Shown piece after piece: positions 1-64,000 of a DNA stretch of 64,000 nt. Numbering within the stretch: the stretch's first letter is position 1; every line of letters begins with the position of its first letter. A program made the translations under genes and the position numbers. The DNA is from Microbacterium hydrocarbonoxydans (lineage in GTDB: Bacteria > Actinomycetota > Actinomycetes > Actinomycetales > Microbacteriaceae): the NCBI RefSeq assembly GCF_900105205.1, contig NZ_FNSQ01000005.1:992001-1056000 (forward strand), read 5' to 3'. The notes under the pieces are model-generated. The model was not told the origin of the DNA. It did no database searches and saw only the letters and a list, made by a program, of their open reading frames with translations.

Positions 1-144
1 GGGCGGGAGATCTGCAGCATCCTGCTTCGGCACCGCATCCACATCCAGGCGGCGATCTCGCAGCACGTGGAGCCGCAGATCGAGGCGCTGCTGGCCGAGC
101 TGACCGACTCGCTCGACTCGCCCTTCGACCCTGACGTCTCCTAG
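1..144 (+). CDS. C-terminal end of an unidentified protein (partial)
   Basis: An open frame enters from the left edge and ends at TAG 142-144, giving 47 residues. The fragment is hydrophilic and helical in character, with an Ile/His/Gln stretch and a Leu-rich amphipathic segment, and ends in Asp/Ser/Pro-rich residues. Codon use is strongly G/C-ending like the neighbours, so it looks real. I do not recognise a family. It is not the rpoC C-terminus that precedes rpsL in many bacteria. Two hairpins just after the stop suggest the transcript ends before the rpsL promoter. Confidence 0.5.
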   Translation, partial: GREICSILLRHRIHIQAAISQHVEPQIEALLAELTDSLDSPFDPDVS

Positions 145-147
145 CCT

Positions 148-195
148 GCGGATCCGCTGGGGGGATCCGCCTCCGCGCGGCGCACTCGCCGCGCG
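148..195 (+). terminator. Tandem hairpins after the first gene
   Basis: Two perfect inverted repeats stand in series: an 8-bp stem (148-155 with 163-170, 7-nt loop) and a 9-bp stem (174-182 with 187-195, CACT loop). No T run follows. Tandem GC hairpins without a U tract are common actinobacterial terminators, so this probably ends the upstream transcript. The remaining leader up to 450 carries only the promoter and a short 6-bp hairpin at 298-313. Confidence 0.55.
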
Positions 196-255
196 CTTCC
201 TGCTCAGCCTGGTCGTGCTTCCCATCGAGAACGGGGCCGTCGGTCCCACGCTCAT

Positions 256-284
256 TTGACCGCCACGTTACGCGGCATTACACT
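256..284 (+). promoter_or_regulatory. Promoter of the str operon
   Basis: TTGACC at 256-261 and TACACT at 279-284 are separated by exactly 17 bp, a near-consensus housekeeping sigma promoter. Transcription would start near 291, giving a leader of about 160 nt before rpsL. It is one of the best matches in the window, fitting a highly expressed ribosomal operon. Confidence 0.8.
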
Positions 285-450
285 TGATCAGGTGTGTGCA
301 CGTCTCGACGTGCGCGCTGGGCGTCGGCACCATGCCGGTCCGCCCCCACGGCATACCCACCACCACAAAAGCTCGTCGATTCCGGCGTGCCGGTGGGTCA
401 TGATGTGAAACCCATCACGCTGTCACCGTGCAGCATTATGAGGAGAGAAC

Positions 451-819
451 GTGCCAACCATTCAGCAGTTGGTTCGCAAGGGTCGCTCGCCCAAGGTCTC
501 GAAGACCAAGGCGCCCGCACTCAAGTCGAACCCGCAGCAGGCCGGGGTCTGCACCCGCGTCTACACCACCACCCCGAAGAAGCCGAACTCGGCGATGCGC
601 AAGGTCGCTCGTGTGAAGCTCCGCAACGGGACCGAGGTCACCGCGTACATCCCCGGTGAGGGTCACAACCTGCAGGAGCACTCGCTCGTGCTCGTGCGTG
701 GAGGCCGTGTCAAGGACCTCCCCGGTGTCCGTTACAAGATCGTCCGTGGCGCCCTGGACACCCAGGCCGTCAAGAACCGTAAGCAGGCTCGCAGCCGCTA
801 CGGCGCGAAGAAGGGCTGA
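451..819 (+). CDS. rpsL: 30S ribosomal protein S12
   Basis: Encodes S12 of the 30S decoding centre, 122 residues, the usual length. The start is GTG at 451, preceded by a GAGGAGA ribosome binding site. The diagnostic block [10 protein letters not shown] (residues 39-48) and GGRVKDLPG (84-92) are intact. Lys43 and Lys88, the classic streptomycin-resistance positions, are both wild type, so rpsL predicts streptomycin sensitivity. It is the first gene of the str operon and is followed after 5 nt by rpsG. Confidence 0.98.
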
Positions 820-824
820 GTCCA

Positions 825-1295
825 ATGCCTCGTAAGGGTCCCGCCCCCAAGCGTCCCGTCGTCAACGACCCGGTATACGGCGCTCCGATCGTCAGCCAGC
901 TGGTCAACAAGATCCTGGTCGACGGTAAGAAGTCGCTCGCCGAGTCGATCGTCTACAACGCCCTCCGTGGCGTCGAGGCGAAGAACGGCCAGGACGCCGT
1001 CGCCACTCTCAAGAAGGCGCTCGACAACGTGCGCCCCACTCTCGAGGTCAAGAGCCGCCGCGTCGGTGGCTCGACCTACCAGGTGCCGGTCGAGGTCAAG
1101 CCGCACCGTGCGAACACCCTCGCGCTGCGCTGGCTCGTCAGCTACGCCAAGGGTCGTCGTGAGAAGACGATGACCGAGCGTCTCCAGAATGAGATCCTCG
1201 ACGCGTCGAACGGTCTCGGTGCAGCGGTCAAGCGCCGCGAGGACACGCACAAGATGGCCGAGTCGAACCGCGCGTTCGCTCACTACCGCTGGTAA
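825..1295 (+). CDS. rpsG: 30S ribosomal protein S7
   Basis: S7 nucleates assembly of the 30S head by binding the 3' domain of 16S rRNA. The 156-residue length is standard. It starts with [11 protein letters not shown] and ends in the typical [14 protein letters not shown] tail ([10 protein letters not shown]). ATG 825 lies 5 nt after the rpsL stop, so the two are probably translationally coupled. In enterobacteria S7 represses its own operon; no matching mRNA site can be assigned here by eye. A strong hairpin follows at 1304-1334, before fusA. Confidence 0.98.
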
Positions 1296-1303
1296 ACAGT
1301 TTC

Positions 1304-1334
1304 GCCCGCCCCCGATCACACATCGGGGGCGGGC
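1304..1334 (+). terminator. Perfect hairpin between rpsG and fusA
   Basis: A 13-bp perfect GC-rich stem (1304-1316 with 1322-1334) with a 5-nt loop sits inside the str operon. No T run follows. It could be a partial terminator or attenuator, or a transcript-end/stability element, setting different levels of rpsLG and fusA. The fusA ribosome binding site AAGGA lies about 35 nt downstream. Confidence 0.55.
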
Positions 1335-1379
1335 ACCCCCTCTTCGCAGTACGACTGCACAAAAGATAAGGACACTCCT

Positions 1380-3497
1380 GTGGCACAAGACGTGCTCACC
1401 GACCTGAACAAGGTTCGGAACATCGGCATCATGGCTCACATCGATGCTGGCAAGACCACCACGACCGAGCGCATCCTGTTCTACACGGGCGTCAACCACA
1501 AGCTCGGCGAGACCCACGACGGTGCATCGACCACCGACTGGATGGAGCAGGAGAAGGAGCGCGGCATCACGATCACGTCTGCCGCCGTGACCTGCTACTG
1601 GAACAAGAACCAGATCAACATCATCGACACCCCCGGTCACGTGGACTTCACGGTCGAGGTGGAGCGCTCGCTCCGCGTCCTCGACGGTGCCGTCGCCGTC
1701 TTCGACGGCAAGGAGGGCGTCGAGCCCCAGTCCGAGACCGTGTGGCGTCAGGCCGACAAGTACAACGTCCCTCGCATCTGCTTCGTCAACAAGATGGACA
1801 AGCTCGGCGCGGACTTCTACTTCACCGTCGACACCATCATCAACCGCCTCGGCGCCAAGCCGCTGGTCATCCAGCTGCCCATCGGCGCGGAGAACGACTT
1901 CATCGGCGTCATCGACCTCGTCGAGATGCGCGCGCTCGTCTGGGCGGGTGACTCCAAGGGTGACGTCACCATGGGCGCCTCCTACGAGATCCAGGAGATC
2001 CCGGCCGACCTCAAGGAGAAGGCAGACGAGTACCGTCAGCAGCTCCTCGAGACCGTCGCCGAGACCGACGACGCTCTGCTCGAGAAGTTCTTCGGCGGCG
2101 AAGAGCTGACCGTCGCCGAGATCAAGGGCGCGATCCGCAAGCTCACCGTCGCTTCCGAGATCTACCCGGTGCTCTGCGGTTCCGCGTTCAAGAACCGCGG
2201 TGTGCAGCCGATGCTCGACGCGGTCGTCGACTACCTGCCGAACCCGCTCGACGTGGGCTCGATCCAGGCGCACGACCCCAAGGACTACGACACGATCATC
2301 GAGCGTCACCCCGACGCGAAGGACCCGTTCGCAGCTCTCGCGTTCAAGGTCGCCGTGCACCCGTTCTTCGGTCGCCTCACCTACGTGCGCGTCTACTCGG
2401 GTCAGCTCGACTCCGGCGCCCAGGTCATCAACTCGACCAAGGGCAAGAAGGAGCGCATCGGGAAGATCTTCCAGATGCACGCCAACAAGGAGATCCCCGT
2501 CCCCTCGGTCACCGCCGGCAACATCTACGCGGTCATCGGTCTGAAGGACACCACCACCGGTGACACCCTGACCGACCCGGCCTCGCCGGTCGTCCTCGAG
2601 TCGATGACGTTCCCTGAGCCCGTCATCGAGGTGGCGATCGAGCCGAAGACCAAGGCCGACCAGGAGAAGCTGGGTGTCGCCATCCAGAAGCTCGCTGAGG
2701 AGGACCCGACCTTCCGCACGGAGCTCAACCCCGAGACCGGTCAGACGACCATCAAGGGCATGGGCGAGCTGCACCTCGACATCCTCGTGGACCGCATGAA
2801 GCGCGAGTTCAACGTCGAGGCCAACGTCGGCAAGCCGCAGGTCGCGTACCGCGAGACGATCCGCAAGGGCGTCGAGAAGTACGACTACACGCACAAGAAG
2901 CAGACGGGTGGATCGGGTCAGTTCGCGAAGATCCAGTTCAACATCGAGCCGCTCGACCTCGACGACGAGAAGACGTACGAGTTCGTCAACGCGGTCACCG
3001 GTGGTCGCATCCCGCGCGAGTACATCGGCTCGATCGATGCCGGCTTCCAGGACGCGATGAACGTCGGCGTGCTCGCCGGCTACCCGATCGTCGGCGTCAA
3101 GGCCACGATCGTCGATGGTGCGGCCCACGACGTCGACTCCTCGGAGATGGCGTTCAAGATCGCAGGATCGATGGGTATGAAGGAAGCCCTTCGTCGGGCG
3201 AACCCCGCGCTGCTCGAGCCGCTCATGGCGGTCGAGGTGCGTACTCCCGAGGAGTACATGGGCGACGTCATCGGCGACCTGAACTCGCGTCGTGGCCAGA
3301 TCCAGTCGATGGAGGACGCCGCAGGCGTCAAGGTCGTCCGTGCACACGTCCCGCTGTCCGAGATGTTCGGCTACATCGGCGACCTGCGCTCGAAGACCTC
3401 GGGTCGCGCGGTCTACTCGATGGAGTTCAACAGCTACGCTGAGGTGCCCCGCGCCGTGGCCGACGAGATCGTCCAGAAGCACCAGGGCGCCGAGTAA
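1380..3497 (+). CDS. fusA: Elongation factor G
   Basis: Translocase GTPase moving tRNA-mRNA through the ribosome and, with RRF, splitting ribosomes. The 705 residues match the family. GTPase motifs are complete: P-loop AHIDAGKT (19-26), the RGITI switch I segment, DTPGH switch II, NKMD for guanine recognition and CGSAFKN. Domains II-V follow, including the conserved MGELHLDI of domain III. The GTG start at 1380 follows the AAGGA binding site at about 1370. The gene belongs to the str operon but is separated from rpsG by a hairpin, and another hairpin follows it before tuf. Confidence 0.98.
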
Positions 3498-3503
3498 CAC
3501 TTC

Positions 3504-3535
3504 CTGGGGGCCGGGTTCCGGCCCGGCTCCCAGGT
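3504..3535 (+). terminator. Hairpin between fusA and tuf
   Basis: CCTGGG plus GCCGGG (3504-3516) pair with CCCGGC plus CCCAGG (3523-3535), a 13-bp stem including one G-U pair with a 6-nt loop. The downstream tract is C-rich, not T-rich. It likely reduces read-through from fusA, with tuf having its own promoter. Confidence 0.55.
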
Positions 3536-3563
3536 CCCCTACAACTTCACATTCCCTCTCTAC

Positions 3564-3569
3564 TAAACT
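3564..3569 (+). promoter_or_regulatory. Possible -10 box for tuf
   Basis: TAAACT lies in an AT-rich island between the fusA hairpin and tuf, about 75 nt before the tuf start. No convincing -35 hexamer sits at 16-18 bp. A separate tuf promoter is common in actinobacteria, so this is a reasonable but unproven call. Confidence 0.35.
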
Positions 3570-3644
3570 GAGAACCTAACCCGTAGAGATCCGGTCGCAA
3601 TCCAGTGCCCGGTGACCTCTACACGACGTCCTGAGGAGGACCAA

Positions 3645-4835
<1,191 letters not shown>

Positions 4836-4855
4836 GCATCTGCTTCACTGGCACA

Positions 4856-4884
4856 GGGGTCGGACCTTCGGGTCCGGCCCCTTT
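4856..4884 (+). terminator. Rho-independent terminator of tuf
   Basis: GGGG-T-CGGACC pairs with GGTCCG-G-CCCC around a TTCG tetraloop, followed by TTT at 4882-4884. The very stable stem and UUCG loop make this a confident terminator closing the str operon. Confidence 0.85.
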
Positions 4885-5010
4885 GTCGTGCCCGGCGCGA
4901 CACGCCCGTGCGACGTCGTGTTCCCCGTCCCTTCCGCCGACGCCCGGATCCGTGCAGAATGAACGTGCGCCGGACCTCCGGCGCCATCTATCGCATACAA
5001 GGGGGCCCGC

Positions 5011-5223
5011 ATGGGTATCGAGGACACGGTCAACAAGGGCAAGGACCTTTACGAGCAGAACAAGGACAAGATCGCCGAGGCCGTGAAGAGCGAGCAGGCC
5101 GAGGACATCAGCGACAAGGTGCTCGACGGCGTCGCGGACTTCGCGAAGAAGATCGCCCCCGGCGCAGCGGACAAGATCGACGAGATCCGCGACGGCGCCG
5201 ACAAGGCCGTCGGCAACGAGTAG
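5011..5223 (+). CDS. MT0933-like small antitoxin-family protein
   Basis: A 70-residue hydrophilic, Lys/Asp/Glu-rich helical protein starting MGIEDTVNKGKDLYEQNKDK. The repeated D/K-rich amphipathic pattern, the DKVLDGVADFAKK segment and the size resemble the MT0933/Rv0909 antitoxin family. The binding site is the AAGGGGG about 7 nt before ATG 5011. It is flanked by terminators on both sides, so it is monocistronic. No toxin gene is adjacent, and members of this family are often solitary, so an antitoxin role is not shown. An unrelated small stress-type protein is the alternative. Confidence 0.6.
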   Translation: MGIEDTVNKGKDLYEQNKDKIAEAVKSEQAEDISDKVLDGVADFAKKIAPGAADKIDEIRDGADKAVGNE

Positions 5224-5241
5224 CAGTCGGGTCCGGCACCC

Positions 5242-5280
5242 AGAGCGGCGGCTTCTCCGAAAGGGGAGCCGCCGCTCTTC
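5242..5280 (+). terminator. Terminator after the MT0933-like gene
   Basis: A 12-bp perfect arm (5242-5253 with 5267-5278) continues into a 4-bp CTCC/GGGG stem with a GAAA loop, followed by TCTTCTG. This is a strong stem-loop placed 20 nt after the stop codon. Confidence 0.75.
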
Positions 5281-5337
5281 TGCGTCCGGGACCAAGTATT
5301 CGCCGTCCCGGTATCGCGTTTCACAGGGCTGTTCGCG

Positions 5338-5640
5338 TACAATGGGATTCGATCGCCTGGGGAACTTGCGATCAGGGACAGTCGAAGGGGTTCGACTTCC
5401 CGAATTCACGCGGTCAACCGCGTCAAACTGGGGAATACGATTTTGGGGATCATCGTGCGACGCGCGCACTCTGTGCGCTCTGACGTCTTCCCGCCTGCGC
5501 GGCGGTTGCTCCGCCGCGCCCTCGGTCGAGGATCCCGGCGTCCCTTCACGCCGGATTCCTCGCGTTCGGTGTGCCCCCTCGCACTGAACGCCCTCCCCAA
5601 GCGGGGCGAGGCATGGGGATGCCTCGCCCCGCTCTCACCT
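5338..5640 (+). ncRNA. Possible structured RNA or remnant between tuf and rpsJ
   Basis: This gene-free stretch starts with a perfect TACAAT -10 box (5338-5343) and ends in a 14-bp perfect hairpin (5601-5614 with 5619-5632, GGGG loop) like a terminator. In between lie three short inverted repeats (5351/5368, 5381/5391 and 5408/5418), a 9-bp hairpin (5497-5519) and a 15-nt stem with two mismatches (5527-5562). TGGGGA occurs three times (5358, 5429, 5444). The unit looks like a transcript of about 290 nt. No credible protein is encoded: open frames here are low-complexity Arg/Ser-rich. It does not match tmRNA, RNase P or SRP RNA signatures I know. Confidence 0.35.
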
Positions 5641-5759
5641 GCATCCTGACCCGCGTCCTGACTCGCATGGTCGTCGGCATCGAAGCCGTCTTCGACCGCG
5701 CAGCGCACCCGTGACGATGGACGCACAGGGGATGCTCAGCCCCCGCGACACGCCCGGGT

Positions 5760-5789
5760 TTGCACAAGTGAAATCGGCCGTGGCAGAAT
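5760..5789 (+). promoter_or_regulatory. Promoter of the S10 operon
   Basis: TTGCAC (5760-5765) and CAGAAT (5784-5789) lie 18 bp apart. Start near 5796 would leave a leader of about 310 nt before rpsJ. A long structured leader is where L4 autoregulates the S10 operon in other bacteria; no specific L4 site can be identified here. Confidence 0.55.
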
Positions 5790-6108
5790 AGACAGGTTCG
5801 ACATTCCGGCGCGCTCAGCGAGGCCGGATCACCATCACGGCAGTGCATAGGCGGCGCAGACGCGCAGGGACCTAGGCCGCGGGTGGCAGAACGATCCCGA
5901 CATCTTCATCACGAGGGCTCCGCCGTGCGCGGCGGAGGTCGGCACCCGCCCGTCTCAGGGCGTGCGGGATGACAGCAGAACAGTGGTGCAGCAGATCGAC
6001 TCGCGAGAGCCGTTCGAGTGCCGAGGCGCGAACAGCGCCGACGTGCGTCCAATGCCCCTGGGTCACCCGGCCCAGGACGGTAAGACGCCTAAAGAGAGAG
6101 AGCAGACA

Positions 6109-6417
6109 ATGGCGGGACAGAAGATCCGCATTCGCCTGAAGTCGTATGACCACGAGGTCATCGACACGTCCGCACGCAAGATCGTCGACACCGTGACCCG
6201 TGCGGGCGCGACCGTCGTCGGCCCCGTGCCCCTTCCGACCGAGAAGAACGTCGTGTGCGTCATCCGGTCGCCCCACAAGTACAAGGACAGCCGCGAGCAC
6301 TTCGAGATGCGCACCCACAAGCGTCTGATCGACATCGTCGACCCGACGCCGAAGGCTGTCGACTCGCTGATGCGTCTCGACCTGCCTGCCGATGTCAACA
6401 TCGAGATCAAGCTCTGA
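6109..6417 (+). CDS. rpsJ: 30S ribosomal protein S10 (NusE)
   Basis: S10 lies in the 30S head and also acts as NusE in antitermination with NusB/NusG. The frame is open upstream, but ATG 6109 after AGAGAGAGAG gives [19 protein letters not shown], the canonical start, and 102 residues, the family length. The region includes GPVPLPTEK and [28 protein letters not shown] core elements. First gene of the S10 operon, 8 nt before rplC. Confidence 0.97.
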
Positions 6418-6425
6418 GGTCGGAC

Positions 6426-7085
6426 ATGGTTGACATCAACTCCAAGATTTCCAAGGGCATGCTCGGCACCAAGCTCGGCATGACCCAGGTGTGGAACGAG
6501 AACGGCAAGCTCGTTCCCGTCACCGTCATCGAGCTCGCCTCGAACGTGGTCACGCAGATCCGTACCCCCGAGAAGGACGGCTACAACGCCGTGCAGATCG
6601 CCTACGGCCAGATCGACCCGCGCAAGGTGAACAAGCCGCTCACCGCCCACTTCGAGGCAGCCGGCGTCACGCCGCGTCGTCACGTCACCGAGATCCGCAC
6701 CGCGGATGCCGCTGACTACTCGCTGGGCCAGGAGCTCACGGTCGACGGCACCTTCGAAGCCGGCCAGCTCGTCGACGTCGTCGGCACGAGCAAGGGCAAG
6801 GGCTTCGCCGGTGTCATGAAGCGTCACAACTTCAAGGGCGTCTCGGCTTCGCACGGTTCGCACCGCAACCACCGCAAGCCCGGCTCGATCGGCGCATCGT
6901 CGACCCCGAGCCGCGTCTTCAAGGGAATGCGCATGGCCGGCCGTATGGGTGGCGAGCGCGTGACCGTCCTCAACCTCACGGTGCACGCCGTCGACATCGA
7001 GAAGGGTCTGCTGCTCGTCAAGGGCGCCGTCCCCGGTGCTCGTGGCCGTATCGTCTACGTCCGCAACGCAGTGAAGGGTGCCTGA
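6426..7085 (+). CDS. rplC: 50S ribosomal protein L3
   Basis: L3 binds near the peptidyl transferase centre and starts 50S assembly. ATG 6426 gives [20 protein letters not shown] and 219 residues. An in-frame ATG at residue 12 would trim the N-terminus, but the GAGGTCGG site before 6426 and actinobacterial homologues favour the longer start. The loop with [13 protein letters not shown], which reaches towards the catalytic centre, is intact. It is followed after 2 nt by rplD. Confidence 0.97.
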
Positions 7086-7087
7086 TC

Positions 7088-7750
7088 ATGGCTGACTCCA
7101 CTCTCGCGCTTGACGTCCTCAAGGCAGACGGCAAGAAGGCAGGCTCGATCGAGCTTCCCGCCGCGCTGTTCGACGCCAAGACGAACATCCCGCTCATCCA
7201 CCAGGTCGTCGTCGCGCAGCTCGCGGCGGCTCGCCAGGGCACGCACTCGACCAAGCGTCGTGGCGAGGTCTCCGGTGCCGGCCGCAAGCCCTTCAAGCAG
7301 AAGGGCACGGGTAACGCCCGTCAGGGTTCCATCCGCGCGCCGCACATGACCGGTGGTGGAATCGTGCACGGCCCGAAGCCGCGCGACTACTCGCAGCGCA
7401 CCCCCAAGAAGATGATCGCCGCCGCCCTGCTGGGCGCGCTCAGCGACCGCTTCCGCGGTGACCGCATCCACGCCATCGAGTCCTTCGGGATCGACGGCAC
7501 GCCTTCGACCAAGACCGCGGTGAACTTCCTCACCAACGTCGTCTCGTCGAAGAACGTGCTCGTCGTGATCGAGCGCAACGACGACGTGACGCTGAAGAGC
7601 ATCCGCAACCTGTCGAACCTGCACGTGCTGACGTTCGACCAGCTCAACGCCTACGACGTGCTCGTCTCCGACGACATCGTCTTCACCCAGGCCGCGCTCG
7701 AGGGCTTCATCGCCTCCAAGTCCGGCGCCAACCAGGAGGTCTCCGCATGA
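7088..7750 (+). CDS. rplD: 50S ribosomal protein L4
   Basis: L4 lines the nascent peptide tunnel and, in other bacteria, represses the S10 operon. The 220 residues are typical. The tunnel-loop region has [21 protein letters not shown], with the KGTGNAR-type loop where macrolide resistance mutations occur elsewhere, apparently wild type. The stop overlaps the rplW start by 4 nt (ATGA), giving translational coupling. Confidence 0.97.
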
Positions 7751-8070
7751 GCGAGCAGGCATCTGTTCTCCAGACGGCCCTGAACAAGGACCCGCGCGAC
7801 ATCATCCTGAAGCCCGTCGTGTCCGAGAAGAGCTACGGTCTCATCGACGAGGGTAAGTACACCTTCCTCGTGGACCCGCGCGCTTCGAAGACCGAGATCA
7901 AGCTCGCCATCGAGAAGATCTTCGGCGTCAAGGTCGCGGGGGTCAACACCCTGAACCGCGTCGGCAAGGCTCGTCGCACCCGCTTCGGCACCGGCAAGCG
8001 CAAGGACACCAAGCGCGCCATCGTGACCCTGAAGTCGGGCACCATCGACATCTTCACGGCAATCGGCTGA
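7747..8070 (+). CDS. rplW: 50S ribosomal protein L23
   Basis: L23 sits at the tunnel exit, where SRP and trigger factor dock. It has 107 residues, with [18 protein letters not shown] and the [16 protein letters not shown] loop. ATG 7747 overlaps the rplD stop. The N-terminus carries about 15 extra residues before the conserved DPRDIILKP start. rplB follows after 20 nt with its own GGGGGATAAGGA binding site. Confidence 0.97.
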
Positions 8071-8090
8071 TCCGGGGGATAAGGACAATC

Positions 8091-8930
8091 ATGGCTATTC
8101 GCAAGTACAAGCCCACGACCCCGGGCCGTCGCGGCTCGTCGGTGGCTGACTTCGCCGAGATCACTCGATCGACGCCGGAGAAGTCGCTGCTGCGCCCGCT
8201 CTCGAAGACCGGTGGTCGCAACAACCAGGGCCGCATCACGACCCGTCACATCGGTGGTGGCCACAAGCGCCAGTACCGCGTCATCGACTTCCGTCGCAAT
8301 GACAAGGACGGCGTGGACGCCCGTGTCGCTCACATCGAGTACGACCCCAACCGCACGGCTCGCATCGCGCTGCTGCACTACTTCGACGGCGAGAAGCGCT
8401 ACATCCTCGCGCCGGCGAAGCTGAAGCAGGGCGACGTCGTCGAGTCGGGTGCTGGTGCCGACATCAAGCCGGGCAACAACCTCCCGCTGAAGAACATCCC
8501 GACGGGTACCGTCATCCACGCGATCGAGCTCCGCCCCGGCGGCGGCGCGAAGATGGCACGTTCGGCCGGTGCATCCGTCCGTCTCGTCGCCAAGGATGGC
8601 AACTACGCCCAGCTGCGTCTGCCCTCGGGCGAGATCCGCAACGTCGATGCGCGCTGCCGCGCGACCATCGGCGAGGTGGGCAACGCCGAGCAGTCGAACA
8701 TCAACTGGGGCAAGGCCGGCCGTATGCGCTGGAAGGGCGTCCGCCCGACCGTCCGTGGTGTCGCGATGAACCCGGTCGACCACCCGCACGGTGGTGGTGA
8801 GGGCAAGACGTCCGGTGGACGTCACCCCGTCTCCCCGTGGGGTCAGGCTGAGGGTCGCACCCGTCACGCCAACAAGGAAAGCGACAAGTACATCGTGCGT
8901 CGTCGTAACGCCGGCAAGAAGCGCAAGTAG
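8091..8930 (+). CDS. rplB: 50S ribosomal protein L2
   Basis: L2 is essential for subunit joining and the peptidyl transferase centre. It has 279 residues, with the N-terminal [33 protein letters not shown] and the C-terminal [12 protein letters not shown] motif whose His is linked to activity. The gene is complete, preceded by a GGATAAGGA site, and followed after 12 nt by rpsS. Confidence 0.98.
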
Positions 8931-8942
8931 GAGTAAGAGAAG

Positions 8943-9224
8943 ATGCCTCGCAGTCTTAAGAAGGGCCCCTTCGTCGACGAGCACCTGCTTCGCAAGGTGG
9001 TCGTGCAGAACGAAGCCGGCACGAAGAACGTCATCAAGACCTGGTCTCGCCGGTCCATGATCATCCCGGCCATGCTGGGTCACACGATCGCGGTCCACGA
9101 CGGTCGCAAGCACATCCCCGTGTTTGTGTCCGAGACCATGGTCGGCCACAAACTGGGCGAGTTCGCGCCCACCCGCACCTTCCGCGGCCACGAGAAGGAC
9201 GACAAGAAGGGCCGCCGCCGCTGA
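8943..9224 (+). CDS. rpsS: 30S ribosomal protein S19
   Basis: S19 forms the head of the 30S subunit with S13 and contacts A-site tRNA. The protein has 93 residues with the canonical [15 protein letters not shown] start and the [15 protein letters not shown] core. The AGTAAGAGAAG binding region precedes ATG 8943. It lies between rplB and rplV as in most S10 operons. Confidence 0.97.
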
Positions 9225-9249
9225 CGCGGTGGCGATAGAGGAGAGAGAA

Positions 9250-9648
9250 ATGGTGGAGTCCATCGCACGCGTGCGACACATCCGCGTGACCCCTCAGAAG
9301 GCTCGTCGTGTCGTCGCGCTCATCAAGGGCAAGCAGGCCCAGGAGGCTCTGGCGATCCTGAAGTTCGCACAGCAGAGCGCCAGTGAGCCGATCTACAAGC
9401 TTGTCGCGTCGGCCATGGCCAACGCGCAGGTCAAGGCGGATCGTGACGGCGAGTACCTCGACGAGCAGGACCTGTACGTGGCTAACGCCTACGTCGACGA
9501 GGGCACGACGCTCAAGCGTTTCCAGCCCCGTGCACAGGGTCGCGCTTTCCAGATCAAGAAGCGCACGAGCCACATCACGGTCGTGCTCTCGACGCCCGAG
9601 GCGGCTCCGGCCGCTGCAGGCGACAGCAACAAGAAGGCGAGCAAGTAA
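9250..9648 (+). CDS. rplV: 50S ribosomal protein L22
   Basis: L22 lines the exit tunnel next to L4. The frame extends upstream into rpsS, but ATG 9250 follows a purine-rich GAGGAGAGAG site and gives 132 residues starting [20 protein letters not shown]. The beta-hairpin segment [20 protein letters not shown] is conserved. A short Ala/Lys tail closes the protein. The stop TAA shares one base with the rpsC ATG. Confidence 0.97.
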
Positions 9649-10403
9649 TGGGACAGAAAGTAAACCCGTACGGCTTCCGCCTCGGCATCACCACGGACCA
9701 CGTGTCTCGTTGGTTCTCGGACTCGACCAAGGCCGGTCAGCGTTACGCCGACTACGTGGCTGAGGACATCAAGATCCGTAACCTGCTGAAGACTCAGCTG
9801 GACCGCGCCGGCGTCTCGAACATCGAGATCGAGCGCACCCGTGACCGCGTCCGCGTCGACATCCACACCGCCCGTCCGGGCATCGTGATCGGTCGTCGTG
9901 GCGCCGAGGCCGAGCGCATCCGCGGCGACCTCGAGAAGCTCTCGGGCAAGCAGATCCAGCTGAACATCCTCGAGGTCAAGAACCCCGAGGCCGACGCTCA
10001 GCTGGTCGCACAGGGCATCGCCGAGCAGCTCTCTGCTCGTGTGGCGTTCCGTCGTGCGATGCGCAAGGGTCTCCAGGGCGCGCAGCGCGCTGGTGCCAAG
10101 GGCATCCGCATCCAGGTCTCCGGCCGCCTCGGCGGCGCCGAGATGAGCCGTTCCGAGTTCTACCGCGAGGGTCGTGTGCCGCTGCACACGCTGCGCGCGA
10201 ACATCGACTACGGCTTCTACGAGGCGAAGACCACCTTCGGCCGCATCGGCGTGAAGGTCTGGATCTACAAGGGCGACCTGACCAACAAGGAGCTTGCTCG
10301 CGAGCAGGCCAACGCACCGAAGTCCCGTCGTGACGACCGTGGTGGCGACCGCCGCCGCGCGCCGCGCAACGAGGCCCCTGTCGCAGAAGGAGCGTCTGCC
10401 TGA
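9648..10403 (+). CDS. rpsC: 30S ribosomal protein S3
   Basis: S3 lines the mRNA entry channel and has helicase function. The 251 residues include [13 protein letters not shown], the KH-domain motif [16 protein letters not shown] and the C-terminal [10 protein letters not shown]. The C-terminal tail is Arg/Asp/Ala-rich and longer than in E. coli. Start and stop overlap rplV and rplP by one base each. Confidence 0.97.
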
Positions 10404-10822
10404 TGCTTATTCCCCGCAAGGTCAAGTACCGCAAGCAGCATCACCCCAAGCGTGATGGCCAGGCCACCGGTGGCACGAAGGTCTCCTTCGGCGACTTCGG
10501 CATCCAGGCACTCACCCCCGCTTATGTGACGAACCGTCAGATCGAGTCCGCTCGTATCGCCATGACGCGTCACATCAAGCGTGGTGGAAAGGTGTGGATC
10601 AACATCTACCCCGACCGCCCGCTCACGAAGAAGCCTGCCGAGACCCGCATGGGTTCCGGTAAGGGTTCCCCCGAGTGGTGGGTCGCGAACGTCAAGCCGG
10701 GTCGCGTCCTCTTCGAGGTCGCAGGCGTCAATGAGGAGCTCGCTCGCGAGGCCCTCACCCGAGCAATCCACAAGCTGCCGCTCAAGGCACGCATCATCAA
10801 GCGCGAGGAGGGCGACGCGTAA
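10403..10822 (+). CDS. rplP: 50S ribosomal protein L16
   Basis: L16 organises the A-site region of the 50S subunit. The 139-residue length is standard, with [30 protein letters not shown] and [23 protein letters not shown] 10403 overlaps the rpsC stop and its TAA overlaps the rpmC ATG, so S3, L16 and L29 are tightly coupled. Confidence 0.97.
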
Positions 10823-11139
10823 TGGCGATCGGCACCAAGGAGCTCGCTCCGGCAGAGCTCGACACGTTCGAAGACCAGCGCCTCGTTGAGGAGCTGCGCA
10901 AGGCCAAGGAGGAGCTGTTCAACCTCCGTTTCCAGTCGGCCACCGGCCAGCTGGAGAGCCACGGCCGCATCCGCGCCGTCAAGCGCGACATCGCGCGCCT
11001 CTACACCGTGATCCGCGAGCGCGAGCTGGGCATCCGTGCGACGCCCGCTCCGGTCGAGGCTCCGGCCAAGAAGGCGACCAAGTCGAAGGCGAAGAAGGCG
11101 GACTCCGCTGACGACGCCGTGAAGGAAGAGGCTGAGTGA
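10822..11139 (+). CDS. rpmC: 50S ribosomal protein L29 with C-terminal extension
   Basis: L29 sits at the tunnel exit beside L23. The first ~72 residues form the normal two-helix fold ([23 protein letters not shown]...). The remaining 33 or so are an Ala/Lys-rich then Glu-rich tail absent from E. coli L29 (about 63 residues). Such tails are seen in actinobacteria, where their role is unclear. The stop overlaps the rpsQ start. Confidence 0.95.
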
Positions 11140-11471
11140 TGGCCACCAAGAAGGAAGCAGCCGTCGAGGCGCAGTCGGCAGGACACGAGTCCTCCGAGCA
11201 CGACGTCCGCGACGACAGCGCTCGCGGATACCGCAAGTCGCGTCGTGGCTACGTCGTCAGCGACAAGATGGACAAGACCATCGTGGTCGAGGTCGAGGAC
11301 CGCGTGAAGCACCCGCTTTACGGCAAGGTCATCCGCCGCACTTCGAAGGTCAAGGCGCACGATGAGGCGAACTCCGCCGGCATCGGCGACCTCGTCCTGA
11401 TCAACGAGACCCGCCCGCTGAGCGCCACGAAGCGCTGGCGTCTGGTGGAGATTCTGGAGAAGGCCAAGTGA
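11139..11471 (+). CDS. rpsQ: 30S ribosomal protein S17
   Basis: S17 binds the 5' domain of 16S rRNA early in assembly. ATG 11139 overlaps the rpmC stop; a GTG one codon upstream (11136) is equally in frame. From 11139 the protein has 110 residues, with a ~25-residue polar N-terminal extension before the conserved [27 protein letters not shown] core. The end overlaps rplN by 4 nt. Last gene conventionally assigned to the S10 operon. Confidence 0.95.
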
Positions 11472-11836
11472 TCCAGCAGGAAAGCCGCCTCAAGGTCGCC
11501 GACAACACCGGCGCGAAGGAACTGCTCACCATCCGTGTCCTCGGTGGCTCGCGCCGCCGGTACGCGGGACTCGGTGACACGATCGTCGCGACCGTCAAGG
11601 ACGCGATCCCGGGCGGCAACGTCAAGAAGGGCGATGTGGTCAAGGCCGTCATCGTCCGCACGGTCAAGTCCACGCGTCGTCCCGACGGCTCGTACATCAA
11701 GTTCGACGAGAACGCCGCCGTGATCCTGAAGAACGACGGGGAGCCCCGCGGCACCCGTATCTTCGGACCGGTCGGTCGCGAGCTTCGTGACAAGAAGTTC
11801 ATGAAGATCGTCTCGCTGGCGCCGGAGGTTATTTAA
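11468..11836 (+). CDS. rplN: 50S ribosomal protein L14
   Basis: L14 forms part of the intersubunit bridge and the RsfS silencing-factor site. The 122 residues begin [20 protein letters not shown] and include the [16 protein letters not shown] signature. The GTG at 11468 overlaps the rpsQ stop, so the spc operon here is fused to the S10 operon without a gap or promoter. Confidence 0.97.
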
Positions 11837-11839
11837 GTC

Positions 11840-12199
11840 ATGGCGAAGATCAAGAAGGGTGACCTGGTTCAGGTCATCACCGGAGCCACGCAGGAGCGTG
11901 GCGGCGACCGCGGCAAGCAGGGCAAGGTCCTCGAGATCCTGGCCGACAAGAACCGCGTCATCGTCGAAGGCGTGAACTACGTCACCAAGCACACGCGCGT
12001 CGGTCAGACGCAGCGTGGCACCAAGACGGGCGGCCTCGAGACTGTCGAGGCCTCCATCCACATCTCGAACGTCGCACTCGTCGACCCCTCGACCAAGAAG
12101 CCGACCAAGGTCGGCCACCGGGTCGAGGAGCAGACCAAGGACGGCGTCAAGCGCACCGTCCGCGTGCGGTACGCGAAGAAGTCAGGTAAGGACCTCTGA
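11840..12199 (+). CDS. rplX: 50S ribosomal protein L24
   Basis: L24 is an assembly initiator near the tunnel exit. It has 119 residues with the KOW motif in [28 protein letters not shown] and [18 protein letters not shown] 11840 is 3 nt after the rplN stop, and the TGA shares one base with the rplE ATG. Confidence 0.97.
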
Positions 12200-12789
12200 T
12201 GGCAACCACCGACGCTGCGGTGGCTGGCAAGATCCAGCCCCGCCTGAAGGCGAAGTACAAGGCCGAGATCCAGCAGAAGATGCAGGATGAGTTCGGCTAC
12301 ACCAACGTGATGCAGATCCCCGGTCTGGTCAAGGTCGTCGTGAACACCGGTGTCGGTGAAGCGGCCCGCGACAGCAAGGTGATCGACGGCGCGATCGACG
12401 ATCTCACCAAGATCACCGGTCAGAAGCCGCTCGTCACGAAGGCTCGCAAGTCGATCGCGCAGTTCAAGCTGCGTGAGGGCCAGGCCATCGGCGCACACGT
12501 CACCCTCCGTGGTGACCGTGCGTGGGAGTTCCTGGACCGCCTCGTCTCGCTCGCTCTGCCCCGCATCCGCGACTTCCGCGGTCTGTCGAGCAAGCAGTTC
12601 GACGGCAACGGCAACTACACCTTCGGTCTCCAGGAGCAGAGCGTGTTCCACGAGATCGATCAGGACAAGATCGACCGGGTCCGCGGTTTCGACATCACTG
12701 TCGTCACCACGGCGAAGACGGACGACGAGGGCCGCGCACTCCTGCGTCATCTCGGCTTCCCCTTCCGCTCGGAAGACGCCCAGGCGTAA
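12199..12789 (+). CDS. rplE: 50S ribosomal protein L5
   Basis: L5 binds 5S rRNA and contacts the P-site tRNA. The 196 residues include [40 protein letters not shown] and [25 protein letters not shown] motifs. It has a short N-terminal extension. The next gene is rpsH, not rpsN: no S14 gene can fit in the 120-bp gap that follows. Confidence 0.97.
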
Positions 12790-12797
12790 GCGGTTTC

Positions 12798-12822
12798 GGG
12801 CGGGGCGCACGGCGCCCCGCCC
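12798..12822 (+). terminator. Hairpin between rplE and rpsH
   Basis: An 11-bp perfect GC stem (12798-12808 with 12812-12822) closes on a 3-nt loop. A TACAAT box follows at 12830-12835, 75 nt before rpsH, but no -35 hexamer is recognisable since that position falls inside the stem. It may be a terminator/attenuator coupled to a secondary promoter at the place where rpsN is found in related operons. Confidence 0.5.
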
Positions 12823-12909
12823 GATCCCGTACAATTGAAGATTGCGTGTCATCGCAGGCCGTCTGTCGTGTAACGGCAGCCGGAACCTCATGAACAAAGG
12901 AAAACAACA

Positions 12910-13308
12910 ATGACAATGACAGACCCGGTCGCAGATCTGCTGACCCGTCTGCGCAACGCGAACTCGGCGCATCACGACTCCGTGACCCTGCCGTCGAGCA
13001 AGCTCAAGACGCACATCGCCGAGATCCTCCAGCAGGAGGGCTACATCGCAGGCTGGGAGACGACTGACGCTCGCGTCGGGACGAACCTGACCCTGCAGCT
13101 GAAGTACGGCCCCAACCGTGAGCGTTCGATCGCGGGCATCAAGCGCGTGTCGAAGCCCGGCCTCCGCGTCTACGCGAAGTCCACCGAGCTCCCCAAGGTC
13201 CTCGGCGGCCTCGGCGTGGCCATCCTGTCCACCTCCTCCGGTCTTCTCACCGACCGTCAGGCAGAGCAGAAGGGCGTGGGCGGAGAAGTTCTCGCCTACG
13301 TGTGGTAA
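12910..13308 (+). CDS. rpsH: 30S ribosomal protein S8
   Basis: S8 binds the central domain of 16S rRNA and represses the spc operon in E. coli. It has 132 residues with [41 protein letters not shown] core and the [11 protein letters not shown] end. ATG 12910 follows AAAGGAAAACAACA; a second in-frame ATG two codons later is possible. It starts the second half of the spc cluster, after a 120-bp gap with hairpin. Confidence 0.97.
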
Positions 13309-13314
13309 TCGAAA

Positions 13315-13851
13315 ATGTCGCGTATTGGACGACTTCCCATCGACGTTCCCGCGGGCGTGACCGTTTCGGTCGACGGCCGTGAGGTCGCGGTGAAGGGCCC
13401 CAAGGGTGAGCTCACCCTGACGGTCGCAAACCCCATCGAGGTCGCGGTCGAGGAGAACCAGGTTCTCGTCACCCGCCCCGACGACGAGCGCGAGTCCCGG
13501 TCGCTTCACGGCCTGACCCGCACGCTCATCAACAACAACATCATCGGCGTGACCCAGGGCTACACCAAGGGTCTCGAGGTCGTCGGCACCGGTTACCGCG
13601 TCGCTCAGAAGGGCAGCTCGGTCGAGTTCGCCCTGGGCTTCTCGCACCCGGTCCTCATCGATCCGCCCGCCGGCATCACGCTCACGGTCGAGGGCAACAA
13701 CAAGCTCACCGTCAGCGGGATCGACAAGCAGGCTGTCGGCGAGGCAGCTGCCAACATCCGCAAGATCCGCAAGCCCGAGCCGTACAAGGGCAAGGGTGTG
13801 CGCTACGCCGGCGAGATCGTGCGTCGCAAGGCCGGAAAGAGTGGTAAGTAA
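13315..13851 (+). CDS. rplF: 50S ribosomal protein L6
   Basis: L6 sits at the base of the L7/L12 stalk near the sarcin-ricin loop. The 178 residues begin [15 protein letters not shown], with [19 protein letters not shown] and the C-terminal [26 protein letters not shown] motif. Only 6 nt separate it from rpsH and 2 nt from rplR. Confidence 0.97.
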
Positions 13852-13853
13852 CC

Positions 13854-14213
13854 ATGGCTCTCAAGTCAAAGTCTGACGCCCGCGCGCGTCGTCATGCCCG
13901 CCTTCGCAAGAAGGTCGTCGGCACCGAGGTGCGTCCGCGCCTCGTCGTCAACCGTTCGGCTCGCCACGTCTTCGTGCAGCTTGTCGACGACAGCAAGGGT
14001 CACACCGTGGCGTCGGCTTCGACGCTCGAGACCGACCTGCGCTCGCTCGAGGGTGACAAGACCGCCAAGGCCCGCAAGGTCGGCGAGCTTCTCGCCGAGC
14101 GTGCGAAGGCTGCAGGCGTTTCCGAGGCAGTGTTCGACCGTGGCGGCAACCGCTACGCAGGTCGTGTCGCCGCCATCGCCGACGGCGCCCGCGAGGGGGG
14201 TCTGGCACTGTGA
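13854..14213 (+). CDS. rplR: 50S ribosomal protein L18
   Basis: L18 brings 5S rRNA into the 50S subunit with L5. The 119 residues include [28 protein letters not shown] basic N-terminus and the C-terminal [27 protein letters not shown] 13854 is 2 nt after rplF and the end overlaps rpsE by 4 nt. Confidence 0.97.
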
Positions 14214-14911
14214 GTGACAACAAGGAGAACGAAGTGACCGAAGCGGCTGCTGCCACTTCCGAGACTGCTGCCGGCACGACGCAGGCAGAGCCGTCTCGCG
14301 ATCAGCGCGACGGCCGCCGCGGCGGCCGTGGTGACCGCAACCAGGGTGGTCGTGACCGCAACTCGCGTGACCGTGGGGACAACCAGTTCCTCGAGCGCGT
14401 CGTCACCATCAACCGCGTCTCGAAGGTCGTGAAGGGTGGTCGTCGCTTCAGCTTCACCGCTCTCGTGGTCGTCGGTGACGGCAACGGTCTGGTGGGCGTC
14501 GGCTACGGAAAGGCCCGCGAGGTGCCTCTGGCCATCTCGAAGGGTGTCGAAGAGGCCAAGCGCAACTTCTTCCGCGTCCCGCGCGTCGGCAGCACCATCC
14601 CGCACCCCGTGCAGGGTGAGGCTGCAGCAGGCGTCGTCCTGCTCCGTCCGGCCGCTGCCGGTACCGGTGTCATCGCCGGTGGTCCGGTCCGCGCCGTCCT
14701 CGAGTGCGCCGGCATCCACGATGTGCTGTCGAAGTCGCTCGGTTCGTCGAACACGATCAACATCGTGCACGCGACGGTGACCGCCCTGAAGCAGCTCGAG
14801 GAGCCCCGTGCGGTCGCCGCGCGTCGTGGCCTCGAGTTCGACCAGGTGGCTCCCGCGCGTCTCGTCCGTGCGGAGGCTGACGCCATCGCCGCACAGAAGG
14901 TAGGTGCCTGA
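14210..14911 (+). CDS. rpsE: 30S ribosomal protein S5 with N-terminal extension
   Basis: S5 controls decoding fidelity and lines the mRNA entry. The GTG at 14210 overlaps the rplR stop and gives 233 residues, about 65 more than E. coli S5. The extra N-terminus is Glu/Ala-rich then Arg/Gly/Asp-rich ([19 protein letters not shown]). The core starts near [20 protein letters not shown] and includes [19 protein letters not shown] and [20 protein letters not shown] shorter start inside the low-complexity segment is possible, but none has a better binding site. Confidence 0.95.
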
Positions 14912-15096
14912 TGGCTGCGCGCCTGAAGGTCACGCAGGTCAAGTCCAAGGTGAGCGAGAAGCAGAACCAGCGTGACACGCTGCGCAGCCTCGGTCTGAAG
15001 CGGATCGGTGACAGCACCGTTCGCCCCGACGACGCGCAGACGCGCGGTTACGTCAAGACCGTCGCCCACCTCGTCAAGGTTGAGGAGATCGACTAA
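14911..15096 (+). CDS. rpmD: 50S ribosomal protein L30
   Basis: A 61-residue L30 starting [20 protein letters not shown], with [18 protein letters not shown], the family core. Start overlaps the rpsE stop by one base and the stop TAA overlaps the rplO ATG, keeping the spc operon gap-free. Confidence 0.97.
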
Positions 15097-15722
15097 TGGC
15101 TGAGAAGAACGAAGCCGTCGAGGCCGAGAAGGCCCCGAAGAAGGCTGCCGCTCCCAAGGCCGCAGCCGAGAAGAAGCCTGCTGCCAAGAAGGCACCCGCG
15201 AAGGCGTCCGAGGCCAAGGCCGAGACCGCCAAGAAGCCGGCTGCCAAGAAGGCAGCGCCGAAGAAGGATGCTCCGGCATCCCGCCCCGGCGTGCTGAAGG
15301 TGCACCACCTGCGTCCGGTCCCCGGAGCCAACACCGCGAAGACCCGTGTCGGTCGCGGTGAGGGTTCCAAGGGTAAGACCGCTGGTCGTGGCACCAAGGG
15401 CACCAAGGCTCGCAACACCGTTCGCGTCGGCTTCGAGGGTGGGCAGATGCCGCTGCACATGCGCACCCCGAAGCTGCGCGGGTTCAAGAACCCGTTCCGC
15501 GTCGAGTACCAGGTCGTGAACCTGGAGAAGCTCGCGGAGCTGTACCCCCAGGGCGGCGACGTCACCACGAGCGACCTGGTCGCCAAGGGTGCCGTTCGCA
15601 AGAACGAAAAGGTCAAGGTTCTCGGAAACGGCGACATCGCCGTGAAGCTCACCGTCTCGGTCGACAAGGTCTCGGGTTCTGCCGAGCAGAAGATCGTGGC
15701 GGCCGGCGGATCCGTCAAGTAA
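15096..15722 (+). CDS. rplO: 50S ribosomal protein L15 with long basic extension
   Basis: L15 is a late assembly protein of the 50S subunit. The conserved part starts near residue 67 ([20 protein letters not shown]) and contains the Gly-rich [17 protein letters not shown] and [17 protein letters not shown]. The first ~65 residues are almost only Ala, Lys, Pro and Glu in [12 protein letters not shown] repeats resembling histone H1 tails, making 208 residues against about 145 in E. coli. It is the last gene before a terminator. Confidence 0.94.
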
Positions 15723-15732
15723 CCACTTCATG

Positions 15733-15762
15733 AGAGGGGTCGGAGATTCTCCGGCCCCTCTT
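15733..15762 (+). terminator. Terminator after rplO
   Basis: AGAGGGG-T-CGGAG (15733-15745) pairs with CTCCG-G-CCCCTCT (15749-15761) around an ATT loop, followed by TTATGGGTT. It ends the spc operon; a second small hairpin (CCGTCC/GGACGG, near 15784-15800) lies in the secY leader. Confidence 0.75.
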
Positions 15763-15824
15763 ATGGGTTAGCCTGTTCTTTCAGCCGTCCTCCAAGGACG
15801 GCAACCTTTTCAGGAGGAACGTCC

Positions 15825-17147
15825 TTGTTTAGCGCCATCGCGCGGATCTTCCGCACGCCCGACCTGCGTCGGAAGATCGGTTTCACCCTCGCCATCGTCG
15901 CCATCTACCGGCTTGGCTCGAACGTCCCTGCTCCGTTCGTGAACTTCCCGAACGTCGAGGAGTGCCTGGCTCAGAACTCGGGCACCGAAGGACTCCTCGG
16001 GCTGGTCAACCTCTTCTCCGGCGGGGCGCTCCTCCAGCTGTCGATCTTCGCACTGGGTGTGATGCCGTACATCACGGCCACGATCATCACCCAGCTCCTG
16101 CGAGTCGTCATCCCGCACTTCGAGGCGCTGCACAAGGAGGGTCAGTCCGGGCAGGCCCGTCTGACCCAGTACACGCGCTACCTCACGATCGCACTCGCGC
16201 TGCTGCAGTCGACCACCCTCGTCACGGTGGCCCGCAGCGGACAGCTGTTCGGCACGACGGATGTCGCCGCCTGCCAGAACCTCCTCACCAACGACGTGTG
16301 GTGGGCACAGCTGCTCATCATCATGGCGATGACCGCCGGTACCGGACTCATCATGTGGTTCGCGGAGCTCGTCACCGAGCGCGGCATCGGCAACGGCATG
16401 TCGCTGCTGATCTTCACCTCGATCGCCGCCACCTTCCCCGGCGCCATGTGGCTGATCTGGGAGAGCAAGGGCTTCGAGGTCTTCCTCCTGGTGCTCCTGG
16501 TGGGAATCATCGTCATGGCGCTCGTGGTGTTCGTCGAGCAGTCCCAGCGACGGATCCCCGTGCAGTACGCGAAGCGCATGGTGGGCCGTCGCACCTACGG
16601 CGGCACCAACACATACATCCCGATCAAGGTGAACATGGCGGGTGTGATCCCCGTGATCTTCGCCTCGTCGCTGCTGTACATCCCGGCCCTGATCGCACAG
16701 TTCAACACTCCGCAGGACGGGTCTGAGCCCGCGGCGTGGGTCACCTGGATCAGCGCGAACTTCACCACCGGCAACAGCCCGATCTACATGGCGGTCTACT
16801 TCCTGCTGATCATCGGGTTCACCTACTTCTACGTCGCGATCACCTTCAACCCGGTCGAGGTCGCCGACAACATGAAGAAGTACGGCGGCTTCATCCCCGG
16901 CATCCGCGCCGGTCGCCCCACCGCCGAGTACCTCGACTACGTGCTCACCCGCATCACGCTGCCTGGGTCGATCTACCTCGGTCTGATCGCGCTCATCCCG
17001 CTCATCGCCCTCGCCACCGTCGGCGCGAACCAGAACTTCCCGTTCGGCGGCGCCTCGATCCTCATCATCGTGGGTGTCGGTCTCGAGACGGTCAAGCAGA
17101 TCGATGCGCAGCTGCAGCAGCGTCACTACGAAGGGCTCCTCCGATGA
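15825..17147 (+). CDS. secY: Protein translocase subunit SecY
   Basis: Channel subunit of the Sec translocon in the cytoplasmic membrane, acting with SecE (59646) and SecG. 440 residues with ten predicted membrane segments. Conserved blocks are visible: [20 protein letters not shown] at the N-terminus, [17 protein letters not shown], the GNGMSLLIF loop, and [19 protein letters not shown], the cytosolic loop contacting ribosome or SecA. Start is TTG 15825, chosen because AGGAGG stands at 15812-15817 and homologues begin [17 protein letters not shown]. The stop overlaps the adk start by 4 nt. Confidence 0.97.
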
Positions 17148-17740
17148 CAGCATCCGCTCGTCTTCTCATCGTCGGGCCGCAGGGCTCCGGCAAGGGCACC
17201 CAGGGCATCCGCATCGCCGAGTCCTACGGGATCCCTGTCGTCTCGACCGGAGACATCTTCCGCGCGAACATCAAGGAGGGGACGCCGCTCGGCCAGCAGG
17301 TCACGGCGATCCTCGACAAGGGTGACCTGGTCCCCGATGAGCTGACCAGCGAGATCGTCCGCGATCGTCTGACTCAGGATGACGCGGCCAACGGATTCCT
17401 GCTCGACGGATACCCCCGCAACACGGCACAGGTCGCACATCTCGACGAGTTCCTCGGCGCTCGGGGTGAGTCCCTCGACGCCGTCATCCTCCTCGACGTC
17501 CCGCGCGAGGAGAGCCTCGAACGGCTCAAGCTCCGCGCGGCGGAGCAGGGACGCTCGGATGACACGGACGAGGCGATCGCACACCGTCTCGACATCTACG
17601 AGCACGAGACCGCCCCGATCCTCGAGGTCTACGGACCGCGCGGCATCGTCGACCGCATCGACGGCGTGGGTTCGCTCGACGAGATCACCGAGCGCGTGTT
17701 CGCCGCGCTGACCGCCCGCGGTCTCCGCCTCGCGGCCTGA
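17144..17740 (+). CDS. adk: Adenylate kinase
   Basis: Catalyses ATP + AMP to 2 ADP in the cytosol. The ATG at 17144 overlaps the secY TGA (ATGA), giving 198 residues. The P-loop [10 protein letters not shown] is at 11-20, followed by [27 protein letters not shown] and [20 protein letters not shown]. It is the short form: the ~30-residue zinc-type LID insert is absent, as in most actinobacteria. The secY-adk-map order is a classic cluster. Confidence 0.97.
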
Positions 17741-17751
17741 CCCGCACCACC

Positions 17752-18600
17752 ATGTTCCGCAAGTCGATCTACAAGAACGCCGCGCAGCTGCGCGCGATGG
17801 TTGAACCGGGGCTCATCACGGCTGCGGCGCTGGATGCCGTCCGCCCGCTGATCCGTCCTGGTGTCACCACGCTGGAGCTCGATGCCGAGGCGAACCGGGT
17901 CATCCTGGCGCGCGGTGCCGAGTCGAACTTCCAGCTGGTCCGCGGCTACCGCCACACCACCTGCATCTCGGTGAACGAGGAGGTCGTGCACGGCATCCCG
18001 GGTGAGCGCGTGCTGCAGGGCGGCGACATTGTCTCGATCGACTGCGGTGCGCAGTACCAGGGCTGGAACGGCGACAGCGCCATCACCGTCGTCGTCCCCG
18101 ACGAGACGCGCCCCGAGCTGGTCGCACAGCGCGAGGAGCTCTCCCGCGTGACCGAGGGGTCGATGTGGGCGGGGATCGCCGCGATGGCATCCGCCTCGCA
18201 CCTCGGCGACATCGGTGCCGCCATTCAGGGCTACATCGAGGCGCAGGGGCCCTCCGCCGTGTCTGGGGAGACCTATGGCATCCTCCGCGAGTACGTCGGC
18301 CACGGCATCGGACGCAAGATGCACGAAGCACCCAGTGTCTTCAACTACCGCACGCCCGATCCGGGCGCGGAGGTCAAGCCCGGCCTCGTCCTCGCGATCG
18401 AGCCCATGGTGACCGCAGGCGGCGACGAGACGTTCGTCGAAGACGACGACTGGACGGTCTCGACGGTCGACGGGACCGACGGCTCCCATTGGGAGCACAG
18501 CGTCGCTCTGCACGAGGGTGGCATCTGGGTGCTGACCACTGCCGACGGCGGCGCAGCGGGCCTCGCCGCGTTCGGCATCACGCCGACCCCGATCCCCTGA
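17752..18600 (+). CDS. map: Methionine aminopeptidase, type I
   Basis: Removes the initiator Met from nascent proteins. 282 residues with the pita-bread fold. Metal-binding residues are visible in order: D in SIDCGAQYQGWNGDSA (two Asp), H in GHGIGRKMHEAP, E in AIEPMVTAGG, and E in WEHSVAL. An intact RGYRHTTCISVNEEVVHGIP segment carries the substrate-site His. ATG 17752 is 11 nt after adk. Confidence 0.97.
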   Translation: MFRKSIYKNAAQLRAMVEPGLITAAALDAVRPLIRPGVTTLELDAEANRVILARGAESNFQLVRGYRHTTCISVNEEVVHGIPGERVLQGGDIVSIDCGAQYQGWNGDSAITVVVPDETRPELVAQREELSRVTEGSMWAGIAAMASASHLGDIGAAIQGYIEAQGPSAVSGETYGILREYVGHGIGRKMHEAPSVFNYRTPDPGAEVKPGLVLAIEPMVTAGGDETFVEDDDWTVSTVDGTDGSHWEHSVALHEGGIWVLTTADGGAAGLAAFGITPTPIP

Positions 18601-18752
18601 CATCGCGGATCACTCGGTCCGCGTCGTCATGCAGAACGCCGTCACAACGCGCGCATAGGTTTCTCCGGGCACAATGGTGGTACGGGTGCGCGTGCACCCC
18701 AGGACTTCAGGTCGTGCCCGACGGGGGCAGGCCTCGACAGAAACGGAACGCA

Positions 18753-19421
18753 ATGGCAGCTGCGAAGAGCAACACCAACTGGTTCGTGATCGGCGTCTCG
18801 GCGGCAGTGGTGGTCGTTCTGGCCGTGCTCGCCATCGTGGTCGTGAACCTCAACAACCAGGCGACCAGCCCGGGCGCGACGCCCAAGGCGAACGACACGT
18901 TCAACTCCGAGACCGGAGCTGTCTCGTTCGGAGACGGTGACGACGAGGTCTCGATCTTCGTCGACTTCCAGTGCCCGGTCTGCAAGAGCTTCGAGGACCA
19001 GTACGGGGAGGCGCTGCAGTCTGCGGCCGCCGAGGGGGAGATCACTCTCTCGTACCACCCGATCGCGATCCTCGACCGTTACTCACAGGGCACGGAGTTC
19101 TCGTCTCGCTCGGCCGGCGCCGCCGTGTGCGTGGCAGAGTCGGCCCCGGACCTGTACCTCGATTACGCGCAGGCGCTCTTCGACAACCAGCCCGCGGAGA
19201 ACACGAGCGGTCTCACGACCCAGCAGCTCGCCGACTTCGCCACCCAGGTGGGCGCCGATGACGCGGTGTCGTGCATCACGGACGAGACCTATCGCAAGTT
19301 CGGCAAGGCTCAGGCGCAGAAGAACGAGGTCAACGGCACGCCCACCGTGGAGGTCAACGGCAAGCGCCTCGATCTGCAGGATGCGGCGGACTTCAAGACC
19401 TTCACCGATCTCATCAGCTGA
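18753..19421 (+). CDS. Membrane-anchored DsbA-family thiol oxidoreductase
   Basis: A 222-residue thioredoxin-like protein of the DsbA/thioredoxin_4 type. One N-terminal membrane segment (about residues 9-30) anchors it with the catalytic domain outside. The active site C74-P-V-C77 lies in FVDFQCPVCKSFE, and the NGTPTVEVNGKRL stretch holds the cis-Pro loop. The frame is open further upstream, but ATG 18753 immediately precedes the signal anchor. It likely oxidises or isomerises disulfides in exported proteins. It is unusual to find it between map and infA; its 150-bp upstream gap and the following terminator suggest its own transcription unit. Confidence 0.85.
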   Translation: MAAAKSNTNWFVIGVSAAVVVVLAVLAIVVVNLNNQATSPGATPKANDTFNSETGAVSFGDGDDEVSIFVDFQCPVCKSFEDQYGEALQSAAAEGEITLSYHPIAILDRYSQGTEFSSRSAGAAVCVAESAPDLYLDYAQALFDNQPAENTSGLTTQQLADFATQVGADDAVSCITDETYRKFGKAQAQKNEVNGTPTVEVNGKRLDLQDAADFKTFTDLIS

Positions 19422-19436
19422 TCGACGATCTTCCGA

Positions 19437-19480
19437 CGGGAGTTCCGGCATCCTGCTCAGGTTGCCGGAACTCCCGTTGT
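19437..19480 (+). terminator. Terminator after the DsbA-like gene
   Basis: CGGGAGTTCCGGCA (19437-19450) pairs with TGCCGGAACTCCCG (19463-19476), 14 bp perfect with a 12-nt loop, then TTGT. It overlaps the infA promoter -35 element. Confidence 0.75.
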
Positions 19481-19490
19481 CGGATAACAT
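19462..19490 (+). promoter_or_regulatory. infA operon promoter
   Basis: TTGCCG (19462-19467) and TAACAT (19485-19490) are 17 bp apart. The -35 is embedded in the right arm of the preceding terminator. Start near 19497 gives a leader of about 100 nt before infA. Confidence 0.65.
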
Positions 19491-19598
19491 AGATCTTTGG
19501 TGCCTTGTGCCTTGATTCGGCGTGTCTGAATCGGCGCGGCATCGCAATTCCAACCACCCACCGCAGATCGACCGGTCTGCAGAAGCGTCAGCGAGGCT

Positions 19599-19820
19599 AT
19601 GGCTAAGAAAGACGGTGTCATCGAGATCGAGGGAGTGATCTCCGAGGCTCTGCCCAACGCGATGTTCCGCGTTGAGCTCTCCAACGGACACAAGGTCCTT
19701 GCAACGATCTCAGGCAAGATGCGGCAGAACTACATCCGTATCATCCCGGAGGACCGTGTGGTCGTGGAGCTCAGCCCCTACGACCTGACCCGCGGCCGGA
19801 TCGTCTACCGCTACCGCTGA
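19599..19820 (+). CDS. infA: Translation initiation factor IF-1
   Basis: A 73-residue OB-fold factor that binds the A site during initiation with IF-2 and IF-3. [39 protein letters not shown] and RGRIVYRYR match the family end to end. It has its own promoter and is followed by rpmJ, as in most bacteria. Confidence 0.98.
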
Positions 19821-19884
19821 TCGGTCGAGAAGTAACACCCCAGGCACTCCGCCTGCCCGGTGAAGACAGCGAACAGGACACATC

Positions 19885-20001
19885 ATGAAGGTCAATCCCA
19901 GCGTCAAGCCCATCTGCGATCACTGCAAGGTGATCCGTCGTCACGGCCGCGTCATGGTGATCTGCAAGAGCAACCCGCGCCACAAGCAGCGCCAGGGCTG
20001 A
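19885..20001 (+). CDS. rpmJ: 50S ribosomal protein L36
   Basis: A 38-residue zinc-ribbon protein starting [22 protein letters not shown]. The zinc ligands Cys11, Cys14, Cys27 and His33 are all present, so this is the zinc-binding (C+) form. ATG 19885 follows an ACAGGACAC site. It lies between infA and rpsM as expected. Confidence 0.97.
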
Positions 20002-20011
20002 TCACTCTTCT

Positions 20012-20104
20012 GATCTGACTCACAACTCAATACACACAACGGCAGGATCAGATCCCACGCGAGTGGGGGACACCTCGGGGCGGAGGCCCGAGCACCGATC
20101 CTGC
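20012..20104 (+). promoter_or_regulatory. Structured leader before rpsM
   Basis: GATCTGA (20012-20018) can pair with TCAGATC (20048-20054), while GCAGGATC (20042-20049) can pair with GATCCTGC (20097-20104). The two pairings interleave as in a pseudoknot and share only two bases. An internal hairpin CTCGGG/CCCGAG (20074-20092) sits between. In E. coli the alpha-operon leader forms a pseudoknot bound by S4; this may be an analogous element. Confidence 0.35.
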
Positions 20105-20135
20105 TCCACACCTCCACAACATCCAGGAGAACCGC

Positions 20136-20510
<375 letters not shown>

Positions 20511-20541
20511 GCGCGGCCCCAGGGACTAGGAGAACACTTTC

Positions 20542-20940
20542 ATGGCTGCACCCAAGGCCGCCGCGCGCAAGCCGCGCCGCAAGGAAAAGAAGAACATCGC
20601 GCTGGGCCACGCCCACATCAAGTCGACGTTCAACAACACGATCGTCTCGATCACCGACCCGTCCGGCGCTGTCATCAGCTGGGCATCGTCGGGTGGAGTG
20701 GGCTTCAAGGGCTCGCGCAAGTCGACCCCCTACGCCGCTGGCATGGCCGCCGAGTCGGCCGCCCGTCAGGCGCAGGAGCACGGCGTCAAGAAGGTCGACG
20801 TCTTCGTCAAGGGACCGGGCTCGGGTCGCGAGACCGCGATCCGCTCGCTGACGGCCGCCGGCCTCGAGGTCGGCTCGATCCAGGACGTCACCCCGCAGGC
20901 GCACAACGGCTGCCGCCCGCCGAAGCGCCGCCGCGTCTGA
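20542..20940 (+). CDS. rpsK: 30S ribosomal protein S11
   Basis: S11 lies on the 30S platform near the Shine-Dalgarno helix. 132 residues with [20 protein letters not shown], the [15 protein letters not shown] core and the C-terminal [24 protein letters not shown] site precedes the ATG. The rpsD gene that often follows is absent; a hairpin and rpoA come next. Confidence 0.98.
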
Positions 20941-20951
20941 TCCGGCTTGTT

Positions 20952-20983
20952 GAGCCGCTCGTGCCTCAGGGCTCGAGCGGCTC
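20952..20983 (+). terminator. Hairpin between rpsK and rpoA
   Basis: GAGCCGCTCG (20952-20961) pairs perfectly with CGAGCGGCTC (20974-20983) around a 12-nt loop, without a T run. It may partly terminate or stabilise the upstream mRNA, tuning rpoA relative to ribosomal proteins. Confidence 0.45.
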
Positions 20984-21073
20984 GACGCCCGCCAGCGGGC
21001 ATCGACTTCCACAACTCAAGACCTCACCCCACCACATGTCATATAGCGGGCATGTGATCGAAAGGAACACAGA

Positions 21074-22063
21074 GTGCTTATTGCACAGCGTCCCACACTG
21101 ACCGAGGAAAAGATCGTCGAGAACCGTAGCCGGTTCATCATCGAGCCTCTGGAGCCCGGCTTCGGTTACACGATCGGCAACGCGCTGCGTCGCAGCCTGC
21201 TGTCGTCGATCCCCGGCGCCGCGGTCACCAGCGTTCGCATCGACGGCGTGCTGCACGAGTTCAGCACCATCCCCGGCGTGAAGGAGGATGTCACCGAGAT
21301 CATCCTCAACATCAAGCAGCTCGTCGTCTCGTCCGAGCGCGACGAGCCCATCACGGCGTACCTGCGCAAGACCGGTTCGGGCGAAGTGACCGCCGCAGAC
21401 ATCTCGGCTCCGGCCGGTGTCGAGGTGCACAACCCCGAGCTCGTCATCGCGACCCTCAACGAGACCGCCAAGTTCGAGCTCGAGCTGACGATCGAGCGTG
21501 GCCGCGGCTACGTCTCGGCGACGCAGAACCGCAACGAGTACGCAGAGGCCGGTCAGATCCCGATCGACTCGATCTACTCGCCGGTCCTCAAGGTCAGCTA
21601 CCGCGTCGACGCCACCCGTGCGGGTGAGCGCACCGACTTCGACAAGCTCGTCCTCGACGTCGAGACGAAGTCGGCGATCAGCCCGCGCGACGCCGTCGCC
21701 TCGGCTGCCAAGACGCTCACCGAGCTGTTCGGACTCGCCCGCGAGCTGAACGTCGAGGCTGAGGGCATCGAGATCGGCCCGGCACCGGTGGAGGCAGTGA
21801 ACTCCAGCGAGCTGTCGATGCCGATCGAGGATCTCGACCTGTCGGTGCGTTCGTACAACTGCCTGAAGCGTGAGGGCATCAACACCGTTTCCGAGCTCGT
21901 CGCCCTGTCGGAGACGCAGCTCATGAACATCCGCAATTTCGGCCAGAAGTCGGTCGACGAGGTGCGCGACAAGCTCATCTCGCTCGGTCTGTCGCTCAAG
22001 GATTCGGTGCCCGGTTTCGACGGCGCCCACTTCTACGGCGGCAGCGAAGACGAGTCCTTCTGA
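21074..22063 (+). CDS. rpoA: RNA polymerase alpha subunit
   Basis: Alpha dimer scaffolds RNA polymerase assembly. 329 residues. The N-terminal domain has [20 protein letters not shown] and [20 protein letters not shown]; the C-terminal domain (about 250-315) has [19 protein letters not shown] and [15 protein letters not shown], the region touching UP elements and activators. GTG 21074 after AAAGGAACAC gives the usual MLIAQRPTL start. rplQ follows after 62 nt. Confidence 0.98.
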
Positions 22064-22125
22064 CCCACCCGGATTGTCATCTGGCAGAGGCCAGCTGACC
22101 GACCTTTCCTGACCAGGAGCTAGAT

Positions 22126-22677
22126 ATGCCCAAGCCCACCAAGGGTCCCCGCCTCGGAGGCGGCCCCGCCCACGAGCGCCTGCTGCTTGCCAACCTCGCG
22201 GCGGCCCTGTACACCCACAAGTCGATCAAGACGACCGAGACCAAGGCCAAGCGCCTTCGTCCGCTCGCCGAGCGCCTGATCACCTTCGCCAAGCGCGGAG
22301 ACCTGCACGCTCGTCGTCGCGTTCTCTCGGTCATCGGTGACAAGGATGTCGTGCACACCCTGTTCGCCGAGATCGCACCGCTGGTCGCTGACCGCGACGG
22401 CGGCTACACCCGCATCACCAAGGTCGGCAACCGCAAGGGCGACAACGCTCCGATGGCTGTGATCGAGCTCGTCCTCGAGCCCGTCACCCCGAAGGCGAAG
22501 TCCACCAAGAAGGCTGCCAAGGCTGAGAAGCCGGCCGAGGTCGTCGAAGAGGCTCCGGCCGAGGAGGCTCCCGTCGAGGAGGCTCCCGCCGAGGAGTCCG
22601 CCGGCGCCGAGTCCCAGGCCGAGGGTGAGGCAGCCGAGGCTGCCGCCGAGGACGCTGTCGAGAAGAAGTCCGAGTAA
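22126..22677 (+). CDS. rplQ: 50S ribosomal protein L17 with acidic tail
   Basis: L17 surrounds the tunnel exit. The first ~120 residues are the standard protein ([45 protein letters not shown]). The last ~60 are a low-complexity Lys/Ala then Glu/Ala/Pro stretch of the type [12 protein letters not shown], giving 183 residues. It ends the ribosomal cluster; truA, common after rplQ, is absent. Confidence 0.96.
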
Positions 22678-22688
22678 GCACCTCGCTC

Positions 22689-22734
22689 ACGCGAAGAAGC
22701 CCGTCATCCGAGAGGATGGCGGGCTTCTTCGCGT
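22689..22734. terminator. Bidirectional terminator between rplQ and the CoA ligase gene
   Basis: A 15-bp perfect outer stem (22689-22703 with 22720-22734) continues past a T-G pair into a 5-bp CATCC/GGATG stem closed by GAGA. It sits between two converging genes and should stop transcripts from both sides. Confidence 0.85.
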
Positions 22735-22747
22735 CTGGGCCTCAGTG

Positions 22748-24322
22748 TCAGGAGCGGGCGCGCAGATCCTTGCGCAGGATCTTGCCGGAGGCCGACTTCG
22801 GGATCGCGTCGATGAACTCCACCTGACGCACCTTCTCGTGCGGGGCGGCGTGTCCCGCCACATGCGCCATCACGGCATCCGCGTCGAGCTCCGCACCCGC
22901 CTGCACCACGACGAACGCCTTGGGCACCTCCTGCCCGTCGTCGTCGAGTGCGCCGATGACGGCGGCATCGGCGATGGAGGGATGCTCCAGCAGTACGGCC
23001 TCGAGCACGGCCGGTGCGACCTGATACCCCTTGTACTTGATGAGCTCCTTCAGTCGGTCGACGATACGGAAGATGCCGTCGTGCGTGACCGTCGCGACGT
23101 CCCCGGTGTGCAGCCACCCGTCGGCGTCGAGCATGTCGGCCGTGGCGTCAGGACGGTTGAGGTAGCCCCGCATGACCTGAGGCCCGCGGATGAGGAGTTC
23201 GCCCGGTGCGCTCGCACCCTCTGCCGGTGCCTCGACGTCGGCTCCGTCCTCGCCGAGCAGGCGGGCTTCGGTGTCGGCGAGGAGCAGGCCGACCGACGAG
23301 CGGTCGATGTCGGGGCGGTCGTAGGGGATCGCATGTGTGACGGGGCTGGTCTCGGTCATGCCGTATCCCTGGCAGACCGTGCAGTCCAGGCGCGTGGCGA
23401 CGGCCGTGGCGAGGGCGCCGTCGAGCGGAGCGGCACCCGAGAAGATGACCTTGATCGACGAGGTGTCGAACTGATCGACGAGCGGATGCTTCGCGAGCGC
23501 CACCGCGATGGGGGGAGCGATGAACACCCAGGTGGTGCGGTGGTCCTGCACGACTCGGAGGAACTCGGTCAGGTCGAACTTGGGCATCGTGACGAGCGCG
23601 GCGCGCTGGCGCAGTGCGAAGTTCAGGAGGACGGTCATGCCGTAGATGTGGAAGAACGGCAGGACGGCGAGCACGCGGTCGTCGTCGCCGAGCGAGATCG
23701 TGGACCGGCACTGGCTGACGTTCGCGATGAGGTTGCGGTGGGTCAGCATCACGCCCTTGGGGTGCCCGGTGGTTCCCGACGAGTAGGGGAGGACGGCCAG
23801 GTGGGTCGCCGGATCGAACGTCACGTCGGGGGCCCGGTGCCCTTGTCCGAGCAGTGCGGGCAGTGACGGATGGCCGTCAGCGCCGTCCAGCACGATCAGG
23901 TGATCGTCGGCGATCCCGCGGCTGGCGGCGGCGGCCTTCGCCCCGTGGAGGAGCGGTGACACCGTGATCAGCCAGTCGGCGTCGGCATCCGACAGCTGGT
24001 TCGCGATCTCGTCCGGCGTGTACAGCGAATTGATGGTGGTGGTGGTGGCGCCGGCCCGCAGCACCCCGTGGAAGACCGTCGCGAAGGCGGGGACGTTCGG
24101 GCACAGGATGCCGATCGTCGTCCCGACGCCCACTCCGCGCACAGCGAGGGCACCGGCGAAGAGGTCGATCTGACCGATCAGCTGCCGGTAGGTCGTGGTC
24201 GCGCCGCTGACGCCATCGATGAGGGCGATCGCGTCGAGCCGCTCCTCGTCCACGTCGCCGAACAGGAACTCGTGGATCGAGACCGCCGGGATCTCGACAT
24301 CGGGATAGGAGCTGCGAACCAT
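22748..24322 (-). CDS. Acyl-CoA ligase of the 4-coumarate/fatty acid type
   Basis: An ANL-superfamily enzyme that adenylates a carboxylic acid and transfers it to CoA. From the chosen start it has 524 residues. Motifs in order: SSGTTGHPKGVMLTHRN (P-loop-like A3), GYGMTETSP (A5), WLHTGDVATVTHDGIFRIVDRLKELIK split around the A7/A8 hinge, and PKSASGKILRKDL with the adenylation Lys near the end. The frame is open 57 nt upstream, but the ATG at 24322 has GAAGGAG 6 nt before it. The substrate cannot be read from sequence; an aryl acid or medium-chain fatty acid is likely. It converges on rplQ. Confidence 0.85.
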   Translation of the reverse strand: MVRSSYPDVEIPAVSIHEFLFGDVDEERLDAIALIDGVSGATTTYRQLIGQIDLFAGALAVRGVGVGTTIGILCPNVPAFATVFHGVLRAGATTTTINSLYTPDEIANQLSDADADWLITVSPLLHGAKAAAASRGIADDHLIVLDGADGHPSLPALLGQGHRAPDVTFDPATHLAVLPYSSGTTGHPKGVMLTHRNLIANVSQCRSTISLGDDDRVLAVLPFFHIYGMTVLLNFALRQRAALVTMPKFDLTEFLRVVQDHRTTWVFIAPPIAVALAKHPLVDQFDTSSIKVIFSGAAPLDGALATAVATRLDCTVCQGYGMTETSPVTHAIPYDRPDIDRSSVGLLLADTEARLLGEDGADVEAPAEGASAPGELLIRGPQVMRGYLNRPDATADMLDADGWLHTGDVATVTHDGIFRIVDRLKELIKYKGYQVAPAVLEAVLLEHPSIADAAVIGALDDDGQEVPKAFVVVQAGAELDADAVMAHVAGHAAPHEKVRQVEFIDAIPKSASGKILRKDLRARS

Positions 24323-24437
24323 GAGATCTCCTTCGATCCGGTCGAGGACGACGACGTCCGATGCGATCCAGTGTCGCACATGTCGATACCCAGTCCCAAG
24401 GGATCATCCGAAGTCCGAATCGGGGTTCGTCCGCGAG

Positions 24438-24443
24438 TAGGCT
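24438..24443 (+). promoter_or_regulatory. -10 box of a leaderless tauE-like gene
   Basis: TAGGCT ends 6 nt before the GTG at 24450, placing +1 on the start codon. No Shine-Dalgarno is present. No clear -35. Confidence 0.5.
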
Positions 24444-24449
24444 GAACCG

Positions 24450-25250
24450 GTGACTGATGCCGAGACCCTGAGCAGAGGGCCTCGCGCCTACACCGCCTTC
24501 ATCGGGATCGGCCTGATCGCCGGCCTCCTCTCCGGCCTCTTCGGCGTCGGCGGCGGCACGGTCATCGTGCCGCTCCTCGTGCTCCTCCTGCACTTCAACC
24601 AGCGCCTCGGCGCCGGCACCTCGCTCGCCGCGATCGTGCCGACGGCTACGGTCGGCGTCATCTCCTACGCGGTGAACGGCGCGGTCGCGTGGATCCCGGC
24701 ACTGATCCTCGCGGCGGGCGCGGTGGTGGGGGCGCAGATCGGCACCCGACTGCTGCCGAGGATCTCGCAAACGGTGCTGCGCTGGTTCTTCGTCGGCTTC
24801 CTCGTGATCGTGATCATCAGCCTGTTCCTCGTCGTCCCGTCGCGCGACGCGGAGTTCGAGCTGCAGCTGCTGAACGGGCTCGCCCTGCTCGTGGTCGGCG
24901 TCGGCACCGGCATCCTCGCCGGACTCATCGGCGTGGGCGGCGGCGTGATCGTCGTGCCGGTCCTCATGCTGGCGTTCGGCACCAGCGACCTGGTGGCCAA
25001 GGGCACCTCGCTGCTGATGATGATCCCCACCGCGATCTCGGGGACGATCGGCAACCTCCGAAATCACAACGTCGACCTCCGGGCCGCGGCGATCGTCGGG
25101 GTGTCGGCCTGCACGACCACGGCGCTCGGGGCGTGGCTGGCGACGCTGATCGATCCGCTCGTCGGCAACATGCTGTTCGCGGCATATCTCGTCGTGATCG
25201 CGGTGCAGATGGCGTTGAAGGCGATCAAGGGGCGCAAGAAGAAGGACTGA
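24450..25250 (+). CDS. TauE/SafE-family membrane transporter
   Basis: A 266-residue integral membrane protein with about eight hydrophobic segments in two similar halves. The paired motifs GLLSGLFGVGGGTVIVPLL (near residue 25) and GILAGLIGVGGGVIVVPVL (near 155) are the signature of TauE/SafE (DUF81) exporters, linked to sulfite or other organosulfur anions. It ends in a basic cytosolic tail. GTG 24450 appears leaderless. The substrate is unknown, and no sulfur genes are adjacent. Confidence 0.88.
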   Translation: MTDAETLSRGPRAYTAFIGIGLIAGLLSGLFGVGGGTVIVPLLVLLLHFNQRLGAGTSLAAIVPTATVGVISYAVNGAVAWIPALILAAGAVVGAQIGTRLLPRISQTVLRWFFVGFLVIVIISLFLVVPSRDAEFELQLLNGLALLVVGVGTGILAGLIGVGGGVIVVPVLMLAFGTSDLVAKGTSLLMMIPTAISGTIGNLRNHNVDLRAAAIVGVSACTTTALGAWLATLIDPLVGNMLFAAYLVVIAVQMALKAIKGRKKKD

Positions 25251-25275
25251 GGGCGGACCTGTCGCAGGCCCTCGG

Positions 25276-25281
25276 TAGGAT
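25276..25281 (+). promoter_or_regulatory. -10 box of a leaderless dehydratase-murB operon
   Basis: TAGGAT ends 6 nt before GTG 25288. Transcription would begin at the start codon of the first of three overlapping genes. Confidence 0.5.
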
Positions 25282-25287
25282 CGAGGG

Positions 25288-25743
25288 GTGGCAGTGAATC
25301 AAGAACTGGTCGGCCGGGCGTTCCCGCCGACGGCCCCGTACCTCGTCGGCCGTGAGAAGGTGCGCGAGTTCGCTCGCGCCGTCTTCGCCGACGCCCCGCA
25401 GCACACCGACGTCGACGCCGCGCGTGCCGCAGGCTTCGACGACGTGGTCGCTCCACCGACGTTCGCGATGGTTATCCAAGACCAGACGCTCCAACAGCTT
25501 CTCGCAGAGCCCGATTCAGGCATCGTGCTGGCGCGGACCATCCACGCCGAGCAGAAGTTCACGTACTCGCGGCCGATCGTCGCGGGCGACGAGCTCACCG
25601 GGCGACTCAGCGTCACCGGCATCCGGATGATGGGCGGCAACGCGATGATCACCAGCGCGGCCGAGATCGTGGATGCCGCGGGCGAGCACGTCGTGACCGC
25701 CACCAGCGTGCTGCTGGTCGGCGCAGAAGAAGGAGCCGAGTGA
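25288..25743 (+). CDS. HadA-like MaoC-family protein (UPF0336)
   Basis: A 151-residue hot-dog protein with the FAS1-type dehydratase N-domain pattern: NQELVGRAFPPTAPYLVGREKVREFARA, DDVVAPPTFAMVIQ, and GIVLARTIHAEQKFTYSRPIVAGDEL. In mycobacteria, HadA pairs with the MaoC subunit HadB for (3R)-hydroxyacyl-ACP dehydration; this gene is followed at once by a HadB-like gene, so the pair probably forms a heterodimer. The organism is unlikely to make mycolates, so the substrate is open. Its final TGA overlaps the next ATG. Confidence 0.8.
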   Translation: MAVNQELVGRAFPPTAPYLVGREKVREFARAVFADAPQHTDVDAARAAGFDDVVAPPTFAMVIQDQTLQQLLAEPDSGIVLARTIHAEQKFTYSRPIVAGDELTGRLSVTGIRMMGGNAMITSAAEIVDAAGEHVVTATSVLLVGAEEGAE

Positions 25744-26141
25744 TGCCGTTCGCCGTCGGAGACGTCGTCGCAGAGCGCACCGTCCACCTCACGCGCGAGT
25801 CCCTCGTGCGATACGCCGGTGCGTCCGGCGACTTCAACCCCATCCACTACCGCGATGACGTGGCAGCGTCGGTCGGTCTCCCCGGCGTGCTCGCCCACGG
25901 CATGCTGACCATGGGCATCGCCTCGTCGGTGGTCGTCGCAGCCCTCGAGCCGGGCACGCGGATCGTCGACTACGGAGTGCGCTTCACCAAGCCGGTGGTG
26001 GTCGACCCGGTCGACGGAGCAGACCTGCATGTGGTCGCGACCGTGGGTGCCGTCGATGAGGCCTCCACGCGCGTCGACCTCAAAGTGACGTTCGACGAGA
26101 CGACCGTCCTGGTCAAGGCGCAGCTGCGCATCGCCTCCTGA
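25743..26141 (+). CDS. HadB-like MaoC dehydratase
   Basis: A 132-residue MaoC-like hydratase/dehydratase. The catalytic signature is present in SGDFNPIHYRDDVAASVGLPG (Asp and His of the hydratase 2 motif) followed by VLAHGMLTMG. The ATG at 25743 overlaps the preceding stop; a GTG one codon earlier is also in frame. It should carry the active site of the heterodimer with the HadA-like partner. The TGA shares a base with the murB ATG; this HadAB-murB coupling is widespread in actinobacteria. Confidence 0.82.
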   Translation: MPFAVGDVVAERTVHLTRESLVRYAGASGDFNPIHYRDDVAASVGLPGVLAHGMLTMGIASSVVVAALEPGTRIVDYGVRFTKPVVVDPVDGADLHVVATVGAVDEASTRVDLKVTFDETTVLVKAQLRIAS

Positions 26142-27283
26142 TGGGCGGCGCGGTGCACGAGGTCGAGCCGATCCGGCTCTCGACTCTGACGACCCTGCGC
26201 ACGGGCGGCGCACCCGAGCGCATGCTCGAGGCGTCGACCACGGCAGAGCTCGTCGACGCGCTCACCGATGTGTGGTCGCGCGGCGAGGACTGGCTCGTCC
26301 TGGGCGGCGGCTCGAACCTGTTCGTCGGCGACGAGCCGTTCGAGGGCACCGTCATCCGCATCCTCACCCAGGGCATCGAGGAGCTGTCGTCGCCGCACGA
26401 GGGTCGCGTGCGACTGCGCGTGCAGGCGGGGCACGGCTGGGACGACCTGGTCGCCTACGCCGTCGAGCACGGGTACGCGGGCCTCGAGGCCATGAGCGGC
26501 ATCCCCGGAACCGTCGGCGCCTCACCCGTTCAGAACATCGGGGCGTACGGCCAGGAGATCCAGGAGACGCTGGTCGAGGTCGAGCTGATCGACGAGGCGA
26601 CGGGCGAGATCTCGGTCGTCCCGGCGGCCGAGCTCGGTCTGGGGTTCCGGACCTCCGTGCTCAAGCACCACTACGGCGGGGTGCCGCAGCGTCGGGCCGT
26701 CATCCTCTCCGTCACGGTCGACCTCGTGGTCGCGAGTGAGCGCGTCGTGCGCGGCGAGCAGCTGCGCAGAGCACTCGGTCTCGACTCCGACGCACCGGTG
26801 CCGCTCACGTGGGTGCGCGAGCGCATCCTCGCCACGCGCGCGTCGAAGGGGATGCTGCTCGATGAGCACGATCCGGACACCCACGGCGTCGGCTCCTTCT
26901 TCCAGAACGCGATCGTGCCGGAGATCGTGGCGCGGTCGCTGCCGCCCGAGTGTCCTCGGTGGCCGGTGACTCCCGACCTCGACGCGGTGACGGTGATCCC
27001 CCTGGCCTCCTACGACGGCTTCGTGTCCGCCGTGAAGCCGGAGGCGCCGGATGTGAAGGTGAGCGCCGCGTGGCTGATCGAGCAGGCCGGGATCCGCAAG
27101 GGGTTCAAGCTCCCGCGGTCGCGCGCCTCGGTCTCGACCAAGCACGCCCTCGCCCTCACCAATCGGGGCGGTGCGACGGCCGCCGAGGTCTCGGAGCTCG
27201 CCCGTTTCATCCAGAGCCGCGTCCACTCGGAGTTCGGCCTCGTGCTGCAGCCAGAGCCGGTGCTGCTGGGCGTCGAGCTCTAG
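26141..27283 (+). CDS. murB: UDP-N-acetylmuramate dehydrogenase
   Basis: FAD enzyme that reduces UDP-GlcNAc-enolpyruvate to UDP-MurNAc in peptidoglycan synthesis. 380 residues. TLTTLRTGGAP starts the FAD domain, WLVLGGGSNLFVGD binds flavin pyrophosphate, and GYAGLEAMSGIPGTVGASPVQNIGAYGQEI is the core signature. The catalytic Ser lies in GVGSFFQNAIV and the third domain ends with FGLVLQPEPVLLG containing the Glu. It is the last gene of a three-gene overlap set; pnuC begins 5 nt later. Confidence 0.95.
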   Translation: MGGAVHEVEPIRLSTLTTLRTGGAPERMLEASTTAELVDALTDVWSRGEDWLVLGGGSNLFVGDEPFEGTVIRILTQGIEELSSPHEGRVRLRVQAGHGWDDLVAYAVEHGYAGLEAMSGIPGTVGASPVQNIGAYGQEIQETLVEVELIDEATGEISVVPAAELGLGFRTSVLKHHYGGVPQRRAVILSVTVDLVVASERVVRGEQLRRALGLDSDAPVPLTWVRERILATRASKGMLLDEHDPDTHGVGSFFQNAIVPEIVARSLPPECPRWPVTPDLDAVTVIPLASYDGFVSAVKPEAPDVKVSAAWLIEQAGIRKGFKLPRSRASVSTKHALALTNRGGATAAEVSELARFIQSRVHSEFGLVLQPEPVLLGVEL

Positions 27284-27288
27284 CGACG

Positions 27289-27900
27289 ATGCTCGACTGG
27301 CTCCAGGCCGAGTGGCCGCAGGTCCTCGGTTTCGTCACCGGCGCCGTGTGCGTCTGGCTCGCCGGCCGACGCCACGTCGCGAACTACCCGATCGGCATCG
27401 CCAACAACATGGTGCTGTTCGTGGTCTTCATCGGCGCGGGGCTGTATGCGACCGCGGTGCTGCAGGTGGTGTACCTGCTCATGGGCGTGCACGGCTGGTG
27501 GCGCTGGACGCACGGCGTCGAGCAGAGTCGCACCTACGTCGTCAGCACTCCTCGCCGCGCGTGGCCGTGGCTGATCGCAGCCGCGCTCGCCGGGACGGCC
27601 GTGCTCGTCTGGGTGCTCGTGACCTTCACCGACTCGCAGGTCGCGATCGCCGACGCCGCCACGACCGCCGTGAGTCTCGTGGCGCAGTACATGCTGAACC
27701 GCAAGTGGATCGAGAACTGGTTCGTCTGGATCGCTGTCGACATTGCGTTCGTCGGACTGTCCATCGCGGCGGGGCTGTGGGTCATCGCTGCGCTCTACAC
27801 GCTCTTCATCGGGCTCTGCGTGATCGGATACCGCTCCTGGCGCCGGGCGGCCGCCGCTGATCTCGGGGCGGGTGCTGCGGCATCCGTCGTCCGCGCGTGA
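27289..27900 (+). CDS. pnuC: PnuC-type nicotinamide riboside transporter
   Basis: A 203-residue membrane protein with seven probable helices. The diagnostic GWWRWT follows YLLMGVH, and NRKWIENWFVWIAVD is the second PnuC signature that contacts nicotinamide riboside. ATG 27289 is close after murB. The next gene is a NadR-type kinase/adenylyltransferase, which would trap imported riboside as NMN and NAD, so the assignment is supported by context. Confidence 0.92.
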   Translation: MLDWLQAEWPQVLGFVTGAVCVWLAGRRHVANYPIGIANNMVLFVVFIGAGLYATAVLQVVYLLMGVHGWWRWTHGVEQSRTYVVSTPRRAWPWLIAAALAGTAVLVWVLVTFTDSQVAIADAATTAVSLVAQYMLNRKWIENWFVWIAVDIAFVGLSIAAGLWVIAALYTLFIGLCVIGYRSWRRAAAADLGAGAAASVVRA

Positions 27901-27924
27901 GGGCGCAGGCGTGAAGGGACGAGC

Positions 27925-29007
27925 ATGAGCGGTCACGGGCTCGGGCACGGACTCGTCATCGGCAAGTTCTATCCCTTCCACAGCGGTCACTCCCACCTGA
28001 TCCGCTCAGCCCAGCGTGCGAGCGACCGGGTCACCGTGCAGGTGCTGGGGGCCTCGGTCGAATCGATACCGCTCGACGTCCGTGCGGCATGGATCCGCGA
28101 GTCCCACCCCGGTGCGACAGTGGTCGCGGCGATGGACGATGCCCCGGTCGACTTCGACTCGGAGTCGGCCTGGGAAGAGCACATGGCGCTGATCGTGTCG
28201 CTGCTCGACAGCCCCGTCGACACAGTGTTCTCGTGCGACGCCTACGGCGGCGAGCTCGCCAGGCGACTCGGCGCGCGATGGGTGCAGATCGACGAGGGAC
28301 GTCGGATCAACCCGGTCTCCGGGACCGCGATCCGAAGCGACGTCGCCGGGCACTGGCATGAGCTCGCCCCGGCCGTGCGGGCCTGGCTCACCTCCAGGGT
28401 CGTGGTGCTGGGCGCCGAGTCGACGGGTTCGACGACCCTCGCCGCAGCGCTCGCGGCGCACCTCGGCACGCTGTGGGTCCCGGAGTACGGTCGCGAGCAC
28501 TCCGTGACCCGTGAGGGCGGCCTGACCGCCCCCTGGCGCAGCGACGAGTTCGACCTGATCGTCGACCGGCAGATCGACCTCGAGCAGCGCGCGCTCCGAG
28601 AGGTGCCCGTGCCCGTGCTCGTGTGCGACACCGACGTGCTGGCGACGGCGCTCTGGCACGAGCGCTACGTGGGTCACCAGGCTCGGCGGCTGCACGACGC
28701 GGCGGCCGCGCACCGTCCGCTCCTGTACGTCCTGACCGGGGACGAGATCCCCTTCGAGCAGGACGGCATGCGCGACGGCGAGCACATCCGCCACGACATG
28801 CAGCAGCGGTTCCGAGACGTACTCGCGGCGCAGGACGTGCCGTGGCTCGAGGTGCGCGGCGATGTGCCGGCGCGCGTCGAGGATGCCGCATCCGCCCTCG
28901 CTCCGCTGCTCGCCGAGAGGCTGCGGTTCGCGGTGCCGCTGGAGGCGAGACCCCTCGACGAGCAGCGTGCGCTCCAGTCGAACGCGCGAGCGAGATCGTT
29001 AGGATGA
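27925..29007 (+). CDS. nadR: NadR-like NMN adenylyltransferase/ribosylnicotinamide kinase
   Basis: A two-domain NAD salvage protein of 360 residues. The N-terminal nucleotidyltransferase has GKFYPFHSGHSHL with the HxGH site (19-22) and SGTAIRSDVAGHW for phosphate binding. The C-terminal kinase-like domain begins near 158. Its Walker A is GAESTGSTT (163-171): the invariant Lys is replaced by Ser169. The rest of the domain (WVPEYGREHS, CDTDVLATALW) looks intact. No N-terminal DNA-binding domain is present, so it is not a repressor like E. coli NadR. Kinase activity is uncertain. Confidence 0.85.
   Translation: MSGHGLGHGLVIGKFYPFHSGHSHLIRSAQRASDRVTVQVLGASVESIPLDVRAAWIRESHPGATVVAAMDDAPVDFDSESAWEEHMALIVSLLDSPVDTVFSCDAYGGELARRLGARWVQIDEGRRINPVSGTAIRSDVAGHWHELAPAVRAWLTSRVVVLGAESTGSTTLAAALAAHLGTLWVPEYGREHSVTREGGLTAPWRSDEFDLIVDRQIDLEQRALREVPVPVLVCDTDVLATALWHERYVGHQARRLHDAAAAHRPLLYVLTGDEIPFEQDGMRDGEHIRHDMQQRFRDVLAAQDVPWLEVRGDVPARVEDAASALAPLLAERLRFAVPLEARPLDEQRALQSNARARSLG
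29000..29005 (+). promoter_or_regulatory. -10 box of the MoxR operon
   Basis: TAGGAT ends 6 nt before the moxR ATG at 29012 and overlaps the nadR stop codon. A leaderless transcript for the five-gene operon is implied; no -35 is evident. Confidence 0.5.
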
Positions 29008-29011
29008 TCGC

Positions 29012-30580
29012 ATGCCCGACCGCTGGAACCGCGTCTCCGCATCTCCCACGAACCCCGGCAGCGGTCACGGCGTCGAGGCGCTGACCGCCGAGGACCTGTT
29101 CCGCCCGGCCGCACGCGCGACCGTGCCTCTCGACGAGAAGCTCCGACAGGTCTACTACTGGATCGTCAACCGTGCGGTGATCTCGCCCTACTACGACATG
29201 GAGTTCTCGCACGGCGAGCCGCTGTCGATCGGGCTCGGAGACGCCGGGGCGACGGTCTCGCTGCCGACCCAGGCCTCGTTCTCGTCGAACGTCCTCGTGC
29301 CGCTGCTCACCTTCGCTGTCGGCGGGAAGTGCCTGCTGATCGGCGGGCCAGGACGCGGCAAGACGACCGTGGCCGTGCTGATGGGGGTGCTCGCCGGCAC
29401 GTCGGCCGAGGACGTGCGACGGGCTGTGCAGCAGGGACAGCCGCAGCTCACCGTGAGCGATCTCGTCGGCATCCCGCTTCCGCGCGACCTCGTCGGCGCG
29501 GAGCGCCTCGCCGACATCCGCATCGCCTGGCGGGACTGGCTCGGTCTCCCGGTGAAGATCATCGACGAGTACAACCGCATCCCCACCAAGACGCAGTCCG
29601 CGCTGCTGACGATGGTGGCGGAGGGATACGTCGAGAGTCACGACCAGATGCGACGCACGGCGCCGGACGGCGGGGTCGAGAGCTGGTTCTTCACCGCCAA
29701 CGACGACGCCGGTGGTGGGACCTTCCCCGTCATCCAGGCGCTCCGCGATCGGATGGACGTCACGGTGCAGGCGGCGGGCTTCAACAGCCGGTTCTTCGAC
29801 GAGCTGATCACCCGCGTCGAGGCGGGGGAGAAGCCGGAGGAGCATGTCCCGGCGGAGCTCGCGTTCGACGCCGCGCAGCAGTCCGAGATGCGCGCGCAGA
29901 TCCGCGCGGTCCCTATCCCGGGTGCGGTGCGGGACCGGCTGCGGTTCTTCCTCAGCCACTTCGAGTTCGTGCAGCACGGAGGGCGCCGGTTCGAGTACCG
30001 GACCAAGGATGTCGTCACGACGGCAGGCGGGCGTGTCGGCGATGTCATCGAAGCCAACAGCGGCGCCGACCTCGAGGTCGACCTCGGGGCGCAGACCCGC
30101 AACGGGCTGTCGGTGCGAGCCCTGCAGACGCTCATCCTGTACGCGAAGGCGATGGCCTGGTTCCGGGGGATGGACGCGGTCGAGCTCGACGATGTCGCGG
30201 CGGTGCTCCCCTTCGTGCTCCGCGGCAAGCTCCTGCCGCACAGCACGCACCCGCGGTTCGACGTCGGTGCCGAACCCGAGCTCAGCACCGACACCGTGAG
30301 CTGGCTGGCCGACCTGTTCACGCAGTCCTGCCGCCAGTACGACGCCCTTGGACGGGATGCCGACGATGAGGTGGCGGCCCTGCTCGCGGACTTCGAGCGA
30401 GGACTCGACGGGGTCTCGGCGCTGGAGGCCTCGCGGCGCATCACGGCGGTCGAGGCGCAGCTGCGTGGGATCGCCACGGTCGGCAAGCTCTACGGACGCG
30501 ACTTCGATGACGTGATCGCGCTGAAGTACCTCCACCAGCGCTACACCGCCTACGTGCGCTGGCAGGAGCTGCGAGGGTGA
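29012..30580 (+). CDS. MoxR-family AAA+ ATPase
   Basis: A 522-residue AAA+ ATPase of the MoxR class, chaperone-like machines that work with VWA-domain adaptors. Walker A GGPGRGKTT is at 111-119, Walker B VKIIDEYNR at 181-189, sensor 1 Asn at about 230 in WFFTAND, and Arg-finger candidates in ALRDRMDV (241-250). The Asp-Glu Walker B pair implies active hydrolysis. A ~100-residue N-terminal part and a ~190-residue helical C-terminal part flank the module, making it longer than typical MoxR (~330). It leads five overlapping genes that include a VWA partner. Confidence 0.85.
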   Translation: MPDRWNRVSASPTNPGSGHGVEALTAEDLFRPAARATVPLDEKLRQVYYWIVNRAVISPYYDMEFSHGEPLSIGLGDAGATVSLPTQASFSSNVLVPLLTFAVGGKCLLIGGPGRGKTTVAVLMGVLAGTSAEDVRRAVQQGQPQLTVSDLVGIPLPRDLVGAERLADIRIAWRDWLGLPVKIIDEYNRIPTKTQSALLTMVAEGYVESHDQMRRTAPDGGVESWFFTANDDAGGGTFPVIQALRDRMDVTVQAAGFNSRFFDELITRVEAGEKPEEHVPAELAFDAAQQSEMRAQIRAVPIPGAVRDRLRFFLSHFEFVQHGGRRFEYRTKDVVTTAGGRVGDVIEANSGADLEVDLGAQTRNGLSVRALQTLILYAKAMAWFRGMDAVELDDVAAVLPFVLRGKLLPHSTHPRFDVGAEPELSTDTVSWLADLFTQSCRQYDALGRDADDEVAALLADFERGLDGVSALEASRRITAVEAQLRGIATVGKLYGRDFDDVIALKYLHQRYTAYVRWQELRG

Positions 30581-31248
30581 ACCGTCTGCCCGTGCAGCTG
30601 GCGAACATCGCGGCGCGCTTCACCCCCGCCGAGCTCCCCGATCTGTCCGCCGCGGGACTGGATGCCGCACTGGCAGCCTCTTCCGTGCGAGCGGCTCACG
30701 GAGACCCGTTGCTGTTCGCTCACGCGCTCGCCGCGGGCGTCGCGACGGACCCATCGGCGGCGACGGGGCGGGAGCGCGCTCTCGCCCTCGTCGCGATCGC
30801 GGCCTGGCGGTCGGGTGCCCTGGCGCTCAGGGCGGATGCTCTCCGCCGGCTCGGCACGGTCGACACCGTGCCCGGTCTGACCGCGGCGGCGGCGACGCTC
30901 GGCCTCGAGCCGGAGGTGCTCGATGAGTTCCGACGCCGTCAGCAGACCGACCGGTACTGGTGGCCAGGGCGCGCGGATCAGCGCGGGTACGTGCTGGCCG
31001 TCGGCGGCTTCCGCGGCATCGGCGGCACCTGGATCCGTCCGCCGGAGCGGGTGGAGCGGCTGGGCGACGACGGCGCCTTCGCGCTGCTGGTCGCCGGAAC
31101 GTGGTGGCGGCTGGACAGCGATGTCTGGGGTGCGCGGCTCTCGTCGCTCTCGGAGGAGCCGTCGAACCTTCCCGCTCGCGACGACGGTGTGAGCGTCGTG
31201 ATCGGACCGGACACCCACCTCGCCTGGGTGCACGTGCAGGAGCAGTGA
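30577..31248 (+). CDS. Uncharacterised MoxR-operon protein A
   Basis: A 223-residue protein I do not recognise. Residues 1-115 are Ala/Leu-rich and helical; 125-223 are rich in Gly, Trp and beta-type residues, with RYWWPGR, a GGFRGIGGTWIRPPERVERL stretch and LLVAGTWWRLDSDVW. No signal peptide or catalytic motif is visible. The GTG start overlaps the moxR stop by 4 nt and its stop overlaps the VWA gene by 1, so it is almost surely a component of the same machine. It should be compared with the bpX accessory domains of MoxR-vWA ternary systems. Confidence 0.7.
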   Translation: MNRLPVQLANIAARFTPAELPDLSAAGLDAALAASSVRAAHGDPLLFAHALAAGVATDPSAATGRERALALVAIAAWRSGALALRADALRRLGTVDTVPGLTAAAATLGLEPEVLDEFRRRQQTDRYWWPGRADQRGYVLAVGGFRGIGGTWIRPPERVERLGDDGAFALLVAGTWWRLDSDVWGARLSSLSEEPSNLPARDDGVSVVIGPDTHLAWVHVQEQ

Positions 31249-33140
31249 TGGCCCGGCTTCCCGACCGCGTGCCGCTGTCCGAGCAGGCTCGCTCCGCCTG
31301 GGAGCGGGCGCTCGCGCTGTGGCGGGTCCGACTGGACGATCCCGCGATCCGACCTGGCGCCGCCGCCGCCCAGGGCGCGCCCGCCTGGTTCGCGTTCCCG
31401 CCGTCGGTGACCGTGGATCCGCGCTATCTCGCCGATCACGGGCTCGCCGACGAGCTGTGGAGCATGTTCGCCCACGAGATCGGTCACCATGTGCTGGCCC
31501 CCAGCACCCGGATCGACTCGCTCAAGATCGATCACCAGATGGCCAGGGCGGTCGCGGTCGCCTCGCCGCGGCGTGACGCGGGCGACGGGGCGCGGCGGCT
31601 GTCGAATCTGTGGTGCGACCTGCTCGTGAACACGAGGCTCGCCCAGCTCCAGCGGGCGGAGCGGGCGCCCGACCTCGTGCCCACCGCCGCCCTGGGCGTC
31701 GTCCGCCTCGGGCGCGCGCTGTACCCGGCTCCCGAGGGGAGCACCGACCGTCTCTGGTGGGTCTATTGCCGCGCCTACGAGCTGCTGTGGCAGCTGCCGG
31801 CAGGAACTCTGTGCCCAGCCCAGCCCCCGGCGCGGCCAGTGCGGGCGCGCGTCGAATCGACCGAGGTGCCGCTCAGCCGCATCCCGGAGAAGCACCGGGA
31901 GCAGGAGCGGCTGCTGCGGGCGGCGCGCGCCGAGAGCGCACGTGTGGCCGCCGAGCTCGCGGGGGCGACTGCGACGAATCCCGCGGTGGACGCCGCTCTC
32001 ATCGCGGATGCGGTCAGGTCCTTCTCCGCCGACCCTGTCTCGGGAGCGGCACTGTTCGGTGTGATCGCGGCGCCGTACCTCGCGGAGCACGACGGCGCGG
32101 GCGGGGTCGGCGATACCCCGAAGGGCGGCGGGCGAGGCAGCAGCGCCACGAGCGGATGCGGGGTCGACGATGCCCCGGCCACCGCGGACGAGCTCGGTCG
32201 CATCCTGGCCGATCAACGGCTCCGCAGGGACCTGCCTCGACATCCCGGCGCGCACCGGGAGACGGACGAGGGCATCGACGGCGACGATGCCTCGGACGAC
32301 GGGAGCGTCGGGCAGACCCTGACGATCGCCCGAACGCTGCAGCTGTACAGCGAGAGCGGAGAGGATGCCGTGCTCGCCGCCTGGTACCGCAACGAGGCCG
32401 CAGCGTGGGTGCGCCCCTATACCCGTCGGGCGGCCTCGACGCCGACCGGCGGCATCCCCGGTCCCGTCGAGCTGTGGGAGGTGGGCGACGCACTCGCGGA
32501 CGTCGACTGGCCGCTGACGATGCGCTCGGGTGCGGTCATCCCCGGGGTCACCACGCGTCGACGCTCGGAGCTCGACGATGAACCGCTCGTGCAGGAGACG
32601 AGTCTCGAGCTCGACCTGTACATCGACTCGTCCGGGTCCATGACCCATCCGCGCAACGGTTCGCCCGCCGTCCTCGCGGCGACGATCCTCGCACTGTCGA
32701 TCCTGCGCGGCGGCGGCAGGGTGCGTGTCACCAGCTTCTCCGGCACCGGCGAGGTGGCCGGCATGACCCGCTTCGGTCGGAACCCGTCCGAGATCATCGC
32801 CGCCGTGTCGCTCTTCTTCGGGCGTTCGACCTCCTTCCCGCTCGACCTTTACTCCTCCCGCTATGCCGGACTCCCGCCCGCCGGCGACGAGGCCCAGCGC
32901 CACGTCGTGGTGCTCTCCGACGACGGACTCGTGTCGATGTTCGGCGTCGGCAACGAGCCGTACGCGGGGGTCGCGAAGACCGTTCGTCAGGTCCTGACCA
33001 CCGGTACGCTCGTGCTCATGGATCCTCGGCACCAGGTGGCGCAGCTCGCCGAGCGCGACGGTTACGACGTGGTGTATCTGCGCACGATGGCCGACGCCCC
33101 TCGAGCCTGCGCGGCGTTGGCGGAGGCTCTGCATGGCTGA
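31248..33140 (+). CDS. Metalloprotease-like VWA-domain protein
   Basis: A 630-residue predicted partner of the MoxR ATPase. The N-terminal part has a zincin motif H76-E-I-G-H80-H preceded by ELWSMFA, and a downstream NLWCDLLVNTRL segment that could give a third metal ligand, as in DUF2201-type VWA peptidases. A disordered Gly/Asp-rich linker (about 310-370) follows. The C-terminal VWA domain (about 450-625) carries the MIDAS motif D460-S-S-G-S464 and the Asp pair 558-559 in VVVLSDDGL. No signal or membrane segment is present, so it is cytosolic. ATG 31248 overlaps the previous stop; the frame upstream is a shadow. Confidence 0.82.
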   Translation: MARLPDRVPLSEQARSAWERALALWRVRLDDPAIRPGAAAAQGAPAWFAFPPSVTVDPRYLADHGLADELWSMFAHEIGHHVLAPSTRIDSLKIDHQMARAVAVASPRRDAGDGARRLSNLWCDLLVNTRLAQLQRAERAPDLVPTAALGVVRLGRALYPAPEGSTDRLWWVYCRAYELLWQLPAGTLCPAQPPARPVRARVESTEVPLSRIPEKHREQERLLRAARAESARVAAELAGATATNPAVDAALIADAVRSFSADPVSGAALFGVIAAPYLAEHDGAGGVGDTPKGGGRGSSATSGCGVDDAPATADELGRILADQRLRRDLPRHPGAHRETDEGIDGDDASDDGSVGQTLTIARTLQLYSESGEDAVLAAWYRNEAAAWVRPYTRRAASTPTGGIPGPVELWEVGDALADVDWPLTMRSGAVIPGVTTRRRSELDDEPLVQETSLELDLYIDSSGSMTHPRNGSPAVLAATILALSILRGGGRVRVTSFSGTGEVAGMTRFGRNPSEIIAAVSLFFGRSTSFPLDLYSSRYAGLPPAGDEAQRHVVVLSDDGLVSMFGVGNEPYAGVAKTVRQVLTTGTLVLMDPRHQVAQLAERDGYDVVYLRTMADAPRACAALAEALHG

Positions 33141-33741
33141 GACGGAAGCGCTTCTCGCGGCGTGGAGCGAACGCTCAGGCGGTGAAGCCGAAGCCTGGGC
33201 GCGCGCACGCCCGGGACCCCGCCTCGACGCGATCGCGGCGCGGATCTCCGGGGTCCCGCAGGAGTTCCTCGACGAGCGGATCTCCCTGCGGGCGCTCGCC
33301 GGAGACGTCCTCGGCGCACAGCTCGCGGCGCAGCGTTTCGACGACGACCCGCGGGTGCGTCAGGGGGCGGCGATCGGTCTCTGGCTCGCAGCGAGCGAGG
33401 GACTGCTCGAGCCCTTCGAGCCGGCCCTCTCGACCGGATGGCCCGCCCTCGCCGTCGACGCCCTGGCACTTCGGGTCGCCCCGGTGGCAGCGCCGTCGGC
33501 ATGGACCTCCGACGAGGAGAGACGGATCGAGGCTGCGCGCACGTTCCTGCTGTGGTGCGGGTTCCTCCCCGCGGGCGAGGATGCCGCGACGGCCGCCTCG
33601 CTGCTCGCCGCTTGCGACTCGCTCGCCCGCAACCGGGCGCTGGCCGAGGCGTACGAGGGGCACCGGCATCGGGCGGACATCGCCCGCAAGCTCCAGGAGG
33701 CCCGACGCAAGGAGGCGGCGGCGCGGTACTCCAGTGAGTGA
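33133..33741 (+). CDS. Uncharacterised helical MoxR-operon protein B
   Basis: A 202-residue, almost wholly alpha-helical soluble protein rich in Ala, Arg and Glu. The middle portion (RFDDDPRVRQGAAIGLWLA) is reminiscent of a HEAT-type repeat, and the end is a basic coiled-coil-like helix (YEGHRHRADIARKLQEARRK). I do not recognise a family. It overlaps the VWA gene by 8 nt and the next gene by 8 nt, so it is part of the same coupled operon. A scaffold or adaptor role is a guess from composition only. Confidence 0.68.
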   Translation: MAETEALLAAWSERSGGEAEAWARARPGPRLDAIAARISGVPQEFLDERISLRALAGDVLGAQLAAQRFDDDPRVRQGAAIGLWLAASEGLLEPFEPALSTGWPALAVDALALRVAPVAAPSAWTSDEERRIEAARTFLLWCGFLPAGEDAATAASLLAACDSLARNRALAEAYEGHRHRADIARKLQEARRKEAAARYSSE

Positions 33742-35095
33742 CCCGGACCTCGCGGGAGCGCTGGCGCTCGCGGAGTACGCGCAGGGGGAAGCCGCGGTGC
33801 TGTCGGATGCCGAGCGCTGGCCGACGATCGACCGGGAGGGGTCGGCGCGGCTGTCGCGCTGGCGCGCGCATCCCGACGCCCCGCACTGGACCCATGCCAC
33901 CGGCGACAGACTGACCGCCGAGCAGGTGGAGCGGGTGCGCCGGCCGCTCCCGATCGACGGCTGGCTCGAGGAGCACCTCGCCACGGCCCGCCGCACGCTG
34001 CGGTATCGCGGGATGCCCGCCGGCTCGGCGCTCGAGGAGCATCCCACGATCTCCCGCACCGACCTCGTCGACGACCTGGCGGCGTTCGTCCCTCTCGACG
34101 CCGATCTCTCCCGGATGCTCCACGGCACGAGCTCCGGGTCGACCGGTGCCGCCCTGCTGATCCCGGACGACGTCGAGGAGGTCGCGCGCGGCTTCCACCT
34201 GCTCCTGAGCCTCGCCGAACGCGCCGGAGCCACCGTCGTCGCGGACGGTGAGCGGATGGCGGTCGCCAACCTCGTCTTCCAACGGCAGGCGTTCACGTAC
34301 GTGTCGGTGATCTCCAGCTTCGCGCACCGGGCGATGGCACGGCTCAACCTGCATCCCTCGGCGTGGCCGGAGCCGGCCGCCCGTACCCGCTTCCTCGCCG
34401 ACGCCGACCCGCAGATCCTCAGCGGACACCCGACGAGCTTGGCCGAGCTGCTGGATGCAGGGCTCGATAGCGCCCTGCATCCCGCGGTCGTCTTCTCCGG
34501 GGCGATGGCCTTGTCCGCTCCGTTGCGTGCACGGCTGGAGGCGGCCTTCGCCTGCCCGGTCATCGACGTCTACGGCCTGCACGAGACGCGCCCGATCGCG
34601 GCGCGCGCCGACGCCGGTCCGTTCCGGATCCTCGACCGCCGGGTGCACGTCGAGGTGCTGGACCCCCGGCGGGACGTCGCCGTCTCGCCCGGAGAGATGG
34701 GCGAGATCGTGGTGACGGCGGGGGAGAACCCGCTCCTGCCTCTGGTGCGATACCGCACCGGCGACCACGGACGTCTGGTGACGCTCGCCGACGGCACACA
34801 GGGCATCGCCGATCTCGAGGGCAGGGAGAACACGCGTTTCCTGGCCGCGGACGGCACTCTCGTGCCGTGTGTGGAACTGACCCAGCAGCTGCAGTCGCAC
34901 GGCGCGGAGGGCTGGTCGATCGCGCAGGACTCCGACGGCGAGATCAGTGCGACGATCGTCGCAGGCGACCAGCGCGCGATCCGCACCGCACTGCATGTCC
35001 TGCTCGGGCAGCCGCTGACGGTGCGTCGGGTCGCGCGGCCCATCGACCTCGGCGAGGGGAAGCCGCGCCGCTACCGCAGCGCCGTCCCCGACTGA
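33734..35095 (+). CDS. PaaK-like adenylate-forming enzyme
   Basis: A 453-residue member of the phenylacetate-CoA ligase/CapK (COG1541) group. The P-loop-like motif GTSSGSTGAALLIP is at about 138-151, followed by SGHPTSLAELL, YGLHETRP (A5-type) and RYRTGDHGRLVTLADG with the hinge region. No clear C-terminal GKxx catalytic Lys motif can be placed beyond GEGKPRRYR at the very end. GTG 33734 overlaps the preceding stop by 8 nt. An enzyme that adenylates a carboxylate fits poorly with a metabolic role in this operon; substrate conjugation or protein modification are alternatives. Last gene of the operon. Confidence 0.78.
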   Translation: MSDPDLAGALALAEYAQGEAAVLSDAERWPTIDREGSARLSRWRAHPDAPHWTHATGDRLTAEQVERVRRPLPIDGWLEEHLATARRTLRYRGMPAGSALEEHPTISRTDLVDDLAAFVPLDADLSRMLHGTSSGSTGAALLIPDDVEEVARGFHLLLSLAERAGATVVADGERMAVANLVFQRQAFTYVSVISSFAHRAMARLNLHPSAWPEPAARTRFLADADPQILSGHPTSLAELLDAGLDSALHPAVVFSGAMALSAPLRARLEAAFACPVIDVYGLHETRPIAARADAGPFRILDRRVHVEVLDPRRDVAVSPGEMGEIVVTAGENPLLPLVRYRTGDHGRLVTLADGTQGIADLEGRENTRFLAADGTLVPCVELTQQLQSHGAEGWSIAQDSDGEISATIVAGDQRAIRTALHVLLGQPLTVRRVARPIDLGEGKPRRYRSAVPD

Positions 35096-35120
35096 CAAGC
35101 TCGACGGTTCGCCGTACACT
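35092..35120 (+). promoter_or_regulatory. Promoter of the VOC gene
   Basis: CTGACA (35092-35097) and TACACT (35115-35120) are 17 bp apart. The -10 ends 6 nt before ATG 35127, so the mRNA is leaderless. The -35 covers the stop codon of the preceding gene. Confidence 0.65.
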
Positions 35121-35126
35121 CGCGGC

Positions 35127-35528
35127 ATGAGCGGACTGATCCCGTACCTGCTGTTCCCCGGCAACGCCGCAGAGGCGCTCGAGCACTATCGCTCGGTCTT
35201 CGGCGGCGACCTGCAGCTTCTCGACTACGCACATGCCGGGCGTCACGACGGTCCCGGTGACGCGATCGCGCACGGGCAGCTGTCGGGTCCGGTCGAGCTG
35301 GCAGGAGCGGATGCCGGTGCCGACGACGACGCCGTGCAGATGAACGGCATGTTCCTCTCGCTGCTGGGCACCGCGGACGCCTCGACGCTCACCAGCTGGT
35401 TCGACCGGCTCGCCGTGCAGGGGCGCGTCATCGATGCGCTGCAGAAGCGCCCGTGGGGCGACTATGACGGTACGCTCGTCGACCGCTACGGAATCCGCTG
35501 GCTCATCGGATTCCACGACGAGGACTGA
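35127..35528 (+). CDS. PhnB-like VOC-family protein
   Basis: A 133-residue glyoxalase/bleomycin-resistance (VOC) superfamily protein of the PhnB subgroup. It shows the characteristic PYLLFPGNAAEALEHYRSVFGG start, followed by GDAIAHGQLSG, FLSLLG and the end RPWGDYDGTLVDRYGIRWLIGF. Function within PhnB-like proteins is generally unknown. It converges with aspC, leaving only 12 nt between stop codons. Confidence 0.85.
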   Translation: MSGLIPYLLFPGNAAEALEHYRSVFGGDLQLLDYAHAGRHDGPGDAIAHGQLSGPVELAGADAGADDDAVQMNGMFLSLLGTADASTLTSWFDRLAVQGRVIDALQKRPWGDYDGTLVDRYGIRWLIGFHDED

Positions 35529-35540
35529 GTCGCGCCGGAC

Positions 35541-36740
35541 TCAGGAGAACAGCCGCTGCAACCGCTGCACGCCCTCGAGGAGCTGGTCGTCTCCGAGCGC
35601 GTACGACATGCGGATGTAGCCGGAGGGGCCGAACGCCTCTCCCGGCACGACCGCGACCTCGGCCTGATCGAGGATGAGGTCGGCCAGCTCGAGCGAGGTC
35701 GTCGGCGTGACTCCACCCCAGGTGCGTCCGAGCAGCCCCTGCACATCCGGGTAGACGTAGAAGGCACCGAGCGGGTTGGGCACGACGAGGCCGTCGATCT
35801 TGGACAGCTCGGAGACGATGAGGCGGCGGCGGCGGTCGAAGGCCTCACGGAACTGTTCCGCCTCGGCCTGCGGACCGTTCAGGGCCGCGATCGCGGCCTT
35901 CTGCGCGACGTTGTTGACGTTGCTCGAGAGGTGCGACTGGAGGTTGCCCGCGATCTTGATCGCGTCGGCGGGGCCGACCATCCAGCCCACCCGCCAGCCC
36001 GTCATCGCGTACGTCTTCGCCACTCCGTTGACGAGGATCGTCTGGCCGGCGAGATCGGGAACCGCCTCGACGATCGAGGTGGCCGTCGTGCCCTCGTACG
36101 TGAGGTTCTGGTAGATCTCGTCCGAGATCACCCAGATGCCGTGCTCGAGCGCCCACTCGCCGATGGCCCTGGTCTCTTCGGCGGTGTAGACGGAGCCGGT
36201 CGGGTTCGACGGGGAGACGAACACGAGCACCGTGGTGCGCTCGGTGCGGGCGGCCTCGAGCTGCTCGACCGTGACCTTGTACTCCTGGTCGGCACCGGCG
36301 AAGACCTCCACCGGGGTGCCGTCGGCGAGGCGGATCGCCTCGGGGTAGGTGGTCCAGTACGGCGCAGGGAGGAGTACCTCGTCGCCGGGGTTCACGACGG
36401 CCTGGAAGGCCTGGTAGACCGACTGCTTGCCCCCGTTGGTCACGATGACCTGGCTGGGGGAGACCTCGAGACCGGAGTCGCGCAGTGTCTTGGCCGCGAT
36501 CGCCTCACGCAGCGCCGGCAGACCGGGAGCGGGGGTGTACCGGTAGCTCGCAGGGTCGGCGAGCGCCTCGGCGGCCGCATCCACGATGAACTGCGGCGTC
36601 GCGAAATCGGGCTCACCGGCGGCATACGAGATGACGGGCTTGCCTTCGGCCTTGAGGGCCTTCGCCTTCGCATCGACCTTCAGGGTCGCCGATTCGGCGA
36701 TGGCGGACAGCTTGCGAGAGAGGGGAGCGCGTTCGGTCAC
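35541..36740 (-). CDS. aspC: Aspartate-type aminotransferase (class I)
   Basis: A 399-residue PLP enzyme of fold type [19 protein letters not shown] begins the domain, SPSNPTG holds the conserved Asn-Pro, [12 protein letters not shown] the Asp, and [17 protein letters not shown] the PLP Lys; GYIRMSYA provides the Arg that binds the alpha-carboxylate. It belongs to the I-gamma aspartate/prephenate aminotransferases of Gram-positive bacteria. The GTG start at 36740 has a TACGCT box 7 nt upstream, suggesting a leaderless mRNA. The 167-bp upstream gap contains an 8-bp tandem repeat. Confidence 0.9.
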
Positions 36741-36747
36741 GAGTACG

Positions 36748-36753
36748 AGCGTA
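36748..36753 (-). promoter_or_regulatory. -10 box of aspC
   Basis: On the minus strand TACGCT ends 7 nt before the GTG start at 36740; no Shine-Dalgarno is visible. Confidence 0.4.
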
Positions 36754-36814
36754 CCCGGGAGGCCCCCGGTCCTGCCGGGCGTGTCGCCGACAAGAACCGA
36801 GCTTCTTATCGGTC

Positions 36815-36878
36815 GGCCAGGCGGCCAGGCGGCCAGGCGGCCAGGCGGCCAGGCGGCCAGGCGGTCAGGCGGTCAGGT
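36815..36878. repeat. 8-bp tandem repeat between ald and aspC
   Basis: GGCCAGGC is repeated six times perfectly (36815-36862), followed by GGTCAGGC and GGTCAGGT, giving eight head-to-tail units over 64 bp. It lies downstream of the ald stop and about 75 bp upstream of the aspC start (both on minus). Slippage would change copy number. Confidence 0.9.
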
Positions 36879-36907
36879 GGTCACGCGCCCGGCCGCGTCC
36901 GAATCGC

Positions 36908-38002
36908 TCAGGCCGCGTCGAACCCGTGCGCGCGAGCGACGGCGTCCAGCGTGATCCGTCCGTCACGGACGTTGAGCCCCTTCGCCAGCGCTGCATCGGC
37001 GGAGGCCGCGGCATCCCAGCCCTGACCGGCGATGGCCGACACGTACGGGAGAGTGGCGTTCGTGAGGGCACGGGTGGCCGTCTCGGGCACGGCACCGGGC
37101 ATGTTCGCGACGCAGTAGTAGATCGAGTCGTGCACGGCGAAGGTGGGGTCGTCGTGCGTGGTCGGACGCGATCCCTCGAAGCATCCGCCCTGGTCGATCG
37201 CGATGTCCACGAGAACCGAGCCGGGCTTCATCGCGGCGACCATGTCGTCGGTCACCAGCTTCGGTGCAGCGGCACCGGGGATCAGCACCGAGCCGATCAC
37301 GAGGTCGGCGCTCGCCAGCTCCTCGGCGATGTCGTAACGGCTCGACGCCCTGGTCTGCAGGGCGCCGCCGTAGCGGTGCTCGAGCTCGCGCAGTCGGGGG
37401 AGGGAGATGTCGATCACGGTCACCTGCGAGCCGAGTCCGAGCGCGTTCGCCGCCGCATGCTCTCCGGCGACGCCGCCGCCGATCACGACCGTCTTGGCGC
37501 GCGGGGTGCCGGCGATGCCGCCGAGCAGCACGCCGCGCCCTCCGGCGGAGCGCATCAGGGAGTACGAGCCCATCGTGACCGAGAGGCGCCCGGCGATCTC
37601 GCTCATCGGCACGAGCAGCGGCAGGCTGCGGTCGGGCAGTTGCACGGTCTCGTAGGCGACGGCCGTCGTGCCCGCATCGACCAGCGCCGTGGTGAGGGGG
37701 CGATCGGCGGCGAGATGCAGGTAGGTGAAGAGGGTGAGGTCGGGCCGAAGGAAGCCGTATTCCTGGGCGATCGGCTCCTTGACCTTGATCACGAGTTCCG
37801 CCTCGCCCCAGGCCTCAGCCGCGGTGTCGACGATCTCGGCGCCGGCCGTGCGGTAGTCGTCGTCGGAGATCCCTGAGCCGACGCCCGCACCCGACTGCAC
37901 GAGCACGCGGTGGCCCTCGTGCACGAGGCGGTCGGCGCCTGCGGGAGTGAGCGCGGTGCGGTTCTCGTTGTTCTTGACCTCTGTGGGCACGCCGATCTTC
38001 AT
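36908..38002 (-). CDS. ald: Alanine dehydrogenase
   Basis: NAD enzyme interconverting L-alanine with pyruvate and ammonia. 364 residues. MKIGVPTEVKNNENRTALTP, VIKVKEPIAQEYGFLRPD with the catalytic Lys, and FTYLHLAAD with the catalytic His are all intact; the Rossmann motif is VIGGGVAGEHAA. CVANMPGAVPETATRAL lies near the C-terminus. The start ATG at 38002 follows TTGGAGGATC on the minus strand. It is divergent from an Lrp-type gene 115 bp away, the arrangement of ald and aldR in other actinobacteria, so it is likely induced by alanine through that regulator. Confidence 0.95.
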   Translation of the reverse strand: MKIGVPTEVKNNENRTALTPAGADRLVHEGHRVLVQSGAGVGSGISDDDYRTAGAEIVDTAAEAWGEAELVIKVKEPIAQEYGFLRPDLTLFTYLHLAADRPLTTALVDAGTTAVAYETVQLPDRSLPLLVPMSEIAGRLSVTMGSYSLMRSAGGRGVLLGGIAGTPRAKTVVIGGGVAGEHAAANALGLGSQVTVIDISLPRLRELEHRYGGALQTRASSRYDIAEELASADLVIGSVLIPGAAAPKLVTDDMVAAMKPGSVLVDIAIDQGGCFEGSRPTTHDDPTFAVHDSIYYCVANMPGAVPETATRALTNATLPYVSAIAGQGWDAAASADAALAKGLNVRDGRITLDAVARAHGFDAA

Positions 38003-38117
38003 CGATCCTCCAAGTGACGGTTGCGCGAGTGCACTACAGAATCGCAGAAACGTCGATCGATCGACAGATCTCCTGAAGAAGATTCGCTGTCAGGGTGATT
38101 CCTGCATAATCGTTCAC

Positions 38118-38627
38118 ATGGAGACCTCATCCGAAGCCTCGCCGTCGAACACTCTTCGCGCTCCGGCGCTCGACCCGATCGACGCGCGGATCGTGCAGCT
38201 CCTGAGCAGCGACGGGCGCATGACGAACGCGGAACTCGCCGGCCACCTCGGCGTCGCACCCTCGACGGCCCACGCCCGGCTGCGGGCGCTGGTCGATCGC
38301 GGGGTCATCAGCGGCTTCCACGCGAGCGTCGACGAGCGGATGCTGGGCGCCGGGCTCCAGGCGATCATCGGCGTGAGCCTGCGACCCAGTGCGCGACGCG
38401 AGAGCATCGTCGAGTTCGCCGACCGCGTGCGGGCCCTGCCGCAGGTGATCCAGGTGTTCTTCCTCGGAGGGGACGACGACTTCCTGCTGCACATCGCGGT
38501 CGCCGATTCGTCGGAGATGCGCGAGTTCGTTCTCGAGCATCTGTCGGCGCAGAGCAGCGTCGCGTCGACCAGGACCAGCATCGTGTTCGACTACCACCGC
38601 AACTCGGTGGCGGCTTCCTTCCGCTGA
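38118..38627 (+). CDS. Lrp/AsnC-type regulator of ald
   Basis: A 169-residue Lrp/AsnC family protein. DPIDARIVQLLSSDGRMTNAELAGHLGVAPSTAHARLRAL forms the N-terminal winged HTH (about 17-65), and the remainder is the RAM ligand-binding domain with QVIQVFFLGGDDDFLLHIAV. Its divergent position from ald suggests it is the AldR-type alanine-responsive regulator. The shared 115-bp region contains CGATCGATCG-type palindromes and a CATAAT -10 at 38105-38110 upstream of this gene. ATG 38118 chosen over upstream in-frame codons that lie inside the ald promoter. Confidence 0.88.
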   Translation: METSSEASPSNTLRAPALDPIDARIVQLLSSDGRMTNAELAGHLGVAPSTAHARLRALVDRGVISGFHASVDERMLGAGLQAIIGVSLRPSARRESIVEFADRVRALPQVIQVFFLGGDDDFLLHIAVADSSEMREFVLEHLSAQSSVASTRTSIVFDYHRNSVAASFR

Positions 38628-38660
38628 GCCCCCTCGAACCGCGCCCCGCGAGCATATATA

Positions 38661-38690
38661 TTGCAGGCGCTCTCGCCGCCTCCCTAGGGT
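38661..38690 (+). promoter_or_regulatory. Promoter of the AraC-type gene
   Basis: TTGCAG (38661-38666) and TAGGGT (38685-38690) are 18 bp apart, followed by a ~50-nt leader with GGTGGGGG before ATG 38746. Confidence 0.5.
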
Positions 38691-38745
38691 GAGGGCGGGA
38701 ACGGAGCGGCCGACGCGTGAGCGGTCCGCATCCGGTGGGGGTGCG

Positions 38746-39849
38746 ATGAGCCGTGTGCTCGACGACGCGGAGATGGTTGCGTGGCTCGGCCGTCTCTCGG
38801 GCGGACTGTGGACGAGATTCGGCGACGACCCGGCCGGTGCGACCGTGCCCGCCTGGTTCGCAGCGGAGGTCCTGAGGCTCGAGGGACAGGTGGGGATGCT
38901 CCAGCTGTCGAACTTCGGAACGATGAAGGCGCACGATCCCGACGCGTTCGAGGCGGCCCTGCTCCGGCGTCCGATCGGCGCGACCATGCTCTACAGCACC
39001 CTCCAGACCGCCCACACCGTCACCTACGACGGCGGTGCCACCGAGGACGAGGACATCATCATCGTCGGCGTCGCGAATCAGGGCGGTGAGCGGCTGCACA
39101 CCGCGAGCGGGGTCCAGTTCCTCAGCGTCGGGCGGATGGGCTTCATGTCGAGCCTGGGCGCCTCGACCGTCGAGCATCTGGGCATCAGCGACACCACGGG
39201 CGTGGTCGTTCCCGTCTCCGCTGTCCCCGGCTATCGCGAGGTGCTCGCACAGGGAGCTGCGACCTTCCCCGATTCGCCGCTCACCAGGGCGGCCGGCGCA
39301 TCGTTCGGACGGATGCTGTTCGAATGGTCGAGGGACCCCGACCAGGGGGCCGGGGCCGTGGCCGGCACCGAGGCCTCGCTGATCGCCCTGGTTCGAGGGT
39401 TGTTCCGGCAGTTCCCCGCTGACGGCGAGACGGATCGCGCGAGCGAACTCCGCACGGAGGCCGCGAGGATCATCGAGCAGCGCCACCGCGAGCCGGCCTT
39501 CGGCATCGAGGAGCTCGCGTCCGACATGCACATGAGCAGGCGGCAGCTGTTCCGGCTCTTCGCGGGCACCGAGGAGACCGTCGCCGGTCGACTGTCGCGC
39601 CGACGCTTGGTGACCGCCCGCGAGGAGCTGCTGGCCGTACCGCTTCAGGACCTGGCCACGGTGGCCGCCCGGTCGGGCTTCGCGGATGCGGCAGCCCTGC
39701 GCGCGCAGTTCTCGCGTCATCTCGGACTCAGCCCCCGAGCGTTCCGGCATGCCGCCCGCTCGCGGCCGCCGCGGCTGGCGGAGGCGATGCTGCTCAGCGA
39801 CGAGCAGGCCGGTCCACCCGGCGGCACCCCCGTGCCGCGCTCTGGGTGA
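38746..39849 (+). CDS. AraC-family transcriptional regulator
   Basis: A 367-residue regulator. The C-terminal AraC/XylS double HTH spans roughly residues 245-345: FGIEELASDMHMSRRQLFRLF (first HTH) and LATVAARSGFADAAALRAQFSRHLGLSPRAFR (second, with the family signature). The N-terminal ~200 residues resemble the beta-rich sensor of NitR/RipA-like AraC proteins. The frame extends 57 nt further up, but ATG 38746 has the better binding site. The target genes are unknown; no adjacent gene is on the same strand within 5 kb except ramB. Confidence 0.85.
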   Translation: MSRVLDDAEMVAWLGRLSGGLWTRFGDDPAGATVPAWFAAEVLRLEGQVGMLQLSNFGTMKAHDPDAFEAALLRRPIGATMLYSTLQTAHTVTYDGGATEDEDIIIVGVANQGGERLHTASGVQFLSVGRMGFMSSLGASTVEHLGISDTTGVVVPVSAVPGYREVLAQGAATFPDSPLTRAAGASFGRMLFEWSRDPDQGAGAVAGTEASLIALVRGLFRQFPADGETDRASELRTEAARIIEQRHREPAFGIEELASDMHMSRRQLFRLFAGTEETVAGRLSRRRLVTAREELLAVPLQDLATVAARSGFADAAALRAQFSRHLGLSPRAFRHAARSRPPRLAEAMLLSDEQAGPPGGTPVPRSG

Positions 39850-40037
39850 CGCGTGACCGCGAATAGCGTGCCATCCTCGATGCTCAGCGCCGGAGTGCGC
39901 GCGGGTGGTGACAGAAGCCGCCGCGGTGCTTCCTGCCTGTCTCGAGGGTCTCTACTCTGAACCTGCCCGCACCCCCAGGCGGGTCACGACGGCAGGTGAT
40001 GATGGGTCCGCGGGCCTGGAGATGCCGACCCGTCAGG

Positions 40038-40071
40038 GCTTCCGGACTCGGCGCATCGCCGGTCCGGAAGC
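40038..40071. terminator. Terminator between the AraC gene and the kinase-like gene
   Basis: GCTTCCGGAC plus CGGCG pairs with CGCCG plus GTCCGGAAGC, 15 bp with a single bulged T and a 3-nt loop. It lies in a 249-bp gap between converging genes and can serve both strands. The rest of the gap shows no credible gene. Confidence 0.6.
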
Positions 40072-40098
40072 TCGGGTCCGGGTGAGGGAGCCGCGCGA

Positions 40099-40530
40099 TC
40101 AGGCGCCGAACGACGAGGGCAACGCGCAGTAGTCGGCGAAGCGACGGCTCGGGTTGTCGGGATCCGTGAGGTCGACGAGCGCGCTCGCGATCGAGTGGGG
40201 CGGCTCATCGCCGGCCAGCTGCCACACGATGAAGTTCCAGAGGCCACGGGCTGTCGGGGCCACGAGCATCGCGGGTCCAGAGACCACCAGGACCGTCGGC
40301 CCGTCGGCGGCGCGGAAGGGCGCGATGATGTCGGCTCGCAGCGCGGCCTCGTCATCGTCATCGATGTGCCTGCGCTCGACGTGCTGCTCCGCGGCGGTGA
40401 GAGCGGCCGTGAGATCATCGGCGGCGCGGCGCGAGCGCTCGGCATCCGCTCCGGAGACCGCGATCAGACGACGGCCTCGCGGGTACAGGTGCAGGAACTC
40501 GGAAGCCAGGTCGGACCAGACGGCGCTCAT
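40099..40530 (-). CDS. Degenerate uridine-kinase-like protein
   Basis: A 143-residue soluble protein. Residues 18-45 (RGRRLIAVSGADAERSRRAADDLTAAL) line up by eye with the P-loop region of uridine-kinase-like NTPases, but the Gly-Lys-Thr is missing: the loop reads GADAERSRR. A later VLVVSGPAMLVAPTARGLWNFIVWQL resembles the strand-helix in those kinases where the lid begins, yet the protein is shorter than usual. It is likely catalytically dead or binds a different ligand. ATG 40530 has a TAGCCT box 6 nt upstream, implying a leaderless mRNA. Confidence 0.55.
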   Translation of the reverse strand: MSAVWSDLASEFLHLYPRGRRLIAVSGADAERSRRAADDLTAALTAAEQHVERRHIDDDDEAALRADIIAPFRAADGPTVLVVSGPAMLVAPTARGLWNFIVWQLAGDEPPHSIASALVDLTDPDNPSRRFADYCALPSSFGA

Positions 40531-40536
40531 GATTCC

Positions 40537-40542
40537 AGGCTA
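40537..40542 (-). promoter_or_regulatory. -10 box of the kinase-like gene
   Basis: Minus-strand TAGCCT ends 6 nt before the ATG at 40530. Confidence 0.45.
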
Positions 40543-40556
40543 CGCCCGTACACGCC

Positions 40557-40596
40557 GTCGGGCCCCTCGGATGCCGATGCATCCGAGGGGCCCGAC
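40557..40596 (-). terminator. Terminator of aceB
   Basis: An 18-bp perfect stem (40557-40574 with 40579-40596) with a 4-nt CGAT loop begins 6 nt after the aceB stop. It is the longest perfect stem in the window, closing the glyoxylate-shunt transcript and lying just upstream of the next minus-strand gene. Confidence 0.85.
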
Positions 40597-40602
40597 CCGC
40601 GC

Positions 40603-42258
40603 TCAGGCCTCTTCGACGAGGAACCGGCTGTAGGCGCCGAGCGTCAGGAAGGCGGGGAACTCCTCCTGCAGCGCGACTTCGCGGAACACGGACGCCGCGT
40701 CGTCGAAGCGATCGCCGTCGTGTCGGTCGACCTCGCCGAGCACCTGGGTGATCAGGCCCTCCACGAACTCGGCGGTGATGGCGGTGCCGTCCTCGGTCGA
40801 GCGATCCTGGTGGATCCACTGCCAGACCTGAGAGCGGCTGATCTCGGCCGTGGCAGCGTCCTCCATCAGGTTGTCGATCGCGACGGCGCCGAGGCCCCGC
40901 AACCAGGCCTCCAGGTACCGGATCGCCACCGAGACGTTGTCTCGCACCCCCTGGGCGGTGATCGGTCGACCGATGTGCAGGTCGAGCAGCTGCGATGCGG
41001 TCACCAGGACCTCGGGGCGCGTGTGGTCGATCTGGTTCGGTCGCTCGCCGAGCACCGCGTCGAACTCCGCCTGTGCGGTCGGGATCAGGTCGGGATGCGC
41101 CACCCAGGTGCCGTCGAAGCCGTCGCCGGCCTCGCGCTTCTTGTCGGCCGTCACCTTCTCGATCGCCCTCGCCGTCACATCGGGGTCGCGTCGGTTCGGG
41201 ATGAAGGCGCTCATGCCGCCGATCGCGTAGGCGCCCCGCTTGTGGCAGGTCTGCACGAGCAGCTCGGTGTACGACCGCATGAACGGCACCGTCATCGTGA
41301 CCTCGCTGCGGTCGGGGAGCACGAAGCGTGCGCCGCGGCCGCGGTAGTTCTTGATGATCGAGAAGATGTAGTCCCAGCGTCCGGCGTTCAAGCCTGCACA
41401 GTGATCGCGCAGCTCGAAGAGGATCTCGTCCATCTCGAACGCGGCGGGCAGCGTCTCGATCAGCACGGTCGCGCGGATCGTGCCGTGCGGGATCCCGATG
41501 TACTCCTCGCTGAACGAGAACACGTCGTCCCAGAGCTTCGCCTCTTCGCTCGACTCGATCTTGGCGAGGTAGAAGTAGGGCCCGCGGCCGTTCGCGATGA
41601 GCTCCTGCGCATTGTGGAAGAAGTAGAGCCCGAAGTCGACCAGCGAACCGGATGCCGCGGTGCGGCGGCCAGCCCGATCGGTGAACTGCAGGTGCTTCTC
41701 CGGCAGGTGCCACCCGCGGGGGCGCATCACGATCGTCGGCGTGCGCTCGGCGGTGACGCGGTACTCCTTGCCCTCAGGAGAGGTGAAGGAGAGCTGACCG
41801 CGGATCGCGTCGCGCAGCGAGAGCTGGCCCTCGATGACGTTCTTCCAGGTGGGGCTCGTGGCGTCCTCCTGGTCGGCGAGCCACACGCGGGCGCCCGAGT
41901 TGAGAGCGTTGATCGTCATCTTCGGATCCGTCGGTCCGGTGATCTCGACGCGTCGGTCCTCGAGCCCAGGCCCTGCGCCGGCGACCCGCCACTCGGCATC
42001 CGCACGGATGTGCGCGGTGTCGTCGCGGAACCGCGGGTCGTGGCCGTTGCCGATCTCGAACCGACGGCGCATCCGGTCGGCGAGCCGATCGTGGCGGCGC
42101 GAGGCGAACCGGTGGTGCAGCTCGGTGAGGAAGGCGATGGCCTCGGGGGTCAGGATCTCGTCGTAGTGCGCGCGCAGCGGACCGGTGATGGTGATCGCGG
42201 GGCCCTGCTGCGTCGTCTGGATGGGAGTGGTGGTCGGAGGTGCGGTGGGAGTGGTCAT
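40603..42258 (-). CDS. aceB: Malate synthase A
   Basis: Condenses glyoxylate with acetyl-CoA to malate, the second step of the glyoxylate shunt. 551 residues, family length for isoform A. Visible blocks include DPRFRDDTAHIRADAEWRVA, GPTDPKMTINALNSGARVWLADQEDATSP, RPRGWHLPEKHLQF and the RATVLIETLPAAFEMDEILFELR-type catalytic core with the conserved Glu and Asp, plus KVTADKKREAGDGFDGTWVAHPDL. Only 22 nt separate it from aceA upstream on the same strand. Confidence 0.96.
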   Translation of the reverse strand: MTTPTAPPTTTPIQTTQQGPAITITGPLRAHYDEILTPEAIAFLTELHHRFASRRHDRLADRMRRRFEIGNGHDPRFRDDTAHIRADAEWRVAGAGPGLEDRRVEITGPTDPKMTINALNSGARVWLADQEDATSPTWKNVIEGQLSLRDAIRGQLSFTSPEGKEYRVTAERTPTIVMRPRGWHLPEKHLQFTDRAGRRTAASGSLVDFGLYFFHNAQELIANGRGPYFYLAKIESSEEAKLWDDVFSFSEEYIGIPHGTIRATVLIETLPAAFEMDEILFELRDHCAGLNAGRWDYIFSIIKNYRGRGARFVLPDRSEVTMTVPFMRSYTELLVQTCHKRGAYAIGGMSAFIPNRRDPDVTARAIEKVTADKKREAGDGFDGTWVAHPDLIPTAQAEFDAVLGERPNQIDHTRPEVLVTASQLLDLHIGRPITAQGVRDNVSVAIRYLEAWLRGLGAVAIDNLMEDAATAEISRSQVWQWIHQDRSTEDGTAITAEFVEGLITQVLGEVDRHDGDRFDDAASVFREVALQEEFPAFLTLGAYSRFLVEEA

Positions 42259-42280
42259 GATCTGAGTCCTTGGGATCGGC

Positions 42281-43606
42281 TTAGTGGAACTGCGCGGCTT
42301 CGGTGGAGCCGGCGAGGGCGAGGGTCGCGCTGTCGGGGTTGAGCGCGGTGGAGATGACGTCGAAGTAGCCGGTGCCCGCCTCGCGCTGGTGCTTGGTGGC
42401 GGTGTACCCGTTCGCCTCGGCGGCGAACTCGGCTTCCTGCAGCTCGACGTACGCGCTCATGGCACGTTCGGCGTAGCCGCGGGCGAGATCGAACATGGAG
42501 TGGTTGACGGCATGGAAGCCGGCGAGCGTGATGAACTGGAACTTGTAGCCCAGGTCTGCCAGCTCCTGCTGGAACGTCGCGATCTCGGCGTCCGACAGGT
42601 GGCGCTTCCAGTTGAAGCTCGGCGAGCAGTTATAGGCGAGCAACTTGCCCGGGAACTCCGCGTGGATCGCCGCGGCGAAATCACGCGCCAGCTCGATGTC
42701 GGGCTCGCCCGTCTCGACCCACAGCAGATCGGCGTACGGGGCGAATGCGAGGCCTCGGCTGATGACCGACTCGATGCCGGGGCGGATGCGGTAGAAGCCC
42801 TCGGGCGTGCGCTCGCCGGTCGTGAACCGCTGGTCGCGCTCGTCGACGTCGCTGGTGAGCAGGTCGGCGGCCAGAGCATCCGTCCTTGCGATGATCACCG
42901 TCGGGACGCCGGCCACGTCGGCCGCGAGACGTGCGGCGTTCAGCGTGCGGATGTGCTGCTGCGTCGGCACCAGGACCTTGCCGCCGAGGTGGCCGCACTT
43001 CTTCTCGCTGGCGAGCTGGTCCTCCCAGTGGATCGCGGCCGCTCCGGCCTGGATCAGGGACTGGGCGAGCTCGTACGCATTGAGCGGTCCGCCGAAGCCG
43101 GCCTCGGCGTCGGCGACGATCGGGGCCAGCCAGTCCTGGGTGACCTCGCCCTCGGCGTGCTCGAGCTGGTCCTGACGGATCAGTGCGTTGTTGATGCGGC
43201 GCACGACCGCCGGCACCGAGTTCGCGGGGTACAGCGACTGGTCGGGGTAGGTCTGGCCGGCGAGGTTTCCGTCGGCGGCGACCTGCCATCCCGACAGGTA
43301 GATGGCCTTGAGACCCGCCCGCACCTGCTGCACGGCCTGACCGCCGGTGTAGGCGCCGAGTGCCCGGACGTAGTCCTCGGTGTGCAGGAGGTTCCACAGG
43401 TTCTCGGCCCCGCGGTGAGCGAGCGTCGCGTCCTCGCGGACGGAGCCCCGGATGCGGATGACGTCCTCTGCCGTGTAGGTGCGCTCGACGCCGTCCCAGC
43501 GGGGATCCGTCTCCCAGATCTCCCGGAGCTCGGCGGCCGTCTGAACCTGGTCGCCGGCACGCAGGCCGGCGGGGCGTGGGGTCTGGTTCTGAGCGGTGTT
43601 CGTCAT
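42281..43606 (-). CDS. aceA: Isocitrate lyase
   Basis: Cleaves isocitrate to glyoxylate and succinate. 441 residues from the ATG at 43606, which has GGAGGAGA 5 nt upstream; the frame stays open further but crosses ramB. The active-site signature KKCGH (in [14 protein letters not shown]) is intact, as are WEDQ and [19 protein letters not shown] near the C-terminus. The enzyme is needed for growth on acetate and fatty acids. It precedes aceB and is divergent from ramB, so RamB control is likely. Confidence 0.97.
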
Positions 43607-43714
43607 GGTGTCTCCTCCGTTGGATGCCCGGACCGTGAAGCCGGGTGGCGTGTTCCCACTGTGCGTGAAGTTCCGCGCCATCGACGACCGATCCTGGGGT
43701 GAAGATCGCGTGAA

Positions 43715-43735
43715 ATTCTGTTTCTGTGACAGAAT
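43715..43735. promoter_or_regulatory. Inverted repeat in the ramB-aceA region
   Basis: ATTCTGT (43715-43721) and ACAGAAT (43729-43735) form 7-bp arms around a 7-bp spacer, 6 bp before the ramB ATG. It is well placed for autorepression of ramB and lies about 110 bp from aceA. It does not resemble the corynebacterial RamB consensus known to me. Confidence 0.4.
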
Positions 43736-43741
43736 CGGCCC

Positions 43742-45193
43742 ATGAGCACCCCTGCCGTCGAAGAAGACGCCGACGCCCTCACCATCGGCCGCCGCATCCG
43801 CCAGCTGCGCACCGCGCGCGGGATGACCCTCGACGACCTCGCCGCCGCCGTCGATCGGGCACCCAGTCAGCTGTCGATGATCGAGACGGGCAAGCGCGAG
43901 CCGAAGCTGACGCAGCTGCAGGCGATCGCCCGCGCTCTCGGCGTCACGATCGACGCGCTGCTCGAGGGCGAGCCGCTCGATGAGCGCAGCGCGATCGAGA
44001 TCGCCCTCGAACGGGCCATGAAGGGGCAGACGTTCCAGGCGCTCGGCATCGAGCCGTTCCGGATCGCGAAGAGCATGCCGACGGATGCCCTCAAGGCGCT
44101 GCTCGCTCTGCACGGCGAGATCGATCGGCTCAAGGACGAGCGCGCGGCGACGCCGGAGGAGGCGCGGAGGGCCAACGTCGAACTGCGCCATCTGATGCGC
44201 CGTCAGGACAATCACTTCGCCGACCTCGAGGCCAAGGCGGCGGAGATCCTCGCCGCCGTCGGGCACCCCGGCGGGCCCCTCACGCAGCGGACGGCGTCGG
44301 AGATCGCGGCGCACCTCGGCTTCACCCTGCACTACGCGCCCGATCTGCCGCAGACCACCCGCAGCGTCGCGGATCTCGCGAACGGCCGTCTGTACCTGTC
44401 GAGCAGCGTGCCGGCGAAGGGCGACGCCAGGACCGCTGTGCTGCAGGCGCTGTCGAGTCGGATCCTCGGTCACGCCGAGCCGCGCAGCTACGCCGAGTTC
44501 CTCCGCCAGCGCGTCGAGACGAACTACCTCACCGGCGCGCTGCTGATCCCCGAGGCCCATGTCGTCCCCGCGCTGAAGGACGCGAAGGCACGCAAGGCCA
44601 TTTCGATCGAGGATCTGCGCGACGCCTACTCGGTGTCGTACGAGACCGCGGCCCACCGGTTCACCAACCTCGCGACGCGCCACCTCGACATCCCGGTGCA
44701 CTTCCTCAAGGTGCACGAGTCCGGCACCATCACCAAGGCGTACGAGAACGACGACGTGAACTTCCCCACCGACCGGCTGGGATCCATCGAGGGCCAGATG
44801 TGCTGCCGTCGCTGGACGAGCAGGGTCGTGTTCGACGAGGACGACCGGTTCAACCCGTACTACCAGTACACCGACACGGGCAACGGCACCTACTGGTGCA
44901 CGGCGCGGGTCGAGGCGTCGAGCGAGGGGCTGCACTCGGTCAGTGTGGGCGTGCGCTTCGACGACACCCGCTGGTTCGTCGGTCGTGACACCCCGCACCG
45001 CGGCGTCTCGAAGCACTCGGTCGAGGTGTGCTGCCGACGGGCGCCGGCCGAGCTCGAAGGGCGCTGGCGCGAGAAGTCCTGGCCGAACGTGAAGACGCCC
45101 AGGACGCTGCTCGCCACACTGCCGACCGGGGCGTTCCCCGGGGTGGACACCACCGACGTGTACGAGTTCCTGGACGCGCACGCGCCGCGCTGA
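43742..45193 (+). CDS. ramB: RamB/ScfR-type regulator of acetate metabolism
   Basis: A 483-residue regulator: XRE-type HTH (about 16-70, [40 protein letters not shown]), then an IrrE/ImmA-like middle domain and a C-terminal ScfR/DUF2083 domain with conserved Cys ([26 protein letters not shown]). The IrrE-like part lacks HExxH, so it is not a peptidase. In Corynebacterium RamB represses aceA, aceB and related genes; here it is divergent from aceA, supporting the name. Confidence 0.88.
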
Positions 45194-45213
45194 GACGCGT
45201 CGGGCGGCATCGA

Positions 45214-45258
45214 CCCCGCATCAGCGGGGGTTGATCCAACATCGAACGGGTGTTAGGT
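45214..45258 (+). promoter_or_regulatory. ramB terminator and promoter of the secreted protein gene
   Basis: CCCCGC (45214-45219) pairs with GCGGGG (45224-45229), a short stem after ramB. TTGATC (45231-45236) and TTAGGT (45253-45258), 16 bp apart, follow directly and could start the next mRNA about 48 nt before its ATG. Confidence 0.4.
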
Positions 45259-45312
45259 TTTCGCGTGTCGGAGCGCTGCGATCGGCAGCGCCGTTCTCGA
45301 TGAGGAGACACG

Positions 45313-46866
45313 ATGAAGCGATGGATGAGCACGCTGGCGGCGATCGGACTCGTCGTCTCAGCAGTGGGGCTCGCCGGGCCCGCAGCGGCCGGCGGGGGAC
45401 GACCGGGCACGGCCGAGCTGAACCGCTGGGCAGCGGACACCTGGCGATCCTTGGACGCGATGACCGACGAGCAGACCGGACTGCCGTCGGACAACATCAC
45501 CGGTGATCTGCAGACGCCTGGCGCCTACACCTCGCCGACGAACATCGGCGGATACCTGTGGTCGACCGTCACTGCTCGCGATCTCGGGATCATCAGCGAC
45601 GACGAGGCGAGTTCTCGTCTGTCGACCACCCTCGACACTCTCGCGAACCTCGAGCGGAACGAGGCGAGCGGCATGTTCTACAACTGGTACTCGCCGACGA
45701 CGGGGGAGAAGCTCACCACCTGGCCGGACTCCGGCGATCCGGTGCATCCGTTCCTCAGCACGGTCGACAACGGCTGGCTCGCCGCAGCGCTGCGCATCGT
45801 CCGCGAGGCGGAACCGGAGCTCGCGTCAGAGGCCGACGCCCTGTACGACTCGATGGACTTCGCGGCGTTCTTCGACCCCGAGGGTGCGGCAGGTCTTCCG
45901 GCCGGCACGAATCGCGGCGGATTCTGGGATGCGGCACCGCCGGACTGCAGTGTCGAGGCTCCGATGTACAACGGATCGGGGGAGACCGCGTACTACACCT
46001 GCCACCACTACGACACGACCGTCAGCGAGAGCCGGATCGCGACCTACCTCGGCATCGCGAACGGGCAGATCCCGGCCACGGCCCTGTACGGCACGCACCG
46101 CACCATGCCTCCTGGCTGCGACTGGGCCTGGCAGGAGCAGCTGCCGCAGGGCGAGGTCCGCACCTACGACGGCGTCGAGGTCTGGGAGGGCACGTACTCG
46201 TACGACGGGATGTCGTTCGTGCCGAGCTGGGGTGGGAGCATGTTCGAGTCGCTGATGCCCGACCTCCTCGTGCCGGAGACCAAGTGGGGTCCGCGGTCGT
46301 GGAAGCTGAACCACCCGATCACGGTCGCCGTGCAGAAGCAGCACGGACTCGAGGAGGCCGGTTATGGCTACTGGGGATTCTCGCCCGCGAGCGACCCGTT
46401 CGGCGGGTACGCCGAGTACGGGGTGGACGTCGCCGGCATGCGGTCGGACGGCTACACCTCGGATGCCGAGAAGACGGATGTCGACATCGATCGCCCCGGG
46501 TGCGCGACCGGTACGAATCCCGCGCCGGAGTTCGGCGACGGGGTGGTGACGCCGCACGCGGCATTCCTGGCCCTGCCCTACGACCGCAAAGGTGCGCTGA
46601 AGAACCTGGAGGGCATCGAGGACGAGCTGGGCGCGTACGGCCCCGGCGGATTCTACGACGCCGTCGCGGTGCACAGCGGCACGATCGCCGACCGCTACCT
46701 CTCGCTCGATCAGTCGATGATCATGGCGGCGATCGGCAACGAACTCACGAAAGATACACTCAAGGCCTACTTCGTGGACCGCGAGATGGAGCAGCGCCTG
46801 CGGCCGGCGATGACGCAGCAGGTATTCGGCTCGTCGTGGGGAGCCGGAGGCGGCCACAAGGGCTGA
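45313..46866 (+). CDS. Secreted glucoamylase-like (GH144-type) protein
   Basis: A 517-residue exported protein. The signal peptide (MKRWMSTLAAIGLVVSAVGLAGPAAA) ends near residue 26. The mature part has NRWAADTWRSLDAMTD, TSPTNIGGYLWSTVTARDLG, FYNWYSPTTGE and STVDNGWLAAALRIVRE, and ends DRYLSLDQSMIMAAIGNELT, the pattern of the glucoamylase-like (PF10091/GH144) (alpha/alpha)6 barrel family. Several GH144 members are beta-1,2-glucanases. The central GGSMFESLMPDLLVPE segment is also conserved. Enzyme activity on a glucan is inferred from family only. Confidence 0.72.
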   Translation: MKRWMSTLAAIGLVVSAVGLAGPAAAGGGRPGTAELNRWAADTWRSLDAMTDEQTGLPSDNITGDLQTPGAYTSPTNIGGYLWSTVTARDLGIISDDEASSRLSTTLDTLANLERNEASGMFYNWYSPTTGEKLTTWPDSGDPVHPFLSTVDNGWLAAALRIVREAEPELASEADALYDSMDFAAFFDPEGAAGLPAGTNRGGFWDAAPPDCSVEAPMYNGSGETAYYTCHHYDTTVSESRIATYLGIANGQIPATALYGTHRTMPPGCDWAWQEQLPQGEVRTYDGVEVWEGTYSYDGMSFVPSWGGSMFESLMPDLLVPETKWGPRSWKLNHPITVAVQKQHGLEEAGYGYWGFSPASDPFGGYAEYGVDVAGMRSDGYTSDAEKTDVDIDRPGCATGTNPAPEFGDGVVTPHAAFLALPYDRKGALKNLEGIEDELGAYGPGGFYDAVAVHSGTIADRYLSLDQSMIMAAIGNELTKDTLKAYFVDREMEQRLRPAMTQQVFGSSWGAGGGHKG

Positions 46867-46903
46867 CGCTCCGCATCGCCCGCGTCACGGGAGGGAGTGG
46901 ACG

Positions 46904-47611
46904 ATGAGCACGGACGAGCGACCGGCCGCGGGGCGCGGACCCCGCGGCCCCTACGCCACGGGACAGGCGCGCAGACAGGCCATCGTCGATGAGGCGCTGG
47001 CGGTGTTCTCCCGCACGGGATTCAACGGCGGATCGCTGCGGGAGATCGCCAAGCGCGTCGGCATGACGCCGGCCGGCCTGCTGCATCACTTCGCCGGCAA
47101 GGAGGAGCTCTTCGCCGAAGTGCTCCACCAGCGCGACGAGAAGGTGCGAGAGGCCGCCGGGGACCCCGCGGAGCACACGCTGGTCGAGCAGGCCAGGCGG
47201 GTGGTCGCGCACAATCAGACGTCGCGAGGTCTGACCTCGCTCTACGCGATCGTCTCGGCGGAGGCGGTCGACCCCGAGCACCCCTCGCACGCGGACTTCG
47301 CGGCGCGTTATCGCGACCGTGCCGCCGAGGCCGAGGAGATCCTGCGCCGCGGTCAGCGCGACGGCGAGGTGCGCGACGACATCGACCCTGCGTCGGCGGC
47401 ACGACTGATCAGCGCTGTCATGGACGGCATCCAGCTCCAATGGCTCCTGGACGAGTCCGTCGACATGGTTTCCCTGTTCGAGGAGTTCGTGGGACGCTAC
47501 CTCCACCCGGCCGATCCGCTCAGTCGCGCGCCGTCTGCAGCAGCGCCCACAGCTCCGCCCGAGCCGGGAACGACGACAGGTCGATCCCCAGCAGTGCCCC
47601 CGACTGCGTGA
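46904..47611 (+). CDS. TetR/AcrR-family regulator
   Basis: A 235-residue regulator. Residues 20-70 form the TetR HTH (RRQAIVDEALAVFSRTGFNGGSLREIAKRVGMTPAGLLHHFAGKEELF). The remainder is a helical ligand domain. The last ~30 residues (from 206) are a Pro/Ala/Thr/Ser tail encoded antisense to the end of the converging PucR gene, so the ancestral protein probably ended near residue 205. It follows the secreted glycosidase by 37 nt and may control it. Confidence 0.85.
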   Translation: MSTDERPAAGRGPRGPYATGQARRQAIVDEALAVFSRTGFNGGSLREIAKRVGMTPAGLLHHFAGKEELFAEVLHQRDEKVREAAGDPAEHTLVEQARRVVAHNQTSRGLTSLYAIVSAEAVDPEHPSHADFAARYRDRAAEAEEILRRGQRDGEVRDDIDPASAARLISAVMDGIQLQWLLDESVDMVSLFEEFVGRYLHPADPLSRAPSAAAPTAPPEPGTTTGRSPAVPPTA

Positions 47612-49028
47612 TGCGGGATCTCAGGGTGTGCCGGTGCACTCCCAGTGCGGCAGCGGCAGGATCGACGCGGGCGTCGTGCTCCAGCCAGGTGCGCAGTGAG
47701 CCCTCCAGATCGGAGCCCGATCGCGCGTCATGGTCTCGCAGAGGGGCCAGGCGGGACTCGGCCACCAGCCGCGCCTCATCCGTCGCCAGAGCGCTGAGGA
47801 TGCTGGACCCCACCGTGTCCGCATAGCGGAAGACCCCTGCATCCGCCTGCTGACGGAGAGCCGCCAGTGCCTGAGCGTGTGCACGGGCGAAGGCATCGTA
47901 CGACTCCGAGCCTGATGCGCCGATGCGGATGCCGAAGCGCGTGGCCACCTCGTCGAGCAGGGCGTCGTCGGCGACCGAGACGCACATCACGACGCCCTCC
48001 GTCGACTCGGCGAGGAAGCTCGGGGTGCCGTGCTCGATGCGGCGCCGCTCCCACCAGTCCGTCAGTGGACCGGCCGGGGCGTCGGCAGCGACCGCGACCG
48101 TGACCGGTGCTGAGGGGAGTCCGCCGAGCACCTTCCTGGCGAGGGCCGGCTCGTTCTCGAGCAGCGATCCGAGCAACTGCGAGTACAGGCGCCGCCGACT
48201 GCGCGCCAGCTGGTCGCTCTGCTCGAGGGCGAGCCCCGCCATCGCGATCACCGAGGTCACGACGGTGCGCGCCTCGGGATCGAGGGCGTCGACGGCGAGC
48301 GCGATCACGCCGCGCAACTGCCCGCCGCGTCCGACCGTGAAGAGCATGAACGTCCAGCCGTCGATCGTCAGCGACTGCCCGGCCTCGAGCCCTCTGTTGA
48401 GGATCTCGGTGGCGCGCTCGCCGAGGGCTGTCAGCCTGCTCGACGGTGCCGAGGTGCGCGGGTGCGAGAGATTCAGCGCCCCGGAGGCGTCGAACATGCC
48501 GACCCAGGCACCCAGCCGGCGGCCGAGCTCGGCGAGCGTGGCGTCGAGGCCGTGCGGGCGGAGCGCCGCGAGAGCGAGCGCGCGTTGCGCATCCAGGGCC
48601 CACGACCGGCGGGCGTACGCCTGCGCGGCGATCGCCTCGGAGTGCGCGCGGGCGATCGCGATGAACGGAGTGAGGTAGGGCACCTCGAACAGGGGGATGC
48701 CTCGGCTCCGGCATTCTGCGACGAGCTCGTCGGGGATCCCCGCGCGGTGCACCTCGGTGCCGTAGCCGAGACCGCGCACCCCCCGGTCGGCCAGTCGACT
48801 CACGTACAAGTCGATCGCCGTGTCGGCGTCGAGCTGGGTGCCGGTCGTGAGCAGGGCGAGGTCCTCCGCGAGGAAGGGAGTGGGGTCGGCGAGGTCGGAG
48901 CTGTGCACCCAGCGCAGCGGCTGGTCGAGGGCTCCGGGGGGAAGATCCTCCTCGGGCGACACGAGACGCAGGCCCAGGTCTCGACGGCTCAGCAGCGCGC
49001 GCAGTGTCGGCTGCTCCGTGACATCCAT
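47520..49028 (-). CDS. PucR-family transcriptional regulator, probably of GABA/putrescine catabolism
   Basis: A 502-residue regulator with the PucR N-terminal domain (TLRALLSRRDLGLRLVSPEEDLP..., DPTPFLAEDLALLTTGTQL), a GAF-like middle and a C-terminal PucR HTH (about 440-500, WLEHDARVDPAAAALGVHRHTLRSRITQSGALLGIDL). Upstream in-frame codons cross into gabT; the ATG at 49028 follows AGAGGGAGACGGG. Its divergent position from gabT indicates control of the putrescine/GABA operon. The 3' end overlaps the TetR gene by 92 bp. Confidence 0.85.
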   Translation of the reverse strand: MDVTEQPTLRALLSRRDLGLRLVSPEEDLPPGALDQPLRWVHSSDLADPTPFLAEDLALLTTGTQLDADTAIDLYVSRLADRGVRGLGYGTEVHRAGIPDELVAECRSRGIPLFEVPYLTPFIAIARAHSEAIAAQAYARRSWALDAQRALALAALRPHGLDATLAELGRRLGAWVGMFDASGALNLSHPRTSAPSSRLTALGERATEILNRGLEAGQSLTIDGWTFMLFTVGRGGQLRGVIALAVDALDPEARTVVTSVIAMAGLALEQSDQLARSRRRLYSQLLGSLLENEPALARKVLGGLPSAPVTVAVAADAPAGPLTDWWERRRIEHGTPSFLAESTEGVVMCVSVADDALLDEVATRFGIRIGASGSESYDAFARAHAQALAALRQQADAGVFRYADTVGSSILSALATDEARLVAESRLAPLRDHDARSGSDLEGSLRTWLEHDARVDPAAAALGVHRHTLRSRITQSGALLGIDLSSFPARAELWALLQTARD

Positions 49029-49061
49029 GCCCGTCTCCCTCTGTCGTGAGTACGCCTGCTC

Positions 49062-49106
49062 TGTACAGCGCGGCGATACTCTGGGAGAGATTGTACAGTT
49101 CGGCGA
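49062..49106 (+). promoter_or_regulatory. Two direct repeats, probable PucR operator for gabT
   Basis: TGTACAGCGCGGCGA (49062-49076) and TGTACAGTTCGGCGA (49092-49106) differ at two positions and are exactly 30 bp apart, three helical turns. Relative to a start at 49144 they cover about -82 to -68 and -52 to -38, typical for an activator bound beside the -35 region. Confidence 0.6.
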
Positions 49107-49130
49107 ATGCATCCGGCTGCTCTCCGGTCG

Positions 49131-49136
49131 TACGCT
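49131..49136 (+). promoter_or_regulatory. -10 box of gabT
   Basis: TACGCT ends 7 nt before ATG 49144, with no Shine-Dalgarno: a leaderless start is implied. No -35 consensus, in line with activator dependence. Confidence 0.45.
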
Positions 49137-49143
49137 CGCCCAC

Positions 49144-50505
49144 ATGGCACTCCTCGACACCGCAGCTGTTGCAACTCCCCTCGGCGGACCCGACCTTCCC
49201 CAGGAGCGTCGCCTCGTGACCGAGCTCCCCGGCCCCCGATCGGCCGAGATCCTCGCCCGCAAGGCAGACGCCGTGGCCGCAGGCGTCGGGCACACCGTTC
49301 CCGTCGCGGCCGTCGCCGCCGGCGGCGGTGTCGTCGTCGACGCGGACGGCAACTCGCTCATCGACCTCGGCTCCGGCATCGCCGTGACGACGGTCGGCAA
49401 CGCGCACCCCAAGGTCGCCGCCGCGGTGGCCGCGCAGGCCGCCCAGTTCACGCACACCTGCTTCATGATCTCGCCGTACGAGTCGTACATCGGCGTCGCC
49501 GAAGCGCTCAACCGGCTCACCCCGGGCGACTTCGCCAAGAAGAGCGCACTGTTCAACTCCGGTGCCGAAGCCGTCGAGAACGCGATCAAGATCGCCCGCA
49601 AGCACACCGGTCGCCAGGCCGTCGTCGCGTTCGACCACGGCTACCACGGCCGCACCAACCTCACGATGGCGCTGACGGCGAAGTCGATGCCGTATAAGAG
49701 CGGCTTCGGCCCGTTCGCCCCCGAGGTGTACCGTGCGCCGATGTCGTACCCCTTCCGCGACGGGCTCGAGGGCGGCGAGGCCGCTGCCCGCGTCATCCTG
49801 CAGCTCGAGAAGCAGATCGGCGCCGATAACCTCGCCGCCGTCATCATCGAGCCGATCCAGGGCGAGGGCGGATTCATCGTCCCGGCCGAGGGCTTCCTCC
49901 CCGCGATCCTCGACTGGTGCCGCGCGAACGGCGTCGTCTTCATCGCCGACGAGGTGCAGACCGGGTTCGCGCGCACCGGACACATGTTCGCCAGCGAGAT
50001 CTTCGGCATCGAGCCCGACCTCATCACCACGGCCAAGGGCATCGCCGGCGGTCTGCCGCTCGCCGCCGTCACCGGGCGCTCCGAGATCATGGACGCCTCG
50101 CACGCCGGCGGCCTCGGGGGCACCTACGGAGGCAACCCGATCGCGTGCGCCGCCGCGCTCGCCGCCATCGACGTCTTCGAGAACGACGGGGTCATCGAGC
50201 GCGCCCGCGAGATCGGCGAGATCCTCACGGCACGCCTCGGCGCGATCCAGGAGAAGGATGCCCGCATCGGCGACATCCGCGGACACGGCGCGATGATCGC
50301 CGCCGAGTTCGTCGACCCGGAGACCAAGGCGCCCGACGCCGCGCTCACCGCGGCCGTCGCCAAGGCCTGCGTCGCCCAGGGCGTCATCGTCCTCACCTGC
50401 GGCACCTACGGCAACGTCATCCGCTTCCTGCCTCCGCTCTCGATCGGCGACGACCTGCTGAACGAGGGCCTCGACGTGGTCGCGGCCGCGCTGGCCCAGG
50501 CCTGA
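49144..50505 (+). CDS. gabT: 4-Aminobutyrate aminotransferase
   Basis: Class III PLP aminotransferase that converts GABA and 2-oxoglutarate to succinate semialdehyde and glutamate. 453 residues. NAHPKVAAAVAAQAAQFTHTCF and FNSGAEAVENAIKIARKHTGR-type motifs, the IEPIQGEGGF segment, IADEVQTGFARTG with the PLP Asp, and K298 in TTAKGIAGGLPLAA are present. ATG 49144 starts the canonical MALLDT; upstream in-frame codons overlap the pucR gene. First gene of the putrescine/GABA cluster. A terminator hairpin follows before the next gene. Confidence 0.93.
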   Translation: MALLDTAAVATPLGGPDLPQERRLVTELPGPRSAEILARKADAVAAGVGHTVPVAAVAAGGGVVVDADGNSLIDLGSGIAVTTVGNAHPKVAAAVAAQAAQFTHTCFMISPYESYIGVAEALNRLTPGDFAKKSALFNSGAEAVENAIKIARKHTGRQAVVAFDHGYHGRTNLTMALTAKSMPYKSGFGPFAPEVYRAPMSYPFRDGLEGGEAAARVILQLEKQIGADNLAAVIIEPIQGEGGFIVPAEGFLPAILDWCRANGVVFIADEVQTGFARTGHMFASEIFGIEPDLITTAKGIAGGLPLAAVTGRSEIMDASHAGGLGGTYGGNPIACAAALAAIDVFENDGVIERAREIGEILTARLGAIQEKDARIGDIRGHGAMIAAEFVDPETKAPDAALTAAVAKACVAQGVIVLTCGTYGNVIRFLPPLSIGDDLLNEGLDVVAAALAQA

Positions 50506-50514
50506 GACAGACCC

Positions 50515-50534
50515 GGTCGCGGGGAACCGCGACC
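50515..50534 (+). repeat. First hairpin of the putrescine oxidase leader
   Basis: GGTCGCGG pairs with CCGCGACC around a GGAA loop, just after the gabT stop and 11 nt before the strong terminator stem. It may be half of a regulatory leader. Confidence 0.45.
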
Positions 50535-50545
50535 CGAACACACGT

Positions 50546-50596
50546 CCGGTCGTGACTCGTATCGGGGGATTTCGAGTCACGACCGGCACATTTTTT
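50546..50596 (+). terminator. T-run terminator just before the putrescine oxidase gene
   Basis: A 14-bp perfect stem (50546-50559 with 50573-50586) with a 13-nt loop is followed by CACA and six T's (50591-50596). It is the only stem with a T6 tract in the window. The putrescine oxidase binding site begins 7 nt later, so it either ends gabT mRNA or attenuates the downstream operon. No promoter is recognisable between it and the ATG. Confidence 0.8.
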
Positions 50597-50614
50597 CCAA
50601 CGAAGGAGATGCAG

Positions 50615-51997
50615 ATGGCTGAGATCACTCGCGACGTGCTGATCGTCGGAGCCGGAGCCGCAGGGCTCACCGCGGCGAACGACCTGCGCAAGGCAGGCCT
50701 GTCGGTCGCCGTCCTCGAGGCACGCGACCGTGTCGGCGGGCGACTGTGGACCGATGTCATCGAGGGCGCCATGCTCGAGATCGGCGGGCAGTGGGTGTCG
50801 CCCGACCAGGATGCACTCAAGGACACCATCGAGGAACTGGGGCTCGAGACGTACAGCCGCTACCGCGAGGGCGACAGCGTGTACGTGGGCCCTGACGGCC
50901 AGGCGCACCGATTCACCGGCGAGATGTTCCCGGTGTCGGCGGAGACCGAGGCGGTCATCGCCGAGATCACCGAGCGTCTCGACGGCATGGTCGCCGAGAT
51001 CGACCCGGACCGCCCGTGGGAGCACCCGCTCGCCCAGGAGTGGGACTCGATCACCTGGGACGCCTGGCTCCGCGTGCAGACCGACGACGACGAGGCCGTC
51101 CGCAACCTCGCCTTCGCCACCGGCTCCGCGATGCTCACCAAGCCCACGCACAGCTTCTCGCTGCTCCAGTCGCTGCTGATGGCCGCATCCGCCGGTTCGT
51201 ACTCGAACCTCGTCGACGCGGATTTCATCCTCGACAAGCGTGTGGTGGGCGGCCTGCAGAAGGTGCCGCTGCTGCTCGCCGAGCGCCTCGGCGACGACGT
51301 GCTCCTGAACCAGCCGGTGCGCTCGCTCGAATGGGGCGACGAGGGCGTCACCGCCACGACCGACGACACCACCGTGCGCGCCCGGTTCGCGATCCTCGCC
51401 CACGCGCCGGTGCTGTACAGCCGCATCGCCTTCGTGCCGCCGCTGCCGCGCCGTCAGCACCAGCTCCACCAGCACCTCTCGATGGGATTCGTCATCAAGG
51501 TGCACGCGGTGTACGAGCGCCCGTTCTGGCGCGAGCAGGGACTCAGCGCGACGGCGTTCAGCCCCTACGAGATCGTGCACGAGGCCTACGACAACACCAA
51601 CCACGGTGACGAGCGCGGGACGCTGGTCGGCTTCGTGTCGGACCAGAACGCCGACGGCGTCTTCGAGCTGTCTGCCGAGGAGCGCAAGCAGCGCATCCTC
51701 GAGTCGCTCTCGCACTACTACGGCGACGAGGCCAAGAACCCGGTCGTCTACTACGAGAGCGACTGGGGCAGCGAGGAGTGGACCCGCGGCGCATACGCGG
51801 CGAGCTTCGACATGGGTGGCCTGCACCGCTATGGTGCGGACCTCCGGTCGGCGGTCGGTCCGATCCACTTCGCCTGCAGCGACATGGCCGGCGCCGGGTA
51901 CCAGCACGTCGACGGGGCCATCCGCATGGGCCACCTCGCCGCGGCGAACATCGTCGAGTCGAGCCGCACTGCCGGTGACAAGGTCGAGGTCGGCTGA
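50615..51997 (+). CDS. puo: Putrescine oxidase-like flavin amine oxidase
   Basis: FAD-dependent amine oxidase of 460 residues that oxidises putrescine to 4-aminobutanal plus H2O2. The dinucleotide motif G12-A-G14-A-A-G17 is followed by EARDRVGGRLWT, and the C-terminal FAD motif is AGAGYQHVDGAIRMGHLAA. The catalytic-centre features IGGQWVSPDQ and WGSEEWTRGAYAAS match bacterial putrescine/monoamine oxidases. ATG 50615 is chosen with GAAGGAG 6 nt upstream; an ATG two codons earlier is too close to it. The gene overlaps the Usp gene by one base. Neighbours gabT and gabD support putrescine as substrate. Confidence 0.85.
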   Translation: MAEITRDVLIVGAGAAGLTAANDLRKAGLSVAVLEARDRVGGRLWTDVIEGAMLEIGGQWVSPDQDALKDTIEELGLETYSRYREGDSVYVGPDGQAHRFTGEMFPVSAETEAVIAEITERLDGMVAEIDPDRPWEHPLAQEWDSITWDAWLRVQTDDDEAVRNLAFATGSAMLTKPTHSFSLLQSLLMAASAGSYSNLVDADFILDKRVVGGLQKVPLLLAERLGDDVLLNQPVRSLEWGDEGVTATTDDTTVRARFAILAHAPVLYSRIAFVPPLPRRQHQLHQHLSMGFVIKVHAVYERPFWREQGLSATAFSPYEIVHEAYDNTNHGDERGTLVGFVSDQNADGVFELSAEERKQRILESLSHYYGDEAKNPVVYYESDWGSEEWTRGAYAASFDMGGLHRYGADLRSAVGPIHFACSDMAGAGYQHVDGAIRMGHLAAANIVESSRTAGDKVEVG

Positions 51998-52881
51998 TGA
52001 CCGGCGCGGTCGTCGTCGGCTACACGGCGACGGATGCGGGAGCGGATGCCGCAGCGCTCGGCGCGCGGCTGGCCCGCAGCCTCGGGGCCGTCCTGCACCT
52101 CGTGATCGTGCTCCCCTCGGAGGGCACCCGCAGTGCGGCGGTCCCGCCGGAGCGCGCGTATGAGGACCACATCCGCCGCCAGGCGAAGGAGTGGCTCGAG
52201 GATGCCGTGGTCCGGCTGCCTCAGGAGCTGACCCGCACCGGGCACGTGCGCTTCGGCGAGTCGTTCGCGGAAGGGCTGATCGCGGCCGGCGAGGAGTTCG
52301 ACGCCCGTGTGATCGTCGTCGGCACCGCAGGGGGCAGCATCTTCGGCCGCCACCGCCTCGGCAGCGTCGCCTCGGAGCTGCTGCACTCCTCGACCATCCC
52401 GGTGGCGCTCGCGCCGGCGGGCACCGCGGACGAGGACGACCACGTCCTGCCCCGCGTGACCGTCGCGGTCGGCAACCGCGCAGGCGCCGACAACCTGCTC
52501 GACGAGGCGGCCGCGATCGCGACCGAGTCGCGCGTCGGGCTCCGTCTCGTCTCCCTGGTGCCGTTCGACGTCCCGCCGGGACTCGACACGGGGGCGATCC
52601 GCCTGGTCGGCGACGCCCACGCCCACGACGTGCTGGCGGTCGCCAAGGGCCTGCTCCCCGAAGAGCTGAAGGCCGAGGTCGAGGAGGCACCTGGCGACTC
52701 CGTCGAAGACGCGGTCGCGAATCTCACCTGGCTGCCCGGCGAGGTCGTCCTCGTCGGCTCCAGTCGTCTGGCGCAGCCGCGCCGCCTGTTCCTGGGCTCC
52801 ACCGCAGCGAAGATGCTGCACGAACTGCCCGTACCCATGATCGTCGTCCCGCGCACCCGCGCCGAAGCAGGAGTCCGCTGA
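51997..52881 (+). CDS. Tandem universal stress protein (Usp) domain protein
   Basis: A 294-residue protein with two Usp-like domains. The first (about 1-140) has the nucleotide-binding pattern VVGTAGGSIFGRHRLGSVASELLHSSTIPVALA; the second ends VLVGSSRLAQPRRLFLGSTAAKMLHELPVPMIVVP. Both GxxG-type loops appear intact enough to bind ATP. ATG 51997 and TGA 52881 overlap the flanking genes, putting it in the amine catabolism operon. Its role is unknown; it could modulate the adjacent permease, as Usp domains are found fused to APC transporters. Confidence 0.82.
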   Translation: MTGAVVVGYTATDAGADAAALGARLARSLGAVLHLVIVLPSEGTRSAAVPPERAYEDHIRRQAKEWLEDAVVRLPQELTRTGHVRFGESFAEGLIAAGEEFDARVIVVGTAGGSIFGRHRLGSVASELLHSSTIPVALAPAGTADEDDHVLPRVTVAVGNRAGADNLLDEAAAIATESRVGLRLVSLVPFDVPPGLDTGAIRLVGDAHAHDVLAVAKGLLPEELKAEVEEAPGDSVEDAVANLTWLPGEVVLVGSSRLAQPRRLFLGSTAAKMLHELPVPMIVVPRTRAEAGVR

Positions 52882-54425
52882 TGAGCAGCACGAACCGGGC
52901 GACGGAGCCCGAATCCGGCGTGACCACCGGCATCTCGCAGAAAGGATTGAGTGCAGGGGCCGTCGGCGTCCTCGGAGCCGTCGTGATCGGCGTCTCCACC
53001 ATCGCCCCGGCGTACACCCTCACCGCCTCCCTCGGTCCGACGGTCGCCGTCGTCGGCACGCAGGTGCCCGCGATCATGCTCGTCGGGTTCATCCCGATGC
53101 TCCTGACCGCCTTCGGCTACCGCGAGCTGAATCGCATGATGCCCGACTCCGGCACCTCCTTCACGTGGGGCGTGCGGGCGTTCGGGCCGTGGATCGGCTG
53201 GATGACCGGATGGGGTCTGATCGCCGCCACCGTCATCGTGCTGTCGAACCTCGCCGGCATCGCCGTCGAGTTCCTGTTCCTGCTGATCGCACAGGTCAGC
53301 GGCAACCCCGCTATCGCGGACCTCGCGTTCAACCCCTTCATCAACGTGGTCGTCTGTCTGCTCTTCATGCTCGGCGCGACACTCGTGTCGTACCGCGACA
53401 TGCAGACCACCCAGAAGTTCCAGTACATCCTCGTCGGCTTCCAGGTGCTCGTTCTCGTCGTCTTCGCGACCGTCGCGATCATCAAGGCCGTGAACGGCGA
53501 CGCACCGGAGCCGACCGCATTCTCGTGGTCGTGGTTCAACCCGTTCGAGGTGCCGTCGTTCAGTGCCTTCGCCGCAGGCCTCTCGCTCTCGATCTTCATC
53601 TTCTGGGGCTGGGACGTCGTCCTCACCATGAACGAGGAGACGAAGGACCCGGCCAAGACCCCTGGGCGCGCCGCCATGGTCACCGTCGTGGTCGTCGTCG
53701 CCCTCTACCTGCTTCTCGCGATCGGTCTCATCATGTTCGCCGGTGTCGGCACGGGGGACTACGGACTCGCGAACGAGGACATCTCCGCGAACGTGTTCTT
53801 CGCGTTGTCCGACCCGATCCTCGGGCCGCTCGCGTTCCTCGTCTCGCTCGCCGTGCTGTCGAGCTCGGCGGCCTCCCTCCAGTCGACCGCCGTCGGCCCC
53901 GCCCGCACGCTCCTCGCGATGGGACACTACGGTGCTCTGCCCAAGCAGTTCGCACGGGTCAGCCCCCGGTTCTTCACCCCGGGCTACTCGACGATCGTGT
54001 CGGCCGTCGTCGCCTCGGTCTTCTATGCGGTGATGCGCCTCGTCAGCGAGAACGTCCTCACCGACACGATCCTCTCGCTCGGCATGATGATCTGCTTCTA
54101 CTACGGACTCACCGCCTTCGCCTGCGTCTGGTACTTCCGCAAGCAGTGGTTCGACTCGGCCAGGAGCTTCTTCTTCACGTTCCTGTTCCCGCTCGTCGGC
54201 GGCGCGATCCTCGCCGTGCTGTTCGTCACGACGCTCATCGACTCGATGGACCCGGCGTACGGCAGCGGATCGAGCATCGGCGGCCTCGGCCTCGTGTTCG
54301 TCCTCGGTGTCGGCATCATCGTCGTCGGCATCGCGATCATGATCTGGCAGGCGATCCGTCGTCCGGCCTTCTTCCGTGGCGAGACCCTCGGCGTCGATGC
54401 GCCGCCGAGCGTCCGTCGCCGCTGA
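52881..54425 (+). CDS. APC-family amino acid/polyamine permease
   Basis: A 514-residue membrane protein with about 12 transmembrane segments. GAVVIGVSTIAPAYTLTASLG is the TM1 region, followed by FGYRELNRMMPDSGTSFTWGVRAFGPWIGWMTGW, and STAVGPARTLLAMGHYGALPKQF between TM8 and TM9, all typical of APC transporters. It should import putrescine or GABA, inferred from the operon. ATG 52881 overlaps the Usp stop by one base. Confidence 0.88.
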   Translation: MSSTNRATEPESGVTTGISQKGLSAGAVGVLGAVVIGVSTIAPAYTLTASLGPTVAVVGTQVPAIMLVGFIPMLLTAFGYRELNRMMPDSGTSFTWGVRAFGPWIGWMTGWGLIAATVIVLSNLAGIAVEFLFLLIAQVSGNPAIADLAFNPFINVVVCLLFMLGATLVSYRDMQTTQKFQYILVGFQVLVLVVFATVAIIKAVNGDAPEPTAFSWSWFNPFEVPSFSAFAAGLSLSIFIFWGWDVVLTMNEETKDPAKTPGRAAMVTVVVVVALYLLLAIGLIMFAGVGTGDYGLANEDISANVFFALSDPILGPLAFLVSLAVLSSSAASLQSTAVGPARTLLAMGHYGALPKQFARVSPRFFTPGYSTIVSAVVASVFYAVMRLVSENVLTDTILSLGMMICFYYGLTAFACVWYFRKQWFDSARSFFFTFLFPLVGGAILAVLFVTTLIDSMDPAYGSGSSIGGLGLVFVLGVGIIVVGIAIMIWQAIRRPAFFRGETLGVDAPPSVRRR

Positions 54426-54458
54426 CCTGAAGTCCCCGCCCCCACAGAAAGAGAATCC

Positions 54459-55925
54459 ATGAGCACTCAGACAGAGCAGGCGCTGCTCGACAGCATCCCC
54501 ACCGGCCTCTTCATCGGCGGAGAGTGGATCGACGGCGAGACCGGTGCCACGTTCGACGTGCACGATCCGGCGACCGGCGCGGTCATCCGCACGATCGCCG
54601 ATGCCACCCCCGGCGACGGCATCCGTGCGCTGGATGCGGCGGTCGCCGCCCAGGATTCGTGGGCGGCCACCGCGCCCCGCACCCGCAGCGACATCCTGCG
54701 CCGCGCGTTCGACCTCGTGCAGGAGCACAAGGAGGACCTCGCGCTGCTGATGACGCTCGAGATGGGCAAGCCGCTCGCCGAGGCGCGGGGAGAGGTCGGA
54801 TACGGCGGAGAGTTCCTCCGCTGGTTCAGCGAGGAGGCTGTGCGCATCAGCGGCCGCTACGGCATCAACCCCGAGGGCACCGGCCACATGGTCGTCTCGC
54901 AGCGTCCGGTGGGGCCGTCGTTCTTCGTGACGCCGTGGAACTTCCCGTTCGCGATGGCGACCCGCAAGATCGCGCCGGCGCTGGCAGCCGGATGCACCGT
55001 GGTCATCAAGCCCCCGGCACTCACCCCGCTGACGACGATGTTCTTCACGTCGCTGCTCGAGAAGGCCGGTCTCCCGGCCGGCGTCGTGAACGTCGTGCAG
55101 ACGTCCAAGTCGTCGGCGCTCTCGGCCCCGATCATCGCCGACCCGCGGCTGCGCAAGCTGTCGTTCACGGGATCCACCGAGGTCGGTCGCAAGCTCATCG
55201 CTCAGGCCGCCGAAGGCGTGCTTCGCGTGTCGATGGAGCTGGGCGGCAACGCCCCGTTCGTCGTGTTCGACGACGCCGACCTCGACAAGGCGGTCGACGG
55301 GGCCCTGGCCGCGAAGTTCCGCAACATCGGGCAGGCCTGCACCGCGGCGAACCGCTTCATCGTCCACAAGGACGTCGCCGAGGAGTTCGGCCGTCGGGTG
55401 ACCGAGCGCGTCAACGCCATGAAGATCGGGCGAGGCACCGAGGAGGGCGTCGCCATCGGACCGCTCATCGACAAGGATGCCGTCGCCAAGGCGGGCGAGC
55501 TCGTCGATGACGCCGTGGAGCGCGGTGCCACCCTGCTCGCGGGAGGCAAGGCGCTCGAGGGCACCGGCACGTTCTACGAGCCGACCGTCCTCACGGACGT
55601 CGTGCCGGGATCCGCCATCCTCCGCGAGGAGATCTTCGGACCGGTGCTCGCCATCGCGACGTTCGAGACCGAGGACGACGCCGTGCGTCTGGCGAACGAC
55701 ACCGAGTACGGGCTCGTCTCGTATGTGTTCACCGAGAACCTGCAGCGCGGACAGCGCATGATCGACCGGCTGGAGACGGGCATGATGGGTCTGAACGTGG
55801 GAGTGGTGTCCAACGCCGCTGCCCCATTCGGCGGCGTCAAGCAGTCCGGCGTCGGTCGCGAGGGCGGTCTCGAGGGCATCCACGAGTACCTGTCCACCAA
55901 GTACACGCTGATCCCGGTCTCCTGA
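54459..55925 (+). CDS. gabD: Succinate-semialdehyde dehydrogenase
   Basis: Aldehyde dehydrogenase of 488 residues oxidising succinate semialdehyde to succinate with NAD(P). Motifs: PWNFPFAMATRKIAPALAAG, FTGSTEVGRKL in the Rossmann fold, MELGGNAPF with the general-base Glu, and NIGQACTAANRF with the catalytic Cys. The C-terminal FGGVKQSGVGREGGLEGI is the GabD signature. It lies 33 nt after the permease gene. Confidence 0.9.
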   Translation: MSTQTEQALLDSIPTGLFIGGEWIDGETGATFDVHDPATGAVIRTIADATPGDGIRALDAAVAAQDSWAATAPRTRSDILRRAFDLVQEHKEDLALLMTLEMGKPLAEARGEVGYGGEFLRWFSEEAVRISGRYGINPEGTGHMVVSQRPVGPSFFVTPWNFPFAMATRKIAPALAAGCTVVIKPPALTPLTTMFFTSLLEKAGLPAGVVNVVQTSKSSALSAPIIADPRLRKLSFTGSTEVGRKLIAQAAEGVLRVSMELGGNAPFVVFDDADLDKAVDGALAAKFRNIGQACTAANRFIVHKDVAEEFGRRVTERVNAMKIGRGTEEGVAIGPLIDKDAVAKAGELVDDAVERGATLLAGGKALEGTGTFYEPTVLTDVVPGSAILREEIFGPVLAIATFETEDDAVRLANDTEYGLVSYVFTENLQRGQRMIDRLETGMMGLNVGVVSNAAAPFGGVKQSGVGREGGLEGIHEYLSTKYTLIPVS

Positions 55926-55950
55926 CCGGGCGGCCAGAGGAGGAGAGAAC

Positions 55951-57315
55951 ATGACCGATTACGCCGTCATCAACCCCGCCACCGGAGAGACGCTGGCGTC
56001 TTTCGACACCTTCACGGACGCGCAGATCGAGGAGGCGGTCGCCGCCGCCGACGCCGCGCACCGCGAGTGGTCGCGGTCCTCGACCGTGACGGAGCGCGCG
56101 GGGCTGCTCCGCCGTGCCGCCGAGCTGCACCGCGAGCGCCGCGAGGACCTCGCAGACGTGTTCGTGCGCGAGATGGGCAAGCCCCGCGAAGCCGCACTCG
56201 GAGAAGTCGACTTCGCGGCCGACATCGCCGAGTACTACGCCGACCAGGCCGAGGCGATCATGGCCGACCAGCCGATCGCGATCCTCGGAGACGGCTCGGC
56301 GATCATCCGCCGGTCCTCCCTCGGTCCGCTCGTCGGGATCATGCCGTGGAACTTCCCGGCGTATCAGATCGTCCGCTTCGCGGCTCCGAACCTGATCGTG
56401 GGCAACACCATCCTGCTCAAGCCCGCTCCGCAGTGTCCGGAATCGTCGACCGCGATCGAGGCGATCTATCACGACGCCGGATTCCCGAAGGGCGCGTACC
56501 AGAACGTGCTCGCGACGAACGAGCAGATCGCCGACATGATCGCCGACCCGCGCGTGCAGGGCGTCTCGCTCACGGGATCCGAGCGTGCCGGTGCGGCCGT
56601 CGCCGAGATCGCCGGGCGCAACCTCAAGAAGGTCGCGCTCGAGCTCGGCGGATCCGACCCGTTCATCGTGCTGTCCACCGACGACCTGGACGCGACGGTG
56701 CAGGCCGGTGTCGACGCGCGCCTGGACAACAACGGTCAGGCGTGCAACGGCGCGAAGCGTTTCATCATCGTCGACGACCTGTACGACGCCTTCGTCGAGA
56801 AGTTCACGGCGGCGATGGCCTCGGTCGAGGCGACCGACCCGACGCTCGACGACACGGTGCTCGGCCCGGTCTCCTCCGAGACCGCGGCAGAGAACCTGCA
56901 GAAGCAGATCGACCAGGCCGTCGAGCAGGGTGCGACGCTGCTGACCGGAGGCACCAGGGACGGCGCGTTCTTCGCCCCGACGGTGCTCGCCGACGTGACG
57001 CCCGAGATGAACGTCTACCGCGAGGAGCTGTTCGGACCCGCGGCGGTCGTCTACCGGGTCACCGACGAGGATGCAGCCGTCGCCCTCGCGAACGACACCA
57101 CCTTCGGTCTCGGCTCGTACGTCTTCACCACCGATGCCGAGCAGGCAGAGCGCGTCGCCGACAACATCGAGGCGGGCATGGTCTACGTGAACCTCGTGCT
57201 GGCCGACAGCCCCGAGCTGCCGTTCGGCGGCATCAAGCGCAGCGGCACGTCGCGCGAGCTGGGTCACCTGGCTGCCGACGAGTTCGTCAACAAGAAGCTC
57301 ATCCGCATCGGCTGA
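55951..57315 (+). CDS. Aldehyde dehydrogenase (YneI/GabD2 type; candidate 4-aminobutanal dehydrogenase)
   Basis: A 454-residue aldehyde dehydrogenase. PWNFPAYQIVRFAAPNLIVGN, LTGSERAGAAVAE, LELGGSDPF and NNGQACNGAKRF give nucleotide motif, Glu base and Cys nucleophile. The overall pattern is closer to YneI (Sad) SSADH than to GabD. As gabD is next door, this enzyme may take 4-aminobutanal to GABA, completing the route, or act as a second SSADH. Its GGAGAGAAC binding site precedes ATG 55951. The operon ends at the hairpin after it. Confidence 0.82.
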   Translation: MTDYAVINPATGETLASFDTFTDAQIEEAVAAADAAHREWSRSSTVTERAGLLRRAAELHRERREDLADVFVREMGKPREAALGEVDFAADIAEYYADQAEAIMADQPIAILGDGSAIIRRSSLGPLVGIMPWNFPAYQIVRFAAPNLIVGNTILLKPAPQCPESSTAIEAIYHDAGFPKGAYQNVLATNEQIADMIADPRVQGVSLTGSERAGAAVAEIAGRNLKKVALELGGSDPFIVLSTDDLDATVQAGVDARLDNNGQACNGAKRFIIVDDLYDAFVEKFTAAMASVEATDPTLDDTVLGPVSSETAAENLQKQIDQAVEQGATLLTGGTRDGAFFAPTVLADVTPEMNVYREELFGPAAVVYRVTDEDAAVALANDTTFGLGSYVFTTDAEQAERVADNIEAGMVYVNLVLADSPELPFGGIKRSGTSRELGHLAADEFVNKKLIRIG

Positions 57316-57331
57316 GTGATCGCATCGAGGA

Positions 57332-57359
57332 AGGGGCGGATGCTGCGGCATCCGCCCCT
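57332..57359 (+). terminator. Terminator of the putrescine/GABA operon
   Basis: AGGGGCGGATGC (57332-57343) pairs with GCATCCGCCCCT (57348-57359) around TGCG, then CTCTCTGCG. 12 bp perfect. Confidence 0.75.
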
Positions 57360-57424
57360 CTCTGCGTCCCCGGCGGCGCCGAGGAGGTAGGCGCCGCACC
57401 GGAGCCGACCTCCGTGACCGGGCG

Positions 57425-57430
57425 TAGGTT
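57425..57430 (+). promoter_or_regulatory. -10 box of poxB
   Basis: TAGGTT ends 6 nt before ATG 57437 and there is no Shine-Dalgarno, implying a leaderless mRNA. Confidence 0.5.
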
Positions 57431-57436
57431 GGATGT

Positions 57437-59161
57437 ATGGCCACTGTCGCAGCGAACATCGTCAAGTCCCTCCGCGCCAACGGCATCGACCGCGTCTACG
57501 GTCTGCCGGGCGACTCGCTCAACGGGTTCACCGATGCCCTCCGCAAGGACGGCGGCATCCGCTGGGTGCACGTGCGACACGAGGAGTCCGCGGCATTCGC
57601 GGCCGCAGCGGATGCCTCGCTCACGGGCGAGCTCGCAGTGGTCGCCGGCTCCTGCGGGCCGGGCAACCTGCACCTCATCAACGGCCTCTACGACGCGAAC
57701 CGCTCGCGGGTCCCCGTGCTGGCGATCGCCGCGCACATCCCCACGACCGAGATCGGCACCGGCTACTTCCAGGAGACGCATCCGCAGGAGCTGTTCCGCG
57801 AGTGCAGCGTCTACGTCGAATACGTCGCCGATCCGAAGCAGATGCCGCGCCTGCTGGAGATCGCGATGCGCGCGGCGATCGAGCAGCGCGGGGTCGCCGT
57901 GCTGGTGATCCCCGGCGATGTCGCGCTGGCCGAGATCGCCGACGACCGCGCCGTGGTCATCGAGCGCTCGCATCCGGTGATCGTTCCCAGCGGTGACGAG
58001 CTCGACCGTGCAGCGACGCTGCTGAACGCGTCGAAGAAGACGACGATCCTCGCCGGCGCAGGAGTCGAGGGCTCCCACGACGAGGTCATCGCGCTGGCCG
58101 ACCGCCTCGGAGCGCCGATCGTGCACGCCCTCCGCGGCAAGGAGTTCATCGAGTACGACAACCCGTTCGACGTCGGCATGACGGGGCTGCTCGGCTTCGC
58201 CTCCGGCTACCGGGCGATGGAGGCCGCCGACACGCTGCTGGTGCTCGGCAGCGACTTCCCGTACGAGCAGTTCTACCCGGAGCACGCGACGACGATCCAG
58301 GTCGACATCCGCGGGTCGCAGCTGGGCAAGCGGCATCCGCTCGATCTCGGCCTGGTGGGCGACGTCGGCGCGACGGCCGCCGCGCTCCTGCCGCGCCTCG
58401 CCGAGAAGAGCGATCGCGACCACCTCGACGACTCGACCGCTCACTACCGCAAGACCAGGGCCAAGCTCGACGACCTCGCGACCCCGACCAGGGCCGGGCG
58501 GCCGATCCATCCGCAGTATCTCGCGCGCCTATTGGACGAGCAGGCGGCGGATGACGCGATCTTCACCGCGGATGTCGGCTCGCCGACCGTGTGGGCTGCG
58601 CGCTACCTGTCGATGACCGAGAACCGCCGCCTGATCGGCTCGTTCACGCATGGTTCGATGGCGAACGCCCTGCTGCACGGGATCGGCGCTCAGGTGTCGC
58701 ATCCCGACCGTCAGGTCGTCGCGCTGGCCGGCGACGGCGGTCTGGCGATGATGCTCGGCGAGCTGCTGACTCTCACGCAGAACGGGCTTCCCGTGAAGAC
58801 GATCGTCGTGAACAACTCGTCGCTGAACTTCGTCGAGCTCGAGATGAAGGCGGCCGGCTTCGTGAACTACGGCACGGAGCTCACCAACCCGAGCTTCGCG
58901 GCGATCGCCGAGGCGATGGGCATCTTCGCCCGCAGGGTCGAGAACAGCGAGGACCTGCCGGATGCCGTGCGCGAGGTGCTCGCGCACGACGGCCCCGCCC
59001 TGCTCGATGTCGTCACCGAGCGACAGGAGCTGTCGATGCCGCCCGCGATCGAGGCGGCGCAGGTCAAGGGCTTCGCGCTCTACGCGATCCGCACGGTCAT
59101 GTCCGGCAAGGGTGACGAGCTGCTCGACCTCGCACGGGCGAACTGGCGCCAGTTCCTCTGA
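57437..59161 (+). CDS. poxB: Pyruvate oxidase/dehydrogenase (quinone), TPP-dependent
   Basis: A 574-residue thiamine-diphosphate and FAD enzyme of the PoxB type that decarboxylates pyruvate to acetate and CO2. RVYGLPGDSLNGFTDALRK, RHEESAAFAAAADA with the TPP-activating Glu, GSCGPGNLHLINGLYDA, and the TPP/Mg motif GDGGLAMMLGELLTLTQ...VVNNSSLNF are intact. In E. coli it gives electrons to quinones; a membrane-associated role is likely. It has its own promoter after the GABA operon terminator. The stop codon lies within the first unit of a 17-bp triple repeat. Confidence 0.92.
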   Translation: MATVAANIVKSLRANGIDRVYGLPGDSLNGFTDALRKDGGIRWVHVRHEESAAFAAAADASLTGELAVVAGSCGPGNLHLINGLYDANRSRVPVLAIAAHIPTTEIGTGYFQETHPQELFRECSVYVEYVADPKQMPRLLEIAMRAAIEQRGVAVLVIPGDVALAEIADDRAVVIERSHPVIVPSGDELDRAATLLNASKKTTILAGAGVEGSHDEVIALADRLGAPIVHALRGKEFIEYDNPFDVGMTGLLGFASGYRAMEAADTLLVLGSDFPYEQFYPEHATTIQVDIRGSQLGKRHPLDLGLVGDVGATAAALLPRLAEKSDRDHLDDSTAHYRKTRAKLDDLATPTRAGRPIHPQYLARLLDEQAADDAIFTADVGSPTVWAARYLSMTENRRLIGSFTHGSMANALLHGIGAQVSHPDRQVVALAGDGGLAMMLGELLTLTQNGLPVKTIVVNNSSLNFVELEMKAAGFVNYGTELTNPSFAAIAEAMGIFARRVENSEDLPDAVREVLAHDGPALLDVVTERQELSMPPAIEAAQVKGFALYAIRTVMSGKGDELLDLARANWRQFL

Positions 59162-59206
59162 GCCGGCCGTTCCTCTGAGGCGCGCGTTCCTCTGAGGCGC
59201 GCGTTC
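59152..59206 (+). repeat. 17-bp tandem repeat across the poxB stop codon
   Basis: GTTCCTCTGAGCCGGCC (59152), GTTCCTCTGAGGCGCGC (59169 and 59186) follow head to tail, with a fourth start GTTC at 59203. The first copy contains the last codons and TGA of poxB, so the repeat arose from the gene end. Confidence 0.85.
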
Positions 59207-59533
59207 GGGAGGAGAACACCTCCTTGGGAGGAGAAGTCTGCGCGGTTCGTCCGCCCGAAGAGGAGATTTCCTCCCGGAGAGGTGACGCCGCTCACCCCTC
59301 GATGCGCAGGTCCACCTGGAACTGCTGCACGTCAGCACTCACCGCATCCCCTCCTGTTGCATCCGCCCGCCGAGCCTAACAACAACGGGCGGGCCCCACC
59401 CGGTTCGGCTCCGGCCGAAGGATGCCGTATGCTGGACCAGCAGTTGTTGTCTGCATTCTTTCGCCGTGCCCGGTCCCTGCGGTCCGATAGCGGTGGCAGG
59501 ATGAAGATGACACCCCGAGACCTCCCGGTCTCT
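59207..59533. other. Gene-free stretch between poxB and tRNA-Trp
   Basis: It holds purine-rich blocks GGAGGAGAA (59208 and 59227) and a self-complementary pair GGGAGGA (59226-59232)/TCCTCCC (59269-59275) that may terminate poxB. On the minus strand a 16-codon reading frame (59292-59342) has an AGGAGGGG site but no recognisable product. No convincing protein gene is seen. The tRNA promoter cannot be fixed by eye. Confidence 0.45.
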
Positions 59534-59606
<73 letters not shown>

Positions 59607-59645
59607 CGCGTCAGCACAGGCTGACACACGAAAGGTACATTCAGG

Positions 59646-59918
59646 ATGGATCAGGACGAACCGCGCGGCGAGGTCGTCGCGGCCGGCGCCACCCGCGAGA
59701 ACAAGCGCGGGATCGTGGGCTTCTTCGGGAGCATCGCCCTGTTCTTCCGTCAGGTCATCGCAGAGCTGCGCAAGGTCGTCACGCCGACCCGCAAGGAACT
59801 GGTCAAGTTCACCGCGGTGGTGCTCGTCTTCGTTCTGATCGTCATGGGCATCGTGTACGGACTGGACACCTTGTTCGCCTGGGTGACGCACATCGTCTTC
59901 GGGGTCCCGGGCGCCTGA
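59646..59918 (+). CDS. secE: Preprotein translocase subunit SecE
   Basis: A 90-residue SecE with a single C-terminal membrane helix (VVLVFVLIVMGIVYGLDTLFAWV), preceded by the amphipathic hallmark FFRQVIAELRKVVTPTRKELVKF. It clamps SecY. It lies 40 nt after the tRNA and 41 nt before nusG, the classical secE-nusG pair. Confidence 0.97.
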   Translation: MDQDEPRGEVVAAGATRENKRGIVGFFGSIALFFRQVIAELRKVVTPTRKELVKFTAVVLVFVLIVMGIVYGLDTLFAWVTHIVFGVPGA

Positions 59919-59959
59919 CGCCCACGCGGCCCTGGCCGCAGTGATTGGAAAGAAACAAC

Positions 59960-60991
59960 GTGTCTGAACGATATTCCGACGACGCCGACTGGGCGACGGC
60001 TGCCGAGCAGTCGAGCGAAGAGGACGAGGCCCAGGAGGGCAACGTCCTCGCCGCAGAAGAGATCTCGGTCACGTCTGCCGAGCATGTCGCCCTCCACATC
60101 GAGGACGTCGACGGCGAGGACGAGACCGACACGCAGGACGACACCGACATCGAAATCGACGACCCGGAGGCGGACGCGATCGTGAACGACGCTCTCAACC
60201 TGGACGAAGCGGCTGAGTCTGAGGCTGCCGCTGAGGTCCTGAACGATTCTGTGGCGGAGGAGACCGCCGAGCTCGAGGCCGCAGAGGCCGACGAGGTCAC
60301 CCCGTACGACGGCCCCGACGTGAACGGCGACGAGGATGCCGACGCCGAGGCGGAGGACGACTCCGAGGAAGACCCGTACGAGGCGTTCCGCCTCGACCTG
60401 CGGATGCTCCCGGGCAAGTGGTACGTCATCCACTCCTACGCGGGCTTCGAGCGCAAGGTCAAGGCGAACATCGAGCAGCGCAAGTCGACGCTCGAGGTCG
60501 AGGACGAGATCTACCAGGTCGAGGTCCCGATGGAGGACGTCGTCGAGATCAAGAACGGCCAGCGCAAGATGGTCACCCGCGTGCGCATCCCTGGCTACGT
60601 GCTCGTGCGCATGGAGCTGACCGAGGACACCTGGTCGGTCGTGCGCCACACCCCCGGTGTCACCGGCTTCGTGGGCAACGCCCACAACCCGACGCCGCTG
60701 CGCTTCGAAGAGGCCTTCAACATGCTGAAGTCGCTCGTCGAGGTCAAGGACGTCCCGACCGCCAAGAACATCGCGTCGAAGGGCGGCGTCGCCGTCGCTC
60801 GTCCGCTGCCGGCCGAGGTCGACTTCGAGGTCGGCGAGACGATCACCATCAAGGAGGGCTCGTTCGCGGGTCTTCCCGGTTCGATCAGCGAGATCAAGCC
60901 CGAGAGCGGCAAGCTCACGGTCCTCGTCTCGCTCTTCGAGCGCGAGACCCCGGTCGAGCTGTCGTTCGACCAGGTCACGAAGATGATCTGA
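59960..60991 (+). CDS. nusG: Transcription elongation factor NusG with a long acidic N-terminus
   Basis: NusG binds RNA polymerase and Rho/S10 and couples transcription and translation. 343 residues, about 160 more than E. coli. GTG 59960 gives [11 protein letters not shown]; a TTG five codons upstream is possible but less well placed. Residues 1-150 are dominated by Asp, Glu and Ala. The NGN domain begins at [16 protein letters not shown] (152), with [37 protein letters not shown] core, and the KOW domain is [22 protein letters not shown] hairpin follows the stop. Confidence 0.95.
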
Positions 60992-61002
60992 CACCTGCTT
61001 TC

Positions 61003-61038
61003 CGAGAACGGCCGTCCCATGCGGGGCGGCCGTTCTCG
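61003..61038 (+). terminator. Hairpin after nusG
   Basis: CGAGAACGGCCG (61003-61014) and CGGCCGTTCTCG (61027-61038) form a 12-bp perfect stem with a 12-nt loop, 12 nt after the nusG stop. No T run. It separates nusG from the repeat array. Confidence 0.65.
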
Positions 61039-61054
61039 CGTTCCCGGCGCTTGC

Positions 61055-61474
61055 CCCGAGCCCGTGCGGGGTCACTTCCGCATCCCCGAGCCCGTGCGGG
61101 GTCACTTCCGCATCCGAAACCGGCTGTTCCGCTGCGCAATCGGCCCCGCCTGGCAACCGGTCATCGAGCGGCAGCGCTCCACGTGCACGTGCGGGCCCGT
61201 GCGGGTCAGTTCCGCATCCGCGGGCCCGTGCGGGGTCAGTTCCGCATCCGCGAGCCAGTGCGGGGTCACTTCCGCATCCGAAGCCGGCTGTTCCGCTGCG
61301 CAATCGACCCCGCCCGGCAACCGGTCATCGAGCGGCAGCGCTCCACGTGCACGTGCCCGGGCCCGTGCGGGTCAGTTCCGCATCCCCGGGCCCGTGCGGG
61401 GTCAGTTCCGCATCCGAAACCGGCTGTTCCGCTGCGCAATCGACCCCGCCAGGCAACCGGTCATCGAGCGGCAG
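61055..61474. repeat. Compound tandem repeat array between nusG and rplK
   Basis: Two unit types alternate. A short ~30-bp unit with GCCCGTGCGGGGTCA followed by (A/C)(C/G)TTCCGCATCC occurs seven times (61055, 61085, 61191, 61221, 61251, 61357, 61385). A long unit of 60-78 bp with CCGGCTGTTCCGCTGCGCAAT and CAACCGGTCATCGAGCGGCAG occurs three times (61115, 61280, 61415). The order is SS-L-SSS-L-SS-L. Each short unit holds a small CCCG/CGGG palindrome and each full long unit a CACGTGCACGTG palindrome. No coding potential is credible. Confidence 0.85.
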
Positions 61475-61498
61475 TGATCGACATGCCCCAGCATCAGG

Positions 61499-61595
61499 TA
61501 GACTTGTGTGGTTTGTGTGCCGCTTCGGCGTGCGCGCAGACGACCGCAGCCCGGAGATGCCGGGTTCGCGGGAGAGCGGATGCAACCGGCATCCG
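61499..61595 (+). promoter_or_regulatory. rplKA promoter and leader
   Basis: TAGACT at 61499-61504 is a good -10; the -35 is weak (GATCGA, 17 bp up). The ~105-nt leader contains a hairpin CGGATGC/GCATCCG (61577-61583 with 61589-61595) right before GGAAGAGG. In many bacteria L1 represses this operon by binding a leader hairpin, so this is a candidate target. Confidence 0.45.
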
Positions 61596-61615
61596 TTCGA
61601 TGAAAGGAAGAGGAT

Positions 61616-62047
61616 ATGGCACCGAAGAAGAAGGTGACCGGCCTGATCAAGCTTCAGATCAACGCCGGTGCAGCCAACCCGGCGCCGCCGATCGGCCCCG
61701 CGCTCGGTCAGCATGGCGTCAACATCATGGAGTTCTGCAAGGCGTACAACGCCGCGACCGAGTCGCAGCGCGGCAACGTCATCCCCGTCGAGATCACCGT
61801 CTACGAGGACCGCAGCTTCACGTTCATCCTGAAGACCCCGCCGGCCGCGGAGCTCATCAAGAAGGCCGCCGGCGTGCCCAAGGGCTCGTCGACGCCGCAC
61901 ACGGTCAAGGTCGCGAAGATCACCAAGGACCAGGTCCGTCAGATCGCCGAGACCAAGCAGGCCGACCTGAACGCGAACGACATCGAGGCTGCCTCGAAGA
62001 TCATCGCCGGCACCGCCCGTTCCATGGGCATCACGGTCGAGGGCTGA
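61616..62047 (+). CDS. rplK: 50S ribosomal protein L11
   Basis: L11 forms the GTPase-associated centre and, in other bacteria, supports RelA activation. 143 residues with [42 protein letters not shown] and the C-terminal rRNA-binding [14 protein letters not shown]. The Pro-rich [10 protein letters not shown] hinge used by thiopeptides is unchanged. It pairs with rplA; rplJ and rplL are not in the window. Confidence 0.98.
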
Positions 62048-62058
62048 GGAGAATAATC

Positions 62059-62748
62059 ATGGCTACGAAGTCCAAGGCTTACAAGGCTGCCGCCGAGAAG
62101 ATCGAGGCAGACCGTTTCTACACTCCGACCGAGGCTGTCGCCCTGGCGAAGGAGACCGGTTCGGCGAAGTTCGACTCGACCGTCGAGGTCGCGCTGAAGC
62201 TCGCCGTCGACCCCCGCAAGGCGGACCAGATGGTGCGCGGCACCGTCATCCTGCCCCACGGCACCGGTAAGACCGCCCGCGTCATCGTCTTCGCCACCGG
62301 CCCCGCGGCCGAGGCAGCGATCGCGGCAGGTGCAGATGAGGTCGGCGGCGCCGAGCTCATCGAGAAGGTCGCCGGCGGCTGGACCGCGTTCGACGCGGCC
62401 GTCTCCACCCCTGAGCTCATGGGCCAGGTCGGTCGTCTCGGAAAGGTCCTGGGTCCGCGTGGACTCATGCCGAACCCGAAGACCGGCACCGTGACCCCGA
62501 ACACGGCCAAGGCCGTCGAGGAGATCAAGGGCGGAAAGATCGAGTTCCGCGTCGACAAGCACGCCAACGTGCACTTCGTCGTCGGCAAGTCGTCGTTCTC
62601 CGCCGAGCAGCTGAACGAGAACATCGGCGCAGCGCTCGAGGAGATCGTCCGCCTCAAGCCGTCGAGCTCGAAGGGCCGTTACATCCAGAAGGGCGCCGTG
62701 TCGACCACGTTCGGCCCCGGCATCCCGCTGGACGTCAACGCCATCTGA
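62059..62748 (+). CDS. rplA: 50S ribosomal protein L1
   Basis: L1 forms the mobile stalk at the E site and is a translational repressor. ATG 62059 after GAGGAGAATAATC starts [21 protein letters not shown], and the protein has 229 residues. The frame is open far upstream across the repeat array, which is not coding. Conserved [18 protein letters not shown] is present. A strong terminator ends the operon. Confidence 0.98.
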
Positions 62749-62759
62749 GTGTGATCCTG

Positions 62760-62788
62760 AAAGGCCCCCGCATCATGCGGGGGCCTTT
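62760..62788 (+). terminator. Terminator of rplKA
   Basis: A 13-bp perfect stem, AAAGGCCCCCGCA with TGCGGGGGCCTTT, with a TCA loop and CTGC after. The T-rich right arm makes it a confident terminator. Confidence 0.85.
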
Positions 62789-62906
62789 CTGCATACCGGT
62801 CCCGACATCCTGCGTCATCCGATGTGGGATGCTGGGCCGAAGCCACGTACTGTAAGTGAGTTCCGCGCCACAGCACTCGCGCCTCACCGCACCCCAGGAG
62901 GGTCAC

Positions 62907-63716
62907 ATGTCCCGTCGCCTCATCGCCGTCACCGCACTGGTCGTCACCGCCGCAGCACTCACCGCGTGCAGCGGAAGCACCGCGCCCGAGAGCTCGAGCG
63001 CGGAGGGCGGCCCGGACTTCGGTCTGGTCAAGGACGGCACCCTGACGGTCGCCACCGAGGGCACCTACCGCCCGTTCAGCTTCCACGAGGACGGCGGCAC
63101 CGGCGACCTCACCGGATTCGACGTCGAGATCATCCAGGCGGTCGCCGACAAGCTCGACCTCGAGATCGAGTTCCAGGAGACCCAGTGGGACGCGATCTTC
63201 GCCGGCCTCGACGCCGATCGCTTCGACGTGATCGCGAACCAGGTCAGCATCAACGAGGAGCGCCAGGAGAAGTACCTCTTCAGCACCCCGTACACCGTGT
63301 CTCCCGGAGTGATCGTGGTCGCCGAGGACGACGACTCCATCTCGTCGTTCGAGGACCTCGAAGGCAAGACCACCGCGCAGTCGCTCACCAGCAACTGGTA
63401 CGAGCTCGCGACCGAGTCCGGCGCCACCGTCGAGGGCGTCGAGGGATGGGCGCAGGCCGTCGAGCTGCTGCGTCAGGGCCGCGTCGACGCAACCGTCAAT
63501 GACAAGCTGACCTTCCTCGACTACGAGAACACCAACAGCCCCTCTGGGCTGAAGATCGCCGCCGAGACCGATGAGGCCGGCGAGCAGGCGTTCGTGTTCA
63601 CGAAGGACAAGGCCGACCTCGTCGAGGCCATCGACGGCGCACTCGAGGAGCTGCGCGCCGACGGCACCCTGGCCGAGATCAGCGAGAAGTACTTCGGCGA
63701 AGACGTCACCGAGTAA
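62907..63716 (+). CDS. Amino acid ABC transporter substrate-binding lipoprotein
   Basis: A 269-residue lipoprotein of the SBP_bac_3 family. The signal peptide ends in the lipobox L18-T-A-C21. The domain starts with GTLTVATEGTYRPFSFHEDGGTGDLTGFDVEIIQAVADKL and contains QETQWDAIFAGLDADRFDVIANQVSIN, both typical for polar amino acid or cystine binders. ATG 62907 has CAGGAGGGTC upstream. The ABC permease follows after 3 nt. The amino acid bound cannot be stated with confidence; the TcyA-like pattern hints at cystine. Confidence 0.9.
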   Translation: MSRRLIAVTALVVTAAALTACSGSTAPESSSAEGGPDFGLVKDGTLTVATEGTYRPFSFHEDGGTGDLTGFDVEIIQAVADKLDLEIEFQETQWDAIFAGLDADRFDVIANQVSINEERQEKYLFSTPYTVSPGVIVVAEDDDSISSFEDLEGKTTAQSLTSNWYELATESGATVEGVEGWAQAVELLRQGRVDATVNDKLTFLDYENTNSPSGLKIAAETDEAGEQAFVFTKDKADLVEAIDGALEELRADGTLAEISEKYFGEDVTE

Positions 63717-63719
63717 TCG

Positions 63720-64000
63720 ATGGAGAACCCCTGGCAGCTGTTCCTCGACTCGCTCGGGCCCATCGCCCTGGCGGGCCTGACGGTGACGGTGCCGCTCGCG
63801 CTGGTGTCGTTCGCGCTGGGGCTCGTGATCGCCATCGGCGTCGCGCTGATGAGGATCTCGGTCAATCCCGTACTGTCGGGGATCGCCCGGTTCTACATCT
63901 CGGTGATCCGCGGGACGCCGATGATCGTGCAGCTGTTCGTGATCTTCTACGGCCTCGGGTCGATCGATGTGAAGATCGACCCGTGGCCGAGCGCGATCAT
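63720..64000 (+). CDS. Amino acid ABC transporter permease (partial at window end)
   Basis: ATG 63720 opens a frame of at least 93 codons to the right edge, 3 nt after the previous stop. MENPWQLFLDSLGPIALAGLTVTVPLALVSFALG gives the first membrane helix, and IARFYISVIRGTPMIVQLFVIFYGL contains the HisM/GlnP signature (IRGTPxxVQL). It is the inner-membrane part of the transporter whose binding protein precedes it; an ATPase is expected beyond the edge. Confidence 0.9.
   Translation, partial: MENPWQLFLDSLGPIALAGLTVTVPLALVSFALGLVIAIGVALMRISVNPVLSGIARFYISVIRGTPMIVQLFVIFYGLGSIDVKIDPWPSAI

Follow-up and report, generated by a model that had tools for sequence, protein, structure and literature searches.

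How does a MoxR ATPase come to share an operon with a predicted metallopeptidase and an adenylate-forming enzyme, and on what might such an assembly act? Pairs of MoxR ATPases and VWA proteins are common, and their clients are known for few of them. One such pair lies within 64,000 nucleotides of Microbacterium hydrocarbonoxydans DNA (hereafter the window, meaning the whole stretch analysed), where a sequence-only reading had recognised five overlapping genes, here called A to E, and proposed that they form a conserved system expressed from a leaderless transcript beginning at A.

The five open reading frames and their junctions were confirmed as first described, with overlaps of 4 nt (A/B), 1 nt (B/C), 8 nt (C/D) and 8 nt (D/E). 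Overlaps of 1-14 nt recur among relatives, in 29 of 78 A-B pairs, 35 of 77 B-C pairs, 36 of 72 C-D pairs and 20 of 72 D-E pairs, counts that depend on start codons chosen by script, which for many of the long B genes come too far downstream. A is not the first gene of the unit, which is pnuC-nadR-A-B-C-D-E, seven genes, of which the first two had been missed. Here pnuC (27289..27900, + strand) encodes a PnuC nicotinamide riboside transporter (Pfam NMN_transporter, 170.5 bits; NCBIfam PnuC, 87.1 bits against a cut-off of 42.45), and nadR (27925..29007, +) a NadR-like bifunctional NMN adenylyltransferase and ribosylnicotinamide kinase, with its stop 4 nt upstream of A on the same strand. A TAGGAT box ending 6 nt before the ATG of A falls inside the 3' end of nadR, and a simple scan picked up no promoter ahead of A. 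A may well be read from a transcript that begins further upstream, and the leaderless start is not supported. To the left stands murB (26141..27283, +; placed outside the cassette by cassette-free relatives and a Pfam scan), and to the right an ORF of 133 aa (35127..35528, +), provisionally labelled VOC, which has no Pfam match at 1e-5. In three close relatives the seven-gene cassette is missing as one piece, and murB is followed directly by the 133-aa ORF.

Within the genus the cassette is patchy (4 of 35 genomes) as well as all-or-none, and its relatives, judged by record titles, extend over ten phylum-level groups, many of them from MAGs. Synteny was assessed at the loci of the best 80 relatives of A among GTDB species genomes, with 256 further relatives left out. 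The order A-B-C-D-E is kept at 70 of the 80 loci, six are broken by contig ends and four deviate, with D-E elsewhere in L048, L081 and L090 and divergent in L078. Five-gene synteny across distant taxa was the test that the sequence-only reading had set beforehand, and with it the proposal of a conserved system, in which a PaaK-type enzyme joins a MoxR-VWA core whose VWA protein bears a zincin motif, is borne out. Nor are the homologues found mostly apart, the outcome named as counting against it: among 297 genomes of the order, the same 12 give strong matches for all three of C, D and E (a single weak match was dropped from this count for C, and another for D). A-E are thus the core of a pnuC-nadR-A-B-C-D-E cassette that recurs in many phyla, and a search of the printed literature found no description of the seven genes together.

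Gene A (29012..30580, +; 522 aa) belongs to the MoxR clade by its AAA core, its Walker A and B motifs and its VWA partner gene, C, present at 77 of the 80 loci. The MoxR-like call stands on AAA_lid_2 (35.3 bits, above the Pfam cut-off of 22.7), with AAA_3 at 25.7 bits, just under its cut-off of 27 (30.9 bits in the homologue at locus L055). Its Walker A motif, GGPGRGKT (29342..29365, +), is kept together with DExNR in 80 of 80 homologues, and its sole PDB profile match is 2r44 (2.9e-6). Gene C (31248..33140, +; 630 aa) is predicted, from motifs and weak Pfam matches, to carry a zincin metallopeptidase region ahead of a VWA domain. The HEIGHH zincin motif (31473..31490, +) and the DSSGS MIDAS motif (32625..32639, +) are represented as HExGHH and DxSGS in all 77 C homologues, and N-x3-D-x-L-x-N, a candidate third metal ligand region, lies downstream of HExGHH in 76 of the 77; about 70 residues separate the second MIDAS aspartate from the end of C. 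No Pfam family matches window C at E 1, and Peptidase_M48 and VWA_2 each match weakly in 2 of 36 C members.

Neither B nor D, like C, reaches any Pfam or NCBIfam cut-off in the window or in two singly scanned relatives, and Foldseek returned no significant match for confident models of B and D. Gene B (30577..31248, +; 223 aa, family unassigned) has, judging by its modelled relative, a helical part and a C-terminal beta part. The AF2 model was made for the homologue at L055 (pLDDT 95.8), which has about 110 N-terminal residues that window B lacks. In the C-terminal part of a long B a stretch of about 110 residues can be aligned with WD40 propellers, a likeness of shape only, which renders doubtful the statement that the system lacks a beta-propeller. 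B varies in sequence (20-48% identity to L055 B). The bpX-type domains suggested as worth seeking in A and B were not found: neither bpX nor bpMoxR of Pfam matches A-E at E 1 in the window or the scanned L055 and L059 relatives, or at E 0.1 among members of A4, A5 and A7. Gene D (33133..33741, +; 202 aa) is mostly helical in its AF2 model (pLDDT 96.1), ending in a helix of 39 residues with a C-terminal tail (33706..33738, +) conserved in the alignment; in Sporocytophaga (L085) C and D are fused in one ORF.

Gene E (33734..35095, +; 453 aa, GTG start) encodes a PaaK-like adenylate-forming enzyme, as first proposed, with AMP-binding above its Pfam cut-off and a PaaK-like PDB match at 7.5e-14. 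Its best NCBIfam matches, the DVU_1553 family and PaaK, are both far under their cut-offs (37.7 bits against 646 for the PaaK equivalog). The ATP-binding loop, GTSSGSTG in the window (34124..34147, +), and the A5 and YRTGD motifs are present, with single exceptions, in 32 aligned representatives, of which three planctomycete sequences lack the C-terminal end that bears the usual lysine. A radical SAM/SPASM gene accompanies 6 of the 80 loci and in four of the six separates C from D; the one scanned, at L055, has peptide and cofactor maturase matches below cut-offs.

The two genes at the head of the cassette also accompany A-E outside the window. Window NadR matches TIGR01526 over residues 8-313, with both the NMN adenylyltransferase and the ribosylnicotinamide kinase regions represented (the latter also by AAA_28), and is a divergent relative of that family; the three linked NadR relatives tested score 168 (the window protein), 182 and 144 bits against the equivalog cut-off of 341, so their enzymatic activity is presumed. 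NadR is linked at 56 of the 80 loci, and PnuC is present at 54 of these. The linked genes occur upstream on the same strand, upstream and divergent, downstream on the same strand, or downstream and convergent, and their sequences fall on widely spaced branches of the NadR tree; these four arrangements and distant sequences argue against mere hitchhiking. All 12 genomes of the order that carry C, D and E have NadR on the contig of C and within 8 kb of it, as against 10 of the other 285 genomes with NadR anywhere at 1e-20 (15 at 0.001), an association with a hypergeometric probability of 8e-16 at 1e-20 if kinship is ignored. At 24 of the 80 loci NadR is missing from the locus DNA. Among 22 searched genomes without linked NadR, 19 have a match elsewhere (one of them partial), two of these beside E, and G330, G332 and G333 have no match at all. 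For ten Pseudonocardiaceae-type and two Agreia loci NadR lies on DNA that is not part of the retrieved locus, NadR and A are on different contigs in G511, and a distant A-C pair (G683/L149) is without strong NadR.

Several known systems resemble parts of this cassette. Like A-E, the E. coli genes yehI-yehL-yehM-yehP-yehQ (DUF4132, MoxR YehL, YehM, VWA YehP and SWIM YehQ) combine MoxR and VWA genes with uncharacterised partners; unlike the cassette, the E. coli stretch has no zincin, PaaK-like or NadR genes annotated. The resemblance of A and C to YehL and YehP is distant (BLAST E values no better than 0.001; hhalign probabilities of 81% across 174 columns and 31% across 85), and in one Verrucomicrobiaceae MAG the A-E operon contains a yeh-homologous module (YehL 53%, YehP 53%, YehM 34%, YehQ 28% and YehI 27-28% identity). 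To our knowledge RavA-ViaA, another MoxR-VWA pair, has no zincin, adenylate-forming enzyme or linked NAD salvage genes, and we know of no MoxR-VWA cassette that counts among its members PnuC-NadR, the nicotinamide riboside salvage pair found here as the two upstream genes; a literature search by title and opening of abstract likewise found no report of one. For RavA-ViaA an NAD-linked client has been named, a paper title reporting its interaction with NADH:ubiquinone oxidoreductase I (PMC3893208). The MoxR-vWA-beta-propeller ternary systems described by Kaur et al. 2020 (PMC7159879) resemble the cassette in joining a MoxR ATPase and a vWA protein to another component, which is built of helical and propeller regions as B may be. 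In those systems the propeller sits on the vWA protein itself, a GxxxTAKS P-loop is frequent in the MoxR protein, and a third component begins with a variable region that spans the membrane, whereas the cassette has its propeller-like part in B and the P-loop GGPGRGKT, and adds PnuC-NadR, a PaaK-like enzyme and a zincin motif. The predicted anatomy of A and C is matched by a jumbo-phage pair, a MoxR ATPase and a protein with a metallopeptidase N-terminal to vWA, for which PMC7824862 proposes a role in virion assembly; the likeness is one of described domain order, and window A has no phage match at 1e-5.

The explanation that we favour, while giving it slightly less than an even chance, is that the cassette is an NAD-linked MoxR-VWA remodelling or processing machine acting on some client. 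PnuC would import nicotinamide riboside, and the NadR-like enzyme would convert it to NMN and NAD. A would assemble into an AAA+ ring with C as its VWA co-chaperone, C binding an acidic peptide through its MIDAS site and bearing a zincin active site as well; the ATPase and VWA unit might, as first suggested, present targets to the protease. D could be an adaptor or substrate whose conserved tail is passed to C or E, B a scaffold with its helical and propeller-like part, and E may use ATP to activate a carboxylate, which could be a small acid or the tail of a protein. In concert, A-E and PnuC-NadR would remodel, process or mature an NAD-dependent client encoded elsewhere, as metabolic or maturation machinery rather than in phage defence. 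We rate these steps as somewhat less likely than the general reading. In its favour are the synteny, the all-or-none distribution with its empty sites, the link to NadR, the retained motifs of A and C, the C-D fusion and the occasional radical SAM/SPASM gene; the loci and genomes without NadR, the low scores of the linked NadR relatives, the planctomycete E sequences without the usual lysine and the variability of B tell against it.

A biosynthetic route, in which E and the divergent NadR make an adenylated or pyridine-nucleotide-derived cofactor, A-C behave as the AAA/VWA pairs of chelatases do and radical SAM activity is an optional modification, is unlikely. The divergence of the tested NadR relatives, the adenylate-forming motifs retained in E, the maturase-like radical SAM gene and a weak match of L055 A to chelatase ATPases (E 0.0005) are consistent with it, but the near-constant company of PnuC and NadR fits ordinary nicotinamide riboside salvage, and no further biosynthetic gene is common across lineages in the selected clusters inspected.

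We consider it equally improbable that the cassette acts in conflict or against phages as a MoxR-vWA system, with PnuC-NadR refilling NAD after an NAD-depleting attack. Patchiness in the genus, the precedent of the MoxR-vWA ternary conflict systems (PMC7159879), the variable and partly propeller-like B, a second MoxR-VWA module that interrupts the operon in one genome, and a match to fvmX3, a Pfam domain of FtsH ternary systems, in 1 of 36 C members (E 0.063) speak in its favour. Yet the conflict role raised by the sequence-only reading drew no support from searches of defence, plasmid, phage or viral-contig data: in PADLOC 2.0 no system component model was matched beyond short P-loop hits of A (E 0.002 at best), A matched none of 72,556 plasmid and 50,697 phage records at 1e-5, D had no plasmid match at 0.01, L055 A and C met phages only in fragments (E 0.006 or weaker), and no relative of A was found in viral contigs. 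No effector domain was recognised in the cassette, and the GxxxTAKS P-loop occurs in 0 of 80 A homologues.

Still less probable is that A-E are a general MoxR-VWA chaperone with PnuC-NadR a mere neighbour, a view that can draw on the loci without NadR and on all-or-none inheritance in the genus, through which shared descent accounts for much of the linkage within families, but that sits poorly with linkage across several phyla and with NadR in every cassette genome of the order. Least probable of all is a carrier role for D. E would adenylate its conserved tail, which would also be modified by the radical SAM enzyme in loci that have one; PnuC and the divergent NadR would provide an NAD-derived group to be loaded onto it, and A-C would install or remove that group. 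If true, this would be a pyridine-nucleotide-based protein-tag or cofactor-carrier system unlike known MoxR-VWA systems.

The NAD-linked remodelling or processing machine that we favour is open to a direct test of function, because several carriers are named isolates, among them Microbacterium, Flavobacterium and Cellulomonas. The link to PnuC-NadR is the best clue to what the cassette does, and the content of the operon points to NAD and the salvage of nicotinamide riboside as its area of metabolism.

Seven genes lie on one strand in the window, beginning with pnuC (27289-27900), for a nicotinamide riboside transporter, and a nadR-like gene (27925-29007), both 5' of A, with gaps of 24 nt between the two and 4 nt between nadR and A. 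The open reading frames A (29012-30580), B (30577-31248), C (31248-33140), D (33133-33741) and E (33734-35095) overlap by 4, 1, 8 and 8 nt, as the sequence-only reading had described, and its naming of A as a MoxR-like ATPase (Pfam AAA_lid_2 above cut-off, AAA_3 just below) and E as an adenylate-forming enzyme (nearest NCBIfam models: DVU_1553-family and PaaK-type ligases) was likewise borne out. Its proposal of a 'leaderless' transcript was not: the TAGGAT box before A sits inside the 3' end of nadR, where the promoter scan found no site. Pfam gave zero matches on B and C, the latter a predicted zincin and VWA protein, and one weak match, below cut-off, on D; NCBIfam gave zero matches for all three. 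The window's B is ~110 residues shorter N-terminally than that of Geobacteraceae, Flavobacterium and other long-B loci. Elsewhere in the window, a tRNA-Trp (cca) at 59534-59607 is the sole tRNA gene found and the sole Rfam match at gathering scores.

This cassette of 7.8 kb (27289-35095) comes and goes as one piece. In three close relatives (G001, G004 and G013), whose MurB is 83-87% identical, 34-49 nt separate murB from the gene that lies right of the window's E, after which comes the aminotransferase gene, and because of this empty site the stretch is seen to be present or absent as a unit. The other twelve same-genus genomes in the search, with different murB neighbours or too little flank, gave no same empty site, and no integrases or repeats were seen by eye in the junction alignments. 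Within the genus, 4 of 35 genomes carry C, counting that of the window, as does 1 of 23 further genomes from the order; NadR and A to E stand in a row in all three same-genus relatives, while a fourth relative, G047, yielded NadR, A, C, D and E by tblastn and B later by profile.

Across 297 genomes of the order, searched for C, D and E, carriage was all-or-none. C (at E 0.001 or better) and D were each found in 13 genomes and E (at 1e-100 or better) in 12; once a C match in G238 (4e-4, 91 residues) and a D match in G234 (1e-5) were dropped, the three occupied the identical 12 genomes. The next best E match, at 8e-24, falls among other PaaK-like enzymes, a common group present in 73 of 297 genomes at 1e-10. 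Three of 346 genomes of the phylum (G000, G511 and G683) gave a match to A at 1e-30. G683 holds a distant A-C pair (L149) without a strong NadR match; the pair could represent a sister group.

A pattern scan of GTDB species genomes with A returned 403 stretches, 336 of them encoding a relative. Judged by their record titles, the best 80 of these come from ten phylum-level groups: Actinomycetota, Bacteroidota, Planctomycetota, Myxococcota, Thermodesulfobacteriota, Pseudomonadota, Verrucomicrobiota, Chloroflexota, Gemmatimonadota and Melainabacteria, the records being mostly MAGs except in Actinomycetota and Flavobacterium. In these 80 loci, a profile for each gene detected B (78 loci), C (77), D (73), E (71), NadR (56) and PnuC (55). 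In 70 of them A-B-C-D-E follow one another in order on a single strand, with E truncated at a contig end in a few. Contig ends cut six of the 80 earlier (L014, L017, L044, L064, L065, L089), D-E lies on a different contig in L048 and L090 and is divergent in L078, and in a Verrucomicrobiaceae MAG (L081) D-E-PnuC-NadR follows further along the same contig. Individual loci show further variation: a Sporocytophaga MAG encodes C and D as a single 782-codon reading frame (L085:12498-14843), A of Microbacterium sp. Leaf159 (L041:10001-11520) matches in two overlapping frames and looks frameshifted or misread, and E of planctomycetes L053, L080 and L087 is without the C-terminal end bearing the usual lysine of adenylate-forming enzymes.

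Literature searches found no description of the cassette. As far as seen, its composition is shared by none of the systems compared: the E. coli yeh set, RavA-ViaA (as listed for PMC3893208), the MoxR-vWA ternary systems (PMC7159879), the jumbo-phage pair of MoxR and metallopeptidase-vWA (PMC7824862) and NAD systems in viruses (PMC9503650). A and C are no more than remotely related to E. coli YehL and YehP. On the Verrucomicrobiaceae contig JAGKWZ010000021.1 (L081 with L126), a yehI-L-M-P-Q-like module, 27-53% identical to E. coli YehI, YehL, YehM, YehP and YehQ, sits inside the A-E operon in the order A-B-C-radical SAM-DUF4132-type genes-MoxR-DUF5682-VWA_CoxE-SWIM-D-E-PnuC-NadR, and at L062:19373-21555 relatives of its VWA_CoxE and DUF5682 genes lie ~2 kb past E on the opposite strand. 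A biosynthetic route and a conflict system both seem unlikely readings of the cassette, to the same degree.

The tie to PnuC-NadR bears on a third alternative, that these two genes merely hitchhike with A-E. Of the 297 genomes of the order, 22 have NadR at 1e-20 or better (27 at 0.001). All 12 cassette carriers are among them, each with NadR on C's contig within 8 kb of C; of the 285 genomes without the cassette, 10 have it (15 at 0.001). The hypergeometric value for NadR in every carrier (12 of 12, against 22 of 297 overall) is 8e-16 but, because the genomes are related, cannot be read as a true probability. The stronger argument is rearrangement relative to A-E. Actinomycetota and Bacteroidota have PnuC-NadR upstream and co-directional, whereas in two planctomycetes (L053 and L087) the pair is upstream but divergent. 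It lies downstream, again co-directional, in L055 (Geobacteraceae) and L126 (Verrucomicrobiaceae), as does a partial NadR in L075 (Chloroflexota), where PnuC was not found, and it is downstream and convergent in L056 (Myxococcota). In Steroidobacter, E of L072 is cut by a contig end and another contig of the genome, L144, ends within E beside PnuC-NadR, order unchanged, which is consistent. Linked NadR of Bacteroidota cluster with planctomycete NadR, distant from actinobacterial NadR. Against the link, the fetched DNA is without NadR in 24 of the 80 loci. Of the 22 genomes searched for these (all but those of L044 and L064), 19 have a NadR match, partial only in G335 and adjoining E in G331 and G349, and NadR was not found in three (G330, G332, G333). 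In ten Pseudonocardiaceae-type and two Agreia loci, no DNA is common to the stretch with NadR and the fetched stretch with A. Of the 346 genomes of the phylum, 10 have NadR at 1e-20; G000 and G511 are among them (in G511 on a contig separate from A), G683 is not. The three linked NadR members tested all fall under the NadR equivalog cut-off. Hitchhiking appears quite improbable.

Our preferred, still tentative, reading is that the cassette is an NAD-linked remodelling and processing machine. By what is established on MoxR-VWA pairs (summarised in PMC7159879), A would form a ring driven by ATP, with C as the co-chaperone that binds peptides. Processing of the bound client is suggested by the zincin motif. 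D, which is fused to C in one locus, might be an adaptor or substrate, E would provide an activation step, and PnuC-NadR, so often found alongside, points to NAD or nicotinamide riboside. The cassette would be of a kind already known, that of MoxR-VWA systems, with a composition that is, as far as seen, new among the systems compared.
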